From assembly GCA_030248295.1 (NCBI GenBank), contig JASANH010001652.1, positions 186,001 through 250,000 on the forward strand: DNA of 64,000 bases, read 5' to 3'. Made by a program: the position numbers and the translations under genes. This document shows positions 1-64,000 of this stretch, one piece after another. The DNA comes from Mesodorylaimus sp. YZB2_4. Its lineage: Eukaryota > Nematoda > Enoplea > Dorylaimida > Dorylaimidae. Position 1 is the first letter of the stretch; every line of letters starts with the position of its first letter. The notes beneath the pieces are model-generated. The model saw nothing but the letters and a program-made list of their open reading frames with translations. It had not been told where the DNA came from and did no database searches.

Positions 1-3000
1 TGATAGCATTGGTCGTCGCAATAGCCGGAATTATATTGCCTGCCATAGCTAAAACGAAACATCCGTATCTAATTGGTGTCCAGAATAAAACACGGTTCAA
101 TCTACCTTTCACATCAAACCGAGATTTCTTTTGGATATGAAAACAATGCGCGCGAAGATTAGCGCAAGCGGTAACGAAATTTAGGCACAAATCGTCATCC
201 TAAAAACAAACGGCCACTTTATTAGATAGTTCAGACAACCAATCCTCCCACCATAGGACCCATATTATTCCCAGGATAAAGCAAGTGTGTTCGGCCGCGC
301 CAAAGCCAAGCCGCCTCAGCGGTGTAGATCAGTCAAAGGCGTCTGTCATGATTTGCTTGGTAGAGCTGGAAGGAAACCGTCCGGCCTGGGTTCAAATCTG
401 GTCGTCTGAGAACCCAGTGAAGTTCTCTTTTGAGCCTTGTACGCCAGGTGGTGGGCAACTCAAACTCACACCCTGACCTCTCTGGAGTCGATAAACGAGG
501 AGAGCCCCTAAAGAGAGGGGAGGCTCTCCAAGGCGGATCCCCTCAACAGGAATTACCCGCCCGCGGGGCAATTGCCCACATCGCGCATGCCATGCGTCCC
601 AGGCAAACCGCAGTCGATGGCAAGATAGTGCATACCAAACACGCAGTAAAAGAGTCTATAATCGACCCTCCTCTAAAACGAACACGATGGCTAAAAAACT
701 TTTAGTAGATATGAAAAATGACTGAAATTCCTGGCACCCAACATATTTTTTTCCAGAAAAATGAGAAATGTTCATTTTATACCTGATATAGAATTTGGGT
801 ACAAAAACCAGCTATATTTGTTTGAGTTACAGAGAATCGACGTTTTGTGCTTTATCGAATTCAAAATATTTCAGCTCCCACCCAGATCGGAAGCCGCGGC
901 AAAGACATAAGCCTCATGTTTAGAAACCAGGAAAAATTCTACTTACTTTGTCCCAAACCAAATCTTCCTTCGTTTCCAATGCACGAGCCTTCAAAGCGCC
1001 GATGCATTCAGCGAACACTTGACGACATTGGTCAACTGACCAAACGCGCTGATCTTCCAACGAGTCGAACGAATCCACAGAGGGGTCTAGAAACGAAAAA
1101 ATTTTTGCGAAAAATGATGCACAAAAAAAGGAATAAATCACAGAGATCGCAGTGGCTTACCATCAGGCTCCACTTCACTTTTCCAAGATAACGGCTCGGG
1201 TGCTCTTCGCTTTTTCCATAGATTCGCCATTGATAGCAAGTATTTGATATCTTCGTCGAAAAACTAAAATTCAGGAAAAAACAACACATTAACTACGAAT
1301 CCAAGAGCAACGCAAGCAAGTCCAATGTACGCATGGCAAATGACACTAGGAAGTGTAAGGGATATGTGATGGGATTAGACTAGTCATATCGAGATCGGAT
1401 CGGGATCAAGTATTTGATAGTTATGATCATACGATCATACAAATCTGCCGATAAAAATTATAAAAAATGTGAACTCACGCAACAAGTCAGACATTATTGT
1501 AATCAAAGTTATAGTATGAGTAACCGAGTATGTAAGTCCCATCTAGGGCATAGAAACTAACGGTCAGCGCTCCGCTAGCCACTACCTTGCTGATTCCCCA
1601 TGCTAATTTGAATCCACCCACCCATCCTGGCACTGGTCGAAACGTAATTCGGGATCGGGATTCCAAAGAATGCTGGCTGGGATAAAACCACTGTGCTCCA
1701 AAAATCTAACTGGGAATCTCTAGTCGACCAAACAGCGTATTGATGCTCTATGCAGGGTCGACCATAGCCTCAAATTCTCAAATTCAAAAAGAGAATACGC
1801 ACCTTCTTGAACAACATAGCCGGCTCGTAAGCATTGTCAGCCGCCCACGTTCGAGTTGAGACCCGATGACTGCCGACAGCCATCTCGGAGCCCGAGCCAT
1901 TATTTGCCACAGAATCGTTAACTCCGTTGCCTCCGTTTGCTGCACCATGTTCAGAAGATTCCTCTGAAAGCTGGTGTTTAAAAATAATATTCGCAAAATA
2001 ACGGAATGAATTAGGTTACTCTGGAGCTCTGGGTCCGACATATCTGGGGACACGTCCTGGTCAGGATCAGCTGCACCGAAAAGTTGGCTGAAAAAGGCAA
2101 AAATGGTAACTCATATGACACAGGGTTCATACATGGGTCGGGAAATGATTTTCCCCGATTTCCTCTGTCTCACCACGGCTAAATTAATTTCAACTGATAT
2201 ACCAACTTCCAGCTTTAGGAACAGGTACATACAGTAGAAAAGGCGGGAAGTCGGAATTTGTAGCCTCAAAATGCAAGCTCTCAGGTTTCCCTGATTTTGG
2301 CACCAGAATTCTCATTTTCATAGGTTTTCCAGGCATTTTGCAGATTCCCTGACTTTTCATGATTTCCTAGCCTTGCATGAACTCTGTTCAAGAACAGAAG
2401 AAGCAAGAGCACGCTTACTTGAACAAATGTTTCGCCCAAACAATGCAGTGGATCGGTTCGGACGGCGTGTTTCGAATAGTACAACCAGGAAACGTTCGTT
2501 GAGTCGGCTTCGGCTGGCATTCGTAACATTCTGTAACACCCTAAAAATATAATGTTAAACTAAGAGATCCAGCATCGAGGCAATTAACGCTATTTTACCT
2601 TCTTTATCAACGTAACCTGGCCTAAAAATCCAGCCGACCCGCTTTCGATCAATGGAACATCAGCAGCCAGACACAAACGATTCACGTGATTTCTAGCAGC
2701 TGCAAAACAAACACGAATTCTCACGACATTTTTCAGAATTCCTAGGTTTCTCTCACTTCGATTATCCAAGGCGTTCAAAACGAGATCATAACCTTTGAAA
2801 AAGTTTACATCGAACGTCGGTCTAAAAATACCGGGCTATAAAAACGATAGGAGTTCGAATAACATAAGTCTTACTCTTGAATACTAGCGTGAAAATGTTT
2901 GATTTTAGATCGTTCATTAAAAGCTTGAACACTTTCGACGGCCACCTAAAAATATTTTTTTAAGGAAAGATTTAAAAGCGATTTAGGGTAACGCAGAATT

Positions 3001-3268
3001 GTTCACCTCCGCTTTAGATCGTCCAACATGTTTTTTTTGAAAAAGAAACTGGCGATTCAAATTACTGACGTCGATCGTGTCCAAATCGATCTGAAATGAT
3101 TAAATAACTGTCTGCATTAAAAATTGCACCATTTTTTTAAAAACCTACCACATCAATATTTCCTACGTCGGCCAAAACGAGATTTTTTAGTAATTCGCAA
3201 CCGATTCCACCAGCACCCACCATCAAAATTTTTGCAGCGGCCAATTTTTGTTGCGTCGATTCATCCAT
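1..3268 (-). CDS. UBA2: SUMO-activating enzyme subunit 2 (UBA2/SAE2), 3' part beyond window
   Basis: E1 subunit that adenylates SUMO and carries it as a thioester before transfer to UBC9; nuclear, partner SAE1. Twelve minus-strand exons join in phase: 3268-3149, 3090-3007, 2945-2875, 2821-2757, 2699-2599, 2540-2419, 2087-2020, 1963-1803, 1263-1161, 1086-947, 199-106, 48-1 (continues off the window). About 392 residues are visible of the roughly 640 usual. Seen: nucleotide-binding GAGGIGCE (residues 18-25), [42 protein letters not shown], zinc pair CYEC (152/155) and the catalytic cysteine in TFPGCTIRN (Cys167); later [13 protein letters not shown] and [15 protein letters not shown]. The start MDESTQQ was chosen by alignment with the family; the frame stays open upstream to an acceptor-like TTTTTAG near 3347, so an extra 5' exon is possible. 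The UFD and C-terminal parts are outside the window. Confidence 0.95.
200..946. other. Long UBA2 intron with tRNA-like sequence
   Basis: Intron of about 750 bp between two UBA2 exons. Around 320-405 (plus strand) there is a tRNA-like stretch with a good B box (GGGTTCAAATCTGG at 388-401) and a weaker A-box-like GTAGATCAGTC upstream; no cloverleaf can be drawn, so it is read as a tRNA-derived SINE head, not a tRNA gene. The following GC-rich segment (480-560) holds short inverted GAGAGCCCC/GGGGAGGCTCTCC sequence. No coding signal seen. Confidence 0.45.
2240..2410. repeat. Diverged copy of dispersed TTTTCC-rich repeat in UBA2 intron
   Basis: The intron between the UBA2 exons at 2419 and 2087 contains text such as GATTTTGGCACCAGAATTCT CATTTTC and TAGGTTTTCC that resembles positions 56590-56640, in the SLCO last intron, and more loosely 26820-26900, in a lin-41 intron. 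It looks like an old fragment of the same dispersed family. Similarity was judged by eye. Confidence 0.4.
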
Positions 3269-3507
3269 AATGCCGTCTTTTTTGATTTTCACTCGCCGTA
3301 TAAAACGATCCGCTTCAAAAAAGATTTCCGAAAATGAAACCTTCCTGCTAAAAATTTAGAAATAAAAGAAATCGGGCATCTATCAAATACGGTATTCCCC
3401 CAAAGATGTATGCAAATTTTGTAAGAGCACAGTCTGGAATTTATGGCAACGCGCCAAAACACATCCGGTTTGAAATGGAGTGCTATAAGTAGAAATTTGA
3501 ATTTCAG

Positions 3508-3519
3508 TTTTGGCGGGAA
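3508..3519 (+). promoter_or_regulatory. E2F consensus site upstream of UBA2
   Basis: TTTTGGCGGGAA lies 240 bp upstream of the UBA2 start codon (gene on minus strand). It is an exact match to the classic E2F binding sequence. Upstream position in a cell-cycle-linked gene makes a role plausible; binding itself is inference. Confidence 0.45.
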
Positions 3520-4292
3520 GAGTGAAAATTTTAAACAGATTATGGGAGCGATCATAAAATCTTATTAGCGTCAGAAAAGAGTGATCCAGTAAGAATAAGT
3601 CCAGATACAGTCTAAATTTTTTTCAAAATTAGAGTCGGCTTAGATTAAGAGGTAATGCCACGACACGCTGTAACTGGCCTAATCTGGCGGTGCCGAGTTT
3701 CTTTCACGCCAGGTGCGCAGTTCCGGGCAAGTGTATGAGTCGCGGTCCAGTAAATCAATTTCTTGCGTAATGTGTCTCTTCACCCTCGAGTGCGCATATG
3801 CGTTGTGGTGAAACATGAACATGGCATGGTTTGATGTACAATAAAATTGACAAAAGGCAGCAATTCAGGGACGGTCCCTGGCTGTGCGCTATGAGGGGAT
3901 ACTGTTGCAGCGCACTGATCTCATCAAAATTTAAGGTGGGTGATGATGTCATGACGCGGGTAGATTATGGGCACTTGCCGACATGCCTATGGTAGAAATT
4001 CTGGCGACCCTGCGTGAGTCTGGCTGTTTGCATCTGTGTGATGCACATGTTGAAACATTGATCTACTTTTGTACGACTCGTTTCAATTCAAGTTTTTATT
4101 GTTTTTATTGTTTTTATGCACTTTTTTGGGACTTTTGTGGCGCCATTTGAGAACCACGCGACAGATTTCGATAATTTTTGGTACTGGCTTATCCTAAATC
4201 CTAATCCTACAAAACGAGTTCGCATAATAACCTCCGGTTAAGAGAGGGGACTCCGTAGAAAAACGATTTTTCACGACAAAGGGGGGCGGGGT

Positions 4293-4330
4293 CATGCCAT
4301 GCCATGCCATGTCATGTCATGTCATGTCAT
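4293..4330. repeat. Pentanucleotide microsatellite (CATGC/CATGT)n
   Basis: CATGC repeated about three times then CATGT repeated four to five times, directly abutting the inverted SINE-tail copy at about 4310-4400; it is probably the expanded tail end of that SINE, whose other copy (47436-47441) ends in a single ACATGACATGG. Confidence 0.8.
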
Positions 4331-6481
4331 ACTTTATCCATAGCCAAGCACCATAAGGCGCACTCGAGGGCTAAGGAACACATAATTGACAATCATTTTG
4401 CGTCAAAAAAAGCTTATTTGCGTACGACGATAGGATTATGTTGCGTGAGAAGGGTTAAATAGCCAAAAAGAGTTTGAGCCAAAGGATTTAATCGATCACT
4501 GGCTGATCGAAACAGTATACTGGGTCTTCTAACCCATGTTGCATGCATAACAGGCGAATATCAGGTATTTGGCGCAAGCACGGGGCTACTTTGCCCCAAT
4601 GGACGCACTTTGTTCAAAGATGTTTCAGGTGACGACCACGAAATGCATAATCAATTCAGCACTTCCCCTCGCAATGTAAATAAGGTAGCATTAGCCAAAG
4701 AGACCAAGGATGGGAGGCGGCACAGCCAAATGTTTCGGTCTTCTTTGTGTTTATTGAATCGGGTTAGATGGCTATTCCAAACAAGCCGTGGCATGACTAA
4801 GGTTTGCAGGTGGTCTCAATAAAAACAGCGGAATCTTGTTGAGAGTGGCTTTGAATCGGGGCGGCTTTGTACGCCCTCGTATTTGCTTAGCATATCAATT
4901 GGACGCCTGATCGACGCCTGCTATTTATTAGGTGACAGGGCGAGCCCTTCTTTGGTGGCGTCAAGAAGGCGACGACTTTGTGAGGGCAGATGGCTGCACT
5001 GAGGGAAACAAGGTGAATAACCAAAACACTCTTGAGGATAACACTTTTTGTCAAACTTTTATTTCCTTCAATATCGAAGCGGGTAAGTGTTCAAAAGGGA
5101 TGCACTTTTGTGAGGTCGAACCAAAGTATAACTGAGGGGCTTCACTATTATCATCAACTTTTGACGTTCGTGGACATCAAAGCCTGTTTTTTCTTCAATC
5201 AACGCCAGTATACTTTCAATGCTATAAAGAATTACAAATGGGGGGGGGGGGGAGTCAGATGACCTTCGGAAGTGCCTCCCAAAATGGGGACGGTCATTTT
5301 TTCGCTCGATTGCGCCAAAAAAAAGCTAAAAGTCGCGCAGCACAGTTTTTATTTCACGCATAGAGAATGGTTTTCAAGCGAACTTTAATTAGGTCAATTT
5401 TATAAACCAGTTGTGTGAATTTTCATTTGTCATAAAAAGGACTAGATTCACGCGGATATGTTCAGAATGACGTTACTTTTACAATAGTGCCATTTTATTT
5501 TGTCGGAACCGCTCTCTCATTGGCCTTTAATGTGGGCATGGTGACGCATCCTGTGCACTCGTTAGTCTCACATGTGTCTAGGGATGGACCATGTGGGCAA
5601 GAGAAGTGTTTTACTTGGCGTGCCCGCATAGAAGATTTGTGCTGTCAAAAACTTTCCGCTGATCGTCAGATGATTTAGTATAAACATGGACGAATGCGGA
5701 GAACGTGGTTTGGGACTCGTTCATTGATTTGGGTTCGTACAGCCAAGTATTTTTTGGGGGAGGTAAGAGAGGGCTAAGCATCTGGCGCGGGGTGTTTGCG
5801 AGTTCTTATCAGACTTTTTTCCTATTCGGTCTGCAAACCTGGCAGGCCTGCGTGTTCAGTTCGAGCCAGCTGCTGTGGTGTCGTCAGCAGTCGATATTGG
5901 CGGGCGAAGGGGTGCAAGCGGGTGGCAAGTTCTGCCTCTGACAAGTTGCCAAGCGCACCGCATCGTTCTGCGGGTTATTATTGCGGTTAGCTACGTCGAG
6001 CTCGAAGGCTGGGTAATTCGATCGTTTACCTTGCAAGCTAGTCGAAGGTTGCATCGCGTTCGAGAACATTCGACTGGCGAGAGAGGCAAGGAGGAACAGT
6101 TTGGGTTAAGAGTGTGCCTTATGGCCTGCAGAGTTAGTGGTGAATTCCATGGATTCAACTCATCACCCGGCCTAATCGAGGCGCTGTTTCATTCATGCCG
6201 TGTGGGCGGGCCAGTCCTCTTCTAAACCGACCAATGGGTTGACGAGGCGTAAGTTCGCGGAGTTTCCGTCGGCGTGACGTCACGTCGTTGCGAGGCGTGG
6301 CTTGTTCAACTGATGATAACCGCCTTGTCGCGAGCCAGTGGCTTGTTTGCTTTCGAGACCAGGACTGTTCGGGACTCTTTATTTTCTTTCCCAACAGCCG
6401 GCGAGTGCTTTGCAGCTCCGCCACCGGACCATGCACTCAGAAGTGGTGAGCGATCATCTGATTTATCTGCTTGTTCGCGTG

Positions 6482-9400
6482 ATGCCCAGAGTGGTAGCTG
6501 ATCAACGACACAAGTTTGAGTCCGAAGAATCATTCATGAATCTGAGTCGACCATGCGAGGTAAGTACTGGTGGACACTCCAGTTTCGGGTCACTCTCCCT
6601 CATAATGATCGCCAGAGTAGGTCATGTTGTTCCTCCAATTTATGCGCTTGTCTCGCATAACTCCCTGCCGTTTCAGGTGAGATACGTGGGATTGCCTTTG
6701 GGCACTGATGACGAGCGCAAGGCCAGATTTCAGCAAGACTGTCGGGATGGCCGTATCGAAATCGTGAGTGATACACGTTGTCCCTCTTGTATACAGCCTC
6801 ACTCTGTATGCCCTGTGTGTTTAGACATGCATTCCGAGTGGAATGAATTTGGAATTGTACGTAGCCAACCAGCAGCCGACGTCCGATTCGAACGAATCAA
6901 ACGATTCGAATCGGGACTATATTCGGATTGGAACCGATCAGGCCAAGGTATGGCCATGCAGCCAGTTCTACTTCTGTGTTTCGGGATCGTACCTTCAACA
7001 CTACTTCCTGGCTCCGTGGCCTGTTCCTGGTCGAACGTAGGTGTGGCCAGTTCATGACAAGTCAGCATGCTTGCACGTGACGGCCAGAGTGCTTCCTATG
7101 TTTAGGTTTATGAGTCTGTGCCGTAAGGCTTATTCGACGGTTCTTTCACATACTGCTCGAGCGCGGAAGGACGGCGCAATACCTAATTAGTCTTGCGCGT
7201 GGTTCGCCGCAGTGAAAGGAAGGCCTTCGCGTAGGTGCTCTTTGCGTGCTGTGTGACGACGGAGCACCAGGAAGTTGCAGCACAATGTCGTCGTGAGAAA
7301 GAGTTAAATCGAAAGTGCGAGCACGAGGCCTTTTCATACAGGGATATCTATTATGATAAAAGGTTCAGCGGGTGATAGTGGGCGTGTACTGGCGTGGCCA
7401 TACCTACCGCAGCCGCTCATGTGGTGACAAGGAACTTGACCGCATGGGACACCAGGCGCGGGTGTGACCATTGGCCATTCGCCAGTTATGGGCTAAGAAT
7501 ACTCAGGTTATTGCTGTTGCTGACACCGTGAACAATGCCATAGGTTGCTGACCAGCATGGCAGTATGGATTATGTTTGTTATGTCGTATGCTCATATTAG
7601 TCGATAGCATTAGTCTACGCTCTTGGCCGCATCTATATGCAAGGTGCGCGTTTGCGCATTGCGGACGACGCGAATGGGACCGTCAGCTTGCTGTCTACGT
7701 TATTCGAGATAACAACACGCTTGCAGTCGCCATGGCGAATATGCACTTCTGCAGTTGTTTTTGCGGTCCGGCGGGCAGGCTATTGGCTGCGCTCGTTTCT
7801 CGTGAACAATCTTATTGGCAATGCGAGAATGCCAACTTTTGAAATTTGAAACTAGCGGCTAGTTTCTTGCGCATGTAAGTCTAATTATGCTTTGATGTGA
7901 ACAAGGGTGGTTGGCCAAGCGCCAAACGTTAAAGATATCATTTTCAGATATGCGTCTTCTGGACATGTTGAAAAATAGACCAAAGGGGTCACTCACTGGT
8001 GGAGACTCTAGACATTTGCGTCAGTGTGCAGGAGACAAATAAGTTTTGACGATTGGCCAGTTTGTTCGTCTACGTCTTCTATCGTATGACGTACTTTAAT
8101 GCCATTTAAGGGCTTCTGTTTTGTAATGGGCGCTAAATGAGGAAGCAGTAGCTTTGCGACAAACTTCACATCTTCAGTGCCTTCTTAAAGTAGAAGTAGG
8201 CGGGAACAAATTATAGTGAACAAGGCGCGGTACGAATGTCCCACCCTTGCTGCAACGTGACATCGTGGCCAGCCGATTAGAAGCAAGCGCTTCCTCATTT
8301 GCGGCCGGCCTTAGCACACGCATAACTATCACCCGTAGAGTGGTTTAGGTCGATAAGCTAGGCAGTGTCCAGGCAACGTGGGCAAACAGACTTCATTGGA
8401 CTCATTGTCGGCTGCCTGTTGTTCTCGGCCGCAAGTTTAATGAAGGCTGACAAATCCGCCACTTGGCATGCGTCCGGAAGTGTCTATAGGGCGTATGTTT
8501 AGGAAAACCCCGTGACGCTGTGATCATAACTAATGACCTCATAGACCTTTGAGTGGGATCTGACATAATGCACGCGGCTAATCCAAGCGGTGGCCACATG
8601 CTGGTCATATTGACGTAATCAATAGGCCGAAACATTCTCCCACACGCTTGTTTTTAATCACCGTAAACTTTCGCAGGTGCGGCATTGTTCAATAAACAGT
8701 GTAAAGACGCGAACATTAGATCAGCCGAGTCACGTGACTGTTCACTGCTTGAATGTTGCCAGTATGCGCAGACACAACCTAATCAAGGGGGACTGATTTT
8801 CCGGTCACGTGATCGCGGGGGTTCGGCCGGTAATCGATGCCGGAAGCTGGGGCGATGCTTCCACGACCAACTAGTTTAAACGGTTTGATTGGGTTTTTTT
8901 GGACCACCAGTCGGTCGCTCCATCGATTCCAGTAGTACGTACTCACGATCAGATGTATTGCATGATCATCCCTTTCAGGTTCACATATGCAGCCGTTTCA
9001 TACTGAATGGTGTTTGCGTCCTTTGGCGTGGTTGGATCGATTCAAACACATTGCGTGGCCAAGGCAGCGTCGAGTTCGACGAGGATCGCGCTCGAGTTGA
9101 GGACCAAAAATTGCGACAGGAATTGATAACCATACAAGATCGTCTCAGATTGCTCGGACAGCATCAACAGCACCTGCATCATTTGGCAATGCCCGTTGGG
9201 GCTGGACCTATGGTCAACCCGTCTTTCGTACGCTTCGATCCCGGCTCATCCGCTTTCGCCTCTGTAAGTACTAAGGGCAGCAGAAAATGTGGTCTTTACA
9301 CTTCCCGAGCAAGCTAGCATCGAAACCTCTGCAATAGGGACGGGTCTCCCAGGAGCGTAGCCTGGCCACCAATTTTTAAATTCGCAATTCCTTTCCTGTA

Positions 9401-10649
9401 ATCCATGCTTTCCTGGACTAAAGTTTTATCTCCATCATTTTCGTTATCTTTTTGAATTGCGCGTTTACAAAAAGGCCTAAAAATTTAGAAATTGCGAATG
9501 AGCAGCCATTCGAAAAATGAAGTCTTGAAACCGCGAATACTTCTCTCAGACTGTGTTTGAGTGCATTCGGTACTCGATGCGCAACCTAAAACAGACATGC
9601 CATGCCTGGCCTAGTTTTTCTGACGGGCTCGTGGTCGTGGTTGATGAATGGGCCATGAATATTGGGTGAACGAAAGTGAAAGAATTCGAAACTGGGAGCT
9701 CGCCAGAAATGTGTGTAATATGATCTCGTGGGCGTGTTTGCGCTATCTGCCATTCGAATACCCACCCATGTACAACCACGGCATTTTCCGAGTTCGTCCT
9801 GTTCATTCAAGTCTTTTGAGTTTTGAAAGTTTTCTTAGGCTAATTTGTCATGTAAATGGTTTGGCAGGGCAGGAGTCAACCAATTTTGACAGTTCGGTTT
9901 CCAATTCACCGACACTGACCCGGGGGCATCCGTTTCTCGGTGCACGCATGGAAGAGGTGTAAAACGGATGTGAAATATTTACGATCACAAGGACGATATG
10001 CGCGCCTGGCTGGTAGCTGGTGGCGATGACCAGTCGCAGACGCGCGGCCAAAGCGAACATTCCGTAAAAATGATCTACTTGGAATGCCGCGCAGTGACAT
10101 GAATTGGCACTGTCCCTTGGAGGAATTCCAGGACTCTACTTACAGGGAACGTGCCACAAGGACAACTAGCGGGCATGGGAATGAGTTGGGAAAGTTACAA
10201 GAAACTGAAATTTTAGGGTGGGAAGGGTGTGGGAAAAAGGAGACCTGGTGAGTCTGGTATGGAAACCAAAAACTGGTGCAATATTCAATGAAAATGAAAT
10301 TTCCGCTTTTTTGTGTTCTTCTGAAATTGAATCAGCCAATCTGACCGTCCGCTGTAGGTGCCCGCTTGTTGTCACAATGTGGCATGCGGGGCGCAGTCGA
10401 GTTAATCCATCGCGCCAGGGTGGTTAGACCGTCATAAATTGTACCAACCAGCTCATCCAGGTTATCAATTCCCGCCTACATAAGTTCTAAATTTTCCCCG
10501 TGACTATAAACACGTCCAGTGCACTTTACTAGCTTGTACATTCGGCCCTGGTGTTTCAGAGCTGCCCGCTGTCGATGCCCCAACACTCACTCCGAATGCC
10601 GCTTCGTCGATCCAGTTCGTCCGAGTCGTCATCCCCGAGCGGATTTTGA
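6482..10649 (+). CDS. CBFB: Core-binding factor subunit beta (CBF-beta / Brother)
   Basis: Non-DNA-binding partner that raises the DNA affinity and stability of RUNX transcription factors. Five exons join in phase 0: 6482-6559, 6677-6763, 6825-6947, 8979-9263, 10560-10649, giving 220 residues. Seen: N-terminal MPRVVADQRHKFESEESF, the DERKARFQQDCRDGRIEI block (about 38-55), a variable acidic Asn/Ser insert, then FILNGVCVLWRGWID (about 103-117) with the Asn that contacts the Runt domain (Asn106 here), and GSVEFDEDRARVEDQ. A short helical QDRLRLLGQHQQHLHHL stretch and a Ser-rich tail ending SSPSGF follow. Exon 5 is the least certain: it rests on a clean GTTTCAG acceptor, correct phase and an early stop. 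Introns 3 and 4 are 2.0 and 1.3 kb. No other family fits these motifs. Confidence 0.92.
8729..8813. promoter_or_regulatory. Two palindromic TCACGTGA E-boxes in CBF-beta intron 3
   Basis: GTCACGTGAC at 8729-8738 and GTCACGTGAT at 8804-8813, 75 bp apart, about 170-250 bp before exon 4. TCACGTGA is the binding sequence of MITF/TFE/USF-type bHLH factors (CLEAR or M-box). An intronic enhancer is possible; function is inference. Confidence 0.4.
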
Positions 10650-13600
10650 TCAAGTTCTCCTGGCTCCATCTGGGAAGAACGTAGGCACGTGCAGTGGATG
10701 ATTACATACAAGGTAGCCTTACATGGTTTGCGTGGTAGAGAGTGACTCGGACGACTGTTGGCGCACATTGTATTTTCCTCACTGATCTCTCGGGTTATTG
10801 GATGCTTCACTTTTCGCATAGGAGAACGGGGGCTGGTAGTTTAACTGTGGACTTTTGTCTACAATCATGGTAATGGTCGATGCGCTGGTGAGGTGACTGA
10901 TGGTTGAAGCTACGGTACCATACTGTGATCGCTTTTATGATTGATTCGTTGGCTGAGCATCATATTTCAGATTCGCAATTTTTGGTCATTTAGTAATTTG
11001 AAAACTTATTTAGGCGGGAACTTTTAGTTAAGGTGGGATATTTCAATAGGCGACAAAAAGTGAAGTGCCACTTTGATATTGTATGTTAGTTTACAGTACG
11101 CTCAATCGAATGGATGACTTGCTACAGTAAGCATTAGCAAACAGGCGTTCATTCAGGACCGAACCGACTTTGAGATGTGTTTGTGCAAGTTGTGTCGTGT
11201 TGACTCGGAGCGTCGTGACTCGTTTGTTTTTATTGAATGCGTGCAATTGCGTCGCTTTACGATTGTGTTTGCTCTCGTTTTGTAAATTCTTACAAACTTG
11301 CACTCTTTGTTTGAATGGCGAGTGAATGGAGTCGAGTTGTTGACAAGCCCACAGTTACTGTAGGATAGCCCCGCTCTGAGCTCGGCTGGCACGCTCGAAA
11401 TGGAAGACGAGATGGGGGCACTCCTGGGACCTCCAGTGGTCGAGGGAAGGGGGTGACGATGTGTTGACCAGTAAACTCTGCATAGCGATTACCAAACTTG
11501 GCAAGCATGCGGCATGAGGCCACGTGTGCGGAGACAGGGCTCATCACCGACATCGGGCCTGCGGGGCACCAGTTCATGCGACTAACGATAAGAGGGCGAC
11601 AATTGTTGAGGGCTGGTAAATGTGGTCAGTTACCTAAACGAGAGGCCCCACTGTCAAATCATCATCATCAATGCAGACGCACTAGATTTATATCCAATCG
11701 CACATGTGCGCACTCCAGCGACATGTAACAGAAGGCAGCAGTACTCCTCGGCTAGCGGAGAGTGCTTATGATGCCTTCATATCACGACATGACCCGACCA
11801 GGCACCTATCACTGCCCGACTATCACAGGAAGTCGATAAGTGGACAGGCGCATCATCACTGTTCCGACGTTCGTACCACGCCCATTTGACAAGGCATTCC
11901 AGGTGAGACTGGTGACCAAATGAGAGCAAATCACCAGGGTCCACTCTTGAGATAGAATTGCGGATATTCGAATATGTTTTGATTTTAGTCGCTGATAAGG
12001 TCCTTGATACAAGACAAATTGTAATTGTTTCTGTAACGAAATTGAGATTTTAAATATTCGTTCGAGAATTGCGCCAACCCCCTTTCGAGAACACAGGCCT
12101 GCGTAATGCTCGATCAATATTCTGAACAATTGTTTCTTTAGGTTTAATGCGGATAGGTCAATTAGATGCAGAATTTTCAGCTTGGCAAAGGCTGGTCTAT
12201 ATCTAATTTATGTCAGTACGCCGCGGAAATCGATATCACCGAAGCATTGCCTTCATATAGGGAGTCAAAGCACCGCTGACTGTGTCTTTTCCCATAGGTC
12301 AATCGATATGTTATCTCTCCGAGAGGCTGTTATTTGAGGAAGTAACAACTTTCCAAGCACCCTCAGGCCGTTCTAGTGTCGCTGTTTGGTGATCTATTTA
12401 CGGAGAACAAGCCTAAACGTGCATACTGAATTCATAATTGGTAATTTACTCGAAGCAAAAACAGCGCTAAAGACTGGACGTTTCACTCTTGTCTCACGCT
12501 CTTCATCAGCAGGACCAGATCACAAATCCAAAACAGACACAAAAACTTACGATCAGACGACATAGAGATTGTGGCGAGTGCCTCGAATATTCTCCACATG
12601 AACAGCCGCAGCGCCCTCCCAGCTGGCACTACAGTGCGTTGAGCCGGAACACAGGGCATGCCAGGGGTGCCATTGCCTTGGGTAACTTACTAGTGTCAGA
12701 TGACCTCTGGCTATCAACCGTCAAATGCTATGTGGAGTCTGTTGCTGTACTGTTCACTGTCAGATTATCGCCATTACCATGATTCATTGAATGCACAAGG
12801 CTATGCCGCGCGAAGTACAGATCCCAGCGGTCTCGATGATGCCCGTTTGTGTGAATGTCATACCCTATCGTCGTGGTTTGCTACTGACAAGCCTGCAGGA
12901 GCGATCTGTTTTCTATTGTGTATGCTGTACTTAGAACACCTAGCATCCTTATTTTACGTATTTTGCCAATTATAAGCTGCCGGATCGACTGCGCCACTTT
13001 TTTCTGTTCATTAGAGTCACGGTGAGCAACAATTTGAACAAATTCATTGTACAGTACATGGTTCAATAAACTGGCAGTGAGGTGTCGGTGATGTGATTGG
13101 GCAGAGAATGAAGAACTGGAAAACTAGTCACAAAGATGCGTTCCTTGAGAATTCAATTTTGTCATGAGCTTACGTGGGTATTACTCATTCAAATATGACG
13201 GCTTTTGGGATACTTGCCTTTTAGCCTGTCCCTTTCCATGTATATATGTGGAGGAGACGCTTACACTGTGAGCCCTGTTTTTCTCAGCACAACCAGCCGT
13301 GCGTTGCTCTACAATCTGTAGTGCCTTGGCAGCAGTGCAAGCGTGAGTTTTCTCAATAGCATTGCCTTCATTGCACACTCCCACGGGGCTTCAGATCGAC
13401 CTGCCGGTAGCATGAGGTCATCTGTCAGTGTTGGTAGTTCTATCCGTGCACACATTTCGGCAAACTCGGGCGAATCTGTTCCACGCAGGTCTTCAAAAGT
13501 CGCGGGCAGCGTGCACAAAAAGGAGTGCGAGGGGCTAAACCATCTTTATGGAGTTTCATTGCGGTACGTCTTTGAGGTGATCTGTACTGTAGTTCAGGAG

Positions 13601-14544
13601 GGCTGCGGAGTTGGGAGTATCTCTTCGTGGTCTGTTGAGGATAGCCCTTGAGAATGGCACACAAGCCGATGGATTGTTCGAAGGTTGCGCTTTGCTTGTA
13701 GTTTTGTGGAGTGAGCGCGCTCCCTGCGAGTGTGCCCTTCTGAGGCACCAGAACGAGTGCCGACAGCGCATGACTAGAAACAGGAAGGAAAGATCAGCTA
13801 GATCGTTCTTCAGTGATCAGCGATGAAAGTGATTGCCAAACCCGAGCAGGCCTCGCAGCTCGACAATACTGTGCTCTTGAATAAAGGAATTGCACTTTAC
13901 TAGCACACCGTGCCGATTGTGCAGCCCCGTGCAAGCGCCAACATGAGTCAGGTTCGAGTAGGGGACGAACAAGCACCGTTTTATTCATCTCCTTCGAATT
14001 CTCAGCCTCTGAAGATGTTAACTGCAGATCTTGAACTATACTCGAACATGATGTTAGCTGAAGAGGGATAACGTTCATGTCACAGGTCAGACTTACACAG
14101 TCTTTTCCTTGGCAACGGCGTCATGTACGTTGAGTTTGCAGCGCTGGTGCATCAGGGCACACCAGCAATCTTATATACCGCTACAGCCAGTTCCAATGAG
14201 CCCGTCATTAACCGTATCATTCAGCTCACGTGCACATGCATAGACAGTGTCATCAGTGCACTGTATTGCTCTGAGCTCACTTTCCATGATGCTGTGAATC
14301 ATGAGCATGCCATAGAATACAGAACGACACCATGGACAGGTGCACTGACTGCTGAATGGCGTGGTGATGCATCAGACTCATTGTTAGCTCATACTCAGAC
14401 AAAGATGAGCCACCTCCCAGCACTTTCATCCACGACACAGGTCGGGTCTTGGCTGACTTGCGAGTTGTGTAACCAAGCCTGACACGTGTACTAGGTGTGT
14501 TTGGCCTTTGGAGAAGGTAGTGTATCTGGTTGCCTTCCTTGGCC

Positions 14545-14645
14545 GCGAGATACGCTCCTGTAGGAGGCAGAAACCCGTCGGGTTGATGTCTCTGCCCCCT
14601 ACGAATAGGAGGCCTGCCCGGAGGGTTTTGGACCCCATTACAGGC
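14545..14645. repeat. Dispersed repeat copy A (CGTCGGGTTGATGTCTCTG family)
   Basis: The stretch with GGCAGAAACCCGTCGGGTTG ATGTCTCTG, then AATAGGAGGCCTG and GAGGGTTTTGGACCCCA, matches 51567-51660 in the SLCO gene (GGCAGAAACACGTCGGGCTG ATGTCTCTGG...GGGAGGTCTG...AGGGTTTATGAGACCCCA) over about 95 bp in the same orientation. Shorter matches to its core (GTCGGGTTGATGTTTCAGC) occur at 18439 and near 19810. Confidence 0.6.
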
Positions 14646-16083
14646 ATAGCAGAAAGAAAAGTAGGCGGGAGGGGGTAACATTTGGCAGCAAGGGGAGATA
14701 TAATAATGCTAATAATTCTCTCCCATTCGCCATAACCCTCGGCACGAGGGCACGAGGGTTACACTTGGCTCTGAATAGTCTTACCCCTGTAGCACTCTCT
14801 CAACAAGGCCAGGCGAGATACTGTAACTCAATGCCATGTACCAAGTGAAACCAGAGTGCCAGTTTGGAGGTACCGTCCTATCCAGCCTCGTAACCATTTG
14901 TTTGTGATTTCTCAACTAAACTTAATGGAACTCTATAAAATGCTCGTGATAAAACGCCAGTCTTTTTTGGTGTTGCACGCAAAGCAAAGGTGTGAAAAGA
15001 CAACACGCAGGCGGCTGGTATCATCGTGCATAACCAAGTGTGAGAGGTGGCACGGACGAGTTGTACTCGTCTTAGGCGGCATGGAGTAAAGCGAACGAGG
15101 CGAGATAAGATTGGGAGTAGGAATGCAGTTGAAAAAGGGAATGGCAAGCTGGATGGCTGGCACGTCTCCCCTCTCACTTATGGACTGGAACTACGCTAAA
15201 ATGTCAACAGTAATTTGTGATTTCGCGTCTTCTCAAACCCGCCTCACCTGACTTCTAACTTTCCTCGCCTCTCCTCTCCTGTGCGCACTGTCTCTCCTTT
15301 CCGCAGAATTCTCTTTCTTGCCCAGGTACATGTTTTACAAGTCGGCTGGCATTTTTTCTATCTTCCAACTTAACTAGTACTCTGTGGAAAATTAATGCCA
15401 GCATTCGCCTTCGATGGCATATTGAGCCTTGTAGTGCTCAAATTTTACATTATTTCGTCATTATCGAGTCTAACACGTTTGCTGGGGGGGCAGAGGGGCA
15501 GGGGTGGTAGGACAAGTTTTAGGCGATGACAAGTTTTTATGCACGTGGACGGAATAAATTTCTGTTCGAGTTCACATTTTTCATTGAAACGATGATTTTA
15601 GGCTGTCGATTATACTTGATGGCGCCTATTGGTGTGAAGGCACTGTAGACGTAATTAGTTCCGCTTAATTCATCCATTGCTCTCCGACGCCTAGTTGACC
15701 AGACCTCGCTGCTACGCTCCCGCTCTAACTGTCCCCACTCGCACAGCACCCATTATTGGATTACCTTTCCCAGATACCACTTTTTTCATTACTTCCTGAA
15801 ACTTACTTGAATTTTTATGCTTTTTTTGGATTTCGTTCCCCTGGTATGAGACGCGCGTCCAAATTTGTAATTTATCGGGTATTGGAGACTTGCTAGAGTG
15901 TTTTTGGTTTATTGTCCCAGCCCAGCTTCAGTCGGGGCTTTATTTTGGTTTTTTTGGCATCTGGATACAATCAGTCCGAGATCCATCCAAGTTCAAGAAA
16001 GGGTCCCCAATTTCCATAGCCATCCGAATGCTCGTCAGTCCATGTCCGCACTCATAACACAGGCCCGAACTGATGCTCCTTTG

Positions 16084-16093
16084 ATCACGTGAC
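16084..16093. promoter_or_regulatory. ATCACGTGAC E-box just upstream of SLC22 start
   Basis: TCACGTGA palindrome 20 bp before the SLC22 start codon. Whether it lies in promoter or 5' UTR is unknown. It is one of six TCACGTGA octamers in the window. Confidence 0.4.
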
Positions 16094-16113
16094 TCATCTT
16101 AGCCACACCAAAA

Positions 16114-19100
16114 ATGGCTTTGGATTTCGACTCGGTGCTGGCGGACGTGGGTGACTTCGGGATGTACCAGTACGTCATGTACTTCCTTATTTGCATCCCG
16201 GCCAGCGTCCCGTCGGCTTGGAACGCATTTAACCAAGTATTCGTGGCTGCCGTGCCCGACCACTGGTGTCGGCCCACGGCCACCAGTGTCAATGTGTCGG
16301 TTATGGAAGATAGGCTAAGACTGAACCGATCGTCCAATTCCGAGGCGGACTATCGGTACAGCCAATGCTATCAATTCGACATGAACAGTACAAACGGGGT
16401 CCTCGATTATGGGTTTATGGACGAGGAGGAGGCCTACGCTCGTCTCGTGCCGTGCCAGAATGGATGGGAATACGACAGGTCAACCTACGACTCCACTATT
16501 GTCACTGATGTGAGTACTGTGCCCGCAGGGGACACTGACTGATGAATTTGTTTTCAGTTCAACTTGGTCTGCGATCTGCAATTTTGGCCGGCATTTTGTA
16601 CAATGATGTTCTATTTGGGCAGTTTCGTCGGCAATATCTTATTTGGTTATATTGCTGACAGGTAGGTCAGATTAGTCAGCCAGGGTCCACACGACCATCA
16701 CGACTGTCCATGTCAGCAAGTCACAGTTGTGATGAGGAATCGCTGGGGCAACATGTACATCATATTCCCCGTTCACTTCCATGCATGCGGGCGCCCCCTG
16801 GCGGCACAAAGGGGGCCTACTCGGAGAGCAATGTCCTCAAATGCCCTGCGCTCGTACAGTGTGCTGCTGCTTGCGCATAGATGCTATGGCATGCTGGGTG
16901 CACAAATTATCTTTGACTGGGCTGCATTTTTTGAGTCTGTCTACTGTAGAGAACGTGGAAACCTCCAGTACTGCCAGAGGCGACTCAGTCATGCGAACCA
17001 GCCCTGCTATGAATAGGGAAGTTCCAGGCTTTAGATCCACATAGGCATGAGTCGAGGCGGTCTCTTCGAGGGCATTATTTCGCTGTCAGAAAAGTGGGGA
17101 TCATTCCTTGAATTTTTAATTTTTTCACTCCGCCCTCTTGAGGAGCCCGTTTTGCCCTTAGCCGAGTAGCAGCAAACCTTATAAGCGAGGTCGTGTGGGG
17201 ACTGGTCACACGGCAGCTTCCGCCACTTAGTCTCCACTAGGAGCACCTACACCCACACGAGGATGTACGCAGGTCCTCATTACTGGAGGGAGACCGATAT
17301 AGCTTTTGAACAAGGTCAAAAACTCAGAGCAGCCAACCAAGTCTTCCGTCATGGTCCATGGTTGATACATCACCCTGTCGAGGATGCTGGCAGCTGCAGG
17401 TTCCGTGCAGAGGATCGATTACCAGACGAGCCTCTACGCGTTCGTCCTGGACAAGACACTTGGAATGGACTGGCGGGTGGGTTGAACCCTGTTGGTGTTC
17501 GACAGCCGAGACTGTCCCCTCGTTTGACTTCCATCGCTCCACTCGGAGCACCTTGATTGTACTGAGTGAGTCATACATGGCCTGGCGCGCAAGGCCAGCG
17601 ATAGTTTTTTTACAAACCATGAGCCTCCGTCACCGGGGATTGAAAACAGTAGGAGCCCAGCCGCTCGTGCCAAGCGGACCATTGCACCGCTGCCCCCTCC
17701 TGCCTTGGATGCCTTGTACCTAATGGGCATTTGGTATTGACCCATCAGTGTGCCATTATAATATAAAATGGCGAGCGATAGCATAGGGGCCATCCATAAA
17801 GGACGTCCACCAAAAAAATGCGTCATTTTGATTCCCCCCTCCCCTTATTCACCTATCGTCCATTTTGCCTTGACCCCCCTTAAAATGGAAGTCCACTTTA
17901 GCGGACCCCCCCCCACTTCTTCATGGCAAATATTCACTCTAAAAAAGCATTGCTCACAGCATCGATCGATCCGCTGAAGTGATGGGAATCGGTATTCAGT
18001 CTGATCCGACTGCTGCATCTGCTGAATTGGCGATGAAAATTTTTCGCGCTCTTTCTGCTTGATAATAATAATTTTTTACCATGCTGCATATAATTGGAAA
18101 ATCACAAGTTCTCTCCCGAAGTATCACTGAATCCCGCTTTAGGAGCAGGTCAGTTCTTCTGAGGTTTTGAAGTGGTCATAGTGACAGCGAGAAAACAGGC
18201 TCGCAGGAGGGCAGGTTGGTGAGGGCGTAGTGTCAAAGAAGTCACCCCCTTTTATATCTTATTCGTTCACCAGAAGCTTTTAATTAATAAATTTTCTATT
18301 TTTGCACTGCCAGACAGTGTGAAACGGTACCAGGCTCGTGGGTTAGTCCTGTTTTGGTTCCAAAACGTTGGTCCTGGTTCAGTCCAGCCGATTCGGCGGT
18401 TTGGTCGAAGCTGGCCTGGCTGGGAAGGGTCAGCCCGTCGGGTTGATGTTTCAGCGGCAAAGCTCGCTCAGTTAGAGTATGTCTGACCGACTTCCTCTCC
18501 TACGCCAGCTGGGCTTGTCTACTTAAGGTATCTGATTTGAGCGACAAAAACACTGACAGCAGAACTAAAATAGTTTTATCCGCCTCAGAGAAACAGAAGC
18601 CAGGATGAAAAGTGTTTTGAAAAACTGGAATAATCGATCTGAGTCATCTGACGAGGAATCTTTGGATCGACGTTTGATGATTCGAATATTAGTAATTTTG
18701 TAACGTTATCTTGTATTTAATTAACGTCAATTTTTTGAGATATCTCCACCAATTATGTGAAGTGGACGTCCACTCAGCGTCAGCCTCCCCCCCCCCCCCC
18801 CCTAGGGTGGACGTCCTTTATGGATGGCCCCATAGGCTGGTTTGGCCATCCATCCTTCCCACTCTTTCTGCGACACTCCGTTTGTTCTGGACAAGTCCAC
18901 TCATCGTCAGTCACTCAGCTCTCGTGGGCTGCTCACCTTACGATTACTGTCGAGTGGTAACTGACACTTGAGGCAATTTGAAAACAGGATTAGAAGGCTT
19001 ATGTCACTTCCGATTTGATACTTTGCTCGTGTCATAAACGAACTGTTTTTGGCACTTTGGGCGCACGGGAAGCGGCCGATTCGGGGTGTTCGATACGCGT

Positions 19101-21314
19101 GAAGACGCAAAAGGGAGCGAATGAAGAGGGCAGAGTTCGACCTGTTTCAGGGTGAATCATAGTCTAAGGAAAACGTTGGGCGGAGCCGTAAAAATGGCCA
19201 CCTGATCTGACACTACTGTAGCTCTGACTCATAGAAACACAAGCCTCTGACATCAAGTCTGGCCCTGCTTAGGGACTACGTGGGTCTAAACCAACTGAGC
19301 CCCTTCTGCCGACCACTACACACCTTTTGTGCGGACCAGGTGGGGCAGACGAGCCTCGTTCTTCTTCATCCTCGCCGCCCAAGTGATTGTTGGCACAGCG
19401 AACGCCTTCGCGCCCGACATTTACACGTTCACCGTGCTCCGATCGATCGTGGGACTGTGCTTTCCGGCCCTGTATCAAGTCCCGTTCATCATAGGTAAGC
19501 AGGGATCAGATATCAGGCCAGCCGATGGCCACAACCGAGGCTTATTTCAGGAATGGAACTGATGGGCCCGAGTTCACGTATCTTTGCTGGCATGGCCATA
19601 TGTGTGGTATTTGGCACGGCCATGTGCTTGTTGGGCATCGTGGCCTCGTACATCCGAAAATGGTCCATGCTGACAATCGTCTGCAACGCCCCCTTCGCAC
19701 TCTTGTTCTCGTATTGGTGGTAAGTGCTGGCACATGTGCCCTCGTGCCTGGAGGGCCATGGCTAGTGGGAGAACATAACGATCTCTCCTGGCTGGCAAAC
19801 GTCAACCTCTCCGGTTGATGTTTCAGCCGCAAGACTTGCCTTGCTCCACTCGGAGTTTTCGCCTCGCATTCTCTCCTGCGCCTGCCAGGCCTGGTTGCAT
19901 GAGGGACGATGGCATAAGACGTGATTGTGGGAAGATGGAAACTGTGTATGGCTTAGGGAAATCAGTGTTTTCTAGATGCGAATGATGGAAGATGCCTGAC
20001 TATCCGGACATGATGAAAATTCCGAGCCTGGTGCATCTTTCAACTCCTGCTGTGTTCTGCAGCTTAGCATAGTAGACTTGAAAGCGGCCAGTATCTTCTT
20101 CAGGTTCCTGCCGGAATCCCCTCGGTGGCTCGTATCGGCCGGTGAGCACGACAAGGCGACTGACATCTTACTCAAGATCGCCAAATGCAACAATCGAACA
20201 GTGGACAGGGCAGTCATCCGGGCCAAATGTGTACGCCATGTCTTACCTTCACTTATCACTGGTAATATCAGCGATTTGTTTAGGTGCAAATTCGAAACAG
20301 CTCGCTGCGAGGAGGTCGACCCGACGGGCACAACATACTGGACCTGTTCCGGACACCAAACATGAGGAAGATGACATTACTGATAACATACATTTGGTAG
20401 GTGATAAGGATGACTGCGTACACACACAGTGCATGCAGCCTTATCACACTTCGACAGGCCAGAGTGCTAGACCTACTGATAAGGTGCCACTGACCCAGTA
20501 CCATTCTGAGCACTTCAGGTTCGTCAACGCCATCGTCTACAATGGTCTGACATTCAACGTGACCAACTTGGAAGTGAATGATTACGTGTCATTCATAATC
20601 AATGGGGCAGTGGAGATCCCGGCCTACTTCATCACATGGCCCCTGCTGAACAGGGTGGGCCGAAGGTGGCCACTCTGCGTCTCCATGCTCATCGGAGGGG
20701 CCGCCTGCATTTGCACCATGTTCGTGCCCGCAGGTAGCCGCCGCCACTCCCCGGGGACTGGCCCCTAATGACATCTGTTTCAGACAAGAAGTGGGTCATT
20801 TCCGGTCTGGCCTTTGTGGGCAAGTTCGGCATCGCCGCCTCGTTCGCCATCATCTACATATTCGCGGGCGAGCTGTACCCGACCGTGCTCAGGGCCGTCG
20901 GCATGGGCATGTCGTCCATGGTGGCTGGTGTGGGCCTGCTCGTGGCCCCGTACCTCGTATACCTGGTAAGCCCCCCCCCCCCGCCCACCACCTAATCTCA
21001 TGCACCCATTCTAGGGCCTCTACTTCCGCATACTGCCCCTGCTGATCATGGGCGGCCTGACAGTCTCGGCTGGCATTTGCTCCATGTTTCTGCCCGAGAC
21101 ACTCGGTCTACCCCTCCCTCAGACCACCTTAGATTCGGAACGATTTGGCAAACACGCTAAATTCTGGTCGTGCAAAACGGTTTTACCACGGCGACACTCC
21201 CGCGCGCCCCATTTGGCCGATTTCCACCTAAGATCATCCTCGATCGCCAAGGCCTCGACCCCCGACGAGCACGAACTGTTGAATGTTCCAAACGGCGATG
21301 CCCCCTTGGCCTAA
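16114..21314 (+). CDS. SLC22-family organic ion transporter (OCT/OAT type)
   Basis: Twelve-helix MFS carrier of the plasma membrane moving organic cations, anions or carnitine. Nine exons join in phase: 16114-16509, 16558-16661, 19340-19494, 19551-19719, 20104-20230, 20284-20396, 20519-20733, 20784-20965, 21015-21314; 586 residues. Seen: short N terminus before helix 1 (GMYQYVMYFLICIPASVPSA), the large family-typical extracellular loop with a VPDHWCRP motif, NVS/NRS/NST glycosylation sites and conserved cysteines, then the loop 2-3 motif FGYIADRWGRR (about 160-171), the signature PESPRWLVSAG (about 278-288), LDLFRTPNMRK after helix 6, and ELYPTVLRAVGMG near helix 11. The tail of about 70 residues is basic then acidic. 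Donor of exon 5 (GTACGC at 20231) is a weak site; chosen because it keeps phase 0. Substrate cannot be told from sequence. Confidence 0.95.
17786..18831. mobile_element. Non-autonomous DNA transposon (MITE-like) with inverted ends in SLC22 intron 2
   Basis: Perfect inverted ends of at least 26 bp begin GGGGCCATCCATAAAGGACG at 17786 and end with its complement at 18831. Both sides are flanked by ATA (17783-17785 and 18832-18834), a 3-bp target duplication. The subterminal parts carry further GTGGACGTCCAC sequence and C-runs. The 1,046-bp interior has no transposase frame. A 3-bp duplication suits PIF/Harbinger-like or CACTA elements, but the superfamily is not assigned. Confidence 0.75.
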
Positions 21315-21751
21315 TACCTTGTTTGCATGCTACTGTTCTCAGCGATGCCCTTCTCCTATTCTGTACTCAAGCACCGCAGTTCTCTACCTTTATTCAAAAC
21401 AGTTTTTAAAAAGAAAACCACAAAAAGCGTTAGACAAAGTGTTCACCGGATTTGTGCCTGACAGCCGTCAACCAAGTAAGCGTGTCCTAATACAATGTAA
21501 AGGAGCATACCTAAGCCCGAATAGCCGAGGTTTAGCACACGAGCAGACCTAAAATTAGTGCCTTCCTATGCAAAAAGGGGTCTCATACTCACAGTACGCA
21601 TACATCGTACCAACCCGCACGACTACAACATAAAACGTACGCTCATATGACAACCTCGATTACCATTGCCAAGAATATAACGCGCTCCTCGTTTGCGCTA
21701 TTCAAAATTAAACTGAACCACATAAATTTCCAAAAATGGCGTCTCCACACA

Positions 21752-21757
21752 AATAAA
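21752..21757 (+). terminator. Candidate polyadenylation signal of SLC22
   Basis: First AATAAA downstream of the SLC22 stop (438 bp after it). A second AATAAA lies at 22065-22070. Which is used is unknown. Confidence 0.35.
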
Positions 21758-22699
21758 ATGCACGGATCGAACGGATCGCGACGCCGGTGTACCACCTCAC
21801 AAAAACGTCATCGATGCGAGCGACCGTGCACTGAATCGATTATCATATAAACCACACTCCGCAATCACCTACTCATCCAATATGCAATCCCACTTCGGAC
21901 TGCCTCCAGTCACGTGACTCAAAATATTGGCGATCGCTGGCAGATTTTGGCGCCAGATTTGAAAACCCAATTTCGCGTCTCCAAACTTTAAATACCCAAA
22001 AAATTATCCAAGCGCATGGCTTAATCACGTGACTGGTTGCAGCCGAACTTGCACCGCAACAATGAATAAAGTGTAAAGTAGTCTATCCTGCGAACTAAAA
22101 CTGGGACGGACAGCGAACATACGAAACCACAATGCCTATTCGAATGTGCCATAAAAAATAGGATATAAACTTCCTCAATCATTCCACCGTTAAAACCTTT
22201 CCTTGTCTTTTTTTATAAATAAAACATTTCCTGCAGAACGATCAAATTTATGGTCGGCCCCGTACAACGCCGACGTCCCCTCATTCCAGGTCTTACCCCA
22301 ACCTCAAATAGGCCCCCATATCGCACAGTCAAGGCTAAGCCACCCCCTCGATCAGTACTGAACAGGTGGATTCAACTCTAAAAGAAGAAATACGCAAAAG
22401 TTCGTTCGCGTCGCTGAGTTTAGTAAAAAAATTAAAAAATTTCAAAACCAAAATCGTTTTTTCCGCAGGACAGTACCTGAATTTAAAAAAAATTACATAG
22501 AAAAAGCGACAACTCCATTTACCTGAACGAAATAAACCCTGGCACCCTTGCCCTCCTCCCACGTGCACGTATAAAATTTCATATTGTTTTTCCTAATTCA
22601 TTTTATAGAGGTCAAGGTTTCCTCATAAAAATTTATGACTCCCACTTTCCCCCTGCGTATGCAAGGCGGCCCACCGTTGGGCTATGCCCGAATATAATC

Positions 22700-22707
22700 C
22701 CCTGAGA
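22700..22707 (-). promoter_or_regulatory. lin-4/miR-125 seed match in lin-41 3' UTR
   Basis: The plus strand reads CCCTGAGA, identical to nucleotides 2-9 of lin-4/miR-125, about 750 nt after the lin-41 stop codon. miR-125 co-targets vertebrate TRIM71 together with let-7. Confidence 0.5.
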
Positions 22708-22918
22708 TGTGGCTCTGTTATATCCAGAAGCAGGCGGCCTACAATGCACACGCAGCAGCTACACAAAAATCCCACAAATAAAAGGAGAAAAGTGCACAAA
22801 AAACAAACCAAAATTAGTGTACATATCCCGAACCATAACAGGATACTATTTGCCGGCAGAGTGCCGATTCGAGTCTTCTCAATTCTTCAAGAACGCGATT
22901 ATTAATCGCTTCGAAAAA

Positions 22919-22926
22919 GAGGTAGT
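22919..22926 (-). promoter_or_regulatory. let-7 seed match in lin-41 3' UTR (site 2)
   Basis: The plus strand reads GAGGTAGT, identical to let-7 nucleotides 2-9, so the minus-strand lin-41 mRNA is complementary to the seed. It lies about 530 nt after the stop codon. Confidence 0.6.
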
Positions 22927-23181
22927 TCAATTTGAAAGGCAGCATCTGCCATTCTCTCCTCATCCGCCTACACTTCCCCGCAAGCATATAAATAATATTA
23001 CAAAGCCCTTTTAAAAAGCACAAAAACCTTTTTTTTGTCTAACAAACGCAGTCATTTTTTGCATTTTTCCATTTCGTTACTTTAAAAAATAAGAAATTCT
23101 TTGCTTTACTGCTTCTGAAAAGGACGGGCCCAGAAGTGCCTCTCACTCCCAGATTCACTGACCTCTATCTACAAAAACCAC

Positions 23182-23190
23182 GAGGTAGTA
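23182..23190 (-). promoter_or_regulatory. let-7 seed match in lin-41 3' UTR (site 1)
   Basis: The plus strand reads GAGGTAGTA, identical to let-7 nucleotides 2-10, giving a nine-base seed match in the lin-41 mRNA about 265 nt after the stop. A TAG follows that could pair with let-7 18-20 across a loop. A six-base match (GAGGTA, 23264-23269) sits 74 bp nearer the stop. Confidence 0.68.
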
Positions 23191-23345
23191 TAGAACGCTC
23201 TCCTTTGCACACCGGACAATAAATTTACGCTCAATAATCTTAAACTCGACTCCAAGAGTCGAAGAGGTAAATAAAGCCTAACACAGAAACTATTTGTTTC
23301 TTACCACTCCAACGCAGCAGCCCTACGCCCCGCTGAAATCCAAGG

Positions 23346-23378
23346 AAAGGGAGAAAATTACTTTCTCTTTCTCCCTTT
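23346..23378 (-). other. Stem-loop in lin-41 3' UTR
   Basis: AAAGGGAGAAA (23346-23356) and TTTCTCCCTTT (23368-23378) are perfect inverted repeats with an 11-nt loop, 75-110 nt after the lin-41 stop. Could fold in the mRNA; no known role. Confidence 0.5.
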
Positions 23379-23453
23379 TTCTTGAAAAAAAACCCCCATT
23401 TTCGCCTTCCAAAAAGTAAAAATTTCCAAATGCATAACTGCTCACTCCCCTCT

Positions 23454-26400
23454 TCAATAAACGTGTATTTTGTTATTCCCGAAATCGACTACGAAGATCT
23501 TGCCCTCGCACACGCACACGTCGCACGGTCTGTCCATGATCGAGCGTCCTCTCGGCGGATACCCGTCGATACCAAAACTGCACAGAAAGGTCAACTGGGG
23601 GGTGAAGACTTGGACTCGGTTATTACGACTATCGGCTATGATCAAGTGCCCCTCCAAATCCATATCCAAACCTTGCGGCCGTTTAAACGCTCCATCGTAC
23701 TCGCCTTCCCGACCGAAGAATTCCATTTGATTATGAACCACGTCGATGACGGCCAATCGATGATTATTGAAATCCGTACAAAATAACCGCCCATCCGGGG
23801 CGAACACCAATCCACGGGGTGAATCGAATTGCTTATAAAACAAGGACGATTCGAAACCGAATTTATTCAAGAACGTACCCCGCGAATCGAACAATTGAAC
23901 TCGGTGATTCCTCGTGTCCGAAATTGCGATCGAATCATCATTCGACGACACGGCCACGTCCCACGGGTAATTGAACTGGCCATTACCACGACCTTTCTCG
24001 CCAAACTTGAACAAGAACTGTCCGTCCCCCGTGAACACTTGCACTCGATGATTGTCCTTGTCCACCACTATGATCTGGTTCTTGCTGTTCACCGTCACCC
24101 CCGCTGGTCGATCGAATCTGCAAGAACACTACTCTCACATCCTGCCCCACCCAACAGTCGCTGTGGCACACTGTCCCTTATTTGACCACGGCTGGCGAGT
24201 CAAACACAGCACGTGCACAGGGCACAGGTTCAGGCACGAGGAAAACCTCACCCAGGTCTTTGTCAGGCTGGCTCGATCGCCCTTGCTTTACCCTTGGATC
24301 TCATGGAAAAGTCCCCCGCACGATTTCACCCACTCCCAACATGATGGATTCAGTGAAAAACGAGTGATTGATCGCTGGAAGCTGCCACTATCAAACGCCC
24401 ATTTTTAAAGGCAAGCCTATTTTTAAACAATGAAGAAACAACTTTTCTCAAATTCAAATTAAAAAGGAGCGGTTCAATTTGCAATGCCCCCTCAGCATCC
24501 ACCCACCCATCACTCCGCCAGGGATCAAATATTCACATTTTTCGCCCTTCCAGCAAATCCTTACTGAAAATCGGCCAACAGAACATCCTAATCCCCCAAA
24601 AAGCGTCCGACTCGAAACCCTTCGATCCATGGATTAGGTCACTCCATGGAAAGTACCAGAGATCCCTGGGAAACCAAAGGATCTTCGGCTCACAGGTAGC
24701 CATCAAGGTATCAAAGTTACCGTCGCAGTTTTGTCAACCGATGGCAACGTACACGGAAGATATTTGGTCAAATTTTTTAGCCTATGCGTCAGATAAGTAA
24801 ATGCAAAACGTAAAGCTAAGGAGATCGTGCATTTAGTAGTGCAGCGTTAGCGCACCCCCTTTCGAATAGCAAAACGAATGATCGAATCCTAGCGGCGTAA
24901 ATTTTTCTGCATTTTTCAAACGAGGTCAAAACATATTTTGCATTGTCGCCCTAGTTTAGTTTAAATTGAATGTGCTTTTACGAACATAAAAACTTTTACC
25001 TTATAAAATCGTCTGAAAAAGAATTGACGCTACCAGGATTCGATCCTGTTGTCTTGTGATTCAAAAGGGAATGCGCTAACCGCCTACACCACTGACCCCC
25101 CACGATCCGGCACTTTACATTCGGCATTTACTTACATGACGACGCAGCCTGTTCGAAACTTTGACCAAATATCTTTCGTGAACGTGGCCGCTAGCAGCTG
25201 AAAATGCGATAACTGCTTTAGACCTTGACCCACGGGCCAAAACTCACCTGGTTCCCGGGTGTCATAAGTTATCACAGCCCGAAGCCTACTACTGTACACT
25301 TACTGCCCATTGCGGCATCCCGGCGACCCAAATTTATGCAAGAACTTTCCGTCTTGATCGAATATTTGAATTCGGCTGTTACTACGATCGGCCACGATGA
25401 TTCTTCCTTGTTTATCGCAGCAAATCCCCCACGGCCTGCACAACTGACCATCGCCCGCTCCCTCGCCTCCGAACGACATGGTCGGCGTGGCCCCGATGGT
25501 CGTGTAATCTCGACCTCGACGTACGATCAACGTGAATGGACTCCCTCGAATCGGACACCCACGCACGAATATGTGCACCTAAAAACGTAGAAACATCATT
25601 TTCCCAGCCCCTTCAAAATGTGCCAAAACATCCAGTTCCCTATGACAAACTTTAAAATTAAAAGCCAAAGATTTTTCAAAAAAGGAAAACTAATAGAAAA
25701 GGCAGAGAAATTTCATCATTTGCAAAAAACATTATTACACAAGAAAAGACAAAACCCCCAACTACTTTTCGAGATCTTCTTTCACATTATCTCACTTTTC
25801 CAGTCACCCTATTCCACTACAGATCCCGCCAGTCCCCGGCGACCCCTAACATTGCGCTGATTTTTCACAATCAACCATTTTAAAACAGGGCGTCAGACAC
25901 GAAATGACATTATCCGATGGCACAATGGTGCTTCCTCGGGCTAATTCACAAAACAATTTCCTGTCACGCCTCTGCTCAATGCCCATTAATGGATCACTCC
26001 TATTAGCTTTCCCAACATCAGCCCCACGGCCCCTTATTCAACCATCTTATAGAGCGCCAAGGAAGCAGCACTGTTTTTTTCGTTTTTTTTTATCAGCGCT
26101 AAATAAGTTAGACTTCTACGTAAAATCTTACTCTTCTCTTCACCTTACAAATTTTGGACAGTGCAAATTAAATGATAGGGTCCAGAAAACAATTTTCCCA
26201 TTTTTCACATTTTCCAGACAGAAATTCGATTTTTCCTCAGATTATTTATACACTATCCCAGGTCTACTGATTAAATTTTAAGTGATTTACTGATCCGCAT
26301 GATTAACAGCTCTGAGAAAAGGCGAGTGATTCGAAATTTGAACCCTTCAAATGCACCGCTCAGTTTATTCCGACTTTGGCTAAAAAATTCCCATTTTTCG

Positions 26401-29400
26401 TCCCCTTGCATGAACCCTGAATGGGCAAAGAGGTGGGTTTCGGTCGGCAAAATGTGCCCACGCATTTTGCACCTCTCTCAGATAATTGATTCAATGCAAG
26501 AGACCAAAATTTTGACTGCAAATGCGGTTATCGCAGGCTAATTGCAAAGGTTTTTCGCCAGAAAGCTTCAATTTCTAAAGTTCGCATTCCTCTGGCCCAT
26601 AGATAACGCCGCATCCGAAACCTACCCCATGGCTGGGGAAGTCTGAAATTTTTTTGCCGTTTGATAAGGAGGGTCCAGCAAGCAAAAAACAAGTTTCTTG
26701 TATCCATTGCGTTATAAACTTTTTTTTTGACATTTTTTATACAAGTTGCGGAAAGTGATTTTCCAGACAAAATTTCAAATATTCCCCTGTACTTTTCACA
26801 ATTTGAAACCTCAAAATGAACTTTTCAGTTTTACCTAATTTTTAGCTCAAAATTCCCACTGTTACAGCCCATTTTCAGATTCTCAGACTTCCAGGTTTTC
26901 CAAATCTGAATGAACCCTGCTTCGTCTGAGCCTTGCCATCGCCCTGCATGCGTGCATGCACTGGAGGTCGGTCCCAGCAAGGATAGCGCTCTATTTTCTG
27001 GCGGTGTCTTGGTCTTGGGCTCACGTCAGGTCGATTCCTACCAGGGAGGGGTCCGGTCAAAAACTGGCCATTTCGCCCAAACTGAGCTATTTTGATCCAA
27101 AATGACGGCTCGACCAGCCACTTTCGGCTGCTGTGCCCTCGTCTCCCAGCCCCTCACCTGATGTTCTCCCTCTTGATTCGGTTCGTATCGGCATAAATAA
27201 GTCCCGTTCTTCTTGTCATACACGTCGACTGGCGAGGGTGCCATCTCGCCATCTCCGCCACCGCCCGACGTAGCCACCACGAAGGCGTTCACTTGATCGC
27301 CGCCCGTCGTTAATTGTTCTCCGACATGATCACGAGCTTGGACTGTGTAATAAATAGGTTTGTCCTTGATGGCGCGTCGTACCGGATCGCCCAGGAGAGT
27401 GCAATTCGGGGCGTATGCACCAGTTATAATATTGCCTAACATACGAACCGTTTTTAAGACACCTGCATCCGGTGCAGAGAAATTCAATTGATCATCTTCT
27501 TGCGGTTGTAAGCAAGGCCTCGATGATTTCAAATTATGTAGTTGTTCTTGTAAAATATTTCGTAAACGCGTCCTCGTTTCGCTATCGTCTTCTTGACGTT
27601 GCTTTTGTTGTTGACACGAATTTAACAATTTTTCGGCCTGTTCTAACGTATTTTTCGACGACGATAAATATTTGCGCAATTCTTCCTTTTGTAAATTCAA
27701 CGCGCCCAATTTCGCCGTCCTTACGGCGTCTACTCGTTCTAATAATTCACGTTTACGTTCTTCCAGTGCACCGATATGATGATGTATTACGCCACGTATT
27801 TCGTTCGCCACCGAATGCATTCTCGTCTCCACACGTTCAGTCATGTGATCCACGCCTCGAACCGCTTCGTCCAACACGCGAACACATTCGCGAGCGTCGG
27901 AGAAAAGCTGAAAAGTAAAAAGCAATACAAAAACAATCATGTAAAATCGCAATTTCTCACCTGAGCCAATGGTTGAGGTTCGTTTTGGGCACTCATTTTG
28001 TCACCACCGCTGGGCACAGGTTTCGAGGTGATTGGCGAAATTCGATGGGATGGAAACGGATGACTCGGATTATTTGACGTGCAGAATCGACATAACGCCT
28101 CTGAGCACGTTTCGCAAAAATAAGTTAGAGGCTCGAACTGATGCTGAGCACAAAATCCCGTCGATTGACGCGTAGCATTGACCAAATTCGGTTGTGACGA
28201 TCGTTGAGCGCCTTGCATGGGCGATTGAACTTTGGGAACGGCGACTGGTTGATTCAAAGGTGGGCGAGGAGACTGACCAGTCGATAGCGAGTTGTTCATT
28301 GACCACAAATTGGGTATTAAGGATGATGCCGAGCCCGGAGAATGCGTGGCAGGTGATTGGTTCTGATGGAATATGGAAACGATGCGATGATCTTTCGTCA
28401 ATCGAACCCGTAAATGAGCTTGAACGCATTTAGCGCACAAATATTCGGCGCAATCCTCGCAGCGACAAGCCGCTTCGACGCCGTCCGAACAGATCGAACA
28501 AGGTGGTGCGCCGGAAAAAGATGAGGTCGACGATGAAGAGGTAGGAGTCATTTTCGAGACTGGTGGAACAATTGATGCTGCTGCTGGCGTTGGTTGCTGC
28601 GATGACATAAATGGCAGGCCACTTGATGAACGGTGCCCGCCGACGGCTAACGAGAAAACTGGTTGTTGCGCTTGAACTGGGCGAGGTTGATGGAAAAGCG
28701 AAGGCGACATGGCGCCCGGTGGTGGGGTGTTCGCATTTCCGAGGACCCTGAAGCCGAACGGAGCGTTCGCCGACGAATGAGAGGTAACTGGGAATTTGTT
28801 CGAGGTAGAATTCGCAGACGGCAGTCGTTGATGTCCTTTCGGCTAAAAAATGATATTTTGAAAAAGAGGAAAGCGGACTCAGATACCTATTAACAGAAAG
28901 GTAGACTCACTAAACGCGAAATCACCAAAGCGATAAAGCCTCAGGGCAAGATTGGACGGGGAGCACTACAAATCTTGAAACAAGACCTCCTAAGCAAGTT
29001 ACCTGCAGTTGTAGCACGTCATCATTCATCGAAACCGAATCCAGTAGACTGCCGATCAGCAGAGAGGTATCGACGTTGAGCTGCTCGTTGAAGAGGTACG
29101 AATAGGACGAGGGCGTGGTTCTGGAGCCGATAATAGCGCTGCTATACGATGGGATATCACAGCTAACTGACGGCGATGCGAACGTGTATTGTTGCCGATT
29201 AATTGCTCCTGAGGACGAAAAGGAGGAAAACGAGGGAAACTCGTGGAGAAACGAAGGTGCCGAGGTAGTGGCCGATGCTGTTCCGGCGAGGTGATTTTGT
29301 TCATCCACACCACCGCCGCAAATTGGGCATATCGGATGTTGATGCGAGGTCGGAACGTGAAAATTTCCCTGAGTTTGGAAGCATTTTCGGCACAACGCAT

Positions 29401-29713
29401 GCAAACACGGTAACGTATGAAGTTCGCTTAGCGAGTCCGGCGTTTGACGACATTTATCGCAGGCCATACTCGATGTTGATGAAGACAACGCGGCATTAGT
29501 ATTGGCCGTCGCCACCATATTCGCCATCATCATTGAACCAGCGCCGGCGAAAGGGCTATATTCTTCGCGCCTACTCCCATTCCAACCCGATCCTGACACA
29601 CTCTTCTGTTGACCGCCTCCGTTCGTGAATGTGGGCGTTGTGGCCGAAGACGACGAATACGACGATCCTTCTGTTTCGGCTGACGGCGAAGTGAACGGGA
29701 AAGTCGCCGCCAT
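23454..29713 (-). CDS. lin-41: LIN-41/TRIM71, RING-B-box-filamin-NHL RNA-binding protein
   Basis: Post-transcriptional repressor of developmental timing, acting in cytoplasm on mRNAs through its NHL propeller. Five exons, all junctions in phase: 29713-29003, 28842-27961, 27907-27158, 25578-25304, 24117-23454; 1,093 residues. Domains: Ser-rich N terminus; C3HC4 RING (Cys85, 88, 103, His105, Cys108, 111, 129, 132); B-box 1 from CSICSDGVEAACRC (about 352-395); B-box 2 from CAQHQFEPLTYFC (about 468-510); coiled coil (about 532-640) ending in LQPQEDD; filamin/ABP280 repeat with GDPVRRAIKDKPIYYTVQA and NGTYLCRYEPNQEGEH (about 690-800); six NHL repeats from LCRPWGICCDKQGRIIVADR to the final VVDFGNNKIHVY. 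All order and spacing match TRIM71 rather than TRIM2/3, BRAT or NHL-1. The start was set at MAATFPF; the frame is open to a possible acceptor at 29743, so a 5' exon may exist. Regulated by let-7-type sites (see separate entries). Confidence 0.97.
24721..25212. mobile_element. Foldback element with tRNA-like boxes in both arms (lin-41 intron 4)
   Basis: Two imperfect inverted arms of about 180-190 bp (24721-24900 and 25025-25212) surround about 125 bp of AT-rich sequence. Shared, in order inward: CACGGAAGATATTTGGTCAA / CACGAAAGATATTTGGTCAA, GTAAATGC, TAAAG, GATCGTG, an A-box-like GTTAGCGCA, CCCTTTcGAAT/CCCTTTTGAAT, and a B box GATCGAATCCT. Left arm boxes: about 24840-24852 and 24879-24890 (plus); right arm: about 25073-25094 and 25034-25046 (minus). 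No anticodon stem or acceptor stem pairs, so these are not functional tRNAs. Confidence 0.65.
26606..27000 (+). repeat. Dispersed repeat, copy in lin-41 intron 3
   Basis: Starts GCATCCGAAACCTACCCCATGG and runs through a TCCAGCAAGCAAAAAAC block, CATTGCGTTATAAACTT, GATTTTCCAGACAAAATT and ends near CTGAGCCTTGCCATCGCCCTGCATGC. The same blocks in the same order occur at 56249-56770 in the last SLCO intron. Copies differ by many substitutions, so insertion is old. No coding capacity. Confidence 0.65.
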
Positions 29714-29834
29714 AACATTGCCGGCCACCTTTTCCAGCGTTTTCCTGGAATAAAACTAAAAATCGTGGAGCAAAAACAAAGATTCACGCATGACCATAAC
29801 TACAAAACAACTCGCTTTTTTATTGATTTTCAGG

Positions 29835-30735
29835 CCGAACTCCCTCGCTCGCACGGACCACCCGCGCGAAAGCTGGCAAGGCAAGACATGGCAGGGGCAG
29901 GCGACCATCGTCACAGAAAATCCGCACCCTGGATGAGAGCCAAGAAAATATTAGGTACGGGTCAAGTAAAATAATTTTTATAAAGGTTATATAAAATTCA
30001 AAGCAGTTTCTTAGAATGTTGTCGTTTTTTGAAGAAGCTCACGAAAACTTTCAGTTTGCGCAAATTACGCTCTGAAAATGAAATTTCTTGAATCTGAAAC
30101 GCAACAGCCTGAGTTCAAGCAGTGCGCACGTTGTCGGCGTTACATCTGTGTTGCGAGGTTGTTGCGCGCGTGCACCAAAAGAAAAGAAAAGAAGAGAAAA
30201 GAATGATGTGATTCTTTTTCCGCTTTTTACGTCATCAATCTGAATTTTTCATTTCGTCTTCAAAACGGTTTTTCCAACTAATTTCATAAATTATTTTAGA
30301 AGAGCACGAAAAGGCGGACTAATGAGTAAGCAATAATTGCGTTCTTACTTTTTTTCGTGGGAAAATTAGAACAGTTCCTAGTTTTGGCTTACTGTAGACA
30401 TGGGATGGCATTTTTTCGGTATTTTGTTTTATTTATGATGTACAGTACTGTGCTTCAGGTTTGTTTGTTTTAAGCAGAATACATAGTTATTTCATAATTG
30501 CTAAAAGAGCTGAGATGTTTTAACTGTCTGAGCTATCTATATATCGACTCAATTTTGCAGATGCGAACATTTTGTGCGGTACTCTTGTTTTATTTTATTG
30601 TAGGTAAAGATAACGGACAAACGTCATCTGATCCTTCCCCGTCCGCGCCTCCGTTGGCAGATACAACCAGCGACTGGTCGGACACCGATCTGAATGGTGG
30701 TGGTGACGACGATAATGGATCGATAAACGATGCAG
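29835..30735 (+). other. Proposed 5' exons of PPP4R1
   Basis: Exon A (ATG at 29888, donor GTACGG after 29954) encodes MAGAGDHRHRKSAPWMRAKK IL; exon B (30604-30735, acceptor TTATTGTAG, donor GTCGGT) encodes an acidic Ser/Pro-rich stretch with TSDWSDTDLNGGGDDD. Both end in phase 1, as needed to join the firm exon at 32798. Exon A may itself start at 29835 after a TTTTCAG acceptor and stays open there. Vertebrate PPP4R1 also begins with an acidic Ser/Asp region, which supports exon B in kind, not in sequence. The GTCGGT donor is unusual. Confidence 0.45.
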
Positions 30736-33700
30736 GTCGGTACATCCATGATGCGCAGGGGAATAGTAAAACGATAGCTGGGCATTGCATAAACGTTTTC
30801 GAAGTAATAGATTGCAAAGAACTAAAACGTTAGAGTCGCTGCAAATGCCCTAAAAATTTGCATACCGCTGCAGCTCCTTTTTTAGTCCATCCGTTACCAG
30901 ATTACTTAAACGGATTGCTGTCTTTTTTGTAAACTGGATAGCCACTATAAAATCGGCGTTTTCACTAATCACTTATTCCCCTTATTTCACGATTTTTTGT
31001 TGTTAGTCGTGTAAAAATTTTGCTTTGCAAAATGTTAGCGCCCTTTTAACTAAAAAAAACTAGAAAATTTTTTTTATCATTCTAAGCGCGGATGGATACG
31101 GAGTTAAGCAGGTGGCAGACCTTGTCGACTCGCTTTGATCTCTCGGTTTCTTTTCCATATCTAGTTTGTGATCGGCGAGATTTGAAATGTTGATTTTCTG
31201 GTCGAAAATAGGGTCTCTCCGATAATGCAATCTCGGCTCATTTCTCCCACGGTTCGGGAGCTCGATAACCTTATCTGTCATCTATGGCCAAGTTCCAACC
31301 TTTGCTCTAGTCGATCGGTTGATGACTCATCGGATACGTGTTTTATATCCTTGGCGACGCAGGAGTGAGTCATAAAGTTGTAAGCCTAGCTAGAGCGAGG
31401 TTTTTCAGTTAGCTAGGGACTTTGATTAGGATTGGTCTTTTACGGTTTGTTCGGTTCGGCCTTGGCGAGCATCTCGCATATCTCATGCAACAGGATGGGT
31501 CGGACGGACAAATGACGAATTGATAGTGCAATTTTTGATGGGCGGGGCGGGCGAGCGAGTATTGAATGTTAGGTGCGCGTTAGGTGCAAATGGGAAAAGA
31601 TTCGAAGTTTAGGCCTTGTGTTGTAATTAAAGCCTTGACATTTTTGTTGTTGGTGCATTCCCACAATTGCCATTCCTAAATGCCAGTTGTGGGTGCGTTT
31701 CGTGTTTAAAAAAAAGGAGGAAATTTTGATACGGCCAAGAATATAAGGTTGAAAATGGAGGGGAAATAAGTGTGGGCGCGTCGGATGTATGTCGTTGCTT
31801 CCGAGTCGACCCCAACGTTTCTTTGGCCACGCCATGTCGCGTTGGCGCGAGCTTTGCTTTGTTGGCTGGTCGGGCTTGATTTCAAAGTCAGACAGGGGCT
31901 TGGTTGGTCTGTTCTGTACGAAACGACCAAAGCCGTTTCGTTTTCTCCTCACTCAAGTCGCCCCTTTTCGCCGTATGATTGATGAGAGGCGGTTGGCGGC
32001 AGCGTGGGCTTCGGCTTGCGCTTTGACGACGATGTTGGGCAAGGCGAGGCAGGGGGGGGGGAGACTGTCGAAACGAGACATTTGCGTGCGCGCGCGGGGC
32101 GATGAAATTTGCGAAAAACCAGTCGTTGGTCGGGGTTCTTTTGGGTTCGTCTTTTCTTTTCCTTTAGATCTCAAGCGAAGCCTGGGCGGCCGGGCGTGCT
32201 CGCTCGTTGGCCCGGAGAAAGCGGGAAATGCTAGCAACTGGTCTGTAACACGTGGCGAACAGGGTTTATTTGGAGAGGCCCTAAATGGACCGCGCTCTCA
32301 CCAAGGGTACTAGCTCGAAAAACCGGTTCGACTTTAACTAGATCTTATTGTCTGCCTTGATACAATTGGCGCCTTTTTTCGCCATTTTCAATTTTTCGAT
32401 TGGGTTATGATCGGCGGTTGCGTTGCGTTGATTTTTTTGTCGCGGGTTCAAAATCGAGGATGGGAGTGAGAAGGATTGTTGGAGCTAAGGTTGCAATGTT
32501 TTCGTCGATGTTTTGATGCTGCCGACCGACGAATGGTTTGTTTGAAGTGGGACTAGTTTGCATTTTATGACATAGTCTATCTTCTATCGTCGTTGAGCTT
32601 TTTGGACGGGGAAGGAGTAAAAAAGTTTCGTGATAACCTGCGTTTGACATTTTTGGGTGGGGAGAGGCGGGGTGTAGCCGCTGTTCGTCTTGTTCGGGAC
32701 GTGACATTTATCACAGGCTTCTTATTTTTGTGGAGTAAAATATGGCGGGCTCATGTTTCGAGTGTTTTGTGCTTGTCGAATGAGCATTGTTTTTTAGGTT
32801 TATTGAACAATTCGGTGGATGGTCAGTTGGTGGAGGATGATCCGATCGTGTCGTTGGCCTATTTTCAAAGGTTCGGCTCGTCGAGCAACATATCGGAGAG
32901 GTCAGTTGCGACTTGTGTACTGTTTGTTTTAGCGGGACGGGTCCGTCTTAATCGGTGGTTCGAGTGGGGCCCGGGTTTGGCGTATATCGTCTTTTATTAT
33001 AGTTGTGCGGGGGGGGGGTCGGCTTCACCTCGGCGTGTCACTTAATCCAATTTGCCGCGTCTTGTGGGCTGGGGGGCGGCTCTCGTTGAAAGCGTATTGA
33101 TTTCGGTTAGGGAGTCTCTCAATTACGATGCTCAGTTTTGCGCTAGTGGCCGATCGCGACTGGTCGAAATGACTGTCATTTTCCCGTCCGCGGCTTTGGC
33201 TTGGAGAGGGTTTTCTAGAGGCGAATGCGGGTTGTCGGCTTTCGGGTTTGTGAGAAGATGTGTGCACACGGGGTCCCTATGGTTCGTCCGGGAGGGGGGC
33301 ATGTTTTAAACAATTTCTTTTTGGTTGGTGTCCTTTTTGCGAGGACGAGTTTTTGTCACGTAAGCGGAGTGGATAAGTTTAATGAGCATGGGGGGAATAA
33401 AAAGGGGAGATTTACTTTAATGGTGAGCCTTTCTGACTCGTTTATGGTCGGCTGGACACGGTCGCGTGCTCGGTTCGTCAAGCTGGGCTTCTATAAAACG
33501 GACAAAATGTTACATGTGAGGATTGGGTATGGGAATCGGGGACGGCTTTGGGAACCGAGGGATGGCTCATTTTTTGGTTATCTCGACCGTAGGATGACCT
33601 CGGGCTTATTTCTTGAGGAGTATGGTTGGCGCGTAATATTTGGATAGAAGTGGAGCGAAGGGGGTTTTTCGGCGGTTCTACGTTTGTGAGTTTCAGGCAG

Positions 33701-36700
33701 AATTCTGTTCGGAACATAGTGAAGACGTTGCAAAATGTGGAACAAGACGAAGCGGCGGTGCAGGTGGTTTTTGCCATGGTGGCGAAAACGTTCGCCGAGG
33801 ACGGAGGTAAGGTGTGGGCATGCAATGTTTGGTGCGGAAATAATGGCAAGCTGTTGCAGAGGCGGTGGTCCGAGGTGAATTGTTGGAGCAGCTTCCCATG
33901 ATTTGCATGCATTGCTCGCAAAGTCCCAATTTGCAACGATACATCAAGGAGGTGTTGTGGCCGTTGCTGGTGAAGTTCTTGAATGATCAGAGTTCGCAGG
34001 TGAGTGCTTTGGACGGACGATGTACAGACGGATGGGGTACGAGTGGCTTCGTGTGTTTAGGTGCGCAAGACTTGTCAGACAGCGATATTGATCCTGATTG
34101 AACAAGGTTTATTGATATCAGGTAAGATTGGAACGGGTCAGTCGGATACTTGTTCGTCGGTTGTTTTCTTTCGTCTGGGCATTTTCTATTCGTCTAAGAC
34201 GAATGTTGGCGCATTTTTTCGTGATGTTTTGTGAGCACAAAAAACTGTAGCTCGACTCGTTACCACGCCACGTAGGCGCCAGTGTTGGCCTTGGACATTT
34301 ATTCTATTGAATCGAGGCAGCCGACTGGTGAGGGCACTGAAAAATGGAAATCTCCGACGCGGATAGGCCCGTGGTCTGGTGTGGGGTGCATATTTTTTGC
34401 TTTTGATTTGTGCATGCATGGATGAGACGAGCAGATGTTGACTGTTGTGGGTAGGTCAGCGTCGCGAATATCGGGTGTTGGTTTTGGTAGGGAGTATGTT
34501 TTGGTGCGATCGATAGGGTAGGATTCTATCTCTGGTATAACTCAGGAAAGAAACGGTTCAGAGTTGTAAAGTGGGATTAGACTGAGATGGTCCGATTTTA
34601 GGAAGAGTAGATTATCTTTTCCAGTGCGATCTCGCCCTTGGTGGCAGTTGTCCAAAACGGCGGTGCCATTAGCTTAGGTGCATTATCTCCCAACCAAGGT
34701 GACGATTGAGCGCGGGCGGCTAACTTTACGGAGAGGTAGTAAAAAGTGGGAGAGGTAGCGAAACCGGTTCCGTTGAGCAGGATAGGAGTGCGGTGATGGC
34801 GAGGCTAAGATTTCTGGCACCGATGCTTAGGTTTCGTTCCAAGTGCTTGGTTTGGACTGGTTGTTGCATGAGACAGACGAGGCGGGCTGGTGTTGACATG
34901 ACGGTCAAGTATTCTCTCCGTTTTAGAAGACATAATCGAATTAATCTATCCGGAATTGATAAAATTATCGGGAGCGTGTTTTGCGGACGATCAGCGGATC
35001 GAGGCTGTTTGTGTAAGTATCTTGTTGACGGGTGTTTATCGGGTGTGTGTGCAGTGAGCATGCGGGTGGCGAGAGGGATGAGGAGGCGGGGTTTGGTGAA
35101 AGACATGGGTAGTGAGACGTTTATTCTGGAATTCGTGTCACTATTCTGTTTTTCGCCCGAACTTCGCCGTGCTCGTCGATGCGTGGCCTTGATGCGACCG
35201 ATGGCCTTGGACCATTACGGGTGCCATTTGGTGGGGTGACAAAGAAGGTTTGGGGGCAGTGAATTAGTTGTGGGCGGCAGGTGGCTTTCGGTTGTGGCCC
35301 GCCTACTTGTTATTATTGTACGGCAGCTGGCGCGTTGGTCGGGTCTGGGATATGGGGCTCTTTGTTGTGTCCTTGTTGGCAATATAACAATGATCATTCG
35401 TGCCTCGCTTACTATTTTGTCATCAATGCTGCCTGTCATAGAGGATTTGGTAGCTATCACAGCCAGCTTTGATGAGCAGAATATGCTGCATAATCTACGT
35501 GTTGCCACACCGCCCTTGCTTGTCTTGTCACTGCTTGCCCGCTTATTTCCAGGACATCAAGGTGGCGGTGATCTGCAGGAACGGTGTCAAATCACAGCCA
35601 GCTTTGATGTGCTCGGAGGCGGGTCTCACGACTGGGTGTGGTGCGTCTCGTGTTTTGAGTTTTGTATATTTTATTTTCGGTTTCTTTTAAGTTTCGGCGC
35701 TTGTGTGCCATCAAAGCAGTTGTGATGTGTGGACAATATTTTCATATCACAGCCAGTTTTGATGTGCCCGCAGGTGAGCTCCGCTTATCATCTTCGTTTT
35801 GAGTTTTGGTGCGTGCGAGAGTGATTGTGTGCGGATGGGGGTGGGGGGTTGAGTGAATGGGCTTGGTAAGGTGTCTGAAAGTTGTTCTCTTATTTTAGTT
35901 GCTATGCAAACTCGTCTCCACATTGGGTCGAGAAACGACGATCAAATTTTTCTTGAATAAATTTACGGAGCTATGCCAAGATTCATTATTTCATATTAGA
36001 AAAGTGAGTCGGTTGTTTCTCAGGCGTCAACTGTTTGTGGGTGGAAAGGCGGGGCTTGGGGTTGGGAGATGGCCAAAATTGACTGGTACCACACCACGGA
36101 AGTGAATCACTTCTTTGTCCACGCTCATAAGGGTCTGAACTATATTTTACACGTGCCACGATGGGCAAGACTGGCTGAGGTTCCACATACGAACTAATTT
36201 TGGCTCGCGGAATAGGCAGCGTAGAATTGTCATGCTTCCGGAAGTTCCTGGGTAAAATTGAGTTTCAGTCTCCTGGTAGCGTAAAATGCTGTTTGTGGCC
36301 TTGCTGGTATGGTTTCTATTTTAGACATGCGCGTCTCATTTGGGCGAGATGAGTCGGGTACTGGGTCAGGATGTGACGGAGAAATTGCTGGTACCTCATT
36401 TAATCTCACTTAGTCAAGACAGCGTTTGGGGCGTTCGGAAAACATGCGCCGAATGTTTCACGGATATTTCCTACAATTGCGCTATGCAAACGCGTCGACA
36501 TCAATTGGCTCCTGTATTTATTGTATTGTTAGCCGATAATTCGCGTTGGGTAAGTGAGATGTTGCGTTGGTCTCGCTGAGAGGGAGGGGGAATCGGGCAT
36601 GCTTTGTCGAAAGGTTCACCCAGACCCTAGTGTGGGTGGGAGTGAGGCGAATAGTCAATTGTCTGGTTTCAGGTTCAGTGCTCGGCGTTCCAAGCATTGG

Positions 36701-39700
36701 GTCCATTCATTTCCACATTCGCAGATTCGGATCGTACTGGTTTGAAGTGGGTGGAAGGCGAGCTGGTGTACAACGAGCCTAGGATTAGTGAGTAAGTTGG
36801 CCTATGTTTGGGAGATTTCGGTTTTCGGAGATGGATAAACTTTGTTACAGAGGTACTCGACATTCCGGTAATTACCAAGCGAATGCATCTGAGCTGAATT
36901 GCGTGTCGCATCAGAATGCGTCGGCCACCGCTGGCGATGACGACGACGATGTGGACATGAATTTGGGAAGTTTATTGGACGACTCGGGTTCGTCGTCGGC
37001 GGCCATCACTTCGAATATTGCTCAGTTGGCTAAACAAAGATTGAATGGCGATGTGATGGGCTCGCTTCCAGCCCCGTGTATCGTCGATTTGTCGGCGTCC
37101 ATTTTGCCACCCGTCGATAATGTCGAGTATGAATATGGCGTCGAGAATGGGAAAGAAGTGCACGATAAACAGGCGGACAGTACAAAAGAGACGGCATCGG
37201 AAAACGACTACAGCTCTTTCAAGTTTTGGCAATTAAGTTACTTCGATATCGACGATGCCGATTTGATATCGGATATTGGATCGGCGGTCGAATCTATCTC
37301 ATTGGACGAACCGAAGTCGAGAAGCAATTCCGTGGGCGAACGGGTCGTGCATCAAGGCGGCGATACGGATCCGAATTTTCAAAAGTTTATGGAGCGTCAT
37401 TTGGGCGTGGGTGGTGGCGGTGCGGTGGTGTCGGAGGGGGCGACTGAGAGGACGGAGACGAGTCAAGTGAACGAGGAGGAGACGGGTGAGGACAGGGAGG
37501 AGAGGAAGGAAAAGAGCGGATCGGAGGAAATGGGCGCTGCCAGAGTACAACAGCATCGACAATCGGCATCCTCAGAGAAGACAGTGTCTGGTGAGTGAAG
37601 GGCAGGAAGGGGGCCCCAAGTCGACAGTCTCAATCCTGGGGGTCTTCGTTTTGTACTGTTCTGTTCAGCATGGTCAGGAGTCACGGATGAAGCCACATTT
37701 CGCCAGGGGTCTGGAGCAATGTCAGGTGGTTCGGTATCCCCACGTGCGGGGAACTTGAACTTGAATATGCATCGAGAGTGTGTTTCAGATGAGTACGTCT
37801 CATTCTCGACGCATGGGCGAGTGGACTTTAATGATTCGCCTGATCCAGTGGTCAAGGTCTTCGAATATCAAGTAAGATAGTTCATTATGCGAATTGCGTC
37901 TGAGTTTGGGTACGAGTAATGTTTTCAGGATATAATACCGCAGGCGCTGCTCGATCAATTTTTGTCCATGGTGGAACCATCACGAGCGCAATCGATCGAG
38001 AGCGATATCTCACGGCATTGCGCTTTCAATCTTCCTGCGGTGGCGTTCACAATCGGGCGCAAACATTGGCCCTTGATCAAGCCCACATATTTGGCATTGG
38101 CCAATGATATGCAGGTAGGGAGTGCTATAAATGGGCGTCTCGCGTGCACGTTTGGATGAAAAAGGAAATCTGAACTTGGGAGATTATTGCCTCTCATGGC
38201 AGTATGGAACAAAACCTGCATAGACCAGAGTCGGATCAGAATTTTGAATTCCCGCTAAAATATCCTCTGTGGGCTTAAATCTTCAACTCCTTGCCTCCCG
38301 ACTGCGGGTGTCTTTCATCAACGAAAAGAAAGTACATCACCCAAAAAAACAAATGAGCAGGCGCAATACAACATTTGGTCGGGTCGGTTCTGGATCAGCG
38401 CCGATCCCGACCCGGAGTCGGCTCAGTGCCCGCACACGCGGGTCGGCTGATGCTGCAACAAAACAGGTTAGTTTTGGGGAGGGACAACAATATCCTTCAT
38501 TCTTCTGAAGTAGTCACTTGTCTCTTTAGAATCAGTTGTGGGGGCTGGACTGGAGTAAAACATGTATAGCCAACTTTCTGTCCGTGGTGGGGCCACTGTC
38601 TGGCCCCTGCTTCGAACCTATGCTGTGTCCAGTGGTGATGGCGATATGGATTTGTAATCGTGTCTTGTGCATTTTAGTGGAAAGTACGGCGCACACTGGC
38701 ATTCTCCATTCACGAATTGGCTGCTATTCTGGGTCCCGACTTGACCGTCCAAGATCTTCTTCCCGTTTTTTCGGGCTTTTTGCGTGATTTGGATGAAGTG
38801 AGGATCGGAATATTGCGACATTTGTACGACTTTTTGAAAGTAAGAATGAATTTGGATTGTTAAATCTAGTAAAATTTTCTCGAAATTAATTTCCATTGAT
38901 TTTTCAACAAATTGGGCTAGATTTTTTAAAAATTCTGGTGTTTCTAATAGGGTAATTATTTTTAGTTATTGAACAAAGACGTTAGACGAAGCTTGCTGCC
39001 GAGTTTGGCGGATTTTCTGCAGACGGATAATTATCGAATTTGGAGGTTTCGGTATCTTTTTGCTGAGTAAGTGTTGACCGTCGAGTATGGGCGAATGAAA
39101 TTTTAGTAGGATTATTTTTTTTCAGGCAGTTGATTTTGTTGTGCGATTTGTTCGATATCGAGGACATCAACGATTACCTCAGTCCCATTGCAATGACCCT
39201 GGCCATTGATAAGATATCGGAAATTCGCCAAGTTACACATCGATTGGTATGTGGTGTGGGATCATTGGGCAGTTGATGCTGGGCGCTCTGGTGAAGCAGT
39301 GCGGGTCCTTACGTGGATGGTTCCTCTCCCTGATAACAGGCACCCGCATCAGGTGGGTTGGGATCGGGTGTCCTCTGGCAAACCCGTCCCTGTCAGTCAG
39401 TAATCAATGGTGGTCACGATTGAAGGGGTCGTATTAGCTCTGTATGGTAATTGCCGTTTTAGCTGGCCACAATTTTGCGTTGTTTTTACAAAGTGGAGGC
39501 CGGCAGGAGCGAACTGTGCGACATAACGGATAGTTTCATTCAAGATATTGTCAAAGGCTTCGCAAAATCGCAACGTTGGGTTCGTAGACAAACGTAAGTG
39601 ATGGTGCGTGTGTGGGGAGGAAAGGGAGTGATGATGGTTTGTGTTCAGGTTCGTGTTCGTGTGTCGAGAAGTGGTTCGTTCATTCGCCGTTCCCGAGACG

Positions 39701-39988
39701 AAATTCGCCAATGAATTGTTACCAGCATTGCTCACTTTAGCTCACGATAATATTCCCAATGTGCGTATTGTGTTGGCTGCTCTGTTCGCCGAGATGTACT
39801 ACATGAGCACGGCCTACTTGACCGACTCGGATTTGGTCAAACAGGTTGGTCGAGTAGTCAAGACGCTGGCCAGTGATCGTGATAGGGACGTTCGTGTGAA
39901 TGCCATGTGCGGGGGCTGCGAGGGCGAGCAGACGCAAGATGTTTACGATGACCAAATGGAGGAGAGCAAGGAATTGAAACATGGCTAA
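29888..39988 (+). CDS. PPP4R1: Serine/threonine-protein phosphatase 4 regulatory subunit 1
   Basis: HEAT-repeat scaffold that binds the PP4 catalytic subunit. Firm exons: 32798-32900, 33697-33806, 33860-33999, 34061-34121, 34927-35012, 35899-36003, 36325-36549, 36673-36791, 36851-37590, 37789-37871, 37929-38114, 38678-38839, 38966-39066, 39126-39246, 39463-39593, 39649-39988. Two proposed 5' exons (29888-29954, 30604-30735) would bring the total to 1,003 residues (human about 950). All phases agree. Seen: VRGELLEQLPMICMHCSQSP, FHIRKTCASHLGEM, SVWGVRKTCAECF, ALGPFISTFA, then an acidic low-complexity centre encoded by the 740-bp exon with FKFWQLSYFDID matching the family's FHFWRTPLPEIDLD, then IIPQALLDQFLSM, SRAQSIESDISRHCAFNLPAV, WKVRRTLAFSIHELA and IPNVRIVLA. 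The C terminus is acidic/polar. Tail to tail with CNOT10. Confidence 0.94.
30736..32797 (+). other. Long first introns of PPP4R1, no gene seen
   Basis: About 2 kb with several open frames over the GC-rich part (31750-32300), none with family motifs or conserved splice structure. Contains a TGACTCATCGGATACGTG stretch (31323-31340) with a near copy at 62230. Confidence 0.4.
35456..35764 (+). repeat. Interspersed 19-bp motif ATCACAGCCAGCTTTGATG, three direct and one inverted copy
   Basis: Direct copies at 35456-35474, 35591-35609 and 35746-35764 (one mismatch), inverted copy CATCAAAGCAGTTGTGATG at 35709-35727, all in the PPP4R1 intron between 35012 and 35899. The sequence between copies does not repeat clearly, so it is a repeated motif more than a tandem array. 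Confidence 0.7.
38242..38255 (+). promoter_or_regulatory. CHR-E2F hybrid motif in PPP4R1 intron
   Basis: TTTTGAATTCCCGC joins a CHR-like TTTGAA to an E2F-like TTCCCGC. The same composite occurs at 62713-62732, 62972-62991 and 63679-63696. Known DREAM-complex sites in C. elegans have this hybrid form; occupancy is inference. Confidence 0.35.
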
Positions 39989-40102
39989 AACATCCCCTTA
40001 TATTCCGTGTGAATGGCGATCTTCTCTTCTACTAAACTTGGTTTCCTTATCGTGGACGCTGCTGCTTTACGCGCAACCATAAGCTGAATCGATTTATTTT
40101 GT

Positions 40103-40108
40103 ATTAAA
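40103..40108 (+). terminator. Candidate PPP4R1 polyadenylation signal (ATTAAA)
   Basis: ATTAAA 115 bp after the PPP4R1 stop codon, followed by a T-rich stretch. It lies only about 45 bp from the CNOT10 signal on the other strand. Confidence 0.5.
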
Positions 40109-40150
40109 CGCTTTTTGTGCTTTTTTCGAAAAGTTTTTCGATCTAAAAAC

Positions 40151-40156
40151 TTTATT
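40151..40156 (-). terminator. Candidate CNOT10 polyadenylation signal (AATAAA)
   Basis: TTTATT on the plus strand, i.e. AATAAA on the minus strand, 17 nt after the CNOT10 stop codon at 40173. This would give a 3' UTR of only some 40-50 nt. Confidence 0.55.
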
Positions 40157-40172
40157 TAGACGCACGACACAC

Positions 40173-43100
40173 CTAATAGCTGACAGTCTGATGCTCTCCG
40201 ATTTGAAGGTAGGGAAAGAAACGGCAAAGAACCGTCTTGGCATTGTCCACTTGGTCTGAAAAGACAAGCTATATTCTCAAGGTACATCAGCTTCGAATGC
40301 ATACCTTTTTGAAGAAAGTGATACAAAGTATGCATTAATGCCAAAGATGGGCAATCGCCTCCGTTCCGTATGCCCGTTTGAACCTAAAATAACCGACTCT
40401 TATCACATTGACGGCAAGGCGAGCTACTGACTTACCAATTTGGTAATCTCGTTCACCTTGGCCGATTCGCCCAACAGGCTGCACACCACGCCCACATTAT
40501 AGAGCAAGGCCAATCTGGCCGTGATCGGATTCTTGGGATGCCAATCGACTGGAGTGCTCTGCGAAGAGAATTCGGTGGCCAACATATCGGTAACGGGTAC
40601 CACGTTCGACAAATACGTCGACGCGTCTTGCAACCGATTCAAATGAACCAGAGATTCAGCCGCGTACATGTGAGCCAATAGTCTGAAAAACCAAGGGAAT
40701 TGTCATAAAATCTAGTTCCATCCAATGACTTACTTGTGCAGTGGCGATACGTGGTCCATATCCAGCAATGCCTTGGCCGATTCCAAGGCCAACGAGTGCT
40801 CGCTCACGCACAGACACACGAAACTCGTAGAGCACAGAATAGCACATCTGAAAGAGTATTGACCAAATTAGGAGTGTAATGGTTTCGGTCCTGTGGTTAC
40901 GTGCCTATGGATGGGGTATCCACACAGCCATGTCCTATCCACACCCACACACCACCCCTGTTTGCTGCAGCAGCACATCACAGCAGTGCCAATTAAACGT
41001 AATTACGCAGGTGTACTCAGCCTGAAAGAAACTTGTCCCACATTTACTCCCACGACGGTGCCAGAAAAACTAGTGGCCATATTCTATGGTGAATTCATAC
41101 CGTCAAGGCCGACCCCACCTCGCTACTGCAGTGTCAGACAGAGCAACAGACTTTTAACTTTAACAAAATTTGAAAAACAGGCTCTCCAAAACGACTGGAA
41201 CCTTTGGTCTGCGCAGTCCCCCTTCCTTGACATCAATTTTTGCAGAAAAGGCGAGCTCTTGTCTAAACTGATCATTGCCTCCCATACCAAGCCTCCCTAC
41301 AGCTAAAACTGCATATCAGGGGAGCCCGCGACAAGAGCAACCATAGTCGAGGCCAGCACTCACTTCAAACGATACATTTCCTTCACACCGAGCGGACTTT
41401 GAGGTGGCAACGGCCATAACAGAACGATTTCCCTCTCCGACGACGACGACGAGTTGGTGGGCGACTCAGTGATTGTCCTCAATTGTTCTTGGGTGATGGT
41501 CGGCAGCATCGAGCGTGCGTTCTTCAAACACAAATAAGCGAATTCGTAAGTCAGCGCTGGCACAGCTGCTTCTTCGGATGGCCTGCAAAAAGAACAGAGT
41601 GATGCATGCTTTTGCACCAGGCTGATCAGATCCCGTCATACCCGCGTTTCCGATTCGATAAGTTCGAATTTAGCACAATCTTCCTGTGTGGTCCCACGCC
41701 CACCACGTCACGAACGCATTCGTGCCGACGTTCGTCCAAGTTGAATTCGGCAGCATTGTTCTGAAAATGACGGACATTGAGGCTAGGCAGCAACACCTGG
41801 ATACTGAAAACTTGCACTCACACACTGCACAAAATACCGTGTCGACGCTAAATGGGCATTACAAGGGGTCAGAACAGCACATACTGTACTGCAGAGCAGT
41901 GGCCATTGGTCACCACTGCCACCCTTTTCCCCCAAGGCACCACCTTTTCTTGAGCGCCGCTATCGTCTTCGATATCGCCTCGCCCTATTGGCGATAGCAA
42001 AGAGACAAAATCTCCAAATCGATTCGAGGGCGGCGTCAACGCTGACGCTCGAGAAGACAAAGCTTATGTTCCCAGGCGAGATCACATTGGCCTGAATTTT
42101 TTAAAATTTTGTGTCTTATTTCCCCCCCCCCCCCCCCGTAATGAAAAACTGAAACTGAATCGATGCTTTTTTTGCAACAAATATCGAAGCGTTCAAAGAC
42201 ACGATTTTTGGTAGATTCGACCCAACCGGCCAAAAAATGTGACTTTTCAAGTTGATCCTATGGGGCGATAGGTGTCCTAATGGAGGTGAGCAGCAGTCAG
42301 GGGTGCATTTGGCCCAAAGAATTTTCTTCACGAGATATTGAATTTTGAAGTCGCTGCAGTCGCTCTGAGATGAAAGATCGATTTTTGGCGATCCATACCC
42401 GAAGCATCATTTCTAGGTTTTTCTCAACTGATTTTTTTGGTCGCCAAAATTCGTTGGTAAACTCATTTTACCCGCGCTATTTTTGTGTCTTCAAAAATCT
42501 ATAGTCATATCTCATGAATAAAAGAATTCTCTTTGAATAAAGCCTCGTCTTACGCTAATGGAGATTAGGACCCCTATCGGCACATAGGGTCGACTGGAAG
42601 CCTCATTTCCTGGCCGATTGAGTCGAGTCTACCAGAAACAGTGTCTAAACTAAATGGCCCCGCATATTGAGACATTATCATGTCCTACTGTAATTTGTGC
42701 CAGGGCCTCATTCGATCTGCACGCAAACTGACCTTATGACGAGCCAGAATACAGCATTCGGCCAGTCGCAACCAAAGCCTCGCATTCCGCGGGTATACTT
42801 TGACCACTTGCAGAAACGATTCGAAGGCCCGTTCAGCGAATCCGGCCTGCAACAATGCCAAGCCATAGTTGTGCAATGCCGACCAATAACCGGCCAAGTG
42901 ACCAGCGTAGATGGGCAACGAGGGATGACCTGAAACGGGCAACATCAAAACTTGAATAAGATAAAGACCACATTCTTACATCCAGACTGGGCCCAATTGG
43001 CACGACTTTTCCGATATTCCATAATGGATTTCTCGAAATAAGAAGCCGCCAAATGGTATTTATTCATTCTGGCGTAATTGCACCCCAAAGCATTGTTGAA

Positions 43101-44984
43101 AATAGCTGTCAAACAATCGCCACCAACTGCTCGTTTCTGTTGTTCGGACGAAGCCGATTCAGTTGCAACCACGATCAGACGCAAAGATTTCCGATAATTT
43201 TCACGCAAATATTCTTGGTGAGCTTTGAATATGGAAAGGACGGACGGCTAAAATTAAATCGATCCGCAGTAAGTCTTATCCTACAGTAAAGTGCGTACAC
43301 AGGAGGCGATGGGAACGCAGAAAACTTAATCTCCGGGTGGGAATTGAACCCTCCTTCACTGAGTGGCAGACACTGAAGTAAAGATCAGCTGGCCCAGACC
43401 GTTTCTCGCCGTTTAAAATTTATTGCAGGTTTCCCGATTTCCACTGAATACACCAAAAATCGGCATTCCCAGCAAAAATTCACTCATTTTCTCAGAATCC
43501 ATTCCATCATCTTTGGGTTGGAGATACGCACAGGGAAACCCTTCCATCCCCTCCAACTGTGGCCATGACCAGAGCAGCACTTACGTAGGGTGAAATATCA
43601 GACGGGACGGATTTCACTTCTTTCTTACAACGTCGCACATTTCGCATCATTAAACAAGTGCGAATTTTAGCCTGAATTAAAGTTTTAAAAATTAGGAACA
43701 ACGAAACACAAGTTTTTTTAAAATTTACCACAAAATGTCGATGTTTCTGCGATTCGGTGACATTTTCTTTCAAATCCGATGCAAATAAATTTTCCATATG
43801 TAATAAAATCGATAAAGCCCGTTCTGGCTGCAATAAGAAGCAGTTTGTGAATGATTAAAAATTTAAATTTAAATTAGGATTCGAAAAAACTATTGCATTT
43901 TCGAAACAGAAAAATGGCAGCTATGTACTTAATTTAGAAATCAATCGAAAGGTTTTTAAAACCTGACTTACGTCGCTCAATTTCAAATGAATTTCGGCCA
44001 GCAACAACGACGCCTCAATACGAACCAAGGAAGAAACTAAAAAATGTTTTTACATCATGGATCAATAGATAATCAAAATATATTACCATTTGAAGATTGT
44101 AGTTGCTGCAGCAAAGGCATGGCCATCGACCATCGACGAGCGTGGAAAGCAAGAACGGCTTCGTTATAACGAAGAATAGTCAGATCGAATTCGGTTGCCT
44201 GGAAAAAAAAGAGTTCTGCAAAATGGGTGAAAAAAGCGTGCAGCGGACGACCGAATTAAAGGACGGGTGGGTTGCCATTTTTTGAAATTTTTGCGTGAAA
44301 TTCAAACTAGGCCTCTTGCAAGAATTAATGTGAAAATCTTCAATGCGGTCTCGGTTGGGTGGGAACAAAAAAGTTGAAGCGCATTAGGAAGCTTTTAGCT
44401 GCATTTTAGGAGGATGGATCGTTTTTCGCAGTGGTTGGGTTTAAATGAGGACCCTGGAGCAACCACCTTGGCGGATTCAAAAGTTGAAAAAAGTGATAGA
44501 ATATGGGCATATCTACTTCACACTGAGATGCTTCTCCCGTTTCTGCGGCATGCAATTACGGGGGTACTGAAAATTTTAAATTTCGAAGATGATAAGCAAG
44601 AGTCCAACGTCAACTCCAAAAAATTATGGGTTAAGTGACAACCTAATCATTCGAGCCTCATATCCATTATGTAGGCCTACCAAAATTTCACCTGTTCTTT
44701 CAATCTTCCAATGGCTTCCTTGTATTTTTCCTGGCCCGTCCATCCCGATCGCGCGAAATCGACCAAAGCCGTATTGGCATTCAAGGCTAATCGATTTGCA
44801 TTCGGGGCAGACTTCATATTTTCCAAAGCTGAAGAACAAGTTCCATAATCGCCGGTTTTGAATGATGCCTAAAATTATGAGTTTTCGATTCAGAAATTTA
44901 GCAACTCGAAAACATTGCACATTGAAGTTTTAAATGGGAATTTACTTGCACAGATTTTGCTGATTCAAACGAGATTTCCTCCAT
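40173..44984 (-). CDS. CNOT10: CCR4-NOT transcription complex subunit 10
   Basis: TPR-repeat subunit of the CCR4-NOT deadenylase complex that forms a module with CNOT11 on the CNOT1 N terminus. Fourteen exons, all junctions in phase: 44984-44946, 44868-44692, 44198-44087, 44036-43972, 43827-43729, 43671-43585, 43247-42980, 42929-42733, 41760-41642, 41582-41364, 40847-40734, 40682-40436, 40383-40305, 40255-40173; 634 residues against about 740 in vertebrates. Family marks: LRYNEAVLAFHARRWSMAMP, CKKEVKSVPSD, FNNALGCNYARMNKYHLAAS, LHNYGLALLQAGFAERAFES, PRNARLWLRLAECCI, VGPHRKIVLNS, YEFAYLCLKNARSML, then HMYAAESLVHLNRLQDA and ARLALLYNVGVVCSLLGES. The start MEEISFESAKS is followed by the first TPR-like helix. 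The shorter length comes from reduced low-complexity linkers. Donor of exon 8 (GTCAGT) is weak but keeps phase. Confidence 0.95.
41765..42730. other. Long CNOT10 intron with C-run
   Basis: Nearly 1 kb between exons 9 and 8, containing a C homopolymer at 42121-42137 and AT-rich text resembling general intergenic sequence. No exon or RNA gene recognised. Confidence 0.4.
43331..43402 (-). repeat. tRNA-derived SINE fragment in CNOT10 intron
   Basis: On the minus strand GGGTTCAATTCCCACCCGGA is a good B box with T-arm, preceded by CTGCCAC, which resembles a Gly anticodon loop, and by GGGCCAGCTGAT as a weak A box. The stems do not pair properly, so it is a decayed SINE head. Confidence 0.45.
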
Positions 44985-45199
44985 TTTTATAAAATTACAA
45001 TTTGCACTATTAGACTAATCAATCAGACAAAACATTGGAAGGAAAACATTTCGCCCCGCTCGGAAGCATGGTGCAGGGCTAACAGAATAACTGCGGACAG
45101 CACGGCTAACATAGCAACTATTAGGCCCGGCGGTGTTTTTCTTAAGGAGAGTATTTGGACGAGAATGTGCTTGCGACTTGTATCACAGGGCTGCGATCT

Positions 45200-45205
45200 T
45201 TTATT
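45200..45205 (-). terminator. Candidate polyadenylation signal of IL-17-like gene
   Basis: TTTATT on the plus strand (AATAAA on minus), 93 nt after the stop of the IL-17-like gene and about 215 nt before the CNOT10 start, so both genes fit in tandem. Confidence 0.5.
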
Positions 45206-45297
45206 AATCTTCGAGTCATTATGCACTCAACGAATGGGAACTGGTCATTTTATGCAGAACAAGACACCAGTTTGCACTGCTCGCTCTCATATCACTG

Positions 45298-46007
45298 TCA
45301 TTTTATATCTCTAATGGACTGTTGCAGGGACTGCGGATGGAAGACGCGTTGAATTCCGGCCACCTTGTTGAGTCGCACGGATGATTGGAACACACTGACG
45401 CAGGCCACAGCCACTTCGATCGTGCGCTCTTCGAAGTGATCGCAAGACGGGTCGAGTTCGAGGACTCTGACGTGCATGGTGAGTGGCTGGCACTCGTAAG
45501 GGGCTATGCCGTGGACACCGACCACGGCCCGTTGGCAGCGGCACACAGCCTCGGGCAGCATGGCTGGCACCCGGTTGGCGTTGTAGTTCATTTTCCAGTA
45601 CCACGGACACAACGACCTGCCCATCAGGGGCTCGTCCAACGTGGTGCCGGGTATGACAGGACACTCGACAGAACCGGCCAACGGGAGGGGGCCTCGGGCC
45701 GTCATCAGCTCGTCCTCGTTTACTGTCCGGAATGCATGATGGTGCAGGGATGGCATCATCAGCGACAGTCGGTGCGTGCCATTCATACGACTCGCCCATT
45801 GGCCGAATGCCGCGTGGTGTCTGTGCTCGACTGGACACTTGTTCGGGGCTTGCTGAGGGAAACACAGGATAAGGGCTATGTGCGCCAGAAGGCATATAAT
45901 CGTGGCGACCTGAAATGGACGAGGTCATTAGGGTAGACTTCAAGGTGCCTCTCTCCCCGCCTAGCCGATCTCCCACCCGGCCAACAACTGTTGCTTACCT
46001 TCTTCAT
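45298..46007 (-). CDS. IL-17-like secreted cystine-knot cytokine
   Basis: Probable extracellular signalling ligand of the interleukin-17 family, which exists in molluscs, annelids, echinoderms and nematodes. Two exons: 46007-45999 (MKK) and 45909-45298; 206 residues. A signal peptide (MKKVATIICLLAHIALILCF) is followed by a NGT glycosylation site (Asn46) and the IL-17 domain: SLCPWYWKMNYNANRVPAML (Cys104), PEAVCRCQ (Cys126, 128), PYEC (143), VRVLELDPSC (159) and EVAVACVSV (173). The order CPW, N-x-x-R-x-P, EA-x-CRC, a VLR-like strand, then V-x-V-x-C matches the family. The usual CxC near the end is CVS here, so one knot cysteine seems to be missing. Assignment rests on pattern, not on a search. 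The mRNA probably starts near 46050. Confidence 0.8.
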
Positions 46008-46079
46008 GATGTTGATCTCTGGACTAACTGGCCGGACTAACATCGGGACGTGAGTGTGCCGCTCTGCTCTCCGTCCTCG

Positions 46080-46087
46080 CCTTATAA
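46080..46087 (-). promoter_or_regulatory. TATA-like box of IL-17-like gene
   Basis: CTTATAAG, a palindrome, 73-80 bp upstream of the start codon; if used, transcription would start around 46050. Weak evidence by itself. Confidence 0.35.
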
Positions 46088-47285
46088 GAGCTGATTGACG
46101 TTGATTCGTCCGAGCCAGTAACTAGATCATACAGTAGCCATATCTGGCGTCCAGCGCCGACACGGCAGTCTGCATTTCAATGCAGCCAAGCAAGGGGGCC
46201 TAATTAGACATCAGTATCCCATCTACAGCCCGCTCCGAATAGGGATTTGGACGTGACGCAATGCCTATTTCCATACCTGATTGAGCAATGACGCTCGGCA
46301 CGAGGTAGGGGAAGAGTGGGAGCGCATGCCTGCCGACTGCCCACCTGTCACCGTCGCGACTCGATTGCCAACTAGCAATTCAAGCTGGACTGGACCCCCC
46401 GAATATACGCATGGTGCGGAGGTCAAAGCAACGCCACTCGGGTTATTTATACATCACTCGCCCTGTCATCTACGCTTCCGCAAACAATCCGCCCAATGGA
46501 AACTGGCCTACTGCCTTGAATGAAGTAGGGGGGAATTGCATTACTCTATGCACTTGGCTGAAAAAGCATCTTGCCAAAAATACAACACTGAAACACTTTA
46601 TACATTACATCAGCCACTTATTGGTAGGCCTAGAAAGAAGGACAAACAAACTTCCTTCCTCCCCTCCGCCCACGTTCTCACGTGACGGATGAATGGAACT
46701 TCGTGTGAGATCTGCACATCTGCCCGACAGTACTGGCAACCTCGCCATGGACGCAGGGCTGACTCTTCCTGACAAGCGTAACAATACTTTTCGCACACCC
46801 AGTGTTGTGGGAGAAAATGTGCAGAAGTGTATTTGGGTGACTGGAGATTGAGCGGCCATGTCAGCCACAGAGCGCTGCACTGAAACAACGACAAAGCATC
46901 CCTTATCAACTGATATGTTCAGTCCTCTAGCTGTCAGTTAGATGCAGGCATTGCGAAGCGACTACTTTCTACCTGCAGTACAGTTCAGCCGTAATGGTAG
47001 TTGGGTGTTCTCTGCTTGGACCCCACCAGGTCAGATGACCCAGGTCATCTATGATTTGGTTCTGAATAGTTCCACTGAAGGAACTTTGCAGGCACCATCT
47101 CTCGATCACTCATACTGTAGTAGAGCACGCAATACGCTTTGATTGTGTGCAGTGCATTGAGCTGGCTACCCCTGGCACGGCAGGCCCAGGCGCACATAGC
47201 CGCATTGCCCAGGGGCACGGGGAAAAGGTTGCGACCCTAGGGCCCTCATGCATTCTTCACCCCTTCCATGCAGATTAACTGGACC

Positions 47286-47443
47286 GGGGTCGTGGCCCAG
47301 CGGGTTAAGGCGTCTGCCTTCCACGTTGGGTGCGCACTTAGAGGGTTCGACTCCCGCCTCGGTACAAAATGATTGTCAAATATGCTCCTTAGCCCTCGAG
47401 TGCGCTGTATGGTGCCTGGATATGGATAAAACATGACATGGCG
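47286..47443 (+). repeat. tRNA-Gly-derived SINE, best-preserved copy
   Basis: Head: GTGGCCCAGCGGGTTAAGGC (A box, 47292-47311), CTTCCAC loop suggesting a Gly TCC anticodon, and GGGTTCGACTCCCGCC (B box, from 47343). Tail: AAAATGATTGTCAAATATGC, CCTTAGCCCTCGAGTGCGC, TATGGTGCCTGG, ATATGGATAAAACATGACAT. The tail recurs inverted at about 4310-4400 and, diverged, at about 3765-3835. The anticodon stem is mismatched, so it is no tRNA gene. Confidence 0.7.
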
Positions 47444-48397
47444 GGCAGTTTAAAATATATCGATTAACACAATTTGGGCTCAAAAATCCAAGTTTATAAA
47501 TGGCGGGAAAACTTGCAAATCACTCTTGGTATGCCATAACTGGATGCATATTAGATTCCGAGGTGCACATTGCGTCAAGCACTGCAGAACGGATCAGAGG
47601 GCATTCTGTTGTAGTCTGGCTCACCAGGGTGCAAGACTGGTTCCTGCCCCCTCGGAATACTGCTACGGCATTTCCTTCCTATGCATAGGCCATCAACATT
47701 ATATTCTGTCATTGCCCACACGCAAACGCAGGGAGCGCGCGGGCAGTCACTCTGCTTCCCAACAGGCATTTAACACATGCACATTGACCTGACAATGAGC
47801 ACTATACGACTGCAACATTATGTGCAGCACTACGCCTACAGAGAGGGTGCTCGCGGGGCCCATCCAACATCTCCTCAGCCTTGGCAACATGAGTGGGGCA
47901 AGCACCAACTTCTTTTTGCACAATTTGCAGACATAGATACCCCGCAACATTACTGCACCCTCCCTTGACCCTTCCCTGTACACAGTGAGTCAAGGGCCCC
48001 AAGAGACTGCACGCTCGCGCTGCACTATAGGGCCAGGCCGGGGCACAGGGTTGGCATGGTTCACATTGAAAGGGCTCTGTCACCATCAGCATGCATGTGT
48101 TATTCCACTGGCTGGGATCCCCGCGAGTGTTCTACATGCGCCGAGCAGCAGCCCCTGTGCTACCACGTGCTGACTCTGGCTTGTGCCTCTCACTCATCAC
48201 AGAATAAATTATAGCGTCGGGCTGATAGCTCATCAGAACCCGCTTGGTATCTTCTGAACGGCCTATCCGGCTCCCGTTCGAGAGCTGGTCTCGATTTCTA
48301 GTCCATCACTTGAACATTAGCATGGTGTCTTCCTCTACCACTGTGGTGTGAATGGCACTCTTCAGACACTAGCCTCCTCACGCCGCTGTACACGTAC

Positions 48398-48430
48398 TGT
48401 ACAGTGCACAGTGCACAGTGTACAGTGTAA
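48398..48430. repeat. Short ACAGTGC-type tandem repeat
   Basis: GTACAGTGCACAGTGCACAG followed by TGTACAGTGTAA: a seven-to-ten-base unit repeated about four times. Confidence 0.7.
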
Positions 48431-49023
48431 CATAAACAGAGCATCCTGGCACACTGGCTCCCCATGCCACTTTACACTGTGCCTTGCGGGTATGCACTGG
48501 CCTGAGGAGGCCAGTGTGTCGAGAGTGCTTTGCACATCAAGCGATAGTCGCAGGATATGAACAGTGCAATGTCCAGCAAGAGTGGCAGGGCAGCAGTACC
48601 CACCTCCCTCATAGCAGTAGCAGCATCTCCTGTCACACTGCCTCCTCATGTCACTTTAAACTTTACACAGCTATTCCCGTCAGTGCAGTGCGCAGTGTAA
48701 AGTTGCACGAGAATATACGGAGTAGGTGCTATAAGCAAGACCTTTACAATGCCCCCTGTCCTTACCTCACTTTTATCGAGGCTGTGCGGTCGTCAAGTCA
48801 GCCCACTCGTTCCCCTGTTTTCTTGAGAATTCTCCAGAATTCGTAGTTTGCGCAGGCGTAGGTATTTCTAATCTTCAAATTATCTTCATTTATTTTTAGC
48901 CAATTTTTTCAATCTGTCAACGCATAATTTATCATTTTTAATTTCAATTTTTTCTAACTTTTTGGGTCTGTTTTTTTAGGGTTCCAGATAGAACGTTGGA
49001 CTACGCGTAGCCAATCAAAAACC

Positions 49024-52000
49024 ATGTTCGATCGAAAATTGCAAGACGATGATGAGCAATTAAGTAGCGAAAATCCATTAGTTAATTCGTTGACTGCCGA
49101 AACAGTGGCGTCTTCGTCGAAAATATCCATCACTCCCGTTCCCTCCGAATTTGAAGGATGTTCCGCAAGTTTGACAACCGATTCTTCCGTCAACGGAAAA
49201 GATATTTCTTTAGTTTATGGATGGCGATGGTAAGAAAATATCTATCGATCGTATCTGTTTCATTTAGTTTAAAATTATATTGCGCACGTTTTTCTAATAC
49301 ATTTTTATTTTTAGCTTACGATCGAAATGTTTAGAGAAAATGAATCGGCCGATCTGGTTATTGGCGTGTTTATGTATGTGTAGCGTGACACAAGGCATGT
49401 TGATCAATGCATTCATTCCGGTGGCCATCAGTACGTTGGAAAGGCGATTTCATTTGAGTTCCGTACAACTCGGCGTTTTTGTGGCTTGGTAAAATCTTTG
49501 AGATTTTTTCGATTTTAAAACAAAAAATTATGTCTTTTGTTTTAGTTACGATGCGGCTTTACTATTCGTTCAATTACCCGTTTGTTATTACGGCGAAAGA
49601 GGTCGAATATTTTAAAATATTGTTTTGAGATTTTAAAAAATTGTGCGTGGCGAAAATTTTAGGACACAAGGGACGATGGTTAACTGGAGGCATGCTTCTG
49701 ATGGCTGCAGGCTCATTGGTAAGTCAAAGTTGGTAGATTATGTTGCATCCGCAAATATCAGCTGAGGAAACTTGAATCTGAACTAGATTTTGACTCTCTC
49801 TGCAACTAATGACATTTTATAATTTTTGTGGACTGGGCCCCGTGCCGCCCCAGCTCCCCCACGGGACTTCCGACCCGTTTTGCCTATGGCCGGCCAGCAG
49901 TCATGACATCACAAGCACTCTGTGTCGCCACCCGGAGCACCTCCACACGAGGGCATCCTGTGCCAGCTCCAGGGTCCCAGATGATGCTGGGCGAGAAGGG
50001 AGGGGCCTCCCTGACTGGTGTTCGAGGAGTAGGTTTCTGATTCATACTCCGTCGGCGTCCGCCGCTCAATGGTACCGGGTGAGTGGCCCAGAGCCATGTG
50101 TGCAAGGCCAGCGACGGACATTACTAAACCGCCGTCAGCTGGGATAGAACTGCGGCCTCCCGGTCAGCGTTGCTGGCCCAAGCCAATGCGGGACCAACGC
50201 CTTAAGCAACTGAGCCATCGTGGCTCTCGCAGCTGATGACATTGCCGTTTAGGTAACCCCTCTTTGCAGCTACTCAGTGCTGTAATTCAGTTTTGGTTTT
50301 GTTGCTCTGGGTTTTTCTGTAATGTTTAATCAAGTCGCACCCGCCATCTTTCATTATCAGCTGGGAAACTACTGTCTGGAACTATATTTTACGCCTATAG
50401 TTGGTGTATGGATGCTTCTCTTACGGTTCAATGAAGGGAGATCTGGCGTTGGACGAACATCTTCAGGGCTGCTTATCGCATAAGTGGGAAGTATGTAGAG
50501 ACTCGCTCTTTTAGACAGGTGAAAAATATGGTTTCAGAGAAGGTATCATCAGCTGAAAAACATGGGTATGGCGGGGTTTCTCTCTGTTCCGTATATCAGA
50601 AGCAGTCATTTTGCAAAACTTGCCTTCACCAGGCCATTCTATGGGGTGTAAAAGTTGGCTTCAGATGAGGTCGTGGATCTAGACCAATCAGAATGTTAAA
50701 GGGTCGCATGTGTCAATGTCCAATAGTTTCCCTGAGGCCTTTGCTTTCAATAGAACATGTGTCATAAGCTTGTGATCATAAAAACGCGGCGGGGAGCAAG
50801 TATTGGCAGGGGGCGTGGCGGGGTAAACCCCCCGTGTTGGGCGGGCCACCCCTCCCCAGCGCTACGCGGCCTGGCCGGTCTGCGGTCAGCGTTCATCTTG
50901 GCTATCTCTCCTACCTCCTTCCCAAACACACCCCCTAACCCAGCCGACCTTGCCTATACTTGGTGGGGAGTGATTTAGAGCACAAGGCACCCACACAAGG
51001 ATCAAGCGAAATGCCCGTTTCCGACACCGAGCAGTGTAATACTGTGTAGTGGTTGGTTGTGTCGAGAAGGCTAAGTAAAAACAATGTCATATCCATTTTA
51101 GGTTTGTACAATTCCACATTTCATGAGTGGCATTTACGCCTACGATATGAATTCTACCAACCTCGACGTGTGTATGCCTGGTAAGTGCTGTGCTGTATAT
51201 GGCCACCTAGCAAGCACAGCGAAATCACCCGTCACTGCCATCAATTGCCGCTAGCGATAGGTCAGGATCCTGACGTTTAGGCATCTGGATTCTGCAAAAA
51301 TAGACAAAAGCACGCTAGCCTGGATAGTACTATCTGATTTATCATCCTGCCTTTACTGTCATTCTAAGTGTATAAGATTTTGGGAGAGTGGTGGTAGCTC
51401 TTAGCGCAATTCTAGGCCTTGAAGGAAAGCTGGCATGGCTTATCTATGCTTGCAGTTTCTGTAGTTTTGAAAAGCTGTGTGGCTGAAAAGTGGGCTCTAG
51501 TGAGGAAAATAGGCTTATAAGCAAAAAGCGAAACAAAAAAATCCTGATCCCGACCTATCGCTTCTCGATACGCACCTGCAGGCATGGCAGAAACACGTCG
51601 GGCTGATGTCTCTGGCTCCTATGACTGGGAGGTCTGTCTGTAGGGTTTATGAGACCCCAGGGTATCTTCTCCCATGTATGGCTATCCAGACTGGTGACGA
51701 TGTCGAGCCAGATCAGGGCCCGCTGAAGTACACATAGAGAGGCCTTCCCCAATGTTGCACCACAGTGTTACCCGAGAGAGAGTATCTGCCCATTTTAGGA
51801 GAGCCACGCGAGCCGTCAGCAGCGCATGTTCAAGAATCGTACGCTTTTTTCGTTTTGCTGTGCGTTGGTCAATTGTTTCACGGAGTCGGTGCGTCGCCGA
51901 TTTATACGCTAGGCATCACGTACTTGGACGAGAACGTGGCTAGGGTCTCGTCGCCCATGTACTTGGGTATATTCCTCGGATGCAGTGTGCTCGGACCAGC

Positions 52001-55000
52001 TGTCGGATACGTGCTAGGCGGATTCTTGCTCAGAGTGTACGGGGATATTGGCAAAGTGGATTTGGAAATGTAAGTTGGTCAGGCCCTGGGCAGACGGTTC
52101 ATGTGCACAGCTCCGAGCTATGGGTGTAACTTGAGATACGTGGTTTTGAGGTGGAAGGGACGCTCAGAGGAATGTCCGTGATAGGTCTCCTCGACCAGCA
52201 ACATGTTCATGGTCATAAGGTTGGCCAGGAATCGGCACAAACCAAGTGCAGACTCCTGGCCTGGCCTGGAGAGTGAATGTGCGCACGTTGCCGGTCAAGG
52301 AGGCCTCTGACGTGGAGTAAGTCGCGCGCACTGATCATCATGATTGGAACACTTCCGTGTTTACATCACACACCCACACTCGAGGCATGCCGCATACATA
52401 CACCATAGGGTTCCGGCTTTGCACACGTAGAGTGCTAGTATGAATCTTATGCTTGTAGAAGCCAGTACCCTGCCGTTGTTATCAGCTTCCTTGAGAGGGT
52501 GCCAAAAATACTGCTCTGAAATCTCAACTCAAAATCACCGAGGCCTCTGGTGGTTAGTGAATTGTAAATCAGCGCCTGGAACAGATCGTGCATTGCGGGC
52601 CCGTCTTTCCTCGCGTGCTGTATGCCTGAGGCAAATGTGCCCCCGTGGACTTGTATGCCTCTTTTGTTTCAGGATAAAGATCACCTACGAGGATATGAGA
52701 TGGTACGGTGCTTGGTGGGTGGGTTTCTTGGTGACGTGCGGGTTCGCTTTGGTGTCGGCTCTACTTATGTCAGCGTTTCCCAGACGATTGCCGCGTAAGT
52801 GCAGCAGCCTGCTTTCGAAGGTGGTCTAATCAATGCGCAATATTCATTTCAGATCGAGATGTGATTTTTGACAATGGCCATTCGAATTCGCATAGTTCAA
52901 GCTCGACAAGTGGAACGGTCGCGTCAGCGGGATCATTGAGGACTGGTGGAATTGGGATCATCACTGCGGTCAAGGTAAGGCGTGACTGATGGGTGGGTTA
53001 TGGGTCAATGAATTGCTGGACATGCTGCTCTATAGTAGCTGCGAGAATGGCCGTGGTTAGTCATATAGGTTGCGATGCAGCTTCTCTGACCTCGACGATC
53101 CATCGCAATTCTGACCGAGGAGCCTGACCAACATAGTTCTAAACCTTATCTGCTCTCCTTACAAATTCTGCTCTTAAAAAAGGTCTCAATGGACAGTGCC
53201 ATGTATCCTTGTTCCACCTGTTGAGGGGCGGATGGGGGAATGTGAGCCAAGGTGACAAGCGGGGAAATCCCGATCCCGCCTGCATGGTCCAGATAAGCGT
53301 TAGAAGGTGGGAGTTATGAAGTGATATCTAAATTGTATATGTCGGGCGTGATCTGGAAATGAAAGCTATGTGTGGGTGAAGTCGGCATGGTGGAGGTGTG
53401 TGGGATTAGCGATTAGAAAGTAAGTCCTATCTCCTATGGCGGGGATGTTTGGTGTTGGCAGCGAGGGTGGGAGGAGGTCAGAGTCAGAAACCTACCCGTC
53501 GACGAAGGGTCTGATATTTGCAACGAAGTTTTTTGTACACAGTACATCAGGAACGTTTTAGTCCCTGTGCTTAAATTTTTATTCGCATACATACAAGGTG
53601 GCTTTAAGGCCTAAACTTTAATTGCAGCGCTCTGTTGCAAGACGCGAGTGTGCTATCTTGTTTCCTCGCTCCTCATCGCCATGGCAAGCGAGAAGGGCGA
53701 GTAGCTAGTAGCCCTCCTCCTTGAGCAGCCTCCTGTTTCCGTATAATTTTGTGAAAACTGAAGGGTTCTCTGATAAGTATCGGATGTGAATTTATAGCTG
53801 GTTTATTTCAGACACTGTATCGGTGTCGGACGTGGATCTTCTTGATTTTGGTTGATTGCATCGAAGCATTAGCGTCCATCGGCCTAGTTGCATTTTTTCC
53901 AAAAATCGTCGAAAACTTTTTCTCAGTTTCATCGAGTACGGCCTCTTTGTTGACTGGTAAGGTGTTTTTGAGGTATTAGTTGGAGAGATGTGTGCTGATG
54001 AGATGCATATTCCGTGTTTCAGGTGCAACGATTGTGCCAGCGGCGTTTATGGGCAATGTGGTCGGAGGGTACATCATGAAACGATTCAAGTTGAAAGTTG
54101 GTGGCATGTTGCTGTTCTCATTTTGGGTGGACATCGTGGCTTGGTTCCTGACTTTGTCGTTCTTGGCCCATTGTCCCAAACCATCGCTGGCTGGAATCAC
54201 GGTGCCGTACGGATATACGAGGTGAGCAGTAGGGGAACCACCATTGGGCGTGGCCTGGATGAGGAAGGGGTAGAGAGTAAATATGCCTTTGGATGGACCA
54301 GGGTAAAACGTGCGCGGGGATTGAACCCACTACCACCACCCTATTTCATACTTGGCACTGGGTTCTGCGTGACCCTGCAGGGGCAGGTATGGTAGCCATG
54401 CTAGGCATGCATCCGCAAATGTGCCAGTCATGAATCAGGTTTGCTTGCGTGAGTCACCAGTCACGCCTCGCGTGCAGGTCGGGGGCTCGGCAGCTGTCCC
54501 GTTTGGGTGGGGCATAAGTATGGGCAAGGTCGGCTGGGTTAGGGGAGGTTTTGGGAGGCAGGAGAGATGGCCAAGATGGGCGCGAAGCGTAAGTGGTGGG
54601 CTCGGGGCCCGCCCCTTTCCTATTATGGAAGCTATGCTTTAAAATGTTATATCCTTAAGTATTTCCTTAGTCCAAGCCTGTGAGTATATAGTCACTGAGA
54701 AGAAAAAAAGCGGGACTAGCCCAGGCAAGGCTAGCCTGGCTTTCCTGTGCTATGACAAAGGCAAGCCTGATCTGATTGCGTGTGAGACAGGGCTGGCTGG
54801 ACAATCGGCGTGTGCTTGGTCAGTCAGGTCAGGTCTTGGTCCAGCCCAGATACAATTTGATTCATTTTGCTTCCTTCCTTTTCTTTCTTCCTGCTGTACC
54901 TGAGGTGGGGGTTACCCCCTGCTCCCCTTGCCCATACTTGGCGGGGTATGGGTCCCTGATGATAGCGGGTACGTGTTTCAAATAGATTGGTTGTATTACA

Positions 55001-58000
55001 GAGATACGGATATCCCTTCCGAATTTTACGCTCAAGCAAATTTGAGCCACTCGTGCAATGCAGATTGCCATTGTAGCAAGGAATTATTTAATCCGGTGTG
55101 CGATAAGAATCGATCTGTTGTTTATTATTCACCTTGTTTTGCTGGTTGCAAAACCAAAGAAGGCAATGTAAGTCACTTGAATTAAGTGGTTTGGCTTATG
55201 GATAACAGTTTGTTTTTCGATGTAGCTGTAATTTTTCGGCAGTCATTTGAACATGTCTCCTTTGCAGGTGTTTGGAGGGTGCACGTGCATTGTGGATCTG
55301 TACGACAACATGACTTCTGGATCGTTGGATCTGATGTCGTCCTTTCCATCAGTTACGAGCGCCGGTTTTTGTCCGACCGAATGCGTCATGTTGTCCGTAT
55401 TTCTGACATTCTTCGGGTTGCTTGTCTTCACGTCCTTCATGGGCATAATTCCTATTCAGGAAGCTGAATTGAGGTGAGCTTTTTGCACATTCAGTTTCTG
55501 GCAGAGGTCGGTTTTCATAGATCGGTGAGGGGATCTGAGGGGGAGAGGCTTAGGCCAGTATGTTCAAGATCAAGGAGAGTCATGAAAATTTTGTAGAGCG
55601 ATTGAAATTCAAAGTTTGATGGGAAGCTGTATTTTGCAAAAGCTGTAGTAGGTAGTCTGGTCTGGTATGGAATTAGATCGACTTTGCACTGCCTTGATGC
55701 TGATTTAATTTGCGAAATTACTGACCCGTGTGGATTTGAATGGATTATATCATTCATCCACCCTTGGCGAGATCCCACCCACGTGTTGGCTGGCAATAGC
55801 GAAAGCATAGCTTTATTTTATTCTGAATTTCAAACGATGTTCATGCCAAGAGTAGGAGGTGTGGCTCCGTATTTTCTGCTTGGTATGTTTCAGAGCCGTG
55901 CCGTACGACCTGCGCACGTTCGCCTTCGGACTGCGATGGGTGTTTGTGCGAGTGGCGGCCACCATCCCTGGACCAGTCGTGTTCGGGTTACTCGTCGACG
56001 ATTCGTGCATTTTGTGGAACGGTGCCAAGTGTGCAATTTACAATAACCAACGTCTGAGTCAGTTCTTGATCATTGGAGGTGAGTGGGAATGGGATGGTGA
56101 TCGAGTGTGGCCATAGCTCAGGCACTCTTGGATAGTGCGGGTTATTCTGTATCCTCTCAATTATAACTTACAAATCAGCCAATGTGCCATGGCAATAAAC
56201 TGCTATAGTTGTTAACTCTTCTGTGGGCGAAAGAAACACACCTGGTCAGCATCCGAAACCTAACCCTCGGCCAGAAGGGGGGGTCTAAAATTTTTTGGGG
56301 CCTTAAAAGGGGCGCTCCAGGAAGCAAAAACGCAATTTTTTTTACCAATGCGTTATGAACTTGTTTCATTAATAAGGTTCACACACGGCGCGGAAGATGA
56401 TTTTTCCAAACCCCGGGCAAAAATTGAAATTTTCTTAATTTCCTAGTTTGAAACCTCGAAAGCTTGAAACCTTCAAGTTTTCCCTGGAAGATTATTTTTT
56501 TCCTAGATTTTCACATGTTTTCTAGACAAAAATCAAAATTATTCTCTGAATTTTCACGACTTGAACCCTAGAATGCAATTTTTAGTTTTTGCTGATTTTG
56601 GCTCAAAGATTCTCATTTTCCCTGATTTTCGTAGGTTTTTCGCGCAGTTTTCAAACTGTTTTCACGGTTTTTATACCGGAATCAAGCCTGCTCAGCCTGA
56701 GCCTTGTGATCGCACTGCATTCCGTTGCTTGCGCACACGGTTTGGAGGCAGCAATATTCAATCGACAGAGAAGGTCTCACGTAGGTGGCAGCGTCCCCTT
56801 TTTCTAGCAGGGGCACAAGTTTTAAGTCTGACAGTCTGGCCGGCACTGGAGTTCAGTCCTCTGCGATAATGTTGTTATAGCTCCTTGAATATCGGTTATT
56901 CCGCGCAAGCAAAACTCAATTAGAGAGAGGCCTTTCGCGTAGCTTTCGACCGGGGTCAACTACTTCCGGGGTCGGGGTCGGGGTCGGGGGTGGTTATAGG
57001 GTTTGAATTTTTAAGCCCAATTGATTTAGTGCACGTGCAGAATACTTTTAGCGGATGTCACTGATCTCCTCAGAAATAACGACAAAATTTTAGACAGGAA
57101 TCATGCATTTCTTATTAGTAAATAAATGTTGGATGCGGAAGCTTGAGAAGAAGCCCGCACCTCAGACGCCTGCTTCATCGACGCCTTGGCCAAATTATAT
57201 TTCTTTTTATGGCATGATTGTAAATGATATCACAGCCCTTTCGTAGATCCCCGTTTTCCAAGACTGTAGACTTTTTGGCACAATTTGCATCGCGCATTCG
57301 ATGGCTTAGTAGGAAGCTTGTCGAAATATGCCCACGCTTCAGACATGTTCGAAAACTGGCGAAACAATCAACTCACAGAGCGACTAAACGGCAAATTCTG
57401 GCTGCTTGGTTCACTAGCAGATTGCGCGATTATGTCCCCCGCCTGGCGAGTGAGTTGCGCAATAGTTACACAGGAAGCGTTAGTTGCCAGCAAGTGAACC
57501 GCGCAGTTTCTGGCCCTGAATGAGCAACGCTTACTAAGATAACTCAAGCTTTATTGATGGAAAGACAAAATATTACAACCTCCGGCACATTTTCGAAGTG
57601 CTTGTCAGATGTATACTTTTTATAGCTAGCTCAAGAAGATTCTCTGGTTGCACTTCTTGTTAGCAAACAATTCATAATTTAATATACAATTTTATAACCC
57701 CAACCCCGACCATAATTTTTCGGGGTCGGGGTCGGGGCCTCGGTCGAACGCTACTTTCGCGCAAACCTCTCACTGCGCTAGCTAAGTTTACCTCCTGACT
57801 GTCATAAGGTTCTTGCACCTGAGCATCAGTGGGCGCGGCAAATTCGAACATATTTGATTATCAGCGACCTGACTCCGATAAAGTTACAGAGCAGCCTCTG
57901 TTCGCTGATTTTTCTTTACTTCGAGAATGTGACTTGTAGTTTATAGCTTGACCCTGTATACTTGCACCCTTGGTCCAGACCCTGGTCGCGACAGGGTCAG

Positions 58001-58926
58001 GATTGCGGTGGGGCTCACCAACTTTTGGCTCATCGAGGATGGGGGGGGGGGGGGTCGGGATTTCCTTGGCTTTCCCAATGGGGGGGGGGGAGGGTCACTA
58101 ATTTTTGGCCTGTCTAGAGGGGGGGGTCAGACCCGTTTTTCAAAATTTTAACATTACAAAGTTGACAGTTTGTCTAGCGTAGAGGTGGGGGGTCACGAGG
58201 GCTACATCCCCTCCAGTTTCGGATGCTGCACCTGTTTCATAGAGTAATTTGAATTTTTGATGGAAAAACATGTATTTATCGCTGCATTTGAAAAAGGTCT
58301 CTGTTTTCACAGCGATAGCGACCTGCTCACTTCATTCTCTTTGAAGATGAAGTACACTCTAGATCAAATTAAAATTTGGGGGGGGGGGGGTCGCCCTTCT
58401 CATTCCAATGCAGGTGTTCCCTTTGTCCTCCGGCCAATAGTCCTTAACTCGTGAGGCTTGTATTATCGAACACCCGAGTTTATGCACTGGTATGAGATTG
58501 TTGATGTGATCCTAGCCTAACCTCGACCTCACCAGCCGACGTCGAGAGGCTCCCCTTATCGCTGAAGAATCTAAGGTCTGGGAGCGTTCCTCTGAAACTA
58601 CATATATCCTACCCCTGATGAAGTATGCAGCGAGTCTATGTCGCACCATTTTCAAAACCAATCTCGCATATAACACTGGAGTACCACATAAGATCTGTAG
58701 GGGGTAAAAGTTGGTTTCAGGTGCAGCTTTTCTGTGAATTTTAGCCATTTCGTTGAAGTCGATTGTTCTGCTATGCCTGTACTTGGCCCGCCGCGTGTAC
58801 CTGGATTCGTTGACCCGTCAGACAGCGGAGGCATCGACCATGAACGAGTCGGCCACCACAGCAACCATCGTCTCATCTGCGACGCAGCAAAGTGATTTGG
58901 ACGAATTGGCTTCAAAAGCGCTTTAA
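49024..58926 (+). CDS. Solute carrier organic anion transporter (SLCO/OATP)
   Basis: Twelve-helix sodium-independent carrier for large amphipathic organic anions in the plasma membrane. Fourteen exons in phase: 49024-49229, 49315-49488, 49546-49601, 49663-49718, 51102-51180, 51799-52069, 52673-52794, 52853-52974, 53812-53956, 54023-54221, 55002-55167, 55268-55473, 55894-56078, 58745-58926; 722 residues. Seen: acidic cytosolic N terminus, TLERRFHLSSVQLGVF, YYGERGHKGRWL, PHFMSG, SPIYTLGITYLDENV, the OATP signature DMRWYGAWWVGFL (288-300, Tyr where the family has Ile/Val), and between helices 9 and 10 a Kazal-like domain with CNADCHCSKELFNPVCDKN and CFAGCKTKEGN plus CTC. VPYDLRTFAFGLRWVFVR precedes the last helices. 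The subtype cannot be told. The donor of exon 3 (GTCGAA) is unusual but gives the conserved ERGHKGRW junction. Confidence 0.96.
49719..51101. other. SLCO intron 4 with tRNA-like SINE on the minus strand
   Basis: A 1.4-kb intron. At about 50125-50232, minus strand, CGATGGCTCAGTTGCTTAAG (A box) and CGCAGTTCTATCCC (B box, degenerate) flank a Gly-like CCCGC loop: a decayed tRNA-derived SINE. GC-rich sequence at 50800-50900 has no recognisable gene. Confidence 0.45.
51567..51660. repeat. Dispersed repeat copy B (CGTCGGGCTGATGTCTCTG family)
   Basis: Matches 14545-14645 over about 95 bp in the same orientation (see that entry). Lies in the SLCO intron before the exon at 51799. Confidence 0.6.
54222..55001. 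other. SLCO intron 10 with tRNA B-box fragment
   Basis: At 54317-54329 the minus strand reads GGGTTCAATCCCC, a perfect B box, with no A box upstream; probably a truncated SINE. The rest of the 780-bp intron is GC-rich and featureless to the eye. Confidence 0.4.
56247..58228. mobile_element. Composite repeat block in last SLCO intron, bounded by CAGCATCCGAAAC inverted repeats
   Basis: CAGCATCCGAAAC at 56247-56259 and its exact complement at 58216-58228 bound about 2 kb. The first 520 bp match the dispersed repeat seen at 26606-27000. Inside, 56921-56957 and 57736-57776 form a second, imperfect inverted pair (GAGAGG..CGCG..TAGC..TTCGACCG), each next to GGGGTC repeats. No transposase frame. This looks like one element nested in another; boundaries are tentative. 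Confidence 0.45.
56968..56990 (+). repeat. GGGGTC hexamer repeat with G-quadruplex potential
   Basis: Four G-runs separated by TC in 23 bp. A related run is at 57721-57737, next to CCCCAACCCCGACC, which could form a hairpin with it. Confidence 0.7.
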
Positions 58927-59333
58927 ATTGTACTTTTTACTGCGAATCTTCATTTTTAAATGTTGTCTACTAGAATACTGTCATGATCTCAGTGCACATT
59001 TTCTAATCGATTTTTTGTACACATTTGAGGTCGATGCGTCGAGGATCCATAGGAGATCTTAACGTGAGATTTGGCAGTTTTTTTTGCTGCACGTTTCTAT
59101 TGTAGAAGTTTTTACACTATTTACTATTCGTCCAAGAACATGTGCAGTTAAGGCAGCACACAAAAGCGACATAAGCAGTCCAATTACAACAGATCATTGA
59201 AACAAGCGGCTAAGATCGAGCCTGGACGACATAATTGTCATATAAGCATAAAAATTGCGTAAGCGATAGAATAAGATAAGGAAACTGATGGAGTCCAGGA
59301 TTGGAATTTAAAATCTTATCATTGTATATTTCT
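58927..59333. other. Convergent gap between SLCO and FAXC-like gene
   Basis: About 400 bp that must hold both 3' UTRs. No canonical AATAAA was found on either strand; GAATAAGATAA at 59268 is not a standard signal. Nothing else seen. Confidence 0.45.
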
Positions 59334-61127
59334 TCATTCGGTCGTAGCACCATTTGGCGTGGTGGCAATTTTGTCCTCGGCCACTCCATTCTCGTGGCTG
59401 CTATGCTCGGCCTCGGCAACGACTTCCACTGTGGATTCGACTTTGGTGGCGACAACTGGCTCTTCTCCATTTTCCTTGTCGGCACATCCATTTGTAGCTG
59501 GCGTTGTACTTTCGGCCGCTGTTTCTGCCTTTTGTTCATTTTCTTGACCAGTAGCAACGGCGGCTGATTCGTCCTTGGATTTGGTACGACGTGGTGGCGT
59601 CGGCTTACGACATTTCTCTTCCCAATCTGGCCAATATTCATTTTTCATACGTTCGATATAAGCAACCAAATTCGGACATTCTTCTTTCATGAACGTTTTC
59701 AATTCGTTATCGGACGGGATATAATAGAATTGGGACAAATGAGCGAAGGCTGTCGCGTCCAGCTGCAATGTAAAGTGTAATAGATCATGGGCCTACAGTA
59801 TGCCGAGGACAGGTGCGCACCTTGTTGGGCTGCGTGCCAGCCATGTAATTCTTGTCGGCCAGGTAGGCGGCGATGGCCCGCAAGTCCTCCTTGCCCGTGG
59901 CCAATACGTCGGACGCATTTTGACGACCGATGCCTTGATAGTCGGCTTTGGTTTTCAACTAGAAAGGTAATAGGAGATATAGTGGCTGGTCGCGTGCCTA
60001 ATCAAAAAGGGGTGTTGGGAATAAAATTGGTTTTTTCGTGTAGAATAGCAGACTGGTCCGAAGGCTTCGTTTACGATCTCTCCGCGACCCCCCCATGGAA
60101 AAAAGCACAAGCCAGCTCGGCTGACTCATTTATTTAAACACGACGGCCAAGGCTCGACATCGTCAGCGAGCAAATTATTTTTAGCCATCGACGGCAGCAG
60201 ATCGAGCTAGTCGATAGTCGAGCCGGGCCCGCAATTTCGAGAGTATATAGGACAGGCTGGTCGGCGAAGACGGGGGCATGGGGCCAGTCGAAGCCGTAGA
60301 TAAAACGAGAAGATAAATCCCCCGGGATGCGTGTATACAAAGGACAGCCACGTTCGCATTCAATCATCCCCCCCATGCCCGACTACAGTACACGTACCTT
60401 GCTGGCGACAACCTTGTTGGCGATGGGGCGCACGAATTGCCACAAACGTCCTTGAAAACCATCGTAGGGCGGCAGCTGGTTGGCTTGAGTTGCTCGCATA
60501 TAAATCAGGACCCTGTAACCGAGACCATGAATATTCATAAACAAATAGGCGAAAAATTATTCCCATCCCATGCCGAGATGAAATGGACGCCTAACCGTTT
60601 TTGAAGGCTGTCAAAATTTGGATGGCACGAAGGGGCGCCGTGACAAATGACGCTGACGGGGACAAAGGGGGCCCGTACAGCTTGCGTTGATAGCCGAGCA
60701 CACCTGCAGTGACTAACCAGCACTTACCAATGCAAACTGCCCTCGATCAATCCTTCGAACGCCCTTTGCACGCCGTTCTCGAAATTTGTATTCGTCGTTT
60801 CGGCGGCCTCCTTGTTGACAGCGCTGGCGATCTCGCTCGTCATGTGCATCGAATACGCAATTTCCTTGCCTCCGATTTTACAATGCGGCAATTGACTATT
60901 GTTCAATGATTCGTGCTCGGTGTGCTGAAAGTGTAAAGTGAAAGTCAAGGCTGAGGGGGGGGGGAATGTCATACCTCGTAGGCAATCTTTTCGATACGAA
61001 GCCAAGTCTCCAATTTCAAACATTCGGGCGAAATGCTAGGAATCCATTCGGTACGTGGTGGCTGATCGATGTAGATAGTGCCTTCTTTTTGTTCACTTCT
61101 CGCCGTTTTCTTCACTCGTCCAACCAT
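59334..61127 (-). CDS. FAXC: Failed axon connections (FAX/FAXC)-like, thioredoxin/GST-fold protein
   Basis: Member of the FAX family related to metaxins and GSTs; in Drosophila, fax works with Abl in axon growth, and nematode CDR proteins are related. Biochemical activity unknown. Five exons in phase: 61127-60975, 60924-60728, 60512-60398, 59958-59821, 59762-59334; 343 residues. Seen: IYIDQPPRTEWIPSISPECL KLETWLRIEKIAYE (about 19-51), the family hallmark of the N-terminal thioredoxin-like domain; HCKIGGKEIAYSMHMTSEI; a C-terminal all-helical domain with DVLATGKEDLRAIAAYLADK NYMAGTQP and LDATAFAHLSQFYYIPSDNE; EECPNLVAYIERMKNEYWPDW. The last about 85 residues are an acidic, Ala/Thr/Glu-rich, disordered-looking tail. 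No transmembrane helix, unlike vertebrate FAXC. Distinguished from metaxin by the KLETWLR motif. Confidence 0.92.
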
Positions 61128-64000
61128 TTTTACCAAATAACGAAAAGTATTTCAAGAAAATTGAAACTGATGGAGTTAGAAAAATGAACGACGGACGTAG
61201 GAGGGGGTGTTGGGGAAATGAGTTCGAGACGAGAGGACTGGCGTCTAAAAAGCGAACGAACAAAGAATGAGAATTGGGTACGGCTGGCGATTTTATGACA
61301 CGCGATGGGCTCGGTGCCTGGCTTGGGCGAAAAACAAGGCAATGGCGTCCTCTCGATCACCGAGCCAATGGCTATGGTGAACAGACGGACGCCATGCCTC
61401 GACCGAAGCCAGCCAGCGGGGCCGGCCCGCCCGTCACGCCATTGGTCGACACGACTGTACGTATAGTCATCGCCTTATTGGGGCCCGGCATCACGTACAC
61501 CATCGATTAGTAGGCCAGTCCATGCCCAAATAGAGGCCGGAATGCGACCGTCCGCCAACAGATTAGACCCCGTATAATGACGCGTCTGCTATGCATTCCT
61601 CGTCCTACCCCCCCCCTTCCCCGGCCTTAGTCATTGCTTCACACGCGCGCATACCAATCGCATAATGCCACGGGGCAGGGGCTAAGGTTGGTTCAATAAA
61701 AAGTAGGCATTTTAGAGAACGAGTACCTGTCACTATGTTGGGGGCACGAGTTTTGATGGGAATTGAATAGCAAACAGATGGCACGGTGCCAGAAGAGCAA
61801 GAGGATAAACCACATTGATTCTTCATGACAAGCCTTGTTGATGATCACCAAACCGAGAGCGTGGATGCGCTCGAATGACTCGACCGCTCTACCCTTAATA
61901 GAGTGCTAATAAGCGGCCCGCCATCGCCCGCTGCTCGATCATCAAAGATAGTGTACGCGAAACACGAGATGATGGTTATAAGGTGGAGAAAAAACCGCCT
62001 CCAGACATGATGAATAGACGAAGAGTCATCCAACGGTTGGCCAGGTGTGTGTTGTCTGGCAAGGAGGAACAAGAATGATCACAATCTGAATCACCATGCG
62101 AACCCTATCATTCACAATTACACATGTTTTGTGTGCAACGAGCGAAAAAGGCTACAAAATTTTAGGCTGAACTGTACTCGATTCTGTTAGTCGAATTCTT
62201 TACATGTCGATGACTCATGCATTCTATTCGGTGAGTCATCGGAGACGTGCGTTATCAGAAACCAAAATCTGAAACCTAATTTTACACACCCTGTGCAATA
62301 CTGTTTCTAACCAAATATTCGAGCAGAAGCTCAATTGTCGTCAGTCCCTCCTCCAGGCTGTTTCGGTTTGAAGGAGGCCCGCCCTCAATTAGGCTCCGCG
62401 CCAGTATGGCCGCCTATGGCTATGGAATTGGGTCCTCACTTACGCATCCCCATCGAAAACGTTTCTGATATTATTAGCGACTGTGTACCTTTTTGAGAAA
62501 GGGTGCAGAAAAAGGAGGGTAAAGAAGAGAGAAACAATGTAATTGACTGGTCGTGAATGTGCACATAGTACTGTACTATCCATCGGTTGCTAAAGCCCAA
62601 GGTTGATGCGATGCGATACTTTTCGGTGAACTGACGATGTGAAAAGGTGCCTTAAACGTCGCATCGCATCAAACTATGTATGCTTCCAGCTTAAAACTCG
62701 AAAACCGCTGACAGTTTTGAATTCCCGCCAATTTTTGTACTAGAAAACGATATACAGGATATCAACGAAATGTGCGCTCGGACCGATTTCGTTCGATAAA
62801 ACTGGAGACCACGGATTTTGTAAATACAGCCAGTAAATCTGTGCTGGAGACAGGGGGAAGTTTTTCGGAAAACCATTGTTTGCATCCATGTTCTTTCCCT
62901 TATCGGTAGGTCGGTGCGCACACTACGTTACCCTGATCCTCAAACACTTTGTAGCACAAAAATTGATCAGGATTGGCGGGAATTCAAAACTTGTGCGCGG
63001 TCTATGTTGGATAATGGATTTGAGTGCCTGATTTAGGAAATGGAAACACCAGGTCACTGGCAGAACTCCCATCGCGGATCTGGACAGCTCGCTTGAAGTT
63101 TCTGTCCTGGTAGAAGCCATCTGTGTTTCAAAGGGACCCTTCTCATCATCAGCTGAAGACACGTCGCTTACGCCGAAGAATGATTGGGCAATAAATTACC
63201 AGCACCAAGATATTGCTGGACCACGCATCCTTGCTTCTGTTACCACATACAGTATACTTAAATAATGCCCGCGGGGGGGGGGGGGACCAGCACGGATACC
63301 CTTGCAGAGCATAAAATTCGCTCAGCAGAGTGTCTTCCATTCTGTACTACTTTTCTATGACACATACAGCAGATCAACCCCATGGAGGCTGGGTCACGGC
63401 AAGCACATTAATACTGTCACAGCGCACAGTGTTACACACCCCAACGCAAACTGTTTGAGGGTAAAAAATTATACAGTAAACCGAATGGGTCCTAGCAGGG
63501 GAAGCTAAGGGGGCTAAACGAGGAGGTGGTTGCAAGCGAGGTTGAAGTCGACGACAAGCCTGATTGGAGGCAACATCGACGCCTGCTTGGCCGAACAGGA
63601 AATGGTAGAGCTCGACGTTGCACTGTTACGTGCTTTGTTGTGTTCTCATTGTAAAGTGACCTACTTATAGCATATGAAGCGGGAAATTCAAAACTTATCA
63701 CCCTGGATCACGTATAACTTGCTAGAAGATAATATTAAAGAACTTTCTCAGCCAATTTTCTTCAAAGAACCCGTTTACAATTCATATCTGCATGTATTTC
63801 TAATTCTAGCGCATTTTATGCCGAATAAATTCAATTTCTAGGCGCGTTGGTCATAACTGTATTTATTGAATTACTCAACGGATCTAAATAAAATTTTATC
63901 TATTAGGCCTTACATTCACAGTAGAACACTTTAAATTTTGTAAAAAATGCTTGATTGTTGAGAAGTAAAGTCAATTAGAAAATAAACACTTTCACTGTTA
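61128..64000. other. Right-hand intergenic region
   Basis: Promoter side of the FAXC-like gene, then about 2.8 kb with no gene recognised. Holds an inverted repeat pair (62713-62732 / 62972-62991), a related CHR-E2F motif at 63679-63696, a TGAGTCATCGGAGACGTG copy near 62232, and a G run at 63272-63285. Confidence 0.5.
62713..62991. repeat. 280-bp segment bounded by perfect 20-bp inverted repeats
   Basis: AGTTTTGAATTCCCGCCAAT at 62713-62732 and its exact complement ATTGGCGGGAATTCAAAACT at 62972-62991. Could be the ends of a small MITE or a pair of oppositely oriented CHR-E2F regulatory motifs; no clear target duplication was found. Confidence 0.6.

Follow-up and report, generated by a model that had tools for sequence, protein, structure and literature searches.

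Candidate let-7 and miR-125 sites in a lin-41/TRIM71 orthologue of the nematode Mesodorylaimus, whose genome carries two mir-100/let-7/mir-125 clusters

We analyzed a window of 64,000 nucleotides from Mesodorylaimus sp. YZB2_4 (assembly GCA_030248295.1, contig JASANH010001652.1, positions 186,001–250,000 of the forward strand). Plain coordinates refer to this window, and those prefixed with C and a number to the same assembly. The minus strand of the window contains a gene modeled in five exons, separated by GT-AG introns and encoding a 1093-residue protein:

29003–29713, minus strand: lin-41 coding exon 1, with the ATG and the RING (gene model, GT-AG introns; RING below the Pfam cut-off)
27961–28842, minus strand: lin-41 coding exon 2, with two B-boxes (gene model, Pfam)
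27158–27907, minus strand: lin-41 coding exon 3, with the first part of the filamin domain (gene model, Pfam)
25304–25578, minus strand: lin-41 coding exon 4, with the end of the filamin domain and the start of the NHL propeller (gene model, Pfam)
23454–24117, minus strand: lin-41 coding exon 5, with NHL repeats and the stop TGA, complement of 23454–23456 (gene model, domain and structure matches)

Pfam searches place a RING, two B-boxes, a filamin domain, and NHL repeats together in the predicted protein; the RING scores 19.7 bits against a cut-off of 27.9, and the remaining domains lie above theirs. Among solved structures, the NHL exon matches TRIM71 best (9e-88), with Thin as the next family (1.2e-57), then TRIM3 (1.9e-44) and Brat (9.9e-34). 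By these structure-match E-values, used in place of a tree, the NHL domain is nearer to TRIM71 than to other TRIM-NHL proteins. Elsewhere in the genome, where 13 candidates were scored, the next match to the NHL exon reaches 1.2e-21, and a second full-length NHL match was not found among them. As judged from its predicted protein, the gene is the LIN-41/TRIM71 orthologue. The intron at 24118–25303 contains, at 24743–25189, four nested inverted-repeat pairs of 29–34 nt (78–88% complementary) that form a large imperfect palindrome. Its arms show tRNA-like box text when read by eye, and the palindrome may represent two facing copies of a mobile element.

A mir-71/mir-2/mir-2 cluster (35091–35771, plus strand; Rfam scores of 64.8, 49.5, and 52.5 bits) lies ~5.4 kb upstream of the lin-41 start and is divergent from lin-41; mir-71 and mir-2 are a clustered pair in H. 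contortus (PMC3282659, excerpt). Two GAGGTAG words at 34733 and 34752 on the plus strand, 19 nt apart, stand ~340 nt upstream of mir-71, and the Rfam scan called no let-7 hairpin at them. In the genome as a whole, the nematode cuticle collagen N-terminal domain is matched 133 times, and the C. elegans SL1 finds no match with at most two mismatches, other leaders being possible.

The same assembly contains two let-7 hairpins, with 5′ ends at C61:386784 (TGAGGTAGTAAGTTTTATAGTT) and at C148:187739 on the minus strand (TGAGGTAGTTGGTTGTATAGTT), which fold at −41.5 and −41.9 kcal/mol, respectively. One passes the Rfam let-7 gathering score (54.6 against 53.5) and the other falls below it (48.4). Five miR-125-like hairpins are found in the genome, two of them (C61:388067 and C148:186603) inside let-7 clusters:

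C61:381701–388088, one strand: mir-100/let-7/mir-125 cluster, ~6.4 kb (Rfam, pattern, folding)
C148:186582–190594, one strand: mir-100/let-7/mir-125 cluster, ~4.0 kb (Rfam, pattern, folding)
C18:578168, C41:177038, and C66:53147: extra miR-125-like hairpins outside the let-7 clusters (pattern, folding)

In both clusters, mir-100 lies upstream and mir-125 downstream of let-7 on the same strand, which is the order of the let-7-complex. The mir-100 members and one let-7 pass Rfam, and a pattern search with folding identified the mir-125 hairpins; the bilaterian miR-125 pattern returned 54 rows, two of them exact and most others at the level of the reversed control (28). Similarity between the two clusters is confined to the hairpins (76–83%) and a few repeats, and they therefore look like old paralogues rather than alleles. 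A lin-4 of the C. elegans form was not found in the genome with up to three mismatches, and the Rfam lin-4 family found nothing among 69 scored candidates.

Because lin-41 lies on the minus strand, its target sites read as miRNA-like words on the plus strand. A scan of the whole window for the let-7 seed complement CTACCTC revealed, beyond the copies downstream of the stop described below, three on the lin-41 mRNA strand that the earlier note on this DNA had not listed, all in coding exons:

29262–29269, minus strand: let-7 seed site in the coding sequence, ACTACCTC, nt 2–9 (window scan, gene model)
28802–28808, minus strand: let-7 7-mer in the coding sequence (window scan, gene model)
28538–28544, minus strand: let-7 7-mer in the coding sequence (window scan, gene model)
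29366–29373, minus strand: miR-125 8-mer in the coding sequence, CTCAGGGA, with t1A; by itself within chance, P 0.16 (window scan, gene model)

The three coding let-7 7-mers compare with 0.20 expected (P = 0.0006; 20,000 synonymous-codon shuffles, which preserve both the protein and its codon use). All three share one frame and sit in Thr-Ser contexts, and this protein composition raises the expectation for CTACCTC without explaining the count. Among the 63 7-mers with at least three coding copies, CTACCTC is one of five whose count was matched in 0 of 1000 shuffles; another of the five, TACCTCT, overlaps the let-7 seed word (4 copies against 0.17). The coding words may instead be a by-product of a Thr-Ser-rich protein and codon bias, with only the sites in the untranslated region mattering. 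The shared frame and the equally extreme 7-mers speak for this reading, as does the general weakness of miRNA sites in coding sequence compared with those in UTRs, while the rarity of three or more copies (0.06% of the shuffles that keep protein and codon use) speaks against it; we regard it as a serious contender, short of an even chance.

Downstream of the stop codon, the predicted 3′ UTR and the candidate sites within it are arranged as follows:

21389–23453, minus strand: predicted lin-41 3′ UTR, ~2.07 kb (ends at the sole mRNA-strand AATAAA; cumulative AT skew minimum at 21394)
23264–23269, minus strand: marginal let-7 6-mer, GAGGTA on the plus strand, nt 2–7, without t1A (sequence match)
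23182–23190, minus strand: let-7 site, GAGGTAGTA on the plus strand, pairing with nt 2–10 of canonical and C61 let-7 (sequence match)
22919–22927, minus strand: let-7 site, GAGGTAGT at 22919–22926, matching nt 2–9 of canonical let-7 and nt 2–10 of C148 let-7 (sequence match)
22700–22707, minus strand: lin-4/miR-125 site, CCCTGAGA on the plus strand, nt 2–9 (sequence match)
22608–22619, minus strand: bulged let-7 candidate, GAGGTCAAGGTT on the plus strand, rejected (5 seed bases; energy equal to controls)

The first AATAAA on the lin-41 mRNA strand, and the only one, is at 21389–21394; between the stop and this hexamer we found neither AATAAA nor ATTAAA, so neither precedes the sites. Since composition alone predicts 0.99 AATAAA and ~1.3 ATTAAA over the stretch, the absence of these signals, or a single AATAAA, is weak evidence taken alone. 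The mRNA strand is U-rich overall (33% U, 25% A); of 26 windows of 150 nt, 5 show the opposite bias. Accumulated over 21316–23453, the AT skew reaches its lowest value at 21394, aided partly by the T-rich hexamer itself. Together, these features suggest a 3′ UTR of ~2.07 kb that would hold every UTR site. A UTR of this length would reach as far as the end of a convergent gene resembling a sugar/MFS transporter (Pfam match below cut-off).

Variant signals occur nearer the stop on the mRNA strand (AAGAAA at 23383 and 23302, AGTAAA at 23110, TTTAAA at 23086 and 23015), which makes shorter lin-41 isoforms possible, and nematodes use many variant poly(A) signals. On this basis, lin-41 mRNA might end before the sites in the soma, so that the UTR sites would serve a long isoform only or go unused. 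We consider this improbable, given the lack of either standard signal before 21389 (about one of each being expected), the overall U-richness of the strand, and the turn of the skew at 21394; the coding-sequence sites, moreover, would persist in every isoform.

The five matches downstream of the stop had been listed in the earlier note, which put them within 0.9 kb of it. On re-reading the sequence, all are present as given, ~184–845 nt downstream. Those at 22919 and 23182, 263 nt apart, are canonical let-7 sites, with at least a 7-mer match to nt 2–8 in the predicted 3′ UTR. Each pairs with nt 2–10 of a different let-7 copy, 23182 with that of C61 and 22919 with that of C148; one base decides in each case, and we give this no weight. 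The 6-mer at 23264 is indeed there, but it is weak and has no t1A; at none of the five UTR features does an A face miRNA nt 1, the base there being G or U. The proposed bulged site at 22608–22619 is ruled out, as only five of its seed bases pair and controls that retain the seed end reach a duplex energy at least as good.

Measured against shuffled controls, neither UTR let-7 7-mer gains from pairing past the seed, and nor does the miR-125 site. In the case of 23182 and C61 let-7, 500 of 500 controls pair better, and the only value better than its controls, for the 6-mer with one of the three let-7 forms (2.4%), is one of fourteen comparisons. Neither 7-mer site shows the extensive 3′ pairing of a C. 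elegans-type let-7 complementary site (LCS) with any of the three let-7 forms. Predicted accessibility is poor at 23182, where 71% of UTR positions are more open; the corresponding values are 29% for 22919, 29% for 22700, and 20% for 23264. None of 18 other miRNA seeds has a 7-mer in the lin-41 UTR, with miR-100 and miR-124 having one 6-mer each.

Adjoining the let-7 6-mer in the lin-41 3′ UTR is a tri-loop hairpin (complement of 23245–23263) with seven Watson-Crick pairs and one terminal wobble. The LIN-41 NHL domain binds tri-loop hairpins of the LIN-41-response motif (PMC5908797, excerpt); the closing pair here differs from the preferred one. Hairpins of this kind are not significantly in excess in lin-41's own UTR, which has 6 where mononucleotide shuffles give 2.6 (P 0.07).

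The two UTR let-7 7-mers, at 22919 and 23182, are beyond chance. Over the 854 nt that follow the stop, 0.049 let-7 7-mers are expected from a 202-kb own-genome background read on both strands, giving P ~0.0011 for at least two. This background comprises 36 loci and the window outside lin-41; it counts some overlapping loci twice and includes the 10-kb let-7 and lin-28 loci, which raises it and makes the test conservative. At least two let-7 7-mers arise in 0.01% of 20,000 dinucleotide shuffles of the 854-nt stretch (P = 0.0001), and at least two together with at least one miR-125 7-mer in 0 of 20,000. Background windows of 854 nt, taken at a step of 50 on both strands and therefore overlapping, contain at least two let-7 7-mers in 16 of 6170 cases and a miR-125 7-mer as well in none of the 6170; this set leaves out the lin-41 loci and the 3-kb let-7/miR-125 loci (L009–L015, L030–L033, L043, L044, and L046–L048). 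The miR-125 UTR match is mildly surprising by itself (P ~0.03).

In the same 854 nt, CTACCTC ranks first in over-representation among 53 7-mers with at least two copies. Across the full 2065-nt UTR, it ranks second of 196 repeated 7-mers, and the two sites are less striking (P 0.006). Coding sequence and UTR combined hold five let-7 7-mers against 0.30 expected (P 1.7e-5), and GAGGTAG was not found on the mRNA strand within the lin-41 transcript.

We also examined lin-28, chosen as a known let-7 target and not picked from a scan of many genes. Of the genome's seven cold-shock-domain matches, the C3 match has two CCHC knuckles downstream of it on its own strand. Among solved structures, LIN-28 is the best match to these knuckles (4.7e-7), and viral nucleocapsids follow from 8e-4; taken by itself, the cold-shock fragment is matched better by bacterial and Y-box proteins than by LIN-28. 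By its domain matches, the C3 locus pairs a cold-shock domain with two LIN-28-like knuckles. Three CTACCTC words lie 3′ of this lin-28 homologue, at C3:1793643 (followed by G) and at 1793599 and 1793521 (each followed by A), and the miR-125 7-mer word TCAGGGA at C3:1793670. All four are at most 250 nt from the stop at 1793767, and P for the let-7 words is 4.7e-7. The let-7 control proposed for lin-41 probably extends to lin-28.

Genome-wide, CTACCTC pairs 30–45 nt apart occur at 78 places, compared with 46 for the reversed pattern. From a reading of the rows, ~64 of the 78 belong to one dispersed repeat (for example, L051, L054, and L055), in which two let-7 seed complements start ~46 nt from each other; the ~14 others include lin-28. 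Were the repeat transcribed in this orientation, it could act as a let-7 sponge.

The weakest alternative treats the matches as chance occurrences in AT-rich intergenic DNA, with lin-41 outside let-7 control here: the words are short, the miR-125 match and the 6-mer are unimpressive alone, some background windows also hold two let-7 7-mers, a dispersed repeat carries paired CTACCTC, and four other coding 7-mers (one overlapping CTACCTC) are equally unmatched by shuffles, but the words fall in the predicted gene, for the predicted miRNA and on the predicted strand, in an excess that the reverse complement does not share; CTACCTC tops the repeated 7-mers just after the stop, lin-28 shows the same pattern, and neither UTR site lies, by eye, within the repeat's motif, all of which makes this reading highly improbable.

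The let-7 control of lin-41 is a classic conserved microRNA switch. The best explanation of our data, and one we hold with high confidence, is that let-7 targeting of lin-41 mRNA is conserved here, with miR-125 targeting also probable. Under this explanation, let-7 would be made from the two mir-100/let-7/mir-125 clusters as larval development proceeds. Loaded in Argonaute, it would pair by its canonical seed with the two sites in the lin-41 3′ UTR and perhaps also with up to three sites in the coding sequence. LIN-41 would be lowered late in larval life, releasing later developmental programs; miR-125 would add to lin-41 repression, and lin-28 would probably come under the same let-7 control. 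The proposal in the earlier note that the heterochronic circuit is preserved gains support from the lin-41 orthology, the let-7 and miR-125 hairpins, the site enrichment, and the let-7 words of lin-28. The timing switch known from worm to human very probably works here too.

A bolder extension would have this early-branching nematode retain the timing module of ancestral bilaterians whole and in duplicate, with two complete clusters and plain seed sites in lin-41 (3′ UTR and coding sequence) and lin-28. In C. elegans, the scattering of the genes and the bulges in the sites would then be derived, and a shortened 3′ UTR would offer no escape from control through the coding sequence. We put this forward tentatively, as nearly an even call that falls slightly on the doubtful side.

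The LCS sites of C. elegans lin-41 are imperfect, close together, and heavily 3′-paired, and the title of Vella 2004 has the word 'imperfect'. The lin-41 target sites of C. elegans are unusual, and its miRNA genes are unlinked. As in that species, the predicted 3′ UTR of the lin-41 orthologue here holds two let-7 sites; unlike the LCS, these are uninterrupted seed matches of 8–9 nt to the species' own let-7s, 263 nt apart, and further let-7 seeds in the coding sequence add to the difference. In C. elegans lin-41, the two 3′ UTR sites carry the main function of let-7 (PMC6435043, excerpt). Vertebrate TRIM71 is co-targeted by let-7 and miR-125 (PMC4382986, excerpt), and both words likewise occur together in the predicted lin-41 3′ UTR here; our gene has one miR-125 UTR site plus the coding 8-mer that is within chance. 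With 3′ pairing that does not exceed the control level, the mode of targeting here looks nearer to the vertebrate one of plain seeds plus miR-125 than to the 3′-paired sites of C. elegans.

The order of genes in the Drosophila let-7-Complex is mir-100, let-7, mir-125. Both of our clusters have the same order and strand, and differ from the Drosophila complex in that the cluster is duplicated and the let-7 copies have diverged. The linkage of the three Drosophila genes is described in PMC3763532 (excerpt), and Brugia has let-7/mir-100b without mir-125 (PMC3282659, excerpt). In T. spiralis (PMC3212509, excerpt), miR-125 is letter-for-letter that of both clustered copies here, and miR-100 agrees with the copies here over the 22 nt compared; tsp-let-7 is canonical, and one of our two let-7 copies departs from it at 1 nt, the other at 2. 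Placed by the cuticle collagen matches and these miRNA identities, the species is a nematode that probably stands close to the Trichinella branch.

The core of our finding, let-7 and miR-125 sites in lin-41, is of a known kind, already stated to be conserved across bilaterians (PMC4382986, excerpt); the duplicated complete cluster in a nematode and the coding-sequence sites are the newer parts. Neither a nematode with the full cluster nor let-7 sites in a lin-41 coding sequence was found in the open-licence literature among the matches listed (titles and abstract starts), which leaves such absence unproven. According to the excerpted text of PMC3763532, a 2013 paper, let-7/mir-125 linkage was lost in nematodes, a general statement that the complete clusters here qualify. 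The sites described above provide a concrete list in lin-41 for testing, and a nematode with an intact cluster and plain seed sites would show which features of the system are ancestral.
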